Positions 1-64,000 of a DNA stretch of 64,000 bases are shown in pieces; the stretch's first letter is position 1, and each line of letters opens with the position of its first letter. Location: NCBI GenBank assembly GCA_933228675.1, contig OW121743.1:81915863-81979862 (forward strand), read 5' to 3'. This stretch comes from Stomorhina lunata (lineage: Eukaryota > Arthropoda > Insecta > Diptera > Rhiniidae). The position numbers were made by a program, and so were the translations under genes. Below the pieces are notes generated by a model. The model made no database searches, was not told the origin of the DNA, and saw nothing but the letters and a program-made list of their open reading frames with translations.

Positions 1-312
1 TAAGTTTTCTACAGAAAAGTAATCACTGTGATAAGTTTTCTATAGAAAAGTTATCACTGTGATAAGTTTCTATAGAAAAGTTATAACTGTGATATAAAGT
101 TTTAAGTGTGATAAGTGCTCTATAGAAGTTTTCAATAAAAAAATTGTCACTGTGATATGTTTTCTATAGAAAAGTTGTCACTGTCATAAGTTTTCTATAG
201 AAAAGTTATCAATGTCGTAAGTTTTATATAGAAAAGTTATCACTGTGATAAGGTTTCTATAGAAAGGTTATCACTGTGATAAGTTTTTTATAGAAAAGTT
301 GTCAATGTGTTA
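1..312. repeat. 31-bp minisatellite array (partial, runs off left edge)
   Basis: About ten diverged tandem copies of a roughly 31-bp unit combining the palindrome TTTCTATAGAAA with the segment GTTGTCACTGTGATAAG. The same unit forms the array at 2125-2574. It starts at the window edge, so the full size is unknown. No coding potential. Confidence 0.9.
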
Positions 313-1765
313 TATGTGTTCAAAGAACTATAACATTTTGTTGGATTTCCTATTGGTTGGTTCGAGAACAAATAGTTTTCATCACAACAAATCTCAATTA
401 TGACAGTCATACTCTGTAAGTAGCAAAGATAAATTGTCTAGTATGAGAAATATAACAGGGATTTATAGCAACACAATACAAAGAAGCATCTTCATACAAA
501 AAGGACGAAAAATAAACATATGGACATCATCAACATGATTGACATCCTGGTGACTGGAAACAAGAGAATAAACATTAATTTATTAAATTAATATTAATGA
601 TAGGCATTTGCTGGACAGATATTTTTGTTATAAGGAGATCTAGGGATTTACAAAAATAGTCAAGTTAAGAAAAAACAAAATTAATAACTAATACTGACAA
701 AAGTTTATTTGGGTATAAAAGTCAGACAGAGAGAAGTAGTAGACAGGGGATAGAAAAAATATTAAGTGGTTATAAATATTTTAGTGGGCTTCAAGTTATA
801 CATACATTAAACTTAATTAATACATAAATTAAATTAAACAAGCAAGAGTGTTTTATTCGGCTATGCCGTATTTTATATACCCACCTACAAGTTGTGTAAA
901 ATTTAGAAACATATCTCATATATCTACGAGGGTGCATCGTTTCATAAGGATTCAGAATATACATACATCAGTTTTGGTTTAGAGTCATTAGTTAAGAAAT
1001 TACAAGCGGAATGACAAACTGGATATACCCCCCATTTTTTTTGATGGTGGCTATAAGAAGTGGTAACAAAATAGGGTAACGTTTTTCCTTTAAAAACGTG
1101 TAAGGAATTCTTTTTGCAAACAACCGAAAACAAAATTAAAACACTTTATGTAGTTTTTCAAAGTTATATTTTTATTAATTTAAGAATTAGTCACTTTAGC
1201 GTTTAAACACACTTTCACAAAGACTGTAAACAAAATTCACAAAACTGCTTTACAAATATTTTTATTCACACTGTTCTCTTGTACGCGTCTCAATTAAAAC
1301 TGTTCCCGCAGTATTCGTCCATCTGCCTTATTTAGTAGAGAAGAGAGTTTCTAGCATTTTCTGACGTAAACAAAGAGCTGGTCTAGTTGATTACACTAAC
1401 AATGTAACTTACGAACGTTCATGCATGTTCCAATACATTCTCACATGATCAAGACCACGTTCACATATACATTGTACTAATAGATTATTTGAAGTAAACA
1501 GTAACCGAGAGTGAGAGAGAGAGATAGAGTAGATAAAAGAGAAACATGTTGCTATACTCTTTACAGCAAATAAGAGAAACATGTTGATCTGCTTATAGAA
1601 TAACAACAACATCAACAGAAACATTCTAGAAAACTAGGGGAAAAATTAAAAGTAGTGAACTTTGCACAATGGGATAACTAAAAAATTCGCTGTCAAAAAC
1701 GGCAAAATCTGGTATTAGATTAAAGATGATGTACGTGGTCTTCAGAAAGGAGCAACGTGCTGGTA
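313..1765. other. AT-rich sequence without recognisable gene
   Basis: No open frame with coding character, no tRNA and no recognisable transposon ends were seen. Short frames at 942-1133 and 1409-1624 have no recognisable domain and look like chance. Between 1560 and 1760 the sequence leads into a dispersed repeat. Confidence 0.5.
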
Positions 1766-2127
1766 TTTATACCTCTCACCTCCATAGGTGGAAAGGGTAT
1801 TATAAGTTTGTGCTGATTTATGTAACGCATAGAAACATTTATCTTAGACCCACCCAGACAGCGATGTCCGTCCATCCGTCCGTCCGTCTGGCGGACCCCC
1901 TTGTAATCAAACTACATGTCGCAATTCTAAAGATAATTTGATGAAATTTGGCACAGATAATTTTTTTGATAATGGGACGGACCATGGCTGTTAAAATTCA
2001 TCGAAATCGGTCCATTATTTATGGTACCTCCTATAGGTCCCACTTCCCGGAATTGATATATTGGCCACAAATATCAATATTTTTTCATGAAAGTTAAAAC
2101 AAATACTGCTTATGTAAGCTAAAATCA
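1763..2127 (+). repeat. Dispersed Helentron-like repeat, 5' part (copy D1)
   Basis: Begins with the family's left end (ACCTCTCACCTCCATAGG, a variant of ACCCTTCACCACCATAGG), then the CCGTCCGTCTGGC-rich stretch and the phrase AATTTGGCACAGATAA, and stops at ATCACTGT, where the 31-bp array begins. Other members lie at 2575-3335, 21297-21970, 25186-28070, 31790-32165 (minus) and 44310-44826 (minus). Non-coding. Confidence 0.75.
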
Positions 2128-2574
2128 CTGTGATAAGTTTTCTAGAGAAAAGATATCACTGTGAAAAGTTTTCTAGGGTAAAGTTGTCACTGTGATAAAC
2201 TGTCTGTAGAAAAGTTGTTACTGTAATAGGTTTTTTTTATAGAAAAGTTATCACTGTGATAAGTTTTCTATAGAAAAGTTTCACTGTGATAAGTTTTATA
2301 TAGAGAAGTTGTCACTGTGTTAAGTTTTCTATACAAGGTCGTCACTGTGATACGTTTTCTATAGAAAAGTTGTCACTATGATAAGTTTTCCATAGAAAAG
2401 TTGTCACTGTGATAAGTTTTCTATAGAAAAGTTGTCGCTGTGATAAGTTTTCTATAGAAAAGTTGTCACTGTGATAAGTTTTCTATAGAAAAGTTGTCAC
2501 TGTAATAAGTTTTCTATAGAAAAGTTGTCACTGTAATAAGTTTTCCATAGAAAAGTTGTCGCTGTGATAAAGTT
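2125..2574. repeat. 31-bp minisatellite array inside dispersed repeat
   Basis: About 14 tandem units of AAGTTTTCTATAGAAAAG plus TTGTCACTGTGAT. The left junction lies exactly at the ATCACTGT motif of the preceding dispersed repeat, and a second repeat copy follows at once. The array is thus sandwiched between two copies of the family. Confidence 0.9.
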
Positions 2575-3335
2575 GTGACGCATAGAAATATTTGTCTTCA
2601 ACACAGCTTTTAGTATACCAATAGGCTTAGAATCACTTTCTGAGTCGATTTAGCGATGTCGGTCCGTCCGTCTGGCTGGACCCCATGTAAAACTTGTAAT
2701 CAAACTACATTTCGCAATTCTTAAGATAAATAGATAAAATTTGGCACAGATCATTTCTTTGATAATGGAACCATGGCTATTGAAATTCGTCGAAATTGGT
2801 CAATTATTTATGGTACCTCCCATAGGTCCCACTTCCCGGAATTGATATGTTGGCCACAAATATCAATATTTTTTCATGAAATCTAAAAAAAATACTGCTT
2901 ATATAAGCTTAAGTCACTGTACGGAATTTCATTAAAATCGGTCCACATTTGACCAAAGCTCCCATACAAACTCTTCTTAAAAAAACGCACTAAATGAGAC
3001 AAAAATCACTAAAACGCTCGTTCATCTAAAGATAATTACAATTTTAACTTTATTTTTTGCATACATATTTTTTGAAACAACTGCAATCAATTTGCGAAAT
3101 TTCGAGATAATCGGTCTACATTTGACCCTAGCTCTCATATAAGTCCAAATGACCTAAACAGCTTAAATATGTATGTCTTGAGAAAATGTTTGTATGATGG
3201 CAAAATTTAGTAAATATTTGTCTTTATACAGGAAAAATAACAACTTTGACCTTAGTGCTGAAGGGTATCGTATGGAATGGCTTGATCGACTATAGCATTT
3301 TCTTACTTGTTTTAACTTCATTCTATAGTTATTGC
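2575..3335 (+). repeat. Dispersed Helentron-like repeat (copy D2)
   Basis: Lacks the extreme left end but keeps the body (TTTGGCACAGATCATTT, TTGACCAAAGCTCCCATAC) and the right end: GTGCTGAAGGGTATCG, then a degenerate hairpin segment and TTTTCTTACTTGTTTT. Non-coding; no autonomous partner was recognised in the window. Confidence 0.75.
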
Positions 3336-4519
3336 ACATGTAAGTTTTATTTGTTAAATAGTGTAATATTTTCAAAGAAAAAACTCCAGCTACAAATTTT
3401 TTTTCATACTTTGCATCAATAGTTGTTGCACTGATTTTAGAAGATTTTCAGTTTTTTCTTACCACAAAACATCTTTTTCAAAAACCACAAACAGTAATAA
3501 AAACCCAAGTGTCATCCTTTTTCATGTTTAATGTCGAGTTAGTAAAAATTAACTGTTGACAAAACTATAACACTCTACACTTTTAACAATAAAACAAAAA
3601 CTGCAACAACAAAAAAATCTGTAGCAGCAGCAGCATTAAAACAATTGCAACATATATTTAGCAACTGTCCAGTCAAAAGCAATAACTTAAAAACAACAGC
3701 AACATAAGACGATGTTGCTGTACAATAAGGAAAATCAATGCACATCCTTTTCTATTTCAAATACAAGCATAACACACAAACACACATACTCACAGACACA
3801 CACATACCTCATAACATGACAGAGTCCTGTTTGCTGAGAAAAAGTGGGAGGATAAGAAGGAGAAAAGTTATTGTTACATTGACAATATACAAAACATTCT
3901 TGAATGTATTTGTAGTTGCTTGTATTTCGGATTCTTCATGCTTTTCTGTTGTTGATGTTTAATTTTGTTGCTACATTGCATGGCTGTTGATGTTTACGAA
4001 ATCAACAACATCAAATCTTGACCATTTCTTGATATGTGGTTGGGTATTGTTGCGGCTGGTTTTTGTGGTCAAAATTGTCTGACCACATAAAAATTAAAAG
4101 AAGAATTGAAATAAAAAAAACAAAAACTTTTAGCTTGGAAAGAAATATTCTACTGTAACAACATATTGTTGTTGATAAATTTTGATACTTTTTGTTTTTT
4201 TTTTGCTTCTCCTTTAATTCCTTGCAACAAGGATTTTTCTTCTGTTCTAGTTAAGACGACAAGTTTTTTACTCGTACAACAATTGCAGAAAATATAGACA
4301 AAAAACAAAGAAAAGAGTAAATAAAATACACGAAATGTACCATCTACGAGTACAATAGCAGAGAATATATGGAAGCAAATTGATCTAAAGAAGTCCCTTT
4401 TAGTTGTAGGGATCCTTTTTTGTGGCATTGTCAACAATTTGTTTTCAGCACATACGACCACAAGTTTTATTGAAAACAAGTAAAACTTATTAAGAAGCAT
4501 GTAGATTTTTTTTCATTCG
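3336..4519. other. Low-complexity AT/CA-rich sequence, no gene found
   Basis: Contains AACAACA-rich and ACACAC-rich stretches (3590-3830). An open frame of 116 codons on the minus strand (4150-4500) has a composition typical of AT-rich noise and no recognisable motif; I do not call it a gene. Confidence 0.5.
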
Positions 4520-7500
4520 CTGCTGTTCTGCTCTTTGTGTTTCGTTGTAAATCTGTGAAGGGGTAGTAAGGGCCCGTTGGATTTAAGAAATTTGTATATT
4601 CTAAGAAATTAATAAAGTCAATCAAAATTATATTTTATGCATAATTAGCAGCCCATACCACCAGCAGCCGATGATTTTTTTTTAATTTTCGTATCATTAA
4701 TAAAACGATCATTAATAAAACTCGTGAAAATGAGTATTAAAATCATTTAGTTGGAATTTGGATGTTAACAAAAAAAATAAAGAAAAGAAACAAATCAAAA
4801 TTTAAATTATAGCAACAAAATACATGAGAACAAAGAAATTTAATCTCAAACAAAACAAAGAGAACAAAGAAATTTAATCTCGAACATTGTTGCCTCGACA
4901 CTATTATTTTTGTAAACATTGGGAATATTTTTGTAAATATTGGGAATATTTCAAAACAGAAAAAAATCTAAAAATAATAACAAATAATTTAAAAAATTTT
5001 CTATAAAAAAATTTTTTATAAAAAAATTTTTTATAAAAAAATTTTTTATAAAAAAATTTTTTATAAAAATTTTTCCATAAAAAAATCTTTGATAAAAAGT
5101 TTTCTATAGAAAATTTTTGATAAAAATTTATCCATAGAAAAATTTTTGATAAATAATTTTCAATAGAAAAATTTTTGATAAATAATTTTCAATAGAAAAA
5201 TTTTTAATGAAAAAATTTTCTTCAGAAAATTTTTAGTAAAAAAATTTTCTATAGAAAAATTTTTGATAAAAAATTTTTTATAGAAAAATTTTTGATAAAC
5301 AATTTTCAATAGAAAAATTTTTACTCAAAAAATTTTCTTTAGAAAAATTTTTGATAAAAAATTTTCTTTAAAAGAAAATTTTCTATAGAAACATTTTGAT
5401 AAAAAAAAATTTATATAGAAAAATTTTTGATAACAAAAATATAGAAAAAATTTTGATAAAAAGATTTTCTATAGAAAATTCTTGATAAAAAAAATTTTCT
5501 ATAGAAAAATTTTTGATAAAAAAATTTTCTATAGAAAAATTTTTGATAAAAAAATTTTCTATAGAAAAATTTTTGATAAAAAAATTTACTATAGAAAAAT
5601 TTTTGATAAAAAAATTTTCTATAGAAAAATTTTTGATAAAAAAATTTTCTATAGAAAAATTTTTGATAAAAAAATTTTCTATAGAAAAATTTTTGATAAA
5701 AAAATTTTCTATAGAAATATTGTTGATAAAAAAATTTTCTATATAAAATTTTTCTATAAATTTTCTATAGAAAAATTTTTATAGAAAAATTTTTATAGAA
5801 AAATTTTTGATAAAAAAACTTTCCATAGAAAAATTTTTGATAATAAAATTTTCTAAAGAAAATTTTTTGACAAAAAATGTCTATAAATCTATAAATTTTC
5901 TATAGAAAAATTTTTGATAAAAAAAACTCTTATATATGGTTCGAGAGAACAAAGAAATTTAATCTCGAACATTGTTGCCACGACACTATTATTTTTGTAA
6001 AGATTGGGAATATTTTTGTAGATATTGGGAATATTTAAAAACAGAAAAAAAATCTAAAAATAATAACAAATAATTTAAAAAATTTTCTATAAAAAAATTT
6101 TCATAGATAAATTTTTTATAAAAAAATTTTTTATAAAAAAATTTTTTATAAAAAATTTTTCCATAGAAAAATCTTTGATAAAAAGTTTTCTATAGAAAAA
6201 TTTTGCATAGAAAATTTTTGATAAAAATTTATCCATAGAAAAATTTTTGATAAATAATTTTCAATAGAAAAATTTTTGATAAATAATTTTCAATAGAAAA
6301 ATTTTTAATGAAAAAATTTTCTTCAGAAAATTTTTAGTAAAAAAATTTTCTATAGAAAAATTTTTGATAAAAATGTTTCCATAGAAAAATTTTTGATAAA
6401 AAATTTTTTATAGAAAAATTTTTGATAAACAATTTTCAATAGAAAAATTTTTACCCAAAAAATTTTCTTTAGAAAAATTTTTGATAAAAAATTTTCTTTA
6501 AAAGAAAATTCTCTATAGAAAAATTTTGATAAAAAAAATTTTATATAGAAAAATTTTTGATAACAAAAATATAGAAAAATTTTTGATAACAAAAATATAG
6601 AAAAATTTTTGATAAAAAGATTTTCTATAGAAAATTCTTGACGAAAAAAAATTTCTAAAGAAAAATTTTTGATAAAAAAATTTTCTATAGAAAAATTTTT
6701 GATAAAAAATTTTCTATACAAAAATTTTTGAAAAAAAAATTTCCTATAGAAAAATTTTTGATAAAAAAATTTTCTATAGAAAAATTTTTGATAAAAAAAT
6801 TTTCTATAGAAAAATTTTTGATAAAAAAATTTTCTATATAAAATTTTTCTATAAATTTTCTATAGAAAAATTTTTGATAAAAAAACTTTCCATAGAAAAA
6901 TTTTTTATAATAAAATTTTCTAAAGAAAATTTTTTGATAAAAAAATGTCTATAAATCTATAAATTTTCTATAGAAAAATTTTTATAGAAAAATTTTTGAT
7001 AAAAAAACTTTCCATAGAAAAATTTTTGATAATAAAATTTTGTAAAGAAAATTTTTTGATAAAAAAAATGTTCTATAGAATAATGTATAATAAAAAAATT
7101 TTCTATAAATAATTTTCTATAGAAAAATTTTTAAAAAAAATTTTCTATAGAAAAATTTTTGATAAAAAAAATTTTCTATAGAAAAATTTCTGACAAAAAC
7201 ATTTTCTATAGAAAAATTTTTGATAAAAAAAAATTTTCTATAGAAAAATTTTTAATAAAAAAATTTTTTATAGAAAAAGTTTTGATATAAAAATTTTTTA
7301 TAGAAAAATTTTTGAGAAAAAAACATTTTCTATAGAAAAATTCTTGATAAAAAATTTTCTATAGAAAAATTTTTTATAAAAAAAATTTCTATAGAAAAAT
7401 TTTTTATAAAAAAAATTTCTATAGAAAAATTTTTGATAAAAAAATTTTCTATAGAAAAATTTCTGATAAAAACATTTTCTATAGAAAAGTTTTTGATAAA

Positions 7501-7585
7501 AAAAAATTTCATAGAAAAATTTTGGATGAAAAAATTTTCTAAAGAAAAATTTTTGTTAAAAAAAAATACCTATGGAAACATTTTT
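4520..7585. repeat. Segmental duplication, unit 1 (3.07 kb)
   Basis: Starts with CTGCTGTTCTGCTCTTTGTG and ends after TACCTATGGAAACATTTTT. The same sequence restarts at 7586, so this is a head-to-tail duplication. Inside it, 4860-5935 and 5944 onward are themselves two related sub-blocks, each led by GAACAAAGAAATTTAATCTC and followed by a 30-bp minisatellite. This gives a layered repeat structure. Confidence 0.85.
4985..7580. repeat. 30-bp AT minisatellite (unit 1 of duplication)
   Basis: The monomer is AAAATTTTCTATAGAAAAAT plus TTTTGATAAA. The best-preserved stretch (5485-5710) is nearly perfect with exactly two units per 60 bases. Because 30 is divisible by three and the unit lacks stops in some frames, it yields spurious open frames encoding FSIEKFLIKK-type repeats on both strands; these are not genes. 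Confidence 0.95.
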
Positions 7586-9804
7586 CTGCTGTTCTGCTCT
7601 TTGTGTTTCGTTGTAAATCTGTGAAGGGGTAGTAAGGGCCCGTTGGATTTAAGAAATTTGTATATTCTAAGAAATTAATAAAGTCAATCAAAATTATATT
7701 TTATGCATAATTAGCAGCCCATACCACCAGCAGCCGATGATTTTTTTTTTAATTTTCGTATCATTAATAAAACGATCATTAATAAAACTCGTGAAAATGA
7801 GTATTAAAATCATTTAGTTGGAATTTGGATGTTAACAAAAAAAATAAAGAAAAGAAACAAATCAAAATCTAAATTATAGCAACAAAATACATGAGAACAA
7901 AGAAATTTAATCTCAAACAAAACAAAGAGAACAAAGAAATTTAATCTCGAACATTGTTGCCTCGACACTATTATTTTTGTAAACATTGGGAATATTTTTG
8001 TAAATATTGGGAATATTTCAAAACAGAAAAAAAATCTAAAAATAATAACAAATAATTTAAAAAATTTTCTATAAAAAAATTTTTTATAAAAAAATTTTTT
8101 ATAAAAAAATTTTTTATAAAAAAATTTTTTATAAAAAAATTTTTTATAAAAAAATTTTTTATAAAAAAATTTTTTATAAAAATTTTTCCATAAAAAAATC
8201 TTTGATAAAAAGTTTTCTATAGAAAATTTTTGATAAAAATTTATCCATAGAAAAATTTTTGATAAATAATTTTCAATAGAAAAATTTTTGATAAATAATT
8301 TTCAATAGAAAAATTTTTAATGAAAAAATTTTCTTCAGAAAATTTTTAGTAAAAAAATTTTCTATAGAAAAATTTTTGATAAAAAATTTTTTATAGAAAA
8401 ATTTTTGATAAACAATTTTCAATAGAAAAATTTTTGATAAACAATTTTCAATAGAAAAATTTTTACTCAAAAAATTTTCTTTAGAAAAATTTTTGATAAA
8501 AAATTTTCTTTAAAAGAAAATTTTCTATAGAAACATTTTGATAAAAAAAAATTTATATAGAAAAATTTTTCATAACAAAAATATAGAAAAAATTTTGATA
8601 AAAAGATTTTCTATAGAAAATTCTTGATAAAAAAAATTTTCTATAGAAAAATTTTTGATAAAAAAATTTTCTATAGAAAAATTTTTGATAAAAAAATTTT
8701 CTATAGAAAAATTTTTGATAAAAAAATTTACTATAGAAAAATTTTTGATAAAAAAATTTTCTATAGAAAAATTTTTGATAAAAAAATTTTCTATAGAAAA
8801 ATTTTTGATAAAAAAATTTTCTATAGAAAAATTTTTGATAAAAAAATTTTCTATAGAAATATTGTTGATAAAAAAATTTTCTATATAAAATTTTTCTATA
8901 AATTTTCTATAGAAAAATTTTTATAGAAAAATTTTTATAGAAAAATTTTTGATAAAAAAACTTTCCATAGAAAAATTTTTGATAATAAAATTTTCTAAAG
9001 AAAATTTTTTGACAAAAAATGTCTATAAATCTATAAATTTTCTATAGAAAAATTTTTGATAAAAAAAAAACTCTTATATATGGTTCGAGAGAACAAAGAA
9101 ATTTAATCTCGAACATTGTTGCCACGACACTATTATTTTTGTAAAGATTGGGAATATTTTTGTAGATATTGGGAATATTTAAAAACAGAAAAAAAATCTA
9201 AAAATAATAACAAATAATTTAAAAAATTTTCTATAAAAAAATTTTCATAGATAAATTTTTTATAAAAAAATTTTTTATAAAAAAATTTTTTATAAAAAAT
9301 TTTTCCATAGAAAAATCTTTGATAAAAAGTTTTCTATAGAAAAATTTTGCATAGAAAATTTTTGATAAAAATTTATCCATAGAAAAATTTTTGATAAATA
9401 ATTTTCAATAGAAAAATTTTTGATAAATAATTTTCAATAGAAAAATTTTTAATGAAAAAATTTTCTTCAGAAAATTTTTAGTAAAAAAATTTTCTATAGA
9501 AAAATTTTTGATAAAAATGTTTCCATAGAAAAATTTTTGATAAAAAATTTTTTATAGAAAAATTTTTGATAAACAATTTTCAATAGAAAAATTTTTACCC
9601 AAAAAATTTTCTTTAGAAAAATTTTTGATAAAAAATTTTCTTTAAAAGAAAATTCTCTATAGAAAAATTTTGATAAAAAAAATTTTATATAGAAAAATTT
9701 TTGATAACAAAAATATAGAAAAATTTTTGATAAAAAGATTTTCTATAGAAAATTCTTGACGAAAAAAAATTTCTAAAGAAAAATTTTTGATAAAAAAATT
9801 TTCT

Positions 9805-10483
9805 GATGGTCGTGGGTTCGAGTCGGGCTCAGGTTCATATCATAAATTATTTTTTTAATTTATGATTTTTAAATTAGATGAATAAATTTTAGGAATACTG
9901 AAAAAACTATGTGACACTTAGCAGTGTGGAATGCTGCATTTTCTGTCCCGCTACGGACTTCATCAGCACACTGTGTCACCAACTGTTAGATGCCAGTAGT
10001 TAAGATCATCTATTTAACTGAATTCTTAAGCGAAATTGAAAACGAGAATTATATTAACACTCATTTCTATTTCACCTATGACCATATGATCGATTCAGTT
10101 AGACGAACTTATCCACCATAGTTTTTTCCTTTATGTTTTGTATTCCTATCCTTTATTAATCTACATTTACTTTGTACTTTAACCAACTATCAGCTGGTAA
10201 TGAAGACAAAGATTTTTGTTTTGACAAGTTTCTGTTTATTCTTTTACGTTAATGCAAATTTGAATTTAGTATCAACTTGAAAGAGTTAATGAAAACATGT
10301 AAATCGCGGTGCCCATGCAATTTAATTGAAAGAAATTAATTTTAGTTGAACCAGAATTTATGTTGATGGTCGTGGGTTCGAGTCGGGCTCAGGTTCATAT
10401 CATAAATTATTTTTTTAATTTATGATTTTTAAAACCCACGACCATCAACATAAATTCTGGTTCAACTAAAATTAATTTCTTTC
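9805..10483 (-). mobile_element. Hammerhead-bearing Penelope/retrozyme-like insertion
   Basis: The unoccupied site is visible in duplication unit 1 near 6680. The insertion is flanked by a 12-bp duplication AAAAAATTTTCT (9793-9804 and 10484-10495). A segment of about 70 bp, starting GATGGTCGTGGGTTCGAGTC, lies directly repeated at 9805-9874 and 10363-10432 (558-bp period). An inverted copy of 10331-10380 follows at 10434-10483. Direct terminal repeats with an inverted extension, a variable-length target duplication and a hammerhead motif fit the known architecture of non-autonomous Penelope-like elements or retrozymes. No protein is encoded. The class assignment is inference. Confidence 0.7.
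9911..9979 (-). ncRNA. Hammerhead ribozyme motif, type I
   Basis: Read on the minus strand. Stem I outer strand GTGACA (9979-9974) pairs with TGTCAC (9916-9911). Stem I inner strand CAGTGTG (9973-9967) pairs with CACACTG (9928-9922), and CTAAG (9921-9917) forms an internal bulge. Core CTGATGA is 9966-9960. Stem II is GTCC (9958-9955) with GGAC (9948-9945). Core GAAA is 9943-9940. Stem III is ATG/CAT (9939-9931). The UH position is TC (9930-9929), so cleavage is predicted 3' of C9929. All invariant core bases of the hammerhead consensus are present. Activity is inferred, not shown. Confidence 0.8.
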
Positions 10484-11394
10484 AAAAAATTTTCTATAGA
10501 AAAATTTTTGATAAAAAATTTTCTATACAAAAATTTTTGAAAAAAAAATTTCCTATAGAAAAATTTTTGATAAAAAAATTTTCTATAGAAAAATTTTTGA
10601 TAAAAAAATTTTCTATAGAAAAATTTTTGATAAAAAAATTTTCTATATAAAATTTTTCTATAAATTTTCTATAGAAAAATTTTTGATAAAAAAACTTTCC
10701 ATAGAAAAATTTTTGATAATAAAATTTTCTAAAGAAAATTTTTTGATAAAAAAATGTCTATAAATCTATAAATTTTCTATAGAAAAATTTTTATAGAAAA
10801 ACTTTTGATAAAAAAACTTTCCATAGAAAAATTTTTGATAATAAAATTTTGTAAAGAAAATTTTTTGATAAAAAAAATGTTCTATAGAATAATGTATAAT
10901 AAAAAAATTTTCTATAAATAATTTTCTATAGAAAAATTTTTATAAAAAAATTTTCTATAGAAAAATTTTTGATAAAAAAAATTTTCTATAGAAAAATTTC
11001 TGACAAAAACATTTTCTATAGAAAAATTTTTGATAAAAAAAAATTTTCTATAGAAAAATTTTTAATAAAAAAATTTTTTATAGAAAAAGTTTTGATATAA
11101 AAATTTTTTATAGAAAAATTTTTGAGAAAAAAACATTTTCTATAGAAAAATTCTTGATAAAAAATTTTCTATAGAAAAATTTTTTATAAAAAAAATTTCT
11201 ATAGAAAAATTTTTTATAAAAAAAATTTCTATAGAAAAATTTTTGATAAAAAAATTTTCTATAGAAAAATTTCTGATAAAAACATTTTCTATAGAAAAGT
11301 TTTTGATAAAAAAAAATTTCATAGAAAAATTTTGGATGAAAAAATTTTCTAAAGAAAAATTTTTGTTAAAAAAAAATACCTATGGAAACATTTT

Positions 11395-12068
11395 TGATAA
11401 AAAATTTTCCATAAAAAGAACAAATAAACTAATTTGCTATAATAAAAATAACTTTCTTATAGAAAAATTGTTGATAAAAATATTAAAAAAAAATGCAGTA
11501 GAAAACTTTTTAAAACTTTCGAACTACACAATGAAAAAAATACCTATTTTAGTTAAGTCTATAAAAAAGCAGCAACTCTGCCGACTATTTTTTTGTTCTG
11601 TTCTCTTTACGCCGACCCATGCTCTTGAGGCTGAAGATCATAGAAGTATTTAACTTTTGGGAGAACGACAACTCCAGGCTACAACTATAGCTACAACTAT
11701 AGCAGCTACAACTATAGCTGCGGGGACTATAAATAAAACCAATTTACTACCAATTGCTTCAATAGAACGTCGGCTTGCTCAGAGTTCATGAGACCGAAGA
11801 TCATAGAAATATGGGACTATCAAAAGGACAACAGCTCAATATCACCAAAAATAGAAACAAATTTACGACGTATTTTTGAGAGTCAACCGCATACTGCCTT
11901 GAGAACTTGAGAAATGAAACAACTATTCGATGTATTAGACAAAATCAAAGTTGTGGTTGCATGAATAAATGTGGAAAACCAAGAAAAAACTCTAGGGGAC
12001 AACAAGCTAGTATTATAATAAAGTTATATCTTAATAAAAGTCTTTTGATTCCGTTTAAAATGAAAGTT
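11395..12068. other. Unclassified sequence with short CTACAACTATAG repeats
   Basis: Contains tandem CTACAACTATAG units (about 11679-11722) and two diverged copies of a segment with GAAGATCATAGAA (near 11630 and 11795). No convincing gene; the short frame at 11907-12104 runs into the next repeat. Confidence 0.4.
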
Positions 12069-12319
12069 CCCAGTAAGACTTTTCATTACCAAATAATGAG
12101 TTAAACAGTTAAACTATTGAACACGAACTACTTACTCATTCGCTGTTTAAAGTCATTACATTAACATGGGGATGTCATTGGAGGCAAGTACTTACCAATT
12201 CCAGAAAAGTAATGACTTGGGTAAGCAATTTCAAAGCAACAACAACCACAGCAACAACTTTTTTGTTGTTGTTTTATTAAAAACATATATTTTTAAACGA
12301 AATACAAAATTATTTTTAT

Positions 12320-12387
12320 GATCCCATGAGGGCTCGAACCCAGACCCTCCAACTGCTAGGCAGAGACTCTTCCACTGAGCTACTTCA
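12320..12387 (-). other. tRNA-like Pol III promoter block (copy 1)
   Basis: The minus strand reads GTAGCTCAGTGGAAGAG (A-box-like), then CTGGGTTCGAGCCC (B-box-like), about 70 nt in all, ending near GGGATCAT. The anticodon and T stems pair poorly, so this is a tRNA-derived module within a repeat, not a functional tRNA gene. It recurs at 30443-30513 and 38600-38670. Confidence 0.6.
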
Positions 12388-12760
12388 TATGTTGAAAACT
12401 TAGGAGGTTATAATTAATATAAACAATTTTTATTTTTAGATCCAAAATCATGTGAAAATAACTTTGTTTTTCCCTGCTTTCTTTTTGCTTTGTTGTAATT
12501 TTTGGAAAAATATTTTTATACGATTTTTTGTAATTATTTTAAAACTTTTTTAAAATTATTTTAAAACTTAAACAATTTAAATCTTCTTTTTTGTATAAGT
12601 TTTTACATAAGATTGACTCTTACTTACTTAAATGTTACAACCTGTTAAGGTCAAAGTCCGAGCATATTTTATATTCTCCCATTTTGGTCTTTCTATCGAA
12701 GTTTCGGACATCCTTCTCTAACATTAGGTAGTGGGACATTTCAATTCTAATTTTATCCTC

Positions 12761-13036
12761 TTCATTGTATTTTTTTTCAAGAGAGGGTTACTAGCCCGTA
12801 ATCCTTACCCATTTTTATCGATCTTATGGGACAACTCTCGGAACATGTTAACTCACAATATTAATGGGTGTTAAACTATCTCCCCGGGTGATACCATTTT
12901 CATTGTATTTTTTTTCAAGAGAGGGTTACTAGCCCGTAATCCTTACCCATTTTTATCGATCTTATGGGACAACTCTCGGAACATGTTAACTCACAATATT
13001 AATGGGTGTTAAACTATCTCCCCGGGTGATACCATG
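12761..13036. repeat. 138-bp tandem duplication
   Basis: Two essentially identical head-to-tail copies (12761-12898 and 12899-13036), each beginning TTCATTGTATTTTTTTTCAA and ending near CCCCGGGTGATACCA. The other copies of the host repeat have this segment only once, so the duplication arose locally. Confidence 0.9.
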
Positions 13037-13422
13037 AGGAGATGTGTGTCCACAGTTCAGATGAAGGATGACCCAGATAAGTTGGGCTTACCAAGTTAAG
13101 ACCAATTAGAATCGTGTTTGGTATTCAAGATCCCCTACATAATCAAAATTGACTCATGATGGTATTTTTTCATTAACGTGAGTTAGTTTTACAAATTTTT
13201 TTTACAGAAGATAATATTTAAGTTCTTAAAATTCAAAAATCATTTAAAAAGACTCTTTTAATAAAAAAAAAACTAAAAAAAATTGTTGCCCTTGGTGGGA
13301 TTTGAACCGGGGCCATTCAGTTTAAATTACCATCTTAATTACAAATAAGTACTTCTGTAATATTTTATTATTTATTCGTATGGTATGTTGTAGTCGTTAC
13401 AAGGTAACCAGTTATCAGAGTA

Positions 13423-14704
13423 AAGAGTGTTCTAAAAAAAATATGCATTTATTATTTTAGACAAAATTTATCCATAGTGCAAGAAATAATTTATTTTTTG
13501 ATCTAGTTAGTTTCTATAGATATGTCAGATACTATTATTTTAGAAATTATTTATTTTCAATAGTTATTTCAATCAAAATGGACTGCGAAAAAAAAGTTCG
13601 TGAAAATATAATTAAAACTTTTCAAAAAAATCCGTCATGGACTTTTAAAAAAATAGCTAAAAATTTGAAAGTTAACCCTCGAACGGTTTCTAATGCCATC
13701 AGATGGTATAAGGAAAACCTGAGCATTGAAAGAAAACCTGGATCAGGGAGGAAAAAAGGTCCTACAGATATTGGTAAGGCAAAAGAAGTCGAGCGACTCT
13801 TTCGAAGAGCGCCTAACACTTCTTTAAGAAAAGCAGCTCGTACGGTGAAATGTTCTACGAATTTTGCACATAGAGTCAAAGCTTATGCTGGACTGAAGAC
13901 ATACAAAGTCCAAAAGGTTCCAGATCACATAGAAGCAAAAAAACGAGCGAAAAAATTGAAGTCTGATTTTATAAAAAAATACACCTGTTGTGTGATGGAT
14001 GATGAAACATACGTACTGGCAGACTTTTCTCAACTTCCTGGTCAAGATTTTTATGTTGCTGATAAACGGGGCAATGTTCGGCAAAAGTTTCGCACAAAAA
14101 AACAAACAAATTTCCCTAAGAAGTTTCTCGTGTGGGAAGCTATTTGCAGTTGTGGCAAAAGAAGTAAAGTATTTGTGGCATCTGGCACAATAAACACAGA
14201 AATGTATATAAAGGAGTTCCTACAAAAACGGTTGTTACCCTTTTTAAGAGAGCACAGAGTGACTACATTTTTTTGGCCCGATTTGGCATCATGCCAATAT
14301 GGAAAAATGGCACTTGAGTGGTACTCAAAGAATAATGTCATTTTTGTACCACGAGAGGCAAATCCACCTAACTGTCCAGAACTTCGGCCTGTGGAAAGGT
14401 ATTGGGCTCCGGTAAAAAAGGAATTGAAGAACACAGGAAAGATTTCCAAGAACATGTCCGATTTTAAGCGCAGGTGGAACACATGCTCCAAAAAGGTATC
14501 AGAAGCAACTGTAAAATCTTTAATGGGAGGGTTTCCGAAAAAAGTCGATAATTTTGCAAAACCCGAGTACTAAGTAAACATTTTAATGCTAAATGATTTT
14601 GTAAAATATGTCATTATATTTGCGTATTTTGTAGAGTTTTTATATTAAAAGGTTTGATTTTTATTTAAGAAAATCCAACTACAAATTTTATTTAGAGCAC
14701 TCTT
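13423..14704 (+). mobile_element. Complete Tc1/mariner element, DD37E type
   Basis: 1282 bp. Left end AAGAGTGTTCTAAA and right end inverted AAGAGTGCTCTAAA (13 of 14 identical), flanked by TA at 13421-13422 and 14705-14706. The uninterrupted target CAGAGTACTTGCC is present in the same host repeat at 31467 and, inverted, near 37613, which proves the ends. It contains one intact transposase frame. Everything needed for autonomy is visible; activity is unknown. Confidence 0.93.
13578..14573 (+). CDS. Tc1/mariner-family transposase (DD37E), intact
   Basis: The 331-residue product should bind the element's inverted repeats and cut and paste it into TA sites. Residues 5-45 and 62-110 look like the two helix-turn-helix units of a paired-like DNA-binding region. 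They are joined by a basic GRPR-like linker (KPGSGRKKGP, 53-62). The catalytic triad is D142 (in VMDDETYV), D235 (in FFWPDLAS) and E273 (in LRPVERYW). The 92 residues between the aspartates and 37 between D235 and E273 give DD37E. Length is typical for the family. The start has a good context (AAAATGG) and lies 155 bp inside the left end. There is no frameshift or internal stop. It sits inside a non-autonomous repeat, not in a host operon or gene. Confidence 0.93.
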   Translation: MDCEKKVRENIIKTFQKNPSWTFKKIAKNLKVNPRTVSNAIRWYKENLSIERKPGSGRKKGPTDIGKAKEVERLFRRAPNTSLRKAARTVKCSTNFAHRVKAYAGLKTYKVQKVPDHIEAKKRAKKLKSDFIKKYTCCVMDDETYVLADFSQLPGQDFYVADKRGNVRQKFRTKKQTNFPKKFLVWEAICSCGKRSKVFVASGTINTEMYIKEFLQKRLLPFLREHRVTTFFWPDLASCQYGKMALEWYSKNNVIFVPREANPPNCPELRPVERYWAPVKKELKNTGKISKNMSDFKRRWNTCSKKVSEATVKSLMGGFPKKVDNFAKPEY

Positions 14705-14732
14705 TACTTGCCATTACCAAAGTTTTGCTGGG

Positions 14733-15969
14733 TTGTATTTCTTAAATAATGAATATAATGAAAAATTTAGTTGAGTTAAATATTGCATACAAATTTCAAC
14801 TTTGAACACTAATAACTTGAAAACTAATTAATATTTTAAAATAATATTTTGGATTTTAATTTATTAAAAAGTGTTCTTTCTATAAAGTATAACACTTTCA
14901 AATTTAACTTCAACTATTCAAATATTTGATCAAAAAGTTTAAATTCTAAACTAAATAACCTTGAAGGTTGCACTTTACTGTAACAAAACTATTTCCTTTG
15001 CTGGTCAGTTAGATTTTGTAAATCCCCCTAAAAAATATAAACAAAATAATGAACAAAAAAAAAAAAAAATAAAACAAAAATCTTTAATTAAAACTATAAC
15101 AAAGTTTTGTTTGTATAGATTTTTTTAATTTTTCGTCTCATTGTAACTATAGAGCAAGAAACTTCTTAGTACTAAAAGCGGGTTGTGGTATTTCTGTTAT
15201 TTAAAATGCAAAAATTACAAAAATAAAATAAAAATATTTTTTAAATTAAAAATAAAACAAAATGGCATAAATGTTGAAAGGAGAAGGGGTATTAAAATCT
15301 CCCCGCCTAAACATATTTAAATATAACAAACAATTTCCTCTAACATTTACATAACAAAACAATTATGACGATGTTGATAATGATGTCGGAGTATGACGAT
15401 GACAATGACGCTGATGCTGATTTTCCAGTCAAAAAGGACAAGTGATGAGAAGGAGTAGGTACGTCTGTCGACATGATGATAAAAAAGTGTTTTGGTTTGT
15501 GTTGAATATGTGTCGTCGTTGTTGGGTTTAATGAAATCAAAGTTAAAAGTCATAAAAATTAATGTTCATTATTTGCATTAATTTGTATTTGTAGTATTTC
15601 TAGTCATTTACTGCGAACTAAGAGAGATGATGAGGAATTTATATTTGAAGCCATTAAATGGAACAGTTTGTAAATATATTTTTTGTTTGCATTTTTGTGC
15701 ATATTTTTATATTTAATGTGAGATTTAATGGAAATTTTGCGTATGATGTAAAAATTGTAGAATTTTTAAGTATTTGGTTTAAAAAGAAAATTAGAACAAG
15801 TCAACGGCTTTAATTTGAACGTTAAAAAAATTTATAAAAAAGCGATAAGGCAAATATTTTATGTAGGAGCCGAGACTTAGGGACATACTGTTTTAGTTCA
15901 TCGGATAAGGAACGATTTTCTGTCGTTGGTTGGCCCTAAATTAAAACATATTTAAATTAATGTATGCTT
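14733..15969. other. AT-rich sequence, no gene recognised
   Basis: Contains a short GATGATGAC-rich tract (15360-15430) that opens overlapping frames on the minus strand, with no recognisable protein. No transposon ends or RNA genes were seen. Confidence 0.5.
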
Positions 15970-16442
15970 CCGATTTTTCTATAGAAAATTTTTTTATCAA
16001 AAATTATTTTTATTAAAAGTTTTTTCATAGAAAATTTTTTTATCAAAAATGTTTCTATAGAAAATTTTTTTTATCAGAAATTTTTCTATAGAAAATTTTT
16101 TTATCAAAAATTTTTCTATAGAATATATTTTTATTAAAAATTTTTCTAAAGAAAATTTTCTTACAAAAAATTTTTCTATAGAATTTTGTTTTGTCAAAAT
16201 CGAAAATTTTTTTATCAATAATTTTTCTATGAAAAATTTTTTATCAAAACTTTTTAATTGAAAAAGCCTTTATAGGTTAGCTAAAGCATCGATTTCCTAT
16301 AGAGAATTTGTTAATCAAAAATTTTTCTATAGAAAATATTTTTTTATCAGAAATTTTTCTATTGAAAATTTGTTAATCAAAAATTTTTCTATAGAAAATA
16401 TTTTTATCAAAAAATAACAAAATAGTCGGGATGTAAATATTA

Positions 16443-16940
16443 TTCAAAAAGAAGTGTATTTGCATTTGATCCCAAATCTGTTACATTTATTTATTAATGT
16501 AACAGACCAATTTATTGATAAAAAGCCAAAAAATGTTTGCGGAGAAACCAAAAATTCGATGGTTGGTTAAGCCATCTCTTCAGGAGGATTATCCCCAATT
16601 TAGACAGTTCGAAAACCTCGCATTATTACTAAATTTACAAACATAACTATTAAGAATTATGTTCATAACCCAAAAGTCGATAATCTACGCTTTTACTTTT
16701 GGTTTATGAACATAATTCTTAATAGTTATGTTTGTAAATTTAGTAATAATGCGAGGTTTTCGATCTGTCTAAATTGGGGATAATCCTCCTGAAGAGATGG
16801 CTTGACCAACCATCGAAACGCGTCGAGGAATTTGGTTTCTCCGCAAACATTTTTTGGCTTTTTATCAATAAATTGGTCTGTTACATTAATAAATAAATGT
16901 AACAGATTTGGGATCAAATGCAAATACACTTTTTTTTGAA
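16443..16940. repeat. Large foldback repeat (arms about 240 bp)
   Basis: Left arm 16443-16677, spacer 16678-16694, right arm 16695-16940. The arms pair almost throughout; the left arm lacks about 15 bp that the right arm retains, which removes part of the hammerhead core. A related copy lies at 60571-60945, and a short fragment at about 32450-32540. Each arm also has an internal palindrome, CTGTTACATT against AATGTAACAG. No coding potential. Confidence 0.9.
16784..16829 (+). ncRNA. Minimal hammerhead ribozyme motif in foldback arm
   Basis: Stem I is TCCTC (16784-16788) with GAGGA (16825-16829). Core CTGAAGA (16789-16795) fits the CUGANGA consensus. Stem II is GATGG (16796-16800) with CCATC (16810-16814) around a 9-nt loop. 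Core GAAA is 16815-16818. Stem III is a very short C-GC-G (16819-16822). The UH position is TC (16823-16824). Very short stem III is a known feature of hammerheads in Penelope-like elements. The mirror copy in the left arm has lost the 3' core. Confidence 0.65.
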
Positions 16941-17515
16941 AAATATTTTTATTAAAAATTTTTTTAAAGAAAATTTTCTTACAAAAAATTTTTCTATAGA
17001 ATTTTGTTTTATCAAAATCGAAAATTTTTTTATCAAACATTTTTTTATGAAAAATTTTTTATCAAAACTTTTTAATTGAAAAATCCTTTACAGGTTAGTT
17101 AATGCATCGATTTCCTATAGAAAATTTGTTAATCAAAAATTTTTCTATAGAAAATATTTTTATTAAAAATTTTTCTAAAGAAAATTTTCTTACAAAAAAT
17201 TTTTCTACAGAATTTTGTTTTGTCAAAATCGAAATTTTTTTTATCAATAATTTTTCTATGAAAAATTTCTTATCAAAACTTTTTAATTGAAAAATCCTTT
17301 ACAGGTTAGTTAATGCATCGATTTCCTATAGAAAATTTGTTAATCAAAAATTTTTCTATAGAAAATATTTTTATTAAAAATTTTTCTGAAGAAAATTTTC
17401 TTACAAAAAATTTTTCTATAGAATTTTGTTTTATCAAAACCGAAAATTTTTTTATCAAAAATTTTTCTATGAAAAATTTCTTATCAAAATTTTTTTTAAT
17501 GAAAAATAGCTAAAG

Positions 17516-18484
17516 CATTGATTTCCACTCTACAGACAGATCGTCGATAACTCTTAGAAATAATGTGATACTTCTTCTCATAAAGTAAAGGTAGCAGTTA
17601 TCTAATGTTGGCTTTTAAAATATTTCATTGTATTTATATCTGTAACTTAACATCGGACATTTTTATAGCTATTCCACTAACTTAATATCGTTTTAGATTT
17701 CCTCTTTAAATTCTCAATTCTTTGCCCATTTTTCTAAACTTTCTCTTAACTTTGTAAAACTATCTAACATAATAATTAGATATTTTAATTATATTATCAC
17801 AAAGGCCAAAAAAGCTCAACGACTTTATGGCAATACTTTTTTTTTCATTATTATTTTTTAAATTTATTTTCATAAAATATTTTTTACCGCTTCTCTGGCA
17901 TAACTTTTAGTTTTGTATATTTAATTTTTCTATTTGGGTTTTTAGTCGACACAACTAAGATTATAAACGTGGTAGGACGTATTGCACTTTTTTTCCATCA
18001 GTTTTGTTCTTAATTTCATTTTCTATTATAAATTCTCGAGAAAAACTCTATTTTTGTAGCAATAAAAAACAAATTTTAATGGCAAGTTTGTGCAAAGTTT
18101 TAACATTTTAAATCTATTTCATTTTTTTGCTTAATTTTTTTCCATGTGTTTATAGAGTATGTTTTTTTGTAGGTTTTTTTCTTCTATCCATATAATAGAA
18201 ATTCCCATTTGGGCTAGATTTTCTATGGCAGAGTCTTAAAAAAGCAAAACGCCAAATGGATTTTATACTTCCTATTTTCCTTTAGCTTTGGCTTTAATCC
18301 AAAATAATAATAATGATAAGCCATAAATTCCTAAGACTATGAAATGGCGGAGAAGAACTACGAGAGAGCTAAAGCTACGGGATGAAAAAATAACAAAATA
18401 ATAAAAAAAGAGCCATCAAGAAATGAGATATAGGCAGTAAAGACCGATCATAAGGTACTCTACACCAATGAGTAAAGTTAAAGT
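17516..18484. other. AT-rich sequence, no gene recognised
   Basis: No coding frame, RNA gene or element ends were seen between the minisatellite and the Helitron-like repeat. Confidence 0.5.
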
Positions 18485-19724
<1,240 letters not shown>

Positions 19725-21296
19725 GACTTTTTAATACTAGCAATAATACTAATACTATCTTGCATATCTTGAACAATTATTTACCAACCTCATCACAAAC
19801 CAACCCCTACCAACTATAGTGATGTAGTGCACAAAATACGCTTAAAAAACAGAACATAAAATTAGAAAATGAAAACTGCAAGAAATTTGTGTCATAATAG
19901 TATTTCATGCAAATGAATGAAAGGATAAAGGAACTCACACACACAAACAGAGAGACTTGCAAAGAGCCTGTTAAACGTTAAGGTGTTATAAGCAAATTTA
20001 ACAACTCAAGTAAAAAACTAACGTTGCCAGTCTGTCCGTCCGTTCGTCTATCCTCAATTGTGTTTGCATAAAGGAGTCATAATACGCCCACCTATACTTA
20101 TACAAATACTACTAAAAACGTAATATCTTCAAATTATTTGTTCCAAATTACTGTGATCTTATTTCTTTGCAGCAAAGAAGAAATTTTAACGTGTTTACTT
20201 TCCTTAAATACATAACTGACTTTTACAAAAAAAGTTTCGGTAAACAGGACAATAAAAAACAAATACATCCTCTTTGTTGACATCGCAGTTGAAAAAAAAC
20301 TGAAGCTCTAGTTTAAGTTAAATAAAAAGACGACAAAATGCAGCATGATAGAACATGATAGAGCATGACTTTAAGAGAAAGAGAAATGTAAACATTTTGT
20401 TGGCAAATTACTTCAAGTATCCAGTTAACGGTTAAATAAATAATTTAAGGACGAAAAGAATGTCACCGTATCCTGGAATATATGTATGTATGTATGTAAA
20501 TGTTTGTTGACTGTTTAAAGAAAAAGGAACCTTAAATGCAGTTTTTGGAAAATATAATAAGTGTGTTATTATTTGAATTTTGAAATTAAATACCTAATTT
20601 GAGTACAAAGAAATTTGATGTTAGTTATAATATTAAACAAATTTAAAAAATGGTACTCATTGAGTTGTGCTTAAATTTATAATTGTATAGACAAATAAGG
20701 AAGAAAGCACTATAGGCGGTCAATACCGACTCCATTAACAAACCATTTAATATTTGTATTAAGTTTAGTCATACTAACATATTCCGTACTTTGGTCATTT
20801 TCAACATTTGTTCATAACTTATTTTCAGATTAATGACAATTTTTCAAAATTTTCGGGTATATACAAATTTTTGTGCACATTTTATCGTTTCAAAATATTT
20901 TATAAAATATTTTTTAAATAAAAACTTTTGTAGAAACAAGTACGAGTCGAATTAAAAATTTTCGAACACGTAGTGAACCTCACTATCTCCGAATTTGATG
21001 AAATTTTGTATATAGGTACTTTCTTCTAGCTCATACAATATTTATAGTTTTTAAGTTTTTTATTTCGCTTTGGTAAAGATTTTATAATTTTTCTTAAGAT
21101 TTTTTCAATTTTTTTTTTAGGATTTTTTCAAAAAGTACCCATTTTATATGCCGATAACTTAAGTCACGGTTATCAGATTATCGTGAAACATGGCTCACAT
21201 TTCAGGGTATGTCCTTTAGTTTTAATGTATACAATTTCAATAAAATCGGGGATGGTGACGTTCAAAATTCGTATTTTTCGTTTGAAAAATTTGAAT
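19725..21296. other. AT-rich sequence, no gene recognised
   Basis: No gene was seen. A GATGAAATTTTGTATATAGG-type phrase (about 21000) resembles dispersed insect repeats but shows no ends. Confidence 0.45.
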
Positions 21297-21970
21297 TATA
21301 CCTTTCACCACCATAGGTGACTCACCTAAATATTAGTATACCAATGGGCTTAGAATAACTTTCTGAGTCGATTTGGCTATGTCAGTCCGTCCGTCTGGCT
21401 GGACCACCATGTAAACCATGTAATAAAAGTACAGGTCGCAATTCTAAAGATAATTTGATGGAATTTGGCACAGATAATTTTTTTCATAGTGTGACCGGTC
21501 CATCCCGGAATTGATATATTGGCCACAATAATCAATATTTGTCATAGAATTTAAAACAAATACTACTTATGTGAACTAAAATCACTGTACCAAATTTTGT
21601 TGAAATCGGTCCATATTTGAACATAGCTCCCATACAAAATTAATTGTCAAAACTACCTAAATAAGACAAAAATCACTTAAACGCTCGTAAATCTAAAGGT
21701 AATGGGAAGTTTAAGTTTATTTTTTGCTTACATAATTTTTGTAACAACTAAAGTCAAATTTAAATTTCGAGATAATCGGTCCACATTTGACCCTATCGCT
21801 CATATAAGTCCAAATGACGTACTAAACATATAAGTTTTTAGAAAATGTTTGTATGATGGCAAAATTTAGCAAATATTTGTCTTTATTCAGGAAAAAGCGC
21901 ATCTTTGATCTTAGTGGTGAAGGGTATCTTATAGTCGGGCTTGACCGACTATAGCGCTTTCTTATTTGTT
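21297..21970 (+). mobile_element. Dispersed Helentron-like repeat, near-complete (copy D3)
   Basis: Left end TATACCTTTCACCACCATAG. The subterminal inverted partner GTGGTGAAGGGTAT lies at the right, followed by the hairpin AGTCGGGCTTGACCGACT and the tail CTTTCTTATTTGTT. Subterminal inverted repeats plus a 3' hairpin match the organisation described for Helentron-associated and DINE-1 elements. Non-coding, 674 bp. Confidence 0.7.
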
Positions 21971-23244
21971 TTTAAGAAAATTTTTCTTACACAAATTTTT
22001 GAAAGATATAATTTTTTTATATAAAATTTTACGAACAGAAATTATTATAGAAAGTTACTCATCTAGAAATATAGAAGATATAGAAAATTTTTCGTATAAA
22101 ATTTGTTATAGAAAATTTCTGGAATAAAATTTTTGAATAGAATATTTTTGGTATAAAAATTATTTATAGAAAATTTTTTGCATAAAAAATTTTTTGTAGA
22201 AGATTTTTCTACAGAAATTTTTTGTAACAAATTTTTCCTACAAAATTTTATATAGAAAGTTTTTCGTTTAAAAATTTTTGAATATAAACTCTTTTTTATA
22301 AAATTAATTTATAGAAAATATTTCGTATTCATTTTATTGCAGAAAATTTTCGCATAAAAAATTTTTATAGAAAATTTTTCCTATAAAAATTTTTTATAAA
22401 AAATTTAAGATAAAGATTTTTTATAGAAAATTTTTTTAAAGAAAATTTTTCCTATGAAAATTTTTTTATAGAAAAATTTTGATAAAATTTTTTTTATAGA
22501 AATTTTTGTTTTTATAAAAATTTTTTGTCAAAAATTTTTTATAGAAAATTTTTCGTATCAAAATTCCTTAAAAAAAAATTATAGATAATATTTCGTATTG
22601 ATATTTTTTATACAAAAATTTTTATATGCAAGTTTTTTGCAGAAAATTACGTGAGAAATTTTTTCGCATAAACGTTTTTTATAGAAAATTTTGCATATAA
22701 AATTTTTTTCTAGAAAATTTTTCTTGTAAAAGTTTATATGAATTTTTTAATAGAAAATTTTTCGTATAAAAATTTTACGTAGAAAATTTTTGGTAGGAAA
22801 ATTTTACGTAAAAAATTTTTGGTAGAAAAATTTCTTGTAAAAAATTCTTTTAAGAAGATTTTTTGTATAAATTTTTTTATTGAAAGTTTTTCTATAAAAA
22901 TTTTTAGTAAATTTCTTTTAAATAAAATTTATAGTAAAGGAATTTTTCTTGCAAATTTTTTTAGAATAAAAATTTTTAATGCAAAATTTTTTGTATTAAA
23001 ACTATTTATACAAAATTTTTCGTATAAAACTTTTTGGCATAAATGTTTTTTTATAAAAACTTTTTCGTAAAAAAATTTTTTAAGAAAGAAAAAAATCCAT
23101 TAAAAATTTTTAGTAAATTTCTTTAAAAAAAAATATTTATAGTAAAGAAATTTTTCATGCAAATTTTTCGAATAAAAATTTTCAATAGAAAATTTTTTGT
23201 ATAAAAAACTTGTTCCAATTGAAATGTTGTCGGGGAATGATATT

Positions 23245-23275
<31 letters not shown>

Positions 23276-24045
23276 TTTATATAAATAAAAACGTACAGAA
23301 ATTATTATAGAAAATTACTCATCTAGAAATATAGAAGATATAGAAAATTTTTCTGGAATAAAATTTTCGAATAGAATATTTTTGGTATAAAACTTTTGTA
23401 TAAAACTTTTTGGCATAAATGTTTTTTTATAAAAACTTTTTCGTAAAAAAATTTTTTAAGAAAGAAAAAAATCTATTAAAAATTTTTAGTAAATTTCTTT
23501 AAAAAAAAATATTTATAGTAAAGAAATTTTTCATGCAAATTTTTTTCGAATAAAAATTTTCAATAGAAAATTTTTTTGTATAAAAAACTATTTATAAAAA
23601 ATTTTTCGTATTAAAATTTTTTGTAGAAAATTTTTGTTTATAAATTTTTTATAAAAAATTTTTCGTACAAAAATTTTTTATAAAAAATTTTTCGTAAAAA
23701 AATTTTTGTAGAAAATTTTTCGCATAAAAATTTTTGAAGAAAATTTTTCGCATTAAAATTTTTGAACAAAATTTTTCGCATAAAAATTTTTGAAGAAAAT
23801 TTTTCGCATAAAAGTTTTTGAAGAAAATTTTTCGCATAAAAGTTTTTGTATAAAAAATTTCCTATAAAAGCATTTTCGTATCAAAATTTTTGATATAAAA
23901 ATATTTTTTTTAGCAAATTGTTCGTATACAAATTTTTCCTCGAAATTTTTTTATAGAAAAATTTTTAAGAAAATGTTTCATATAAAAATTTTTTATAGAA
24001 AATTTTTTATAGATTAATTTTTGTTATAAGATTTTTAATAAAGTC
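21970..24045. repeat. Highly diverged AT minisatellite
   Basis: About 2 kb of irregular AAAATTTTT-TATAGAAAATTTTTCG-type units, with a (TA)n run at 23249-23270. Blocks at 23030-23200 and 23400-23580 are near duplicates. Open frames here (22819-23070, 23649-23837) are repeat artefacts. It begins directly at the right end of copy D3. Confidence 0.85.
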
Positions 24046-24362
24046 TCAATATCTCGTAAACTAAATAGATTAAAAAAAATCATTGAATATTCATATTTAG
24101 CGGCCGGAAGTTAGTAAAATTATACCTTTTATCCCAAATTCAATTGAAAAACTTGAATTTTGTGGAGTTGTGCTATTAAAACTTACGAATTTTCTTTTCC
24201 GATAGTACCCCTTATACACACACTCACACATAAATACTGGTATTTAAATAATCGTATAAATAGTACTATACACATACATGTATACAGACGGCTTTATGAC
24301 TAAAGCATGTATATTAAATTATAATGATTATCATAATTATTTATATATCTTTGTATGTACAA

Positions 24363-24522
24363 TAGGGTGGCACCCCAAGTAATGGAAAAATTATCTGACT
24401 CAAATTTTCTATCAATTGGTTAAGGTATACATATGTATATGACCATATCTTTTACCTATATTTTGTTTATAACTATTTTTCAGAGTCTAAAAAACATCGA
24501 TCTATTTTAATGGATCACCCTA
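24363..24522. repeat. Possible small MITE
   Basis: Ends are TAGGGTGGCACC at left and, inverted, TTAGGGTGATCC at right, about 160 bp apart. No clear target duplication is visible, so the call is tentative. Confidence 0.3.
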
Positions 24523-25671
24523 ATCATCATTTAATATTATTATAAACATGCAATACATACATACCAACATATTTATATAATCATATTTATAACATAATTC
24601 TGTTTGCTTGAATATGAATTAATTAGAGTATTTCCTTTTAAGTTTGTGGTTGTCTGAGTTTGTCTATTTACATATGTATTTTATTTATAATGATATTATA
24701 ATAAAATTGAAGATTACTTGTATATAAATACATAAGTATATTTAATCAAAAATCATTATCTTAACATATGTTATGGAGCTGTGTATATTAATGTAGTTAA
24801 ATAGTGAAAATTGAGTACAACGGAAACGAATGTGATGAAACCTTTTCTTATAATATACATTAAAGAAAAATTTAAATATTTGGTCAAAGAACTAAGACTC
24901 CCAGTTAGCATTTTTGAAAAATTGTAATCAAATATGAGTCTTTTTTGACTTCACTGCACGATTAAAATGATCATTTATGATACCACTTATGAGTCAAAAA
25001 TTATCTTTTTGTATGAGAAAATGGTACCTTTCATGCGACTCTTCAAAACGAGTCTTTAATGTCTCGTTTTGCTGATTAGAATATGACTGCACACATTTTG
25101 CTAGATTTGTAACAAAAAAAAAAGAATAAAGCTTTTTATTACTCAACACAGTATATCTATTTTTAGAACACGTAATATCTATTTTTATACCCTTCACCAC
25201 CATAGGTGGAAAGAGTATATTGGGTTTGTTCTGATGTTTGTAACGCATAGAAATATTGGTCTGAGACCTATCTTTTAGTATACCAATCGACTTAGAATCA
25301 CTGAGTTGTTTTAACGATGTCCGTCCGGCTGGCTGGCCGGTTATCCATGTAAGCTTGTTATCACTCTACAGGTCGTAACTTTAAAGATAATTTGATGAAA
25401 TTTGGCACAGGTTCATATTTTGGTCCAAGGACGATCCCTTTACTTTTTGGGCGAAATCGGATTACTATTTCGGGTACCTCCTATAGGGATGCCTTTCCGG
25501 AATAGAGTTTTTGGTCCTTTGCAGCCACAAATTTAGTTGTATTTTAATAATATTCAGCACAAATATTGCTTATCATAGCATTAATCAGTGCTCCAAATTT
25601 TGTAGAAATCGGCCTATATTTGACCATACCTCCCATACAAGACACATTCTCAAAAGACGTTTATCTTATCT

Positions 25672-25697
25672 TATCTTATATTCTTAAACGAGCAATA

Positions 25698-25762
<65 letters not shown>

Positions 25763-27189
25763 GCTATCTCGAAAACCGCTCTAACGATTTTGATAAAATT
25801 TGGACAGTGGGTATCTTTTTTGATGTATAGGTTTTTTGATGTACGGGTAAAAAGGGGAAAAAATCGAAAACGCTATGTCTCCTAAAGTAATAGGTATAGA
25901 AAAAAAATTAAAATTACGTTTTAAACAGCTTTGAAAATAAGCGGACAGGTGTTTGGTACTTTTTTGAAACTATGTCCGATAGGGGGTAAAAAAGGGTGAA
26001 AATAGTTTTTTTGGCACCTTTTTAACCCACTCTTATATTTTAAACTAAAGAATATAGAAAGAAACTTGGTACTGCAATCAATAGATGTAAAAAAAAACAT
26101 GAAACACGTATTTGGTACTTTTTTGATTTTGGAGCCAAAATGGGTAAAAAAGGGATAAAATGATAACTTAACATCTCCAAAGTAATATGAATAGGAACAT
26201 TATACATTATGTTAAATGCGTTTTAAAAAAATGTACCGAATTCAATTGGCACCAAAAAAGTACCAAATATACATATGGAACTTAGGGAATAAAAAGGGGG
26301 AAAAATTAGTATTATTTTAAACAAATGAATGTTTGTCTGTATGTATGTTCTTTATAGAATAGTAAACTGTGAATTTGATTGTGTTATGCTCTTTAGCGAA
26401 GATGTTGCGGATAAGCCGGCGAAAGTTTTAAAGTTGATAAGACTAATTTCCGACAGATGGCGCCACTGAAAATTACTAAAAATTAATTAAATCGTAAACT
26501 GTACATTTGATCATGCTATGATCTTTAGCAAAGTTGTAGCGCATGAGCCGACGAAGGCTTTTTAGTTGGTATGAATAATTTCCGACAGGTGGCGCTACAG
26601 AAACTTACTCAAAGTCAATTTAATCGTAATCTGTACATTTAATCATGCTACAATCTTTAGCAAAGTTGTTGCACATGAGCCGACGAAGGTTTCTTAGTTG
26701 GTATGAAGAAATTTCGACAGGTGGCGCTACTGAAATTTACTCAAAGTCAATTTAATCGTATGCTGTACATTTAATGCTATAATCTTCAGCAAAGTTGTTA
26801 CGGATAAGCCGAAGAAGTTTTATGAATTGGAATAAGCAAAGTCCGACAGGTGGCGCCACAGAAAACTACTCAAAATGAATTAAATCGTAAACTGTGCATT
26901 TGATCAGACTATAATCTTTAGCAAAGTTGTTGCGCATGAGTCGACAGAGGTTTCTGTTGATATGAATAATTTCCAAAATTATTCAAAATGAGTTAAACTG
27001 TAAACTATGCAAACTATGTGTTGGTCGGACAAAATAAATCAAATAATTCAAAATTAACTGAATATTTCTACAATGTCTTTCCTCTAAATTTATTTTAGCA
27101 CTTTATAATATAAAATATATAAAAACTTTAAAATTTTCCTCAAAATGCTTATCATAAAGCTCCGAGCAAGGCTCGGTCTACCAGGTACT
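25672..27189 (+). mobile_element. Microsatellite-bearing Helitron-like repeat (copy E2)
   Basis: Same ends as copy E1, with TATCTTATATTC at left, and CCGAGC-AA-GGCTCGG plus TCTACCAGGTACT at right. The (TA)n tract is 25703-25757. Central tandem repeats of about 120 bp, each with GACAGGTGGCGC, are present in about five copies (26340-26970). Inserted inside dispersed repeat D4. Confidence 0.7.
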
Positions 27190-27460
27190 ATACACATAAA
27201 AGCACAAAAACGTTAATAACATTTAAAGATAAATGCATTTGATTACTTAAACTTTGCACAGATAAATATTTTGTAAATATAAACTAATAATCAAAATTTG
27301 ACAATCGGTCCACAATTGACCCTAGCTCCCATATCAGGCCCTTAGCCGGAAATGATATAAATCTCGAAATTTTAAAAAAATTGCACATAGTTTATGTATG
27401 TATGTCTCTAAGACTTAAGGAAAACTTGTTTAATTGTTGGTCCATATTTGACCTTTGTGG

Positions 27461-28003
27461 ATGTAAATGGGATGCAGTTATTGCCTGGGTTTCCTGCTAA
27501 CAGGTAATAACTGTATTCAATTCCTACTCACACCTCCTAGTGGTACATCCTGGAAACCTGAGCAACCTAGTTGAAGATGCGGTAAATAACCCGAGTGGGA
27601 TTCTAGGTCAGGGCCAACGTGAGAGGGAGTTATCTTGGAGCCATTCCGACGTATTTGGTCTAAGGGTCTAAGATAATTGTGCTTTGTAAAGTACGGAACT
27701 GTAGCATCTGTTCAACATGTTAGTTGCGGCTACAAGCGGGTGTCTCGGATCGAGCGACTCGCTTTATAAACATGGCTCTTGTCTTTGGACTCATCATCCA
27801 TCGACTTAGCACTTACGATGTTTTAAGCATGGAAAGAAACAACATAACAGAATATACTACTCCAATTGGTAATCATGCGAGAAATCCCCCTGCTACGGCA
27901 GCTGGCACAAGGATTTTGGAGGTGCCTAATCTATGCAAGAACATCCTGATGAATGAAACCAATGAGGCCCTATGCTCCACTGGGAGTCAAGGATAACAGA
28001 GGA
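27461..28003 (+). mobile_element. 543-bp non-LTR (RTE-like) deletion derivative
   Basis: Flanked by a perfect 15-bp duplication ATTTGACCTTTGTGG (27446-27460, 28004-28018). The 3' end encodes NEALCSTGSQG and a stop, then GATAACAGAGGAA. The same C-terminal signature (RMVEALCSPGSH, stop, GATAACAG) ends the RTE-like pseudogene at 58030-59775. The 5' part has no reverse transcriptase. It therefore looks like an internally deleted, non-autonomous copy mobilised by a non-LTR element. Confidence 0.7.
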
Positions 28004-28070
28004 ATTTGACCTTTGTGGTGATGGGTATTATATAGTCGGGCTTGACCGACTATAGCTTTTCTTACTTGTT

Positions 28071-28143
28071 ATTATTACAGAAATTGATGTTGTCGAGACC
28101 GAGGATAGTCGACGTGCTAGCCAACTGAGCCACATCACCCATA
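28071..28143 (-). repeat. tRNA-derived SINE head (truncated)
   Basis: The minus strand reads TGGCTCAGTTGGCTAGCACG (A-box-like), then CGGTCTCGACAAC and CAATTTCTGTAAT. This parallels the SINE at 43260-43403 with the middle shortened. It abuts the right end of dispersed repeat D4, and no LINE-like tail remains. Confidence 0.5.
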
Positions 28144-28558
28144 ATGAGATACGAGTCTTTTTGTGGCATTTTTTTTTATCACCTAAAAATAGTTGTATTA
28201 CGCACTTTTTACAAGATTTTTTGTGCCATTTTTTTTTTCTTTCTTTTTGTATACCTTTTTGACCACCAAACTGATTGAACATATTCTGCTTTAAATAGTC
28301 GCTTTCAAGGAATTTTCTGAGTCTTTTTGTGGTCTTTTTTGATCACCAAACTGATTAAAATAACATAAAATACAGTCGAATTAGGATCGTTTGCTCGATA
28401 AGATTTTGACTGCACACATTCTGCTAGAATTGTTTGTGCTTTTGTAAACTAGACGTTAAAAAAAACGATCGAATTAGGATCGTTTGCCCGATAAGATTTT
28501 GACTGCACACATTCTGCTAGAATTGTTTGTGCTTTTGTAAACTAGTCGTTTTCAAAGC

Positions 28559-29275
28559 TTAACCCTAACCGTACTGATAACATTTTCATACGTAGACTCC
28601 TGATAAGGGTACCCGGGTACCCGTGAATACTAATTTTTCCGCTACTATTAAAATTTTCCGCGAAATATATTTAGACTAACTGCGGAAGATAATTTGAAGA
28701 GTTCCTTTCAGAAATTGGAATCAATATTAAATTTTAACTGGAAGAATTAAGAAGATATAACGGCTTTTAAAGTGTTACCTTTGTATGGCTACTGATCTGA
28801 AATCAAATCTCAAGACACGTAAAGTGTATGATGGTTGCCGAAGGCCAATATGTAATACACACATCCAAATTATTGCTTCATTCTTAGCAGAATGTTAATT
28901 TTCTGAAGTTTCTCTATAAGACCAGTACAAAGTTAAGTGTACAAATTATTAACTAAATGTACAAATTTTAAAATAAAATAAAAAAATATAATCATTGTCA
29001 TTACTTTTTCTATATATAATGCCTTAATTCGCTTGCTGGTACCCGGGTACCCTTATCAGGAGGGTAAGAAATATTAGACTTTCGGTGAATCCACAGCTAA
29101 CCCAAAAAAGTTTGGAAAGTTAAAGAGATAAAATCTTTAGAAAATAAATAGTTTTAGGAACTTACGAAACCTCAACTTTGTATCTTTTACAGTTAAAGAG
29201 ATATTTGACTTTAGAGTTCGCTCGGGCACCCAGGCACCCGTGTCAGGAATGTTAGGGTTAAGGAGTCTTTTTGGA
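28559..29275. mobile_element. Candidate TIR element with TTAACCCTAAC ends
   Basis: Outer ends are TTAACCCTAAC (28559) and GTTAGGGTTAA (29275). The inner inverted repeat is CTCCTGATAAGGGTACCC near 28606, with its reverse near 29050-29070. Both carry the palindrome GGTACCCGGGTACC. A related but diverged third copy, CACCCGTGTCAGG, is near 29240. No open frame; target duplication not resolved. Confidence 0.5.
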
Positions 29276-29380
29276 ATCTTTTTTAGATCACCAAGCTGAT
29301 TAATCAGCTTTTGATCATCCATACGAATCCCAAAAGACTCATTTTGCTGATATTATCGTCAAATTGCTAGCTGGGCTGGC

Positions 29381-30194
29381 GTATTTTTAAAACTTCGTCG
29401 TAAAATTCAAGTATTACTTAAATGTGACTTCATTATTGCAGTGCCAGTGAAAAAGTTATATGACTTTAAATTACTGATATTGATGATTTCACCATTTCTT
29501 TTGTTCATTTTCATCATTTTAGCAGAAACACTCTAAAAGAATCATCTATGACAAAATGATTATTTTCATTATGGTCATTATTACTATACGAGTACCTACA
29601 TCAAAGTGAAATAAAACGATTTTATTACAAAAATCATAAAATGGCATCAACATAAAGACATTTTAAGATTCGAGTGAGTTTAAGTAGAAATATATAAATA
29701 TGTTAATATACTGATAAGTAAAGACTGTATAATTTATTTATTTAAGGATATTAACTAACTAAAACAGATTTTTATCTAAACAGGCGACATATCATATTAT
29801 TAAAAATATTTGTTATATTCATTAAATATTCATTAGTTAATTCAATGATGACATTAGTTTATGTAAATATTTAAATAATAACGTTTATTATGGATCTAAA
29901 CATATTGTCATATTAATATGACAATATTGAGTCAATCGGAAATAAAAATAGTACCCAGGGTCAGTTAATTATTACACTGTGCTTGTTGAAAAAACCGACA
30001 AAAGGAAGACCTAGTGGGTAAAGATAATTCGGTTATTTAAGAAATAGGGGTGGTTGCGCAATAAATATTCGCGTAACTCCAAATCTATTTATTTTCTTGA
30101 CGGCAGGATAATGTCCCGTTTTTTTTCTATATAGAACTAGCTTTAAAAGGCTGTATAAAATAAGATAGTTTTTGTACAGATACATTTTGAAATA
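29381..30194. other. AT-rich sequence, no gene; small repeat fragment
   Basis: The minus strand of 30037-30085 (GGAGTTACGCGAAT, GCGCAACCACCCC) matches the block at 33455-33495, so a dispersed repeat fragment is present. Nothing else recognised. Confidence 0.45.
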
Positions 30195-31495
30195 CCCAGT
30201 AAAACTTTTCATTACCAAATAATGAGTTAAACAGTTAAACTATTGAACACGAACTACTTACTCATTCGCTGTTTAAGTCATTACATTAACATGGGGATGT
30301 CTTTGGAGGCAAGTACTTACCAATTCCAGAAAAGTAATGACTTGGGTAAGCAATTTGAAAGCAACAACAACAACAGCAACAACTTTTTTGTTGTTGTTTT
30401 ATTAAAAACATATATTTTTAAACGAAATACGAAATTTTTTTTATGATCCCATGGGGGCTCGAACCCAGACCCTCCGACTGCTAGGCAGAGACTCTTCCAC
30501 TGAGCTACTTCATATGTTGAAAACTTAGCAGCTTATAATTAATATAAACAATTTTTATTTTTAGATCCAAAATCATGTGAAAATAACTTTGTTTTTCCCT
30601 GCTTTTTTTGCTTTGTTGTAATTTTTGGAAAAATATTTTTATACGACTTTTTGTAATTATTTTAAAACTTTTTTAAAATTATTTTAAAACTTAAACAATT
30701 TAAATCTTCTTTTTTGTATAAGTTTTTACATAAGATTGACTCTTACTTACTTAAATGTTACAACCTGTTAAGGTCAAAGTCCGAGCATATTTTAGAATTC
30801 CATGGATTTCGATCTTTTGCGATTTTCTCCAATTTTATAGGCCAAGCTTTGAAAAATGTTCCTCCACTTGGTCTTTCTATCGAAGTTTCGGACATCCTCC
30901 TCTAATATTAGGTAGTGGGACATTTCAATTCTAATTTTATCTTCTTCGTTGTATTTTTTTTTTTCAAGAGAGGGTTACTAGCCCGTAATCCTAACCCATT
31001 TTTATCGATCTTATGGGACAACTCTCGGAACATGTTAACTCACAATATTAATGGGTGTTAAACTAGCTCCCCGGGTGATACCATGAGGAGGTGTGTGTCC
31101 ACAGTTGAGATGAAGGATAACCCAGATAAGTTGGGCTTACCAAGTTAAGACCAATTAGAATCGTGTTTGGTATTCAACATCCCCTACATAATCAAAATTG
31201 ACTCATGATGGTATTTTTTCATTAACGTGAGTTAGTTTTACAAATATTTTTTACAGAAGATAATATTTAAGTTCTTAAAATTCAAAAATCATTTAAAAAG
31301 ACTCTTTTAATAAAAAAAAACTAAAAAAAATTGTTGCCCTTGGTGGGATTTGAACCGGGGCCATTCAGTTTAAATTACCATCTTAATTACAAATAAGTAC
31401 TTCTGTAATAACTTATTATTTATTCGGATGGTATGTTGTAGCGTTACAAGGTAACCAGTTATCAGAGTACTTGCCATTACCAAAGTTTTGCTGGG
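30195..31495 (+). mobile_element. tRNA-like-bearing TIR repeat, copy 2 (empty mariner site)
   Basis: 1301 bp with ends CCCAGTAAAACTTTTCATTA and, inverted, CCCAGCAAAACTTTGGTAAT; flanks give a possible TA duplication. It has the uninterrupted sequence CAGAGTACTTGCC at about 31467, where copy 1 holds the mariner. It contains the tRNA-like block (30443-30513) and the second B-box-like block GGTTCAAATCCCACCAAGGG (minus strand, about 31340-31360). The 63- to 67-codon frames inside are not genes. Confidence 0.8.
30443..30513 (-). other. tRNA-like Pol III promoter block (copy 2)
   Basis: Same module as 12320-12387, with GTAGCTCAGTGGAAGAG and GGGTTCGAGCCCC on the minus strand. It is a tRNA-derived block inside a repeat, not a functional tRNA. 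Confidence 0.6.
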
Positions 31496-31789
31496 TAATT
31501 AAATTAGAATTTTAAAATTACAAAAAATTTAAAAGAAATAGCGAAAGTTTTACTAAAAACTTACATTACTAACTTACTTAAAATATATGAGTTGGAGGTA
31601 CTAAAGTACTACGACCTAATGAAAACAGTTTTTTGAGTATATCTCAAAATTTTTCAAGTGTTTTAAAATCTTTGAAAATGGTTTTTGTATGTCCTCACTG
31701 AGATCTATAACGGCCACTAGATCAGTTTCTAACTTTTTAAAAAGGTTGCTCATTTGTAACACAGTGAAAATGGCAATTTTTGTTACAAT

Positions 31790-32165
31790 AACAAGTAAGA
31801 AAGTGCTATAGTCGGTCAAGCCCGACCATACGATACCCTTCACCACTAAGGTCAAACGTGTTCAAATTTTTGCAAAATTTTGTCATCATATTCTCAAAAT
31901 TTATACATTTAAGCTGTTTCCGTCATTTGGACCGATTATTTGGTAAACTGATTACAGTTGTTACAAAAATTATGTGTGCAAAAAATAAACGTAAAATTCT
32001 CATTATCTTCGGATTTACGAGCGTTTTAGTGAATTTTGTCCCATTTAGTGCGTTTTGAGAAAAGAGTTTGTATGGGAGCTATGGTCAAATGTGGACCAAT
32101 TTCAACGAAATTTGGTACAGTGACAAACTTATAATACCCTTTCCACCTATGGTGGTAAAGGGTAC
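31790..32165 (-). mobile_element. Dispersed Helentron-like repeat (copy D5, internally deleted)
   Basis: The minus strand runs from TACCCTTTACCACCATAGG (32165 end) to the hairpin GTCGGGCTTGACCGACTAT and CTTACTTGT (31790 end). The unoccupied target is visible at about 33250 in a second copy of the flanking repeat. Insertion lies between two T residues (element orientation) without target duplication. Confidence 0.75.
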
Positions 32166-32235
32166 AATAAATAATTGTAATAAATTGGGATCTTAGTGCA
32201 ATACACTACAGTAGAACTTTTTAGTTAAATGTTTG
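32166..32235. repeat. Flanking repeat duplicated at 33255-33320
   Basis: The segment AATAAATAATTGTAATAAAT through CAGTAGAACTTTTTA occurs here and again at 33252-33320 with one or two differences. It supplies the empty-site comparison for copy D5. Confidence 0.8.
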
Positions 32236-32460
32236 ATGTCCCAAAATTCCTGATAAAACTTTTTAATAAATAAACCTTTTAATAAATGTGTGGGAAATAA
32301 AGATATGATAAAACTGAAAAATGTTTGTGTGTTTCTGTTCAGGTGATAATTTTCGCTTTATATAAATATTTTTTGTACGCAATAATAATTCGTATTTATT
32401 CTGTCCCTCTAAATAAGATATAATGTCTGGTTTTCGCTCTGTTTAGAATTACTGATATTC

Positions 32461-32506
32461 CTCCTGATGAGATGGCCTAACCAACCATCGAAACGCGTCG
32501 AGGAAA
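32461..32506 (+). ncRNA. Minimal hammerhead ribozyme motif (fragment copy)
   Basis: Stem I is CCTC (32461-32464) with GAGG (32501-32504). Core CTGATGA is 32465-32471. Stem II is GATGG (32472-32476) with CCATC (32486-32490). Core GAAA is 32491-32494, stem III is C-GC-G (32495-32498) and the UH position is TC (32499-32500). It differs from the 16784 copy at the unconstrained core position 7 (T instead of A) and in the stem II loop, while the pairing is kept. Confidence 0.65.
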
Positions 32507-32539
32507 GGTTTGCCCACCAACATTTTTTGTTTTTATCCA

Positions 32540-34411
32540 GGGATGTCAGCGTCATACACAATTGTGTAAACCAAACTCACATGTACACTTACGCTCTTTT
32601 ATTTTGAGAGCGTAAAATATGATTTTTTACTGAGAAACACTCTTATTCAGCGGGAAATATCGCAAGGCCTGTTTTGAGGCCTCTAAATTGAAATAATATA
32701 TTTATATCAATAAATATAAAAAGGCTGGTTGAAATAAGCTGAAGCCCTTATATATAGTAGGTGCATCTTTTCGAAAATTTCTTAATGTAGGCTTTTTGTA
32801 AAAATTATTTTTTTTTTTATTTAAACTATCCAAATGTTCAAGTAAAAACTGGAGAAATATTTTAAAATTAAATATCTGTTTTTCTGCATAAAATTAGCTG
32901 TGAGCCAATGTATTTATGTATGTTGACTGTATTTGCCTATTGCAAAGTCCAAATTATATTTATTCATCATTTAGACAATAACGGTAAAGTAAAATTTATT
33001 TAATAATCGTGAAGACTGCGATGTTTCTACAAGAAAAAAATAAAATTAACCTCTTATTTATTCTTATTTATCAAAATCCGCATTGATAAATAAAAAATAC
33101 TTGCTTTCGCATTTTTCTGCATTTTTTTCGCAGTACAAATCTCAAGGCCTCGCAACCGCACATTTGTCCCGCTAGGAATGTAAGAGTCAAGAGTAATCTC
33201 ACCTACACAATCATAATTGACACCACTGGTTTTATCAAAAAACTATTTGTTACAATAATAAATAATTGTAATAAATTGGGATTTTAGTGCAATACACTAC
33301 AGTAGAACTTTTTAATGAAAATTTTTGTAATTTAAAATAAAAAAAAATTATTTCCAAAACAACTGATTGGACTAAAAAAAATATAAAGTGTTCCGAAAAG
33401 ATAATTTTGTTGCCGAATTTCAATTTTGTTACTTAGTTCAAGAAAATAAACAGTTTTCGAGTTACGCTAATTTTTATTGAGCAACCACCCCCATTTTTCA
33501 TATATCTACATAGCTATATCTCGAAAACTAGAGCTTACCTAAAAAAAAAACAGCTAGCACCATTGATTTCATCGTGCTCGAATTTTCTTTAAACATTAGG
33601 TCTCTTTAAACACTAGGTACTGCCAAAAACAATTATTTTCATGCTTATTTTAATTCTCTAATTATTACTTAATATTCCGTAATCTCACTATGAACATTTT
33701 CAGAAAATTCAAATTTTAACATTTACATTTTTTGCGAAATTCTTCAATGAGAAATCGCAGGTACGGCGAAACGGTTCAAGATCTCGTGTTTTATTCTCCT
33801 ATTTGTCCGTTTTAACACACTGGAGAGGAAATTCTAAATTTGTAATATTTGTTGAACAAAATTTTCAAAAAATTAAAAAATGATTTTTGAAACCGACCTG
33901 AGAAAAATGTACCATTTTCCAACATCAAAAAAACTAAGTAAATTTGATTATATTTAAACAAACCTGTACTGTTTACTAGTAACAGGCCATTAAATGATAA
34001 ATCATGTCTAACTTTGGAATTTCTTTATTTAAAACATACAATTTTTGGAGCATATCCTTAGGCGCGTTGCAAGGACATGCATTTTTTTGGGGAAAACTGC
34101 AATAACTTTTAAACTACCTCATGGATTTTCGTTTTTCACAATTTGTAATAAAGCTGTGTTAGTTCTCTTTAATATTCTGTTATTGTTTCTTGTAAAATTA
34201 TTTATTTTTGGTCTAAATTTCACAAAAACAAAAAATAACCCATTTTTACCCATACAAGTGGGCTGTTAAACTTTGGAGCTGATGCGCGCTCGTAGAACGT
34301 TGTATTTTTGAAGTAAATGCGAAATATTTAAAATATGTTTTTTGTAAACAATTATAAAAGTCGTTGCCACATTTGAGAAATGGGAATATTATTATCAGGA
34401 AATTTTGAACG
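32540..34411. other. AT-rich sequence, no gene recognised
   Basis: Apart from the repeat copy at 33252-33320 and the block at 33455-33495 shared with 30037-30085, nothing recognisable. Frames such as 34045-34269 lack any family signature. Confidence 0.45.
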
Positions 34412-36038
<1,627 letters not shown>

Positions 36039-37590
36039 AATGTGTAATGTGTTGTAAACATTTCGTTAAAAATAAAGTTTAGCGGACTGCACAAGGAAAA
36101 AAAGACTTGAGACAATTCAATTTTGTCATAATATTTAAAGTATTTTTGTGTAACATATTTTTTTATAATTTATGCTACAGTTTCTTCAGCTTCTTTTTGG
36201 GATTGAAAATTTTATTTTCACCAACATTTTATTTAAAAAACGTATCTTCAAATATGTTCTTATAGATAGATTTTGGTGTGATCTTTTATAGTATGAGAAT
36301 TATGGGCTTTTTAAATTTCAAAAATTATACGGCATAACTTTAGAAGTTTATATCCGATATAAACTGGTATATCAATCAAAAGCTACTGAAAGTATCATTC
36401 AAATGATATACATTCTTCCGATTTATAAAGATTAAGAGCTCATATACTCAAAACTTATTTTTACAACCGACTTTGTTTATAAAAATTAGCATATCTTAAA
36501 ATAATATAGACATAAGTATGGTCTTTTATAAAATGAATTTTATACAGGATATACTGGGCTTTTATATAACATAAACTACTTAGCTCTAGCATATGTAGAG
36601 TGTTAGTTATGACAGCGTAAAATTTCACTTTTATTGAGTTAGAGTTATATAAATATACATTTTTATATTATATAAAATGTAAATATATTTTTTTTGTCAA
36701 TATCTACAACGGTAGTCGGTAGTCGTGTGGCTATGTCGAAGCTTAAAAATATGACTTCTATTTGAATAAATGTATTCTAATTTTAACAGGTTGTAGCCCG
36801 TAGCCTGCAGTCGTGATTGTATTTTTAGTAGTATGGTAGCATAATTTGAGAAAAGAAAATAATAATTCGATCAAACGTCAGAAAGTTAATATGGCTGACA
36901 AATAGTGGATGGAAATAGTTATAAAATTCGAAAAATCATTTTCCTTCATACAAAAAATTGTCAACCTATTGTACAGTGTTATTATTCGTGGTTTTAAGAA
37001 TTGTATCTACAAATTGTATTCGAAACACTCCTTATCCAAAAGTTTATCCAAATTTTTAAACCCTAAATATGATTAAATCTAAGGTAAACTAGCTAATCAT
37101 TTGATTAGATTTTAATTTTACACATACATACATTTGTTTTATACAAATACGCACACGTGCATGTGTAAATTGAATATCATTATCCTGATATTATTTGGAT
37201 ACATATAGACCAAAAAGGGTGCTCTATAATGAAATTAGTGATGGTCAAATTTAAACAGTCATTAACCTTTTTTTCGGTAACTGTTTAATATTATCTGCCA
37301 TTAGGCATTTCAGATTAAATTAAATTAAATGTACACATACGACTACCATTTGGAGCTAAGCTAAACCCTAAAAGAACAATTAAATACATAACAACAAATA
37401 TGTCGGAAAAGAATTTTAAAAAATAAATCTCTTGCCTTAGCTACATTCCAATTTAAATCTTTATTACAGATATTAAGTAAAAAAGGACAGTGGGATTTAT
37501 TATACAAAAGACTCAAGCAAAAGCTTTTAAATTTAACTTATATTTAATGAAAATTACCAACAGTTGTAGTGAATTTTAAATACTAAATTT
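36039..37590. other. AT-rich sequence, no gene recognised
   Basis: No supported gene, RNA or element ends were seen. Confidence 0.5.
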
Positions 37591-38918
37591 CCCAGCAAAA
37601 CTTTGGTAATGGCAAGTACTCTGATAACTGGTTACCTTGTAACGACTACAACATACCATCCGAATAAATAATAAGTTATTACAGAAGTACTTGTTTGTAA
37701 TTAAGATGGTAATTTAAACTGAATGGCCCCGGTTCAAATCCCACCAAGGGCAACAATTTTTTTTAGTCTTTTTTTTTTTATTAAAAGAGTCTTTTTAAAT
37801 GATTTTTGAATTTTAAGAACTTAAATATTATCTTCTGTAAAAAAATTTGTAAAACTAAGTCACGTTAATGAAAAAATACCATCATGAGTCAATTTTGATT
37901 ATGTAGGGGATCTTGAATACCAAACACGATTCTAATTGGTCTTAACTTGGTAAGCCCAACTTATCTGCGTCATCCTTCATCTCAACTGTGGACACACACC
38001 TCCTCATGGTATCACCCGGGGAGATAGTTTAACACCCATTAATATTGTGAGTTAACATGTTCCGAGAGTTGTCCCATAAGATCGATAAAAATGGGTTAGG
38101 ATTACGGGCTAGTAACCCTCTCTTGAAAAAAAATACAATGAGGAGGCTAAAATTGGAATTGAAATGTCCCACTACCTAATGTTAGAGAAGGATGTCCGAA
38201 ACTTCGATAGAAAGACCAAGTAGAGGAACATTTTTCAAAGCTTGGCCTATAAAATTGGAGAATATTCGCACAAGATCGAAATCCATGGAATTCTAAAATA
38301 TGCACGGACTTTGACCTTAACAGGTTGTAACATTTAAGTAAGTAAGAGTCAATCTTATGTAAAAACTTATACAAAAACGAAGATTTAAATTGTTTAAGTT
38401 TTAAAATAATTTTAAAAAAGTTTTAAAATAATTTTAAAAAAGTTTTAAAATAATTACAAAAAATCGTATAAAAATATTTTTCCAAAAATTACAACAAAGC
38501 AAAAAAAAAAGCAGGGAAAAACAAAGTTATTTTCACATGATTTTGGATCTAAAAATACAAATTGTTTATATTAATTATAAGCTGATAAGTTTTCAACATA
38601 TGAAGTAGCTCAGTAGAAGAGTCTCTGCCTAGCAGTTGGAGGGTCTGGGTTCGAGCCCCCATGGGATCATAAAAAAAATTTTGTATTTCGTTTAAAAATA
38701 TATGTTTTTAATAAAACAACAACAAAAAAGTTGTTGCTGTTGTTGTTGTTGCTTTCAAATTGCTTACCCAAGTCATTACTTTTCTGGAATTGGTAAGTAC
38801 TTGCCTCCAATGACATCCCCATGTTAATGTAATGACTTAAACAGCGAATGAGTAAGTAGTTCGTGTTCAATAGTTTAACTGTTTAACTCATTATTTGGTA
38901 ATGAAAAGTTTTACTGGG
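37591..38918 (-). mobile_element. tRNA-like-bearing TIR repeat, copy 3 (inverted, empty mariner site)
   Basis: 1328 bp, opposite orientation to copies 1 and 2, flanked by TT or TTT on each side. It contains the uninterrupted mariner target (GGCAAGTACTCTG near 37611). The tRNA-like block is on the plus strand (38600-38670), and the second B-box-like block GGTTCAAATCCCACCAAGGG is at 37731-37750. It is arranged head-on to copy 2 with about 6.1 kb between. Confidence 0.8.
38600..38670 (+). other. tRNA-like Pol III promoter block (copy 3)
   Basis: GTAGCTCAGTAGAAGAG (A-box-like) and GGGTTCGAGCCCCCATGGG (B-box-like) on the plus strand, same module as in copies 1 and 2. Confidence 0.6.
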
Positions 38919-39461
38919 TTTAATACCTATTTTCTTATTATCCTTGGTAACTATTTAGTTTTAATCATTTACTTCCACTGTTAATTTCACAATTAACCTT
39001 AGCTCCTTTTATTCATTCTGTAATTATTCGTATACAGTCGAAATTAGTTTCTTTTCTAGTTTTATTTGCATTATCTTTTTCCTGCGGTTTTGTTAAGTTG
39101 AAACCAAACATTAAAATACTCTTTTTTATGAAATCGTAATTTCTTCTATTTACCCTTATTTGGGATCTTTCACTTGGTTTCTTTTTAATTCTTTCTGGTC
39201 TTTAATTACTTTTTATCAAAGGTTTTTTTTAAATTTGTTTGAATAGAACAAGGAAAAACTGCATTATCTGAAGTTAGAGAATATTTTACTGAAAGATCAA
39301 GGTAAATAATATATTTAAAACTAGTTCCAATACTAATGATAACACGAATACCGATATATTTTTATATTTATAATAAACATATATTTATAATAAACATAAT
39401 ATAATACTTGTGATAATAATGGCAATACTAATACTGATGCTAATAGATTAGTTATATTGAT
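38919..39461. other. AT-rich sequence, no gene recognised
   Basis: No supported feature between copy 3 and the hAT-type element. Confidence 0.5.
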
Positions 39462-40238
39462 GTTAACACTAGGGTGTTCATTTTACTCGACTTTTAATTG
39501 TTTGAGTAATCAAATAACTTGAAAATGGGGTTTTTGAATTACTCGGAAAATCGATTAATCGTCAAAAATTACTCGAGTTAATCGAGTAAAATATTCGTTT
39601 TTAAATTACTCGAGTAAAATTTTTTCATAAGCTATTTTTAATAAAATTATAGTGTTTTATTAACAAAAAAATAAACAATTCACAATAAAAAAACATAAAA
39701 CGAAAATAAAAATTTTATTTTTAATAAAAAATAACATTTGTACGATTAATTGAACTATAGTAGGACGTACTATTACTATTGGCCCTACTATAGTAATAGT
39801 ACGTACGATTATATAAAAATCTTCAACTAATACTGGACTATCGTAGTTTTTACGATTACAATGGTACCTTCAACTGGACTATCTATAATATTAATACGCA
39901 AGCACCCATTTATTATCCCCTTTTACGCTTTAATTATACACTCATTTCTGAAAAATTTTATACCATTTGAAAGGTATTTTTCCGTAGATCGGACGAATCT
40001 ATATTTTATTAAAATCGGTTCAGTTTTAAAAAATCGGTTTAGTATTTAAAAATCTTACTAACACAATAAAGAAAACTCACATGCATATGAAATTCACTAT
40101 TAAGAATCAAACAAAATAAATTGTATGCAAACATGTTTTTTTTTTTGTTTTGATTATTTTTGGTGAGTGGTGAGAATAAAAGAGTATATTTGTGGAGAGA
40201 TAATGGTAGACAAAGACAAAAATAAAGAGTATTTTATT

Positions 40239-41507
40239 CAGTGTTGCAACCAACCAAATGTTAAATTACACATGGATCGTGCCAAAATTACACATGAAAT
40301 TAGGAATTACACATGATTTTTTTTTGGCAAAATAACATGTTTTGAATTTAATTTAATTATTATTATTATTTTTTTTTTTGTTAAAAATTAAAAAAAAATT
40401 ATTTGTAGTTTTTTAAATTAATCTTCATCGTTTTTTTATTTTAAAGGCAATAAATGTATAATATTTCAAATCGTTACTTAGCACTTAAAAATAAACAAAA
40501 TGCTATAAATAACGACTATATTGAAAATCTTCCACTTCTTGTTTAGCATTTTTTGTGTAGGTTCAAAAATTGGTCCACCATTAATAAAGTTTTGCAAAGT
40601 AGGAAACAATCTTTCTCCAAGAAATTCTTTAAATCAAAAACTTTTATCCAATAATTTTCTGGCTCCAAAGCCCAAAAGTTTCAAAATCGAAAAGTGCATG
40701 TCAAGAGTTTGCAAATCGACATTGAAGAATTAAAATCTTTTTGTTAAACATATGTGTCACCTTCTCCGAGAAAAGGGACCTATTGTATGAAAATAAAGTT
40801 TTGAGAAAAACTAAAAAAATAAAATTTTAATGTTTTTCTCATTTTTATCGATTTTCCCAAGTTTGTTTTGTACGTTTTTATGGCAAATAAATTTTTATCA
40901 GAAATCTAAATCATTTCATCTTATTCTAAACCCTTTTAGGTACCAGAATCCACTGCTAACTCTATGCCCGTTTTTTGTACACTAGGTTCCTTTTCTCGTA
41001 AAAGGTCACATATAATGATTGAAGTTTGAAAGTTTGGACAAATTTAAGATCAACAATATCCGCAATTGAATAAATATAATCACTTAAATTAAATATTGTT
41101 TAAATTTGACGAATATAAAATTCTCGAAAATCATGAAGTGTATTTTTTTCCCGAAATAGAAATTGTGGTCAAAGATTCATGAGTAGCTATACCAATATAT
41201 CATATTCTTTAATAAACATATATATTTTAATCTGAATGGTTGATTTCTCATAAGCACTGGGATTTTAAAACATTCATTTGTATGTAGTTAGAATAAAATG
41301 TTTGCATTCTATGCATTATTTCGATTTCGAATGGGACGCACATAATTTATTTTTTAAAATGCAAGTTTTGAAAACTGTTAGTGTACTTAAAAATGACAAA
41401 AATTGAAATTACACATGAATTACACATGCAGCTAATTACACATCGGCTACACATGAAAATAAAAATTACACATGATATGTGTAATTACACCTAAAGTGGC
41501 AACACTG
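40239..41507. mobile_element. Nested hAT-type element with TTACACATG repeats
   Basis: Ends CAGTGTTGCAACC and, inverted, CAGTGTTGCCACT, flanked by a perfect 8-bp duplication ATTTTATT (40231-40238, 41508-41515). Several AATTACACATG motifs cluster within 130 bp of each end and look like subterminal binding sites. A 70-codon frame at 40521-40733 has no recognisable domain, so it is probably non-autonomous. Confidence 0.8.
40760..41005. mobile_element. 246-bp MITE nested in the hAT-type element
   Basis: Left end CCTTCTCCGAGAAAAGGGAC and right end, inverted, CCTTTTACGAGAAAAGGAAC, both followed by CTA-T/G-TGTA. Flanked by TCA at 40757-40759 and 41006-41008. Superfamily not assigned. Confidence 0.6.
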
Positions 41508-42294
41508 ATTTTATTACAATTTAATAATTGTTTTTTTTTTTTGTAAAATAATAGCAACAAAAATTATTGGTATTGTTTTTATTATTTGTGGTGAGGGAGT
41601 GAAAGACAAAATTAATATTTTGGAAGATTTCACAAAAAAAGTGCTTAAAATGTAAACCTTTCAAATTTGAATTATTTGAAGTTAAATTTTTATGGAATTT
41701 TGTTTTTTGGGTTGGTTTATTGGGATAAAATCTTCGAGTGATTGAGGAATAAATATTGTGTTAAAAAATTAAATAATATTGCAATTAATGGCACGCATGA
41801 GATCATTAAGAGCTATTTTACAATGCCAATTTTTTTAAGGGTAAAGTAGTAAAGACTTGGATAAGAACATTGTGACTTATATCCAAAAAGGATGTTACCG
41901 ATTAAAAAAACAGTCTTTTGAAGGAAAATTTATAATAATTACAGATTATTATCAAGAAAAGGAATTAAATGATCGGTCTGAATCAAATGTAAATTCAAAA
42001 CTGATTAATCTTTAGAAAATGCTATAATATCAGGAAGGAATGTTAAAAGGCAAATCTTGCATTGCGACTGGAATGGTTTAAAACTGTAAGCTTTTACAGA
42101 TTCCAAGTACTTCGTGGTTAATTATGCAGTAAAATGATAATCAATTTTAAATATTAGGATCTTTGTTAAAAAGTTAAATAAGACCTTGATTTCTCTATCA
42201 TTTTTGTCAATCCGTTAGTAACGCTTACAAGTTTATCTGTTCATCACTTCACAGAGCATTTTGACATCGATAACGCAAGATGTTTTCATAAGAG

Positions 42295-42750
42295 CTACTA
42301 AGTACAGGGTGGCCCAAAAAGGCCGAAGGGGGGAAAGCAAACTGCATAAATTAATCGTTCTTGGGAATCTCATGGCTTTAGTTCTTGCACTAACTGCACC
42401 TTGTATGTGAAAAGATGTAAAATTCCCTTTAATATTTTGCGTAAAAACCGCCGAGCTCAGCAGAGCGCCTTCGAGTTGATGTTCCAGGATTCTCCTCAAC
42501 ACTCTCCAGAACGCATTGAATATTTGCTTTACTAATAACAGAATGTGGTCTTCCGCTTCGTGGAAGATTCCTCACTGAGCCTTGTTCCTGAAAACGTGTC
42601 ACTAAGCGTCGAATCATTGTTTCGGATGGTGAATTCCGCACATTAAAATGACGACGATAGGCTCGTTGAGTTTGAATTATTGATCGTTGATGATGTTCAA
42701 AATAAAGTTCTATGATTTTGGTTCGCTGGATAACGTATTACACTTTTTCC
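42295..42750 (-). pseudogene. Truncated mariner-like transposase remnant (N-terminal HTH)
   Basis: Read on the minus strand from about 42750: residues like IIELYFEHHQRSIIQTQRAY, then RRHFNVRNSPSETMIRRLV, then VRNLPRSGRPHSV and GTSTRRRSAELG. This matches the N-terminal helix-turn-helix domain (DUF4817-like) plus GRPR linker of insect Tc1/mariner-type transposases. An in-frame stop precedes the first segment. After AELG the frame breaks and only a short degenerate tail remains, ending at a GGGTGGCCC terminus near 42305. The DDE domain is missing. Confidence 0.65.
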
Positions 42751-43259
42751 ATCTCATTCACTTCTGAAGATGCAAAAACGGTTTATTATGGAATATCTTG
42801 AATCAGTAAACTCTTCGAGAGCTACACAATTTTTAATTATAGTTTTGCCAATTTGGCCAATTCGACGCTCTGTTGTATGGAGTGACATTGAAATCAATGA
42901 GATCAATTTCTCCACATATCCGTTTAGCCTGAGCAATTTTAAAAACTTGCTACATCGCCACTGTCATTTTTGACTTAAAGCTCTGATTGTATGAGTTTTC
43001 TTTTTATAGAAAAGTAGCACTCAGGCAAATACTGCTTATACAATTGCATATGGAGTATATACGAATTGGGTAACCTTATTTGGAAAGGGGAAGGTAGGGA
43101 AGAGAAAGGTATATCTATTTTTAGAACAGTGAAGTTGCGCCATTTGCTGTTATTTAGACGCATTTTTTGTTTTACAGCCAATTTTATTTATTTTTCGTAG
43201 ACGGCGTGTTATTGCTGTAGTCTTACTGCCGACGGAAGATGCTGTGGTAATTAATAAAT

Positions 43260-43403
43260 TTAATTCTGTTATCATTGACTCCCAGTGGAGCATAGGGCCT
43301 TAAATTTAATAGAAATTAATAATTACAGAAATTGTTGTTGCCGAGACCGGGGATCAAACTCGGACTCAATGTGATATTACGTGCTAACCAACCAAGCCAT
43401 AGA
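43260..43403 (-). mobile_element. tRNA-headed SINE with an RTE-like tail
   Basis: On the minus strand the head reads TGGCTTGGTTGGTTAGCACG (A-box-like), then GAGTTTGATCCCCGG (B-box-like), then CAACAACAATTTCTGTAAT. The tail is GGCCCTATGCTCCACTGGGA followed by GTCAATGATAACAG, nearly identical to the 3' end of the 543-bp element at 27461-28003. SINEs commonly borrow the 3' end of the LINE that mobilises them, so an RTE-like partner is implied. About 144 bp. Confidence 0.7.
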
Positions 43404-43860
43404 ACGGGAAATTTGTATTCACAATGAACTAGATGACGGTCGATTGTGTCGACCGCAGGGTACGCTAGTAACAATAATTACAATTACATTAGGACCTTTA
43501 AATTAACAATAGTAGAAATTACATTGGATACCACAACTTGGATCTACGATTATTGAATCTGTAATGGACTATATTATATACCCTATATACCCTCGATTAT
43601 TGCTACAAATAAGCTATAGTACGGTAGATAATTGATGTATGTGGTCTACAATTAAAACCCTGATTATTGCATAAAATGGTATATATCATTAGTAATGATG
43701 TATCTTAATCTAAAAAATTATGGGCAGCAGATAATTTCGAACCAACGTTGGCCATTATTTGCGTGGCAGGAGAATAACAAGAACATACATTAAAAAAAAA
43801 CTTTTTCTTTACTCGTTCTCAAAAAAAGCAGAAACAAAAATGCATACTTATATAGGGTTT

Positions 43861-43940
43861 ATATAACTCAAGCGACTGATGATTGATTGAAATTTATATG
43901 TATATAAATTTCACACAATCGTCAGCCGCTTGAGTTATAT
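43861..43940. repeat. 80-bp near-perfect palindrome
   Basis: Arms 43861-43899 and 43902-43940 match at about 35 of 39 positions around a 2-nt centre. The arms start ATATAACTCAAGCG and end AAATTTATAT. It lies inside the hAT-type element. Confidence 0.9.
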
Positions 43941-44309
43941 GAACTCCACATTAATTACCAATCTTAGAGCATATTATCATTTCGAGATTGAGCACTTTCA
44001 AATAAACTTAGCAGTTAAGGAATACACTGAGACAAACTTTAGTCGTTTATTTTATTAATATTTTAAAAAATGCTAACAGAATTACAGCCTGTTTTTCGAA
44101 AATGAAAATATTGCTTCGTTCGTAAAAATAACGAAACATAAATCAATTTGGTTTTCGTAAAATGAAATAAATTCGAGTGTGTGACAACTTAAAAGTTTTC
44201 GTGTCTTAAGCTTTTTTTGGGTTTTTCTTAAACAAATTCATTCATATAAAGCGAATGAAAACGTTAAAATTTCTCGATAACCAAAGGTCTTTCGTGTATG
44301 AAATAAAAA

Positions 44310-44826
44310 CTAAGGGCCTGATATATTTATTTGTGCAAAGTTTTAGTAAACAAATGCATTTATCTTTAGATTTATAAACGTTTTTGTGCATTCATGATTA
44401 TTTTAGCTACTTTTGAGAATTTGGTATGGTCCAATATGGGTCGATTCCTAAAAAATTAGGTACACTGATTATAAGTAATATTTGTGCTGCATATTATTGA
44501 AATAGAACTAAATTAGTGGCTGTAAAGGACCTAAAACTCTATTTGGGGAAGGCATTCCTATGGAAGGTACCCGAAATAGTAAACCGATTCTGAGCAAAAA
44601 GTACAGGGATCGTTCTTGGACCAAAATATAAGCCTGTGTCAAAACAACTCAGGAAGTGATTCTGGGTCGATTGGTATAATTAAAGGTGGGTCTCAAAATA
44701 TAAGCCTGTATCAAAACAAATCAGGAAGTGATTCTGAGTCGATTGGTATACTTAAAGGTGTGTTTCAGAGCAATATTTCTATGCGTTACAAACATCAGCA
44801 CAAACTCAATATACCCTTTCCACCTA
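44310..44826 (-). mobile_element. Dispersed Helentron-like repeat (copy D6, partial)
   Basis: Minus strand, from a left-end variant near 44826 to the ATATCAGGCCCTTAG region at 44310; the 3' hairpin is missing. A segment of about 70 bp with CAGGAAGTGATTCTG is tandemly duplicated (about 44626-44770). Confidence 0.65.
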
Positions 44827-44973
44827 ATTTAATCGGGAACTGAGGCCGTTTAAAAACTTTAAAACAACTTGAGTTGCAAATATATCAAATATACCATCTA
44901 TCATCGGCAACTGCTCCAAAAGTTGCAGTGCATGGTTTGCCTAAACCTGTTATTATAAGTAAATTGTCCCCAC

Positions 44974-45249
44974 GTGAACACAGTAAGAAGAACCCGTTCG
45001 AACGATGAAGTTATATTTGAGAAGGTTTCCTCATTTTCTTCACATTTATTAGTGGGCGCGAATGCCTCCCATCTATTTAGGCATCAACACCACAACCTAT
45101 ATCAACCAAAAAAGAAAAGAAAACAAAATAGCCAGGTAATGAAAGAATTGGTACTATTGAGGAAACAAGTAGCCCCACAGGAGGCAATTTTAGGTGTGAT
45201 GCAGTCTCAGTATGTATCTGTGAAATTTCCAAAGCTGCAAAAACTATAA
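44974..45249 (+). CDS. Possible coding remnant inside TIR element
   Basis: A 91-codon frame with a more protein-like composition than its surroundings (less Phe/Ile/Lys/Asn dominated), including a basic patch QPKKKRKQNSQ and a helical-looking segment ELVLLRKQVAPQEAILG. A matching family is not recognised. Its place within the TTA-flanked element raises the possibility of a degraded accessory DNA-binding protein. It may equally be chance. Confidence 0.25.
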   Translation: MNTVRRTRSNDEVIFEKVSSFSSHLLVGANASHLFRHQHHNLYQPKKKRKQNSQVMKELVLLRKQVAPQEAILGVMQSQYVSVKFPKLQKL

Positions 45250-45741
45250 CTGATTTTATTAAATATTTAAAATAGATTTTAATTTGGAAATTGTGAATTT
45301 TTAAAATTAAAATTCAATTTTCTTTTTTTTTTATTTTTATAAACAAAGGCAATTGACTGACAGGGTTGCCACCGACAAGCTACATGCTACATATAAAAAA
45401 GCTTGGATATTTCAAAATACATATATTGGCAATAATGTTTCCTTACGAAAGAAAAAAGCTCTTTTTATGTCAAAATTATATTGACGAAAGCTTTTAAACG
45501 TTTTAGAAAAACCTAAATTTGAGCTTAATCGTAAGCAAACGAAAACAAATGTGACAAGACTTTTGTTTTCGAAAAACAGGCTGTTAATAAAATGTTTTTA
45601 CTCGAGTAACTCGATTACTCGTGGAAAATTACTTAAATATTTATTTGAAATTAGTCATTTTTATTTACTCGAGCGATTAATCGATTTTATTTTTCCGATT
45701 AATCGAGCAAACATAACTCGAGTAAACATCCTAGTTAACAC

Positions 45742-47949
45742 TTAAACTAAATATTTTGTTGATACAAGTACTGATAGTAATACTGGAAATTTTGCTAGTA
45801 TTGATACCTACACAATATTGATTCCAATACTTAGAATAATACAGATACTTGTGCTTACAAAGATATTAAGACTTATACTGATGTTAAAACTGATACTGAT
45901 AAATTTTATAATTCCACTTATTATTTACCCTTATTAAGTACTTTTAAAAAGCCTAGATAAAGTTATAAATCCACAAGAATATTTAATGAAAGATCATTAA
46001 ATATATTGTTCATTACTAGGTAAACAACATTAATACTCTTCCTGATTGTCATTTAATATTTATTCATATATTTACTACTACCAAAGCCCAAGTCCTTAGC
46101 CATCATGCTCATCATAATTCTTACATCAAAATCATAAATATGAGCATCATTGACTTTATTGGATATTTAAGGTACTAATGGAACAGAAGGAGCTCTAATG
46201 TCTAACATAAAATAGAGTTAAAGAAAAATTTAAGAGCTATAATAAAGTACTAACACAAAATCAAGTACCAAATGCAAAGTGCACATGCTTTTTTGAAGAA
46301 GGGAAAATTAGGGAGGGCCAGTTTTTGGAAAAATGTAACAATATAGAATTAAGTAAATATTGGAGGTAATATTTATATATTTCAACCAGTTTTAGCTTCA
46401 TTAGAATAAGCGTCAGTGCTTATATCGGTAGTATGAGTATTAGTATTAGTACTATTATTACATAATACAATAATTACAACTGCATATGATATTTATGGTA
46501 TTAGTATCAATATTAGTAATCCTTCCTATGAATGGAAAATACTTCTCCTTTTTGTTTGAGCACCTCTTTAAGCTGCACAAATTTATTATAGTGAAAAAAC
46601 ATTATAATGTTCCATAAAACCTGGTTTATTAACGATATCCTGCAAAAAGAAAACAAGTAAATCCTTTGCAAAAAGGAAAATGGAAAACATTCAAAAGTTC
46701 AATGGATCAAATGAAGGATGCAAATTCTTTTTAATACACAGACAGACGGACCATTTACTTTGAGCTCTTTGATTTATTATTGATGGAAATGATGCTGCCG
46801 CTGCTGCAGATGAGATGATGCTGATGATGATGGCTGTAATGTTTTAATGATGGAAATGAAAAAGTATGATGATTATATTCATTAAAATTTTATATGTTTT
46901 CCCATCAACTACATACGACTTTTGGTTATCATATAAATTCATCAAAAACAAGATTTATTCAATAATAATGATAAGTATGGAAGTGTGCAAGAGTTTCCTT
47001 TTTTTGTTCTAGAACATTTTCCTAGCTAAAACTTTGTCTTTTTTAAGTAAAACAAAAAAGTCAAACATATTAAGCCGATTTAGACTGATTACATAGACAA
47101 ACGAAAAGCCTAAAGTAATAGGAATTAAAATGTATTTTCTCTTGTACTTGGAGAAGGAAGAGATTTGTTTGATAAAATTTGCAAAAAGAAGCTTTAAAAG
47201 CATTTAGCCTTTAGGCTACAAAGTTCTATGAAAATTTTATAAAATTTTTCTAAAACTTGTGTTCAATAACTAAATAAATGACCAGTGATTTTGTTTTAAG
47301 GACTTTGAAAAGTTTGTCTTAAACTTTTGTAGGGAAGAAATTGTTTTCAACAACATTTTACAGTGGGTTCAAAATTAGAGTTGAATGGGCAAAAATCTTT
47401 AAAAAAGGTATAGCTGTTTTTTAAACAATGTTTAAAATTAAACATGACAAAAATTTTTTACTTAAACATTTTATTCCATCCCATCCCCACTGTGCATTCA
47501 TTCCCTTTACTAGAATTTTTACTACCATGGGGAAATTGTTCAATTGTTGAGTTAATTAGTACTCGGTTCCATTTGTTTTTATTGTTATTTTTCTGTTTTC
47601 AGTCGATTGTTATTCAAGTTCACTTTTTTCTCTAGTTCTTTTCTATAACATGAAGTATTTGTTAACAATTTTTTCTGTTGTATTTTGTAATTAGTTTTTT
47701 TTTCTGTTGCTCCCTAAAGTTTTCCACTTAGAGTCTTTTGAACATTTTACCCTTTTTTTGCAATTAATTGTGTTGTTTTTAGTTTCGCATATTTGTCTAT
47801 ATATACAACAAAAACTAGAGAAAAAACAACAATTCTAATTTGTATTTTTTTGCCTTAAGCAAATATTTGTTCTCAACGCTTTTTTAATACGTTTGCGGAG
47901 ATGTTTTCAATTGTTTTAATTTATAAATTAAGGATATTCACTCCCTTTA
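45742..47949. other. AT-rich sequence, no gene recognised
   Basis: Contains ACTGATACTAATA-like irregular repeats (45760-45900, 46420-46510) and a short GATGATGCTG tract (46790-46830). No supported gene. Confidence 0.45.
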
Positions 47950-50900
47950 AACTTATAAAACTAATTTTCTATTAAAAGAATTAATATATTTTCCTTTAAA
48001 AACAATATTTTTTATAACCGATGATTTTCTATCGAAAAGCTCTTTTGAAATGAAAAAAGCTCTTTTCTATAAAAAGCTTTTTTATTTTTATCAACAAAAA
48101 ATCTTACAATGTTAACAATTTTTATATGAAAAATTTAACAATGTTGAAATTTTTTTGTATGAAAAAGCTCTTTTTATATCAAAAAGCTACTTTTTATATC
48201 AAAAAGCTACTTTTTATATCAAAAAGTTACTTTTTATGAAAAAGCTTGTTTTTGTCCAAAAAAGATCTTTATATATAGAAAAGCGTGAAGATTTTTTATA
48301 ACAAATTTCACAAGTTTTTTTTATGAAAAATTTAATAATTTTTCTATAAAAAATATAATAATTTTCTTTGAAAAATTGAATAATTTTTTTATTAAAAATT
48401 GAATAATTTTTTTATTAAAAATTGAATAGATTTTCTACGAAAGTTTAAACATTTTTCAATGAAAAATTTAAAAATTTTTCAATGAAAAATTTAAAAATTT
48501 TTCTATGAAAAATTTAAAAATTTTTCTATGAAAAATTTAAAAATTTTTCTATGAAAAATTTAAAAATTTTTCTATGAAAAATTGAACAATTTTTCTATGA
48601 AAAATTGAACAATTTTTCTATGAAAAATTGAACAATTTTTCTATGAAAAATTGAACAATTTTTCTATGAAAAATTGAACAATTTTTCTATGAAAAATTGA
48701 ACAATTTTTCTATGAAAAATTGAACAATTTTTCTATGAAAAATTGAACAATTTTTCTATGAAAAATTGAACAATTTTTCTATGAAAAATTGAACAATTTT
48801 TCTATGAAAAATTGAACAATTTTTCTATGAAAAATTGAACAATTTTTCTATGAAAAATTGAACAATTTTTCTATGAAAAATTGAACAATTTTTCTATGAA
48901 AAATTGAACAATTTTTCTATGAAAAATTGAACAATTTTTCTATGAAAAATTGTACAATTTTTCTATGAAAAATTGAACAATTTTTCTATGAAAAATTGTA
49001 CAATTTTTCTATGAAAAATTGTACAATTTTTCTATGAAAAATTGAACAATTTTTCTATGAAAAATTGAACAATTTTTCTATGAAAAATTGAACAATTTTT
49101 CTATGAAAAATTGAACAATTTTTCTATGAAAAATTGAACAATTTTTCTGTAAAAAATTGAACAATTTTTCTGTAAAAAATTGAACAATTTTACTATGAAA
49201 AATTGAACAATTTTTCTATGAAAAATTGAACAATTTTACTATGAAAAATTGAACAATTTTTCTATGAAAAATTGAACAATTTTTCTACGAAAAATTGAAC
49301 AATTTTTCTATAAAAAATTGAACAATTTTTCTGAGAAAAATTGAACAATTTTTCTATGAAAAATTGAACAATTTTTCTATGAAAAATTGAACAATTTTTC
49401 TATGAAAAATTGAACAATTTTTCTATGAAAAAATGAACAATTTTTCTATGAAAAATTGATCAATTTTTCTATGAAAAATTGAACAATTTTTCTATGAAAA
49501 ATTGATCAATTTTTCTATGAAAAATTGAACAATTTTTCTATGAAAAATTGAACAATTTTTCTATGAAAAATTCAACAATTTTTCTATGAAAAATTGAACA
49601 ATTTATGAATATGAAAAATTGAACTATTTTTCTATGAAAAATTGAACAATTTTTCTATGAAAAATTGAACAATTTTTCTATGAAAAATTGAACAATTTTT
49701 CTATGAAAAATTGAACTATTTTTCTATGAAAAATTGAACTATTTTTCTATGAAAAATTGAACAATTTTTCTATGAAAAATTGAACAATTTTTCTATGAAA
49801 AATTGAACAATTTTTATAAATTGAACTATTTTTCTATGAAAAATTGAACTATTTTTCTATGAAAAATTGAACAATTTTTCTATGAAAAATTGAACAATTT
49901 TTCTATGAAAAATCGAACAATTTTTCTATGAAAAATCGAACAATTTTTCTATGAAAAATCGAACAATTTTTCTATGAAAAATTGAACAATTTTTCTATGA
50001 AAAATTGAACAATTTTTCTATGAAAAATTGAACAATTTTTCTATGAAAAATTGAAAAATTTTTCTATGAAAAATTGAAAAATTTTTCTATGAAAAATTGA
50101 ACAATTTTTCTATGAAAAATTGAACAATTTTTCTATGAAAAATTGAACAATTTTTCTATGAAAAATTGAACAATTTTTCTATGAAAAATTGAACAATTTA
50201 TGAATATGAAAAATTGAACTATTTTGCTATGAAAAATTGAACAATTTTTCTATGAAAAATTGAACTATTTTTCTATGAAAAATTTAACTATTTTTCTGTG
50301 AAAAATTGAACAATTTTTCTATGAAAAATTTAACAAATTTCTATGAAAAATTGAACAATTTTTCTATGAAAAATTGAACAATTTTTCTATGAAAAATTGA
50401 ACTATTTTTCTATGAAAAATTGAACTATTTTTCTATGAAAAATTGAACAATTTTTCTATGAAAAATTGAACAATTTTTCTATGAAAAATTGAACAATTTT
50501 TCTATGAAAAATTGAACAATTTTTCTATGAAAAATTGAACAATTTTTCTATGAAAAATTGAACAATTTTTCTATGAAAAATTGAACAATTTTTCTATGAA
50601 AAATTGAACAATTTTTCTATGAAAAATTGAACAATTTTTCTGTGAAAAATTGAACAATTTTTCTATGAAAAATTGAACAATTTTTCTATGAAAAATTGAA
50701 CAATTTTTCTATGAAAAATTGAACAATTTTTCTATGAAAAATTGAACAATTTTTCTATGAAAAATTGAACAATTTTTCTATGAAAAATTGAACAATTTTT
50801 CTATGAAAAATTGAACAATTTTACTATGAAAAATTGAACAATTTTTCTATGAAAAATTGAACAATTTTTCTATGAAAAATTGAACAATTTTTCTATGAAA

Positions 50901-51500
50901 AATTGAACAATTTTTCTATGAAAAATTGAACAATTTTTCTATGAAAAATTTGAATAATTTTTCTATGAAAAATTGAACAATTTTTCTATGAAAAATTGAA
51001 CAATTTTTCTATGAAAAATTGAACAATTTTTCTATGAAAAATTGAACAATTTTTCTACGAAAAATTGAACAATTTTTCTATGAAAAATTGAACAATTTTT
51101 CTATGAAAAATTGAACAATTTTTCTATGAAAAATTGAACAATTTTTCTATGAAAAATTGAACAATTTTTCATAGAAAAATTGAACAATTTTTCATAGAAA
51201 AATTGAACAATTTTTCTATCAAAATTGAACAATTTTTCTATGAAAAATTGAACAATTTTTGTATAAAAATTGAACAATTTTTCTATGAAAAATTGAACAA
51301 TTTTTCTATGAAAAATTGAACAATTTTTCTACGAAAAATTGAACAATTTTGCTATTAAAAATTTAAAAATATTTTTATGAAAAATTAAATTTTTTTTTTG
51401 AAAAACTGAACAATTTTTCTATGAAAAATTTAAAAATTTTTCTATTACAAATTTAAAAGTTTGTTTATGAAAAATTTAAAAATGTTTAATGAAAAATTTA
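47950..51500. repeat. 23-bp palindromic minisatellite, about 130 units
   Basis: The core array 48420-51365 consists of AACAATTTTTCTATGAAAAATTG repeated with few changes (unit 23 bp; written here as AACAATTTTTC, TAT, GAAAAATTG). Each monomer is an inverted repeat, CAATTTTTC against GAAAAATTG around TAT. The ends (47950-48420 and 51365-51500) are more diverged, typical of unequal-exchange arrays. Since 23 is not a multiple of three, no long frames arise. Confidence 0.97.
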
Positions 51501-52414
51501 TAAGCCTTTAACCTTGGATGCCTCTATTAATACATACTAGTAATCGAACCGTCATTTTTAATCCTAAAAGAAGACTACGTTTTACTTCACTCTACAATCC
51601 TTGTCCAACTATTCAATGATATCTGCTCCTATCAACTATTTCTCTACCATAGAATTTTAAGTGGAAATTTCGAAATGAAAACCCATGTAAGCGTCTAGAC
51701 TGTCTCTAGAAATTTAATGTGTATCACTTTTGGTTCCTAAAAGTATACAATAAACATACATACCATAATTTATATTATCAGTTAATCAGAATTCGAACAG
51801 AAAAGTCAATGAAAAAATCACTAATAGGCGTATTTCTTTGATTCAAAATGCATATAACTCCAGTACTATTCACTCGATTTCAATAATTTATTTAATGGTT
51901 GTTAGATAACCTTGTTTGTAATAAGATACTTTTATCTAGTATTAATAAAGAATTTCAAAATTATAGAATTTAATGAAGAAATTTTTTCAAATTTTAGAGC
52001 CGCTCTATATTCGTGTAGACGTTGATGGCAACTTCACGATAAACTGTTAATTAGCTTTTAATACCACATCAAATTGTGGGCCTCTACTACTTACTCAGTG
52101 CCTTCTTCTCCTTTTGATTCCATTGTTTCGATTCAAAGTTAATGCCGTTGGTATGTTGTCTTAAGTTCTTTGAAAGTTTTCTCTAGTGAACATGGTAACG
52201 TTCAATGTTGTATGTACTAAATACATAAGACTTTAATGGCAAAAACTATAGGCGGCTGTTGCAGCTGTAGAACAAGTGGGAGAAAGTATATCGAATGTAT
52301 ACAGAAAGAAGTCAATAGTAATTTCTAGTTGCGGCTTTACATTTTCTAATCTCAATAAACTTTCATACATATTTGATGATGAGGTATTTGTTCACAGAGA
52401 AAAAACTTTTTCAA
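51501..52414. other. Intergenic sequence between two arrays
   Basis: About 0.9 kb of less repetitive sequence without a supported gene. It separates the 23-bp array from the 31-bp array downstream of the glycine-rich gene. Confidence 0.5.
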
Positions 52415-53610
52415 CATTGAAAAATTTAAATTTTATAAATTTCTGATTTTTATAAAAAAAATTTCAAAAATTTCGTATTTTTAATAGAAATTTTTCAAAA
52501 ATTTCATATTTTTTTAAGAAATTTTTGAAATACTTCATATTTTTCTAAAGAAATTTTTTAAAAATTTCTTATTTTTATAGGAAAATTTTCAAAAATTTCT
52601 CAATTTTATAGGAAATTTTTCAAAAATTTCTTATTTTTATAGGAAATTTTTCAAAAATTTCTTACTTTTATAGAAAACTTTTCAAAAATTTCTTATTTTT
52701 ATAGAACATTTTTCAAAAAGTTGTTATTCTAATAGGAAATTTTTCAAAAATTTCTTATTCTAATAGAAAATTTTTCAAAAATTTCTTATTTTTATAGGAA
52801 CATTTTCAAAAATTTCTTATTTTAAAGGAAATTTTTCAACAATTTCTTATTTTTTTAGGAAATTTGTTAAAAATTTCTTACTTTTTTAGGAAATTTTTCA
52901 AAAATTTCTTATCTTTAAAGAAAATTTTTCAAAAAGTTCTTATTTTTAAAGGAAATTTTTCAAAAATTTCTTATTTTTATAGGAAAATTTTCAAAAAATT
53001 CTTATTTTAATAGGAAATTTTTCAAAAATTTCTTATTTTTATAGGAAATTTAAAAAAAAATTCTTTTTTTAATTGGAAATTTTTTAAACATTACTTATTT
53101 TTATGGGAAATTTAAAAAAAAATTAAAAAAAATTTATTTTTTAGGAAATTTTTCAAAAATTTCTTATTTTTATAAGAAATTTTTCAAAATTTTTTTATTT
53201 TTATAGGAAATTTTTCAAAAATTTCTTATTTTTATAGGAAATTTTTCAAAAATTTCTTATTTTTATAGGAAATTTTTCAAAAATTTCTTATTTTTATAGG
53301 AAATTTTTCAAAAATTTCTTATTTTTATAGGAAATTTTTCAAAAATTTCTTATTTTTATAGGAAATTTTCCAAAAATTTCTTATTTTTATAGGAAATTTT
53401 CCAAAAATTTCTTATTTTTATAGGAAATTTTTCAAAAATTTCTTATTTTTATAGGAAATTTTTCAAAAATTTCTTAGTTTTATAGGAAATTTTTCAAAAT
53501 TTTTTTATTTTTATAGGAAATTTTTCAAAAGTTTCTTATTTTTATAGGAAACTTTTCAAAAATTTCTTATTTTTATAGGAAATTTTTCAAAAATTTCTTA
53601 TTTTTATTAC
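52415..53610. repeat. 31-bp palindromic minisatellite, about 38 units
   Basis: The unit is GAAATTTTTCAAAAATTTC plus TTATTTTTATAG. The first 19 bases are a palindrome (GAAATTTTT against AAAAATTTC around C). The most uniform stretch is 53160-53600. It ends about 310 bp beyond the stop codon of the glycine-rich gene. Confidence 0.95.
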
Positions 53611-53918
53611 ATTAAATTTTCGAAATATTTGTTTGTACCAAATTTGAACCCTTTAAAATTGGAAACCATCTAGAGTAATTTATAATTTGTTTTGATTTAT
53701 TTAAATATCAAAAAAGTTTAAAACTACAAAAAATATGAGTATATACAAAATAATTTTATATAGATAAATTTGAATACATATTTACAAACAGTTACACACA
53801 TGATTATTAATACAAAACTTTTTAAAAAAATATCACTTTTAAACAATACGATTTCTTAAACATAATCCTAACTAAATGATGATTTTCTTTCTAAGCTTTT
53901 AATCAGAACAACTTATGT

Positions 53919-56209
53919 CTAATAACTTTTAGCGTAAGCTGACGAAGTAGCCGAAGCACTGGCAAAAGCTCCTGCTTTACCGTAACCGCCACCACCAGTG
54001 CCGCCACTACATTTACTGCAGCCACCATCATGACCGCCACCACCTCCAGGCGAGCCAGCACCAAATCCTCCAGGACCACCAAAACCAAATGAGCCACTAC
54101 CAGCGCCAGCAAAGCTAGATGCGCCTGCACCGCTGAAGGCTCCGGCTCCTCCTAGACCAGGTATAAATGAGCTTAAGAAATCTTTACCAGGACCAAAGCC
54201 ACCTATGCCGCCGTGATTTCCAGTTTCGCCACTGCCACCAGGGCCACCTGGACCTCCAGATCCTCCGTAACCTTTACCGCCAGTACTACCATGACCGCCA
54301 GAACCTCCATATCCTTTTCCACCACCACCACCAGCTCCTCCACCAGCACCTCCACCAGCACCACCTCCATTACCACCATAGCCTCCAGGTCCTCCTGAAC
54401 TACCAGGTTCACCATAACTACCTTGTCCTCCTTGACCACCTGGTGCACCATAACCTCCCTGTCCAGCACCACCGCCTGCACCACCACCACCGCCGGAACC
54501 ACCATAGCCGCCAGAATCTCCGTGACCACCAGTATCACCATGTCCTCCAGTACCGCCATGTCCACCAGTACCACCATTTCCTCCAGAACCACCATGTCCA
54601 CCATTACCTCCATGTCCGCCAGTACCGCCGTAGCCGCCATTGTCACCATCACTGCCTGAGCTACCAGGACTGCCATGACCACCACCAAAACCTACACCAC
54701 CGCCAGCACCGCCACCTGCTCCTCCACCGCCTCCACCTGCTCCGGCACCACCGTAACCTCCAGGACTTCCGGGAGCTCCTGCATACCCATTAGCACCTCC
54801 TTTCCCACCATAACCACCAGCACCGCCGCCAGCTCCTCCACCAGCACCCGCTCCACCACCACCACCATGACCTCCAGGCCCACCAGGACTACCAGGAGCA
54901 CCCGAATAACCACCAGCACCTCCTTTGCCTCCATAACCTCCAGCACCACCACCGGCACCACCTCCACCACCAGCACCCGCTCCACCACCACCGCCAGCAC
55001 CATGACCTTCATAACCTCCTGGTCCACCAGGACTGCCAGGAGCACCCGGATAACCACCAGAACCTCCTTTGCCTCCATAACCTCCAGCACCACCACCGGC
55101 TCCACCTCCGCCACCAGCGCCTCCTCCTCCACCACCGCCGGCGCCATAACCTCCAGATCCACCAGGACTACCAGGAGCTCCTGGATAACCTCCAGCGCCA
55201 CCTTTACCGCCATAACCACCAGTTCCTGCACCACCTCCTGCTCCACCGCCAGCACCTCCTCCTCCACCACCGCCAGCTCCATAACCCCCAGGTCCACCGG
55301 GACCACTATTATCACCCGGATAACCGCCAGCACCTCCTTTGCCTCCATAGCCACCAGGACCGCCGCCAGCGCCTCCACCAGCACCTGCTCCACCACCACC
55401 ACCACCGCCAGCACCATGACCTCCATAACCACCCGGTCCACCAGGACTACCAGGAGCACCTGGATAACCTCCAGCACCACCTTTACCACCATAACCACCA
55501 GCACCTGCACCACCTCCGGCTCCACCTCCAGCTCCCGCTCCACCGCCACCACCTCCTCCATAACCTCCAGGTCCGCTGGGACCTCCATAATCTTTACCCG
55601 ACGATGGTGGTGGGGGTACATATGTCAAATCAGGCAGAGGAACAGAACCACTACCATGTCCCTTGCCAGGTTTAGCTGGATGATAATCTCCTGGACCACC
55701 ACCTGGATTAACTGCAGGCTGCCAACCTGAATCACCACCTGGATTCTTACCGCCACCACCTCCAGGACCAACAGGCTTGTGGCCTCCTAAGAAGGGATTT
55801 CCTGGCTTACCAGCACCACCTCCACCAAAACCACCACCACCTCCTCCTCCACCGCCGCCTCCAAAGCCACCACCACCTCCGCCACTTAAAAATATTCCAC
55901 TGCCACCACCAGCACTGGCTGCAGCACCATGCAGTTTACCAACTCCATCTAAAATGCCACCCAATAAACCAGAAACTCCTTGTTTTAGGCCATTCAAATT
56001 CACTTCCTTGCGTATTGAAATAACTGCACCATCATGGCCGCCACCTGGTAGAAAAGGATTACCAGCACCACCTCCTCCGCCGCCACCAGCACCACCTCCA
56101 CCGCCTCCACCCCACCCACCAGCAAAACTACCAGCACTTGCTGAGGCTGAACTGCCAGCAAAACCTCCGCTACCGCCTCCACCATAACCGCCATAACCAC
56201 CAGCCAGAG
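53919..56209 (-). CDS. Secreted glycine-rich structural protein, exon 2
   Basis: Exon 2 of the gene whose exon 1 is 56351-56414; together 784 residues plus a TAG stop. An acceptor TTTTCAG precedes the exon, and phase joins G from exon 1 with CT. After a Gly/Ser/Ala start it has a short less repetitive segment (about 75-116, with VISIRKEVNLNGLKQGV). A proline patch (LTYVPPPP, about 217-231) follows. Then several repeats of 50-60 residues built on GYPGAPGSPGGPGGYG, AGGGGGGGAGAGGGAGGGAG and GYGGKGGAGG. The end is GGCSKCSGG and an Ala/Ser tail finishing AYAKSY. Such composition is typical of insect cuticular, silk-like or elastomeric extracellular proteins. The exact role is not recognised. Its GC content stands out from the AT-rich surroundings. 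Confidence 0.88.
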
Positions 56210-56350
56210 CTGAAAATTTAATTAAAATCCATTACACAACTGACGCCAACATTCCATTACGTATTCCAATTCCAATATTTAACAAGAATTTCCTTGTGCC
56301 TTTTCAATCATCACAAATGAAAATGAAAAACACTCTTTACTACTACTCAC

Positions 56351-56414
56351 CAGCCAATTGATTGCTGCTAATCACCAGTAAAATTGTGGCTGCCTTTAGA
56401 AAATTACTTTGCAT
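56351..56414 (-). CDS. Glycine-rich protein, exon 1 (signal peptide)
   Basis: ATG at 56414-56412. Encodes 21 residues, starting MQSNFLKAATILLVI and ending SNQLA: a short polar start, hydrophobic core and small residue at the likely cleavage site. That is a classic signal peptide. Donor CTG|GTGAGT lies at 56351/56350. The 141-bp intron (56350-56210) ends in TTTTCAG. Total coding length (64 + 2291) is divisible by three. A short first coding exon holding only the signal peptide is common in insect cuticle genes. No confident TATA box was identified upstream. Confidence 0.85.
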
Positions 56415-57139
56415 CCTTGAGTCAATGCCAATGGATAGAAGACGACCAAACGGTCTATTACTATTACAACTAGTTGTCGTTCGTGTCATGTTAAAAATAC
56501 AATTGATTTTAATAAACCATTTACAATTTGCATTTATACTAACAATTATTTTTATGTAGTTGAGGATTTGAGTTGAGGTTTAATTTTTTGATTTTTTATC
56601 TTATCCCTCCGCTCATCAAAAATTCTAATTTTTAATTGGAATATTGAAAAATCTAACCATCCCTTTTCTTCCTATTGTTAGCCTTAACTTTGAGTTGAGT
56701 TTTTTCTACTTCACTTAAGTTTAATTGATTTTTTACATTGTGCTAATTTGGCTCTACAACACCTTTAATTTAGATGCATTTATTTGTTTTTGCTGCATAG
56801 AAAGATGGGAAAATACGTTGTTTTTAATTAACAAACATTGTCTTACTCAAGTCTGATTTGCCATCGAACACGATTTCTATTGTTATGGATAGAATTAAAA
56901 AAAATACAGATTTGTAATCAATAGCAGCTTCTAACTAAAGGCAATGAGAAATTTGTAATGCCCTTCTCTGACACCTGACGTCATGACACGTAATACTTGA
57001 ATAGAGTCTTTTTCCAACGAAATGGAATTTGGCTGTATTAATAACATAATATAATAACTTCTATTTATTTATATCAAGCTTCTTTAGAGATCGCTCTATA
57101 AGAATTGTCGTAGATAGGATCACATCATAAATCTGAATG
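56415..57139. other. Upstream region of the glycine-rich gene
   Basis: Presumed promoter side of the minus-strand gene. AT-rich, with no motif strong enough to call. No other gene was seen. Confidence 0.4.
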
Positions 57140-57830
57140 GGTCCGCTCGAACAGAGTTGATTTTAATGCTCGAAAGATTCAATGTTGTATGCCTACGCAT
57201 AAGCGTACGGCAGATGTAATTTCTCCTTTTGTTTCTATGGTAATTGTAGATATTCACAAATCAGACGTTCTTAATGATCTGGGCTTGACAATTCAGTGTG
57301 ATGTTCGTTGGACTAACCACATTTTTCAAAAGTCTAAAGAATCTTTCAAGTGCCTCGGTTTTCTAAAACGGTGTAAGAGATACTTCACTCCAGCTGATCT
57401 TCAAACTATTTACACCACCTATATCCGACCGAAAATGGAATGCAACTCTCATGTATGGGCTGGTGCTTAAAAGTCTATTTTGCAGCTTCTCGATCAAGTA
57501 CAGGAGAGGGCGAAGGTTCTTATTGGTGATCGTAGGGTATCCAGCTTTATTGACTAATTTGAAATACGTCGCAGTTGGGGTTGTGTCTTACTGTTCTACC
57601 GTTACTACTTTGGTATGTGCTCTAACAAAATCAGGAATCTCCTTCGTGAAACTTCGACTTTCATACGCAAAATACATTTATCTGTAAGAGCTCAACGCTT
57701 CGTTGTCGATTGACTAGTAGACCGAACAAAGCATGACAGAGAAAATTCGTTCTTTAGCCGTACTGTTCGTATGTGGAATTTACTTTCCGCAGAAGTTTTT
57801 CTATCCACTTACAATATGTAACAGCGCATG
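57140..57830 (+). pseudogene. Non-LTR reverse transcriptase C-terminal remnant (jockey/CR1-like)
   Basis: The plus-strand frame from about 57150 reads DVRWTNHIFQKSKESFKCLG, FLKRCKRYFTPADLQTIYTT and YIRPKMECNSHVWAGA, then a stop. In shifted or stop-containing frames LLDQVQERAKVLIGDRRVSS, then RENSFFSRTVRMWN follow. This is the region after the reverse transcriptase core in insect non-LTR elements: thumb-like helices, the YIRPKMEY-type motif, and a C-terminal FSRTVRMWNSLP-type motif. At least three in-frame stops and loss of the entire N-terminal half show it is dead. The ATG at 57189 is not a meaningful start. Confidence 0.85.
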
Positions 57831-58029
57831 TAGAAAGGGACCTAAGGTTAAAAAAAGGATAAAAAAATCTTTAAAATGGCTCTCTTGAAACAAAACCCTT
57901 TTAACTTTTGGTCCCTTTCTATTTTGCGAGCCACATATAGGAAAATTCAAATCAAATGACCACAAACACTACTCCTTGTATCCCCCCTCCTATTTTTCTA
58001 GTTTCAACACAATGCGTAGCATTACTAGG

Positions 58030-59775
58030 GGTCATCCTCTGAGTGCTGATCCTAAATTAATAAAAGGGTCACCCCGAAGACTGCGATAACTGCAGGGGTA
58101 TAACACATCTTCCAATTCCGAGCAAAATACTAAGTCGGAATATAATTTGGGCGGAATATCCAATGCAGTTTCCTCTACATTCCGCGAAAAGTTTGGGTTC
58201 AGAGAGAATCGTTCTTGTGTTGACCTAATCAACAGATTAAGAATAGTACTAGAGCAATGTAATGAATTCCGCATTCCCCATTTACTTAGCGTTTATCGAC
58301 TTTATAAAGAACCCCGACAGTGTTAACAGGAGCTATTTATCTATGAAGAATTTTAGAAAATCGTAACATGCCAACAAAAATTCTGAACTTTATTCGGGCA
58401 ATGTACGTGGATTTTAAATGTCGGGACCTATAAAAAGGTAAATTGTCAAATCCGTTCGAAGTTACTACTGGGGTAAGACATGTATCTTGTCACCTATACT
58501 TTTATCCTCGCCCTCGAAAGCATAATGCGCACGACTCTTAATGGTAGACACAGTATCCAATTGGACACTCTTTGAACAACTCGAGAACATGGAATATGCT
58601 GTTGGCGTATGTATTCTAAGCTAAAGCTTAGGTCGTCTTCAAGAAAATACTAACGCTATCACTGTTGAATCTCGGGCAGCTAAGGAGACTTTAGCGCAAA
58701 CCCGTCGACACACATCAATATGGATAACTAGGATATAAGATGTGTACTTATTAACTTAAATGGCCTATATTTACAACCAGCTAAGATTAAAGGTCGAGCA
58801 TATTTTAGAAATCCATTTTTCAATTGCGTAGAACAAGCTTTGAAAGATTTTCCTCTACTTGGTCTTTCCATCGAAGTTTTAGACGTCGTATTTTAGAAGT
58901 GACCGTTTATATTCTAAATTAAGTTTTTTCATAGCAATGGTTTTTCCGAGGAGTGGGCTACTAGCCGGACGTCCTAACCCATTTTTTTGTTGTTCTTATG
59001 GGAGAACTCGCGGCACATGTTAGCTTACTACATTAACGTTGTAATCCGGGTGACAACACCGGATCTCCAAAAATAAGATGAATGATAAACCTGATAACTC
59101 TGGGCTTACCAAGATTAGACCGTTGCCTAGTATCCAACATAACCTACAAATATTGGATGTGTAGGAACCTTTAATTATCTTATGCGTTTGGTATCTACAA
59201 AAGGTGGCGCCGACGAGGATACTGATTCACCTATTAAAAAGGCAAATTTTGAATTAGGCATTCTCCGAGCTTTTCTAAAATCTAGGCAAATATCAACAAC
59301 AACCAAGTTACGATTATACAACTCAATCCAGTATTGCGGCTGCGAAACTTGGGAACGCACAAATGTCATCGATAAGCGCCTGCAAATCTTTGCAAACAAA
59401 TGCTTGCGGCAAATCCATACCAACATATGGTGGCCGAATCGCATAGGAAATGAGGATCTACTGAACATGACAAACCAAAGCCTTGCTTTTATAGAGGTAT
59501 GTCAACGGAAATAGCCGCGGATAGACCACACACTCCGAAGGCCAAATACCAATATTTCTCTACAAGCACTCCGTTGGAATCCACAGAGAAGCGGCAGTCG
59601 TGTTGGTGAACCTTCTAGAACATGGAAAAGGTCAATTGAGGCGGAGTAGCAAGCAGCAAGCTATTCTTGGAAGACATTCTTTTAAAATCTCGCAATAGAG
59701 TCTGATATAAAAGGATGGTTGAGGCCCTTTGCTCTCCTGGAAGTCATTGATAACAGAAGACAGAGAAGACATCTC
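58030..59775 (+). pseudogene. RTE-like non-LTR reverse transcriptase pseudogene
   Basis: Plus strand, several frames. 58068-58330 covers NCRGITHLPIPSKIL, later RIVLVLPNQQ-like and FIDFIKNPDSV segments of the RT fingers and palm. 58350-58500 has ILENRNMPTKILNFIRAMYV and NPFEVTTGVR. Near 58590 the catalytic YADD is changed to YAVG (LENMEYAVGVCIL). 59180-59510 is an open stretch with TKLRLYNSIQYCGCETWE and NKCLRQIHTNIWWPNRIGNE. The end near 59715 is RMVEALCSPGSH, stop, GATAACAG. Many stops and shifts make it non-functional. An old copy of the tRNA-like-bearing repeat (58780-59160) interrupts it. The RTE/BovB-type assignment rests on the IWWPN and EALCS motifs. Confidence 0.85.
58780..59160 (+). 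mobile_element. Old, diverged copy 4 of the tRNA-like-bearing repeat
   Basis: Shares, in order, GGTCGAGCATATTTTAGAA, TTGGTCTTTCCATCGAAGTT, CTACTAGCC, CCTAACCCATTTTT, TTATGGGA, ACATGTTA and GGGCTTACCAAG with copies 1-3, but with many substitutions. Both ends are missing. It lies within the RTE-like pseudogene and is clearly older than the copies at 12069, 30195 and 37591. Confidence 0.7.
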
Positions 59776-60159
59776 AGCCAATCTGTACCTTCTATAATGG
59801 CCAGAATTTAGGTCTGAAAATTATAAAGTAATTCGGTAGTTTTCGTGCGATATTTTTCTGTAGGTCTTTAGAGTAGACCCCGAATCTTATTTGATTATTG
59901 TGTAGAACTGTGTGGAAGTAAATTTATCGTTTATTCTTATTAGGTATATGTAATTTCTCGTCAATAGTGCTACTGGCGGAGTATAGTAAATGGTGATACT
60001 ATACCCTTTATTTTTCAGGTACCGAAAATAACTGTTATTTTTGAATTTTTGATTAAAAAAACAACCTCAAGGAAATGTCGGAGAATAAAACCAAGTATAT
60101 CATTTTGATAGTCTTGTACCAAATTTCCATAAAATGCGATGCTTTTTTATTTTTTTTTA
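59776..60159. other. Sequence without recognised feature
   Basis: No gene seen; AT-rich flank between the retroelement remnant and the inverted array. Confidence 0.45.
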
Positions 60160-60560
60160 TCAAAAATATTAGTTATCTTTAACTTTTATTTTTTCGGGCA
60201 AAAATAAAAGTTATTTTTTAACTTTTATTTTTCGAGCAAAACTACCAGTTATTTTTTACTTTTATTATTCGAGCATAAATAAAAGTTACTTTTGACTTTA
60301 TTTTTTCGAACACATGTAACAGTTATTTTTGACTTTTATTTTTTCGAGCAAAAATAAAAGTTATTTTTATTTCTGTTTAAATTTACCAAGAATCTAAACA
60401 AAAATAACTTTTGTTTTTGCTCGAAAAAATAAAAGTCAAAAATAATTGTTATTTTTGGTCAAAACAATAAAAGTTAAAAAATAACTTTTTCTTCTGATCG
60501 AAAAAATAAAAGTCAAAATAATTACATTTATTTTCTGACTTTTAGATAAAAGTTATAATA
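60160..60560. repeat. Inverted array of a TTATTTTTTCGAGCAAAAAT unit
   Basis: The left half (60170-60380) repeats GACTTTTATTTTTTCGAGC and AAAAATAAAAGTTATTTTT. The right half (60395-60550) carries the reverse complement units (GCTCGAAAAAATAAAAGTC). The centre is near 60385. A transcript would fold into a long hairpin. It directly precedes the hammerhead-bearing repeat at 60571. Confidence 0.8.
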
Positions 60561-60570
60561 TAAAAAAATA

Positions 60571-60945
60571 ACAAAATTGTCGGGATGTAAATATTATTCA
60601 AAAAGAATGATTATTCGCATTTGATCCCAAATCTGTTATATTTATTTATTAATGTAACAGACCATTTTATTGATAAAAAGTCAACAATTGTTTGCGGAGA
60701 AAACCAAAATTCCTCGACGCATTTCGATAGTTGGTTAGGCCATCTCTTCAGGAGGACTATCCCCAATTTAGACAGATCGAAAACCTCGCATTATTACTTA
60801 TTTTACAAACAAAACTTTTCAGAATTATGTTTATAAACCATAAGTAAAAGCGTAGATCATCGACTGAACAAAACACAAACAATTTTTGGTTTTTTATCAA
60901 TAAATTGGTCTGTTACATTAATAAATTCTTTTTGAATAAAAGTTA
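60571..60945. repeat. Second copy of the hammerhead-bearing foldback repeat
   Basis: Matches the left arm of 16443-16940 together with its left flank (AACAAAATTGTCGGGATGTA). Most of the right arm is deleted and only the segment with TTTTTATCAATAAATTGGTC remains at 60890-60930. The shared flank suggests that the element really begins near 60565 and, in the first copy, near 16414. The 71-codon frame at 60621-60836 is not a gene. Confidence 0.8.
60711..60756 (-). ncRNA. Minimal hammerhead ribozyme motif (minus strand)
   Basis: On the minus strand: stem I TCCTC (60756-60752) with GAGGA (60715-60711). Core CTGAAGA is 60751-60745. Stem II is GATGG (60744-60740) with CTATC (60730-60726), one G-T wobble. 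Core GAAA is 60725-60722. Stem III is T-GC-G (60721-60718, a wobble) and the UH position is TC (60717-60716). Stems persist despite substitutions, though two pairs are weakened, so cleavage may be poor. Confidence 0.55.
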
Positions 60946-61854
60946 TAATAGTTTTTATAGCTGCCACAGATGTTTGTTGATTAAAACCTTTCCCTCAAAG
61001 GAAAATACAGAAAAGCCACTATTCCGACATCGAAGACTAAGAGATCTTCATGATCTTGGTTTAAATTGCTTGGACGATTTAAAGACATAAGAGACTAAAT
61101 AGAGATTTAATGACCTGAATATAAACTTTTGCTTAGTCTTTAACGCGTCTCTTATGAATACCGTAGGGTATACACACAAATCATTCAAAACTCCCAAACA
61201 AAATTGTTTCCCGTAGTATAAAATTACAAACTAAATAATACTTAACTAATAATTGAAAATCACACCAACACTGAGAATAACATTAACGAAACTAAATTAA
61301 TATGGATGTCTGTCTGTCCGTCTGTATGTCATTCTGCCCATCTGGTCAATCATTTAAATGCTAAAAGTGTTTTTCACACATTAGCCCAAACGAACATCGA
61401 GCACGTGTTACAATTAGTGTCGCCAGTGACAAGACAACTGACAGAATTGACTAATGTTGGGAAAGGAAAGTCAATTAATTAGTGACATTCGTATAACAAT
61501 TACTAAGACAAATTGACTTTTTAAAACAGTTATTAGTACTAAACAAATTTGTCTCTCAGTGCATTAAAACAAAACAAAAAAACATTAAAAGTTCAATTAG
61601 CTTTTTAATATGTATTTATTTATATACTTGATATTTAGAAAATAAATCTTATCATTAATGCAATTGGAGGCTCCACTTATTACACATTAACTTATAATAT
61701 TCAATTAATTTACTAGTCATTTCAAAAATAACGTGTCTGTTCATATTTTGTAAACAATTGAAAAAAAAATATACATTACATTTAAATTAGAGACGTAGTT
61801 ATAAAAGAAATAAAAAAAAAAGTATAGTTTTCAAATTTTAAATAGGAAAAAAAA
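60946..61854. other. AT-rich sequence, no gene recognised
   Basis: Includes a short CTGTCTGTCCGTCTGT tract (about 61305-61325). No supported gene or element ends. Confidence 0.5.
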
Positions 61855-64000
61855 TAATTTTTCTATAGCAAAATCGTAATTTTTCGATAGAGAAATATTT
61901 TCTCCGAAAATTTTTCTATAGCAAAATATTTTCGCCGAAAATTTCTAATATTTTTTTACCGAAAAATTTTACCGAAAATTTTTCTATAGCAAAATATTTT
62001 CTCCGAAAATTTCTAATATTTTTTTACCGAAAAATTTTACCGAAAATTTTTTTTTTACCGAAAATTTTTCTATAGAAAAATTTTTCTATAGAAAATTTTT
62101 CTATACAAACATTTTTTTGGCGAAAATTTTTCTATAGAAAAATTTTTTTGGCGAAAATTTTTCTATAGAAAATTTTTCTATAGAAAAATTTTTTTCGCGA
62201 AAATTTTTCTATAGAAAAATTTTTTTGGCGAAAATTTTTCTATAGAAAAATTTTTTTTGGCGAAAATTTTTCTATAGAAAAATTTTTTGGCGAAAATTTT
62301 TCTATAGAAAATTTTTTTTGGCGAAAATTTTTCTATAGAAAAATTTTTTTGGCGAAAATTTTTCTATAGAAAAAATTTTTTTGGCTAAAATTTTTCTATA
62401 GAAAATTTTTTTTGGCTAAAATTTTTCTACAGAAAAATTTTTTTGGCTAAAATTTTTCTATAGAAAATTTTTTTTGGCTAAAATTTTTTTGGCGAAAATT
62501 TTTTTTGCCGAAAATATTTTCGGTAAAAAAATTTTTCTATAGAAAAATATTTTTACCAAAAATTTTTCTATAGAAAAATATTTTTACCAAAAATTTTTCT
62601 ATAGAAAAATATTTTTACCAAAAATTTTTCTATAGAAAAATATTTTTACCAAAAATTTTTCTATAGAAAAATATTTTTCCTAAAAATTTTTCTATAGAAA
62701 AATATTTTTACCAAAAATTTTTCTATAGAAAAATATTTTTACCAAAAATTTTTCTATAGAAAAATATTTTTACCAAAAATTTTTCTATAAAAAATATTTT
62801 TTCCAAAAATTTTTCTATAGAAAAATATTTTTACCAAAAATTTTTCTATAGAAAAATTTTTTTACCAAAAATTTTTCTATAGAAAAATATTTTTACCAAA
62901 AATTTTTCTATAGAAAAATATTTTTACCAAAAATTTTTCTATAGAAAAATATTTTTACCAAAAATTTTTCTATAGAAAAATATGTTTACCAAAAATTTTT
63001 CTATAGAAAAATATTTTTACCAAAAATTTTTCTATAGAAAAATATTTTTACCAAAAATTTTTCTATAGAAAAATATTTTTACCAAAAATTTTTCTATAGA
63101 AAAATATTTTTACCAAAAATTTTTCTAAAGAAAAATATTTTTACCAAAAATATTTTTACCAAAAATTTTTCTATAGAAAAATATTTTTACCAAAAATTTT
63201 TCTATAGAAAAATATTTTTACCAAAAATTTTTCTATAGAAAAATATTTTTACCAAAAATTTTTCTATAGAAAAATATTTTTACCAAAAATTTTTCTATAG
63301 AAAAATATTTTTACCAAAAATTTTTCTATAGAAAAATATTTTTACCAAAAATTTTTCTATAGAAAAATATTTTTACCAAAAATTTTTCTATAGAAAAATA
63401 TTTTTACAAAAATTTTTCTATAGAAAAATATTTTTACCAAAAATTTTTCTATAGAAAAATATTTTTACCAAAAATTTTTCTATAGAAAAATATTTCTACC
63501 AAAAATTTTTCTTTAGAAAAATATTTTTACCAAAAATTTTTCTATAGAAAAATATTTTTACCAAAAATTTTTCTATAGAAAAATATTTCTACCAAAAATT
63601 TTTCTTTAGAAAAATATTTTTACCAAAAATTTTTCTATAGAAAAATATTTTTACCAAAAATTTTTCTATAGAAAAATATTTTTACCAAAAATTTTTCTAT
63701 AGAAAAATATTTTTACCAAAAATTTTTCTATAGAAAAATATTTTTACCAAAAATTTTTCTATAGAAAAATATTTTTACCAAAAATTTTTCTATAGAAAAA
63801 TATTTTTACCAAAAATTTTTCTATAGAAAAATATTTTTACCAAAAATTTTTCTATAGAAAAATATTTTTACCAAACATTTTTCTATAGAAAAATATTTTT
63901 ACCAAAAATGTTTCTATAGAAAAATATTTTTACCAAAAATTTTTCTATAGAAAAATATTTTTACCAAAAATTTTTCTATAGAAAAATATTTTTACCAAAA
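61855..64000. repeat. 31-bp palindromic minisatellite, runs off right edge
   Basis: The uniform part (62520-64000) repeats AAATATTTTTACC plus AAAAATTTTTCTATAGAA, nearly 50 units. The left part (61855-62520) is a related but different set with GGCGAAAATTTTTCTATAG, showing stepwise replacement of variants along the array. The TTTTTCTATAGAAAAA palindrome is shared with arrays at 1, 2125, 4985 and 15970. Confidence 0.97.

Follow-up and report, generated by a model that had tools for sequence, protein, structure and literature searches.

A hammerhead-bearing tandem repeat of Stomorhina lunata as a probable non-LTR retrozyme with Penelope-like insertion marks

The window (the whole stretch of DNA that was analysed, 64,000 nucleotides of contig OW121743.1 in assembly GCA_933228675.1 of the fly Stomorhina lunata) contains a type I hammerhead motif on its minus strand. 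The motif lies within a repeat unit of about 560 bp, referred to here as family 1, which is abundant in the 728-Mb genome assembly. The window's copy is an insert whose left end is start B and whose right end is start A, with AAAAAATTTTCT flanking both sides; A and B denote two places in the unit at which insert ends recur and which are read as starts of cDNA. The left end was typed as B by eye, whereas automatic typing gave A via a gapped alignment with the flank. The features used below, including an insert of a second hammerhead family, are as follows.

9804..10484, whole insert: left arm 9804-10433, made of one unit of 560 bp and a further 70 bp, and a short right arm 10434-10484 in inverted orientation
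9793..9804, left copy of the duplicated target, AAAAAATTTTCT
10484..10495, right copy of the duplicated target, AAAAAATTTTCT
9804..9873, exact 70-bp direct repeat, first copy; its left edge, which is also that of the insert, is cDNA start B
10364..10433, 70-bp direct repeat, second copy, 560 bp on; start of the next unit
10326..10362, 'tail' of 37 nt that separates the two cDNA starts, A at 10326 and B at 10363
9839..9866, hairpin rich in A/T and containing a T-tract, between ribozyme motif and start B; tract length varies among units of one arm
9911..9979, minus strand, motif of a type I hammerhead, with cleavage predicted between 9929 and 9928 and a 9959/9944 A.A mismatch at the stem II base
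16435..16949, comparison insert of the second hammerhead family; arms 16435-16672 (minus) and 16700-16949 (plus), tail on the left end only

No open reading frame of at least 150 aa was found wholly or partly inside 9804-10433. The family-1 unit is non-coding, lacking the frame with reverse transcriptase plus GIY-YIG endonuclease that marks an autonomous Penelope-like element (PLE), and, judged by its sequence, the element is not itself a PLE. A tRNA or SINE reading of the B-box-like GGTTCGAGTC at 9815-9824 was dropped: ARAGORN (bacterial code) reported no tRNA in the window, and the box lies on the strand opposite the ribozyme. Degenerate arrays of a 15-bp A/T unit (AAAAAATTTTCTATA type) occupy 4991-9804 and 10485-11417; they hold the motif of an A-run followed by a T-run that is the insertion site of many such elements, and may be preferred targets or by-products. 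Elsewhere the window holds a long mariner/Tc1-like transposase frame at 13461-14573 (plus strand; 331 aa from the first Met, best relatives about 70% identical), two copies of a 132-bp-unit array at 26358-26974 and 35204-35823, about 8.8 kb apart, whose sequence suggests a duplicated stretch, and a 770-codon glycine-rich open frame at 53919-56231 (minus strand) with a G+C-rich stretch that contrasts with the A/T-rich window.

Read on the minus strand from 9979 to 9911, the motif is GTGACA-CAGTGTG-CTGATGA-A-GTCC(GTAGCG)GGAC-A-GAA-AATG(CAG)CATT-C^CACACTG-CTAAG-TGTCAC. It has a two-part stem I with a 5-nt CTAAG bulge, a 4-bp stem II and a stem III of 4 bp with a 3-nt loop if the core-adjacent A-T pair is counted; all core bases lie between the three helices and stem I is open-ended, as in type I hammerheads. 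The coordinates, core, helices, bulge and cleavage after C9929 given in the original prediction all match the minus-strand sequence. Its description of the hammerhead as complete holds for the core and the type I layout but overlooked the A.A mismatch (9959/9944) between stem II and the core, and its stem III, rightly placed, was put at 3 bp by leaving out the A-T pair. Self-cleavage is predicted from the sequence, and the core-adjacent mismatch could weaken it.

The region 9911-9979 is the sole match in the window to a core-plus-helix descriptor that tolerates a mismatch of the A.A type. With equal stem lengths the descriptor matched twice when sequence from a first-order Markov model was scanned (534 Mb, strands counted), giving a chance expectation of about 0.0005 such motifs per window, which bears out the earlier statement that a chance occurrence is very unlikely. 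A search with the Rfam models, proposed with the original prediction, returned no hammerhead in this region at the gathering threshold (an operational criterion, not a biochemical one), and none at 9911-9979 up to an E-value of 10 when short stretches were scanned. This null result is weak evidence, because Rfam missed the second hammerhead family of the window too, although the latter are minimal variants and an imperfect control. The motif sequence was the same in 44 of 47 copies compared by BLAST extraction; since the query contained the motif, this identity is no evidence of selection.

Folding predictions do not favor the hammerhead. For the free 69-mer a plain hairpin (-21.8 kcal/mol) is preferred by 3.1 kcal/mol over the hammerhead fold (-18.7 kcal/mol), and the folding energy is unexceptional (z -1.66). 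In a folded circle of 560 nt only stem II is predicted, the remaining hammerhead pairs having a probability of at most 0.13 in a model without tertiary contacts or protein. Among animal retrozymes, an axolotl element has U.U at the place in stem II where family 1 has A.A, and its monomer is reported to cleave 22% in an hour and its dimer better (PMC7229834); because this U.U retrozyme cleaves, the A.A mismatch may, by analogy, be compatible with activity.

A query of 121 bp around the motif gave 828 first-look candidates, of which 40 were scored; all 40 were full-length with 100% identity, and there were two partial matches besides. The scored matches lie on one contig in both orientations, many of them 561-578 bp apart. 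In 19 fetched regions and the window, units of about 560 bp are arranged head to tail, at most four per arm; all these loci come from one genome, were chosen with a query containing the motif and, except for the window's, lie on one contig. Family 1 is thus a type I hammerhead in short head-to-tail units present in many copies, which is how animal non-LTR retrozymes are recognized.

Most family-1 inserts consist of two arms inverted to each other, with an inner junction of variable position. Their outer ends recur at A (10319-10330 in window coordinates) and B (10353-10363), the consensus positions being 37 nt apart. Both ends could be read in 14 two-arm inserts, the window's among them: 11 pair A with B, one has A at both ends, two have A and another site (in one of them 7 nt from B) and none has B at both ends; when ends were shuffled, the A/B pairing had a P of 0.004. 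Locus L016, the right end of which is outside the fetched region, was left out of this count, and so were L017 and L018, which were typed as one-armed, although by eye each seems to carry a second arm, very short and of the other type. End duplications flank 15 of 20 inserts and measure 10-15 bp (median 13, mostly 12-13 bp and A/T-rich); they exceed the 4 bp used as a criterion for retrozymes, although several are ambiguous in A/T arrays. The targets usually show an A-run followed by a T-run; many are simple A/T arrays, in which duplications are ambiguous, while L009, L013, L014, L017 and L024 lie in more distinctive sequence. Two internal starts of reverse transcription 30-40 nt apart, a tail on one end, inverted arms and an A/T-rich target are together the features of a PLE-type insertion product. 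The ribozyme (minus) strand is likely to be the template RNA, because the fixed ends lie on its 3' side. The retroelement setting that was originally proposed for the motif is strengthened beyond the motif itself by the copies, inverted arms, unit comparisons and target duplications.

Units within an insert are nearly identical. In the 336 nt outside the ribozyme, compared over 30 complete units, pairs from the same arm (13) differ on average at 0.15 positions, pairs from opposite arms of one insert (10) at 0.4 and pairs from different loci (409) at 6.1; three pairs from L015 were left out, as this locus holds two inserts. The first stretch of both arms in 10 inserts showed 12 differences in 3357 nt, whereas randomly re-paired arms differ at 1.1% and none of 20000 shuffles was as low as the real pairs. 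Five of the 10 inserts have no difference between the arms and the other five have 2 or 3, so that copying of both arms from one molecule is supported on average only, and the two arms need not share a single source. A monomer stage is favored, because units of one array would diverge if multimers were inherited and yet they stay near-identical; passage of each insertion through a one-unit RNA, for example a circle made by the ribozyme, would explain these data best and fits the monomer-length RNA, linear and circular, that is expected of a retrozyme. Local homogenisation after insertion may also produce near-identity, but should have evened out the T-tracts as well. The T-tract length differs among units of one arm (e.g., in L011 and L014), as expected if reverse transcriptase slips on each pass; its use as a test of circle against multimer was dropped, both templates being able to yield such variation, which leaves the one-unit bottleneck as the sole argument for a monomer stage.

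The second hammerhead family is represented in the window by 16435-16949 and a copy at 60.6 kb, with a related copy at 32.4 kb. Further minimal, PLE-like hammerhead motifs, missed by Rfam and by the original prediction, were seen at 16784-16829 (plus), 32460-32503 (plus) and 60756-60711 (minus), and a fourth copy near 16583-16550 (minus) has lost the GAAA...GTC part. The units are about 460-473 bp long, the inverted arms are arranged tail-out as in family 1, and the A-B distance comes to 37-39 nt, according to which end is taken. In 10 of 12 counted two-arm inserts one end has the tail and the other lacks it (P 0.002); inclusion of L053 (start B plus an internal site), which was uncounted, would give 10 of 13. 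Nine of 20 regions were uncounted, L036 being complex and duplicated and L048-L052, L054 and L055 one-armed or cut. The clear duplications, those of L041, L045, L046, L047 and the insert in the window, measure 12-13 bp. In the tail of L042, at the left end (about 390-420), a stretch of about 10 nt seemingly lies in reversed orientation.

Autonomous PLEs are present in the same genome. The Pfam GIY-YIG model gave two sites over the cut-off, assigned by eye to an SLX1-like host gene and to a PLE endonuclease, and the latter site then served as a genome query. It yielded 206 candidates, of which 150 were scored and matched, 11 of the 150 in open frames of 830-864 aa. Twenty PLE loci included four pairs of inverted 3' ends, each with one tailed and one untailed end (by eye); target duplications measure 12-15 bp, and one lies 4 nt away from the end. 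In the PLE at L079 the order is hammerhead, B, A, all upstream of the next frame. The A-B distance is 30-42 nt in three PLE lineages, and the predicted cut lies 62-77 nt from B in these lineages, 126 nt in family 1 and 113-116 nt in family 2. A closing stem around start B can be drawn for family 1 (UGAACC/GGUUCA), family 2 (GGGAU/AUCCC) and the PLEs (GACCU/AGGUC); its occurrence in both families and the PLEs is suggestive, and of three PLE lineages at most one has this pairing in its best predicted fold. In two PLE lineages the CTGANGA core is followed by an additional base, which is T in L079 and A in L080; in L080 this stretch reads CTGATGAAGT, as it does in the family-1 motif. In L071-L078 (PLE lineage 2) a hammerhead after the endonuclease frame has the core TTGAAAA instead of CTGANGA, U3 and A8 replacing C3 and G8 at two positions that pair, possibly a natural compensatory change in young PLE copies.

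Family 1 resembles three kinds of published element, each in part. Animal retrozymes are described as tandem, non-LTR elements with type I hammerheads and circular RNAs (PMC7229834), and share with family 1 the hammerhead type, the short tandem non-coding units, duplications of more than 4 bp and PLEs in the same genome. They differ in that their RNAs measure about 170-400 nt, against a family-1 unit of about 560 bp, and in that circular RNAs are known from them, whereas the present data are DNA only; the available text of PMC7229834 does not mention inverted arms with one tailed end. The Penelope elements of Adineta (PMC3846280) and PAc/Poseidon of Anolis (PMC11167929) are like family 1 in that their arms are inverted, one end may bear a tail of 30-40 bp and the targets are A/T-rich, and PLEs also have a hammerhead upstream of two start sites of reverse transcription (PMC3846280, PMC11167929). 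Penelope inserts are reported with pseudo-LTRs in inverted orientation, one of which may carry a 31-bp tail, and the Adineta examples have duplications of 8-10 bp (PMC3846280), compared with 12-13 bp in family 1, which in this respect is like the PLEs of its own genome. Unlike the PLEs so described, family 1 has no reverse transcriptase/endonuclease gene and its hammerhead has a full stem III. The retrozymes of plants are likewise non-autonomous hammerhead retroelements thought to use circular RNA, but have LTRs and type III hammerheads (PMC4918200), neither of which is found in family 1. The PLE protein is reported to extend both strands from two internal sites matching the genomic tail (PMC11167929), and the two-site 'tail' has been called unique to PLEs in a published study. 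Because the same signature occurs in the PLEs of this genome and in print, the family-1 inserts resemble products of PLE machinery.

The insert is probably a copy of a young, high-copy animal non-LTR retrozyme mobilised by PLE machinery via a ribozyme and circle cycle. The unit, arms, start sites, duplications, one-unit bottleneck and PLE signature are read from sequence, and from them we infer cleavage, circularisation and a PLE protein acting in trans, the last by way of the common insertion marks. In the proposed cycle the minus strand of the element would be transcribed, the type I hammerhead would cut the RNA to monomers of about 560 nt and a host ligase would close these into circles. 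The PLE protein would bind the RNA and cleave the two strands of an A/T-rich target at positions about 12-13 bp from each other, and both 3' ends of the target DNA would prime at the two internal RNA sites A and B, which are separated by 37 nt. Each reverse transcriptase would circle the RNA one or more times, giving head-to-tail units, and the two cDNA arms, once joined, would be inverted to each other, with a tail at one end of the insert and none at the other. Counted against this explanation are the stem II mismatch, the missing Rfam hit, a predicted best fold other than the hammerhead, the arm differences in five of 10 inserts and the three of 14 two-arm inserts that are not A/B.

The same element might be moved by the same machinery with a dead or dispensable ribozyme, the template being uncut multimeric transcripts of tandem copies and the hammerhead a remnant or a protein-bound fold. 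The stem II mismatch, the unfavorable predicted fold, the lack of any insert end at the predicted cut site among the inserts typed, and the report that hammerhead mutants of a lizard PLE had no effect on insertion in vitro (PMC11167929) speak for this; the axolotl U.U retrozyme, which cleaves as described above (PMC7229834), speaks against it, and so does the pattern of near-identical units within inserts that differ from one another, where multimer templates would let units drift. We regard this alternative as unlikely.

Movement by a LINE, with the inverted arms as twin-priming products, is very improbable. Twin priming leaves one RNA 3' end per insert, but here each outer end is a start of cDNA, usually A at one end and B at the other, which is precisely the pattern of this genome's PLEs; the end duplications are nevertheless compatible with target-primed copying, and LINEs are the other named suspect for animal retrozymes (PMC7229834). 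A satellite or foldback DNA repeat that resembles a hammerhead by chance would account for tandem units, inverted arms and the plain hairpin of the predicted fold, yet with about 0.0005 such motifs expected per window, and with inner junctions that vary, alternative sites for the outer ends and slippage in the T-tract as marks of reverse transcription, this origin is scarcely credible.

Two papers leave open which enzyme moves animal retrozymes (PMC7229834, PMC7761336); PLEs or LINEs have been suggested (PMC7229834), and suspicion has fallen on PLEs because they share hammerheads and tandem copies with retrozymes and occur together with them (PMC7229834, PMC7761336). In the titles and abstracts returned by searches of one open-licence library we saw no report tying retrozyme insertion junctions to the PLE signature. 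Here, that signature is carried by the insertion junctions themselves, and PLE frames of 830-864 aa occur in the same genome; the marks point to Penelope enzymes as the copying machinery, and the near-identity of units in each insert would be a DNA record of copying from a single-unit RNA. We lean slightly towards a broader reading, that animal retrozymes are RNA parasites of PLEs which imitate the PLE layout (a hammerhead, B in a closed loop and A about 37 nt on) and that a PLE dimer, working from the two ends of a double-strand cut, copies the circle. If this is true, each insert records two reverse transcriptases circling one RNA. The question of what moves retrozymes could now be answered with purified PLE protein and an RNA of about 560 nt.
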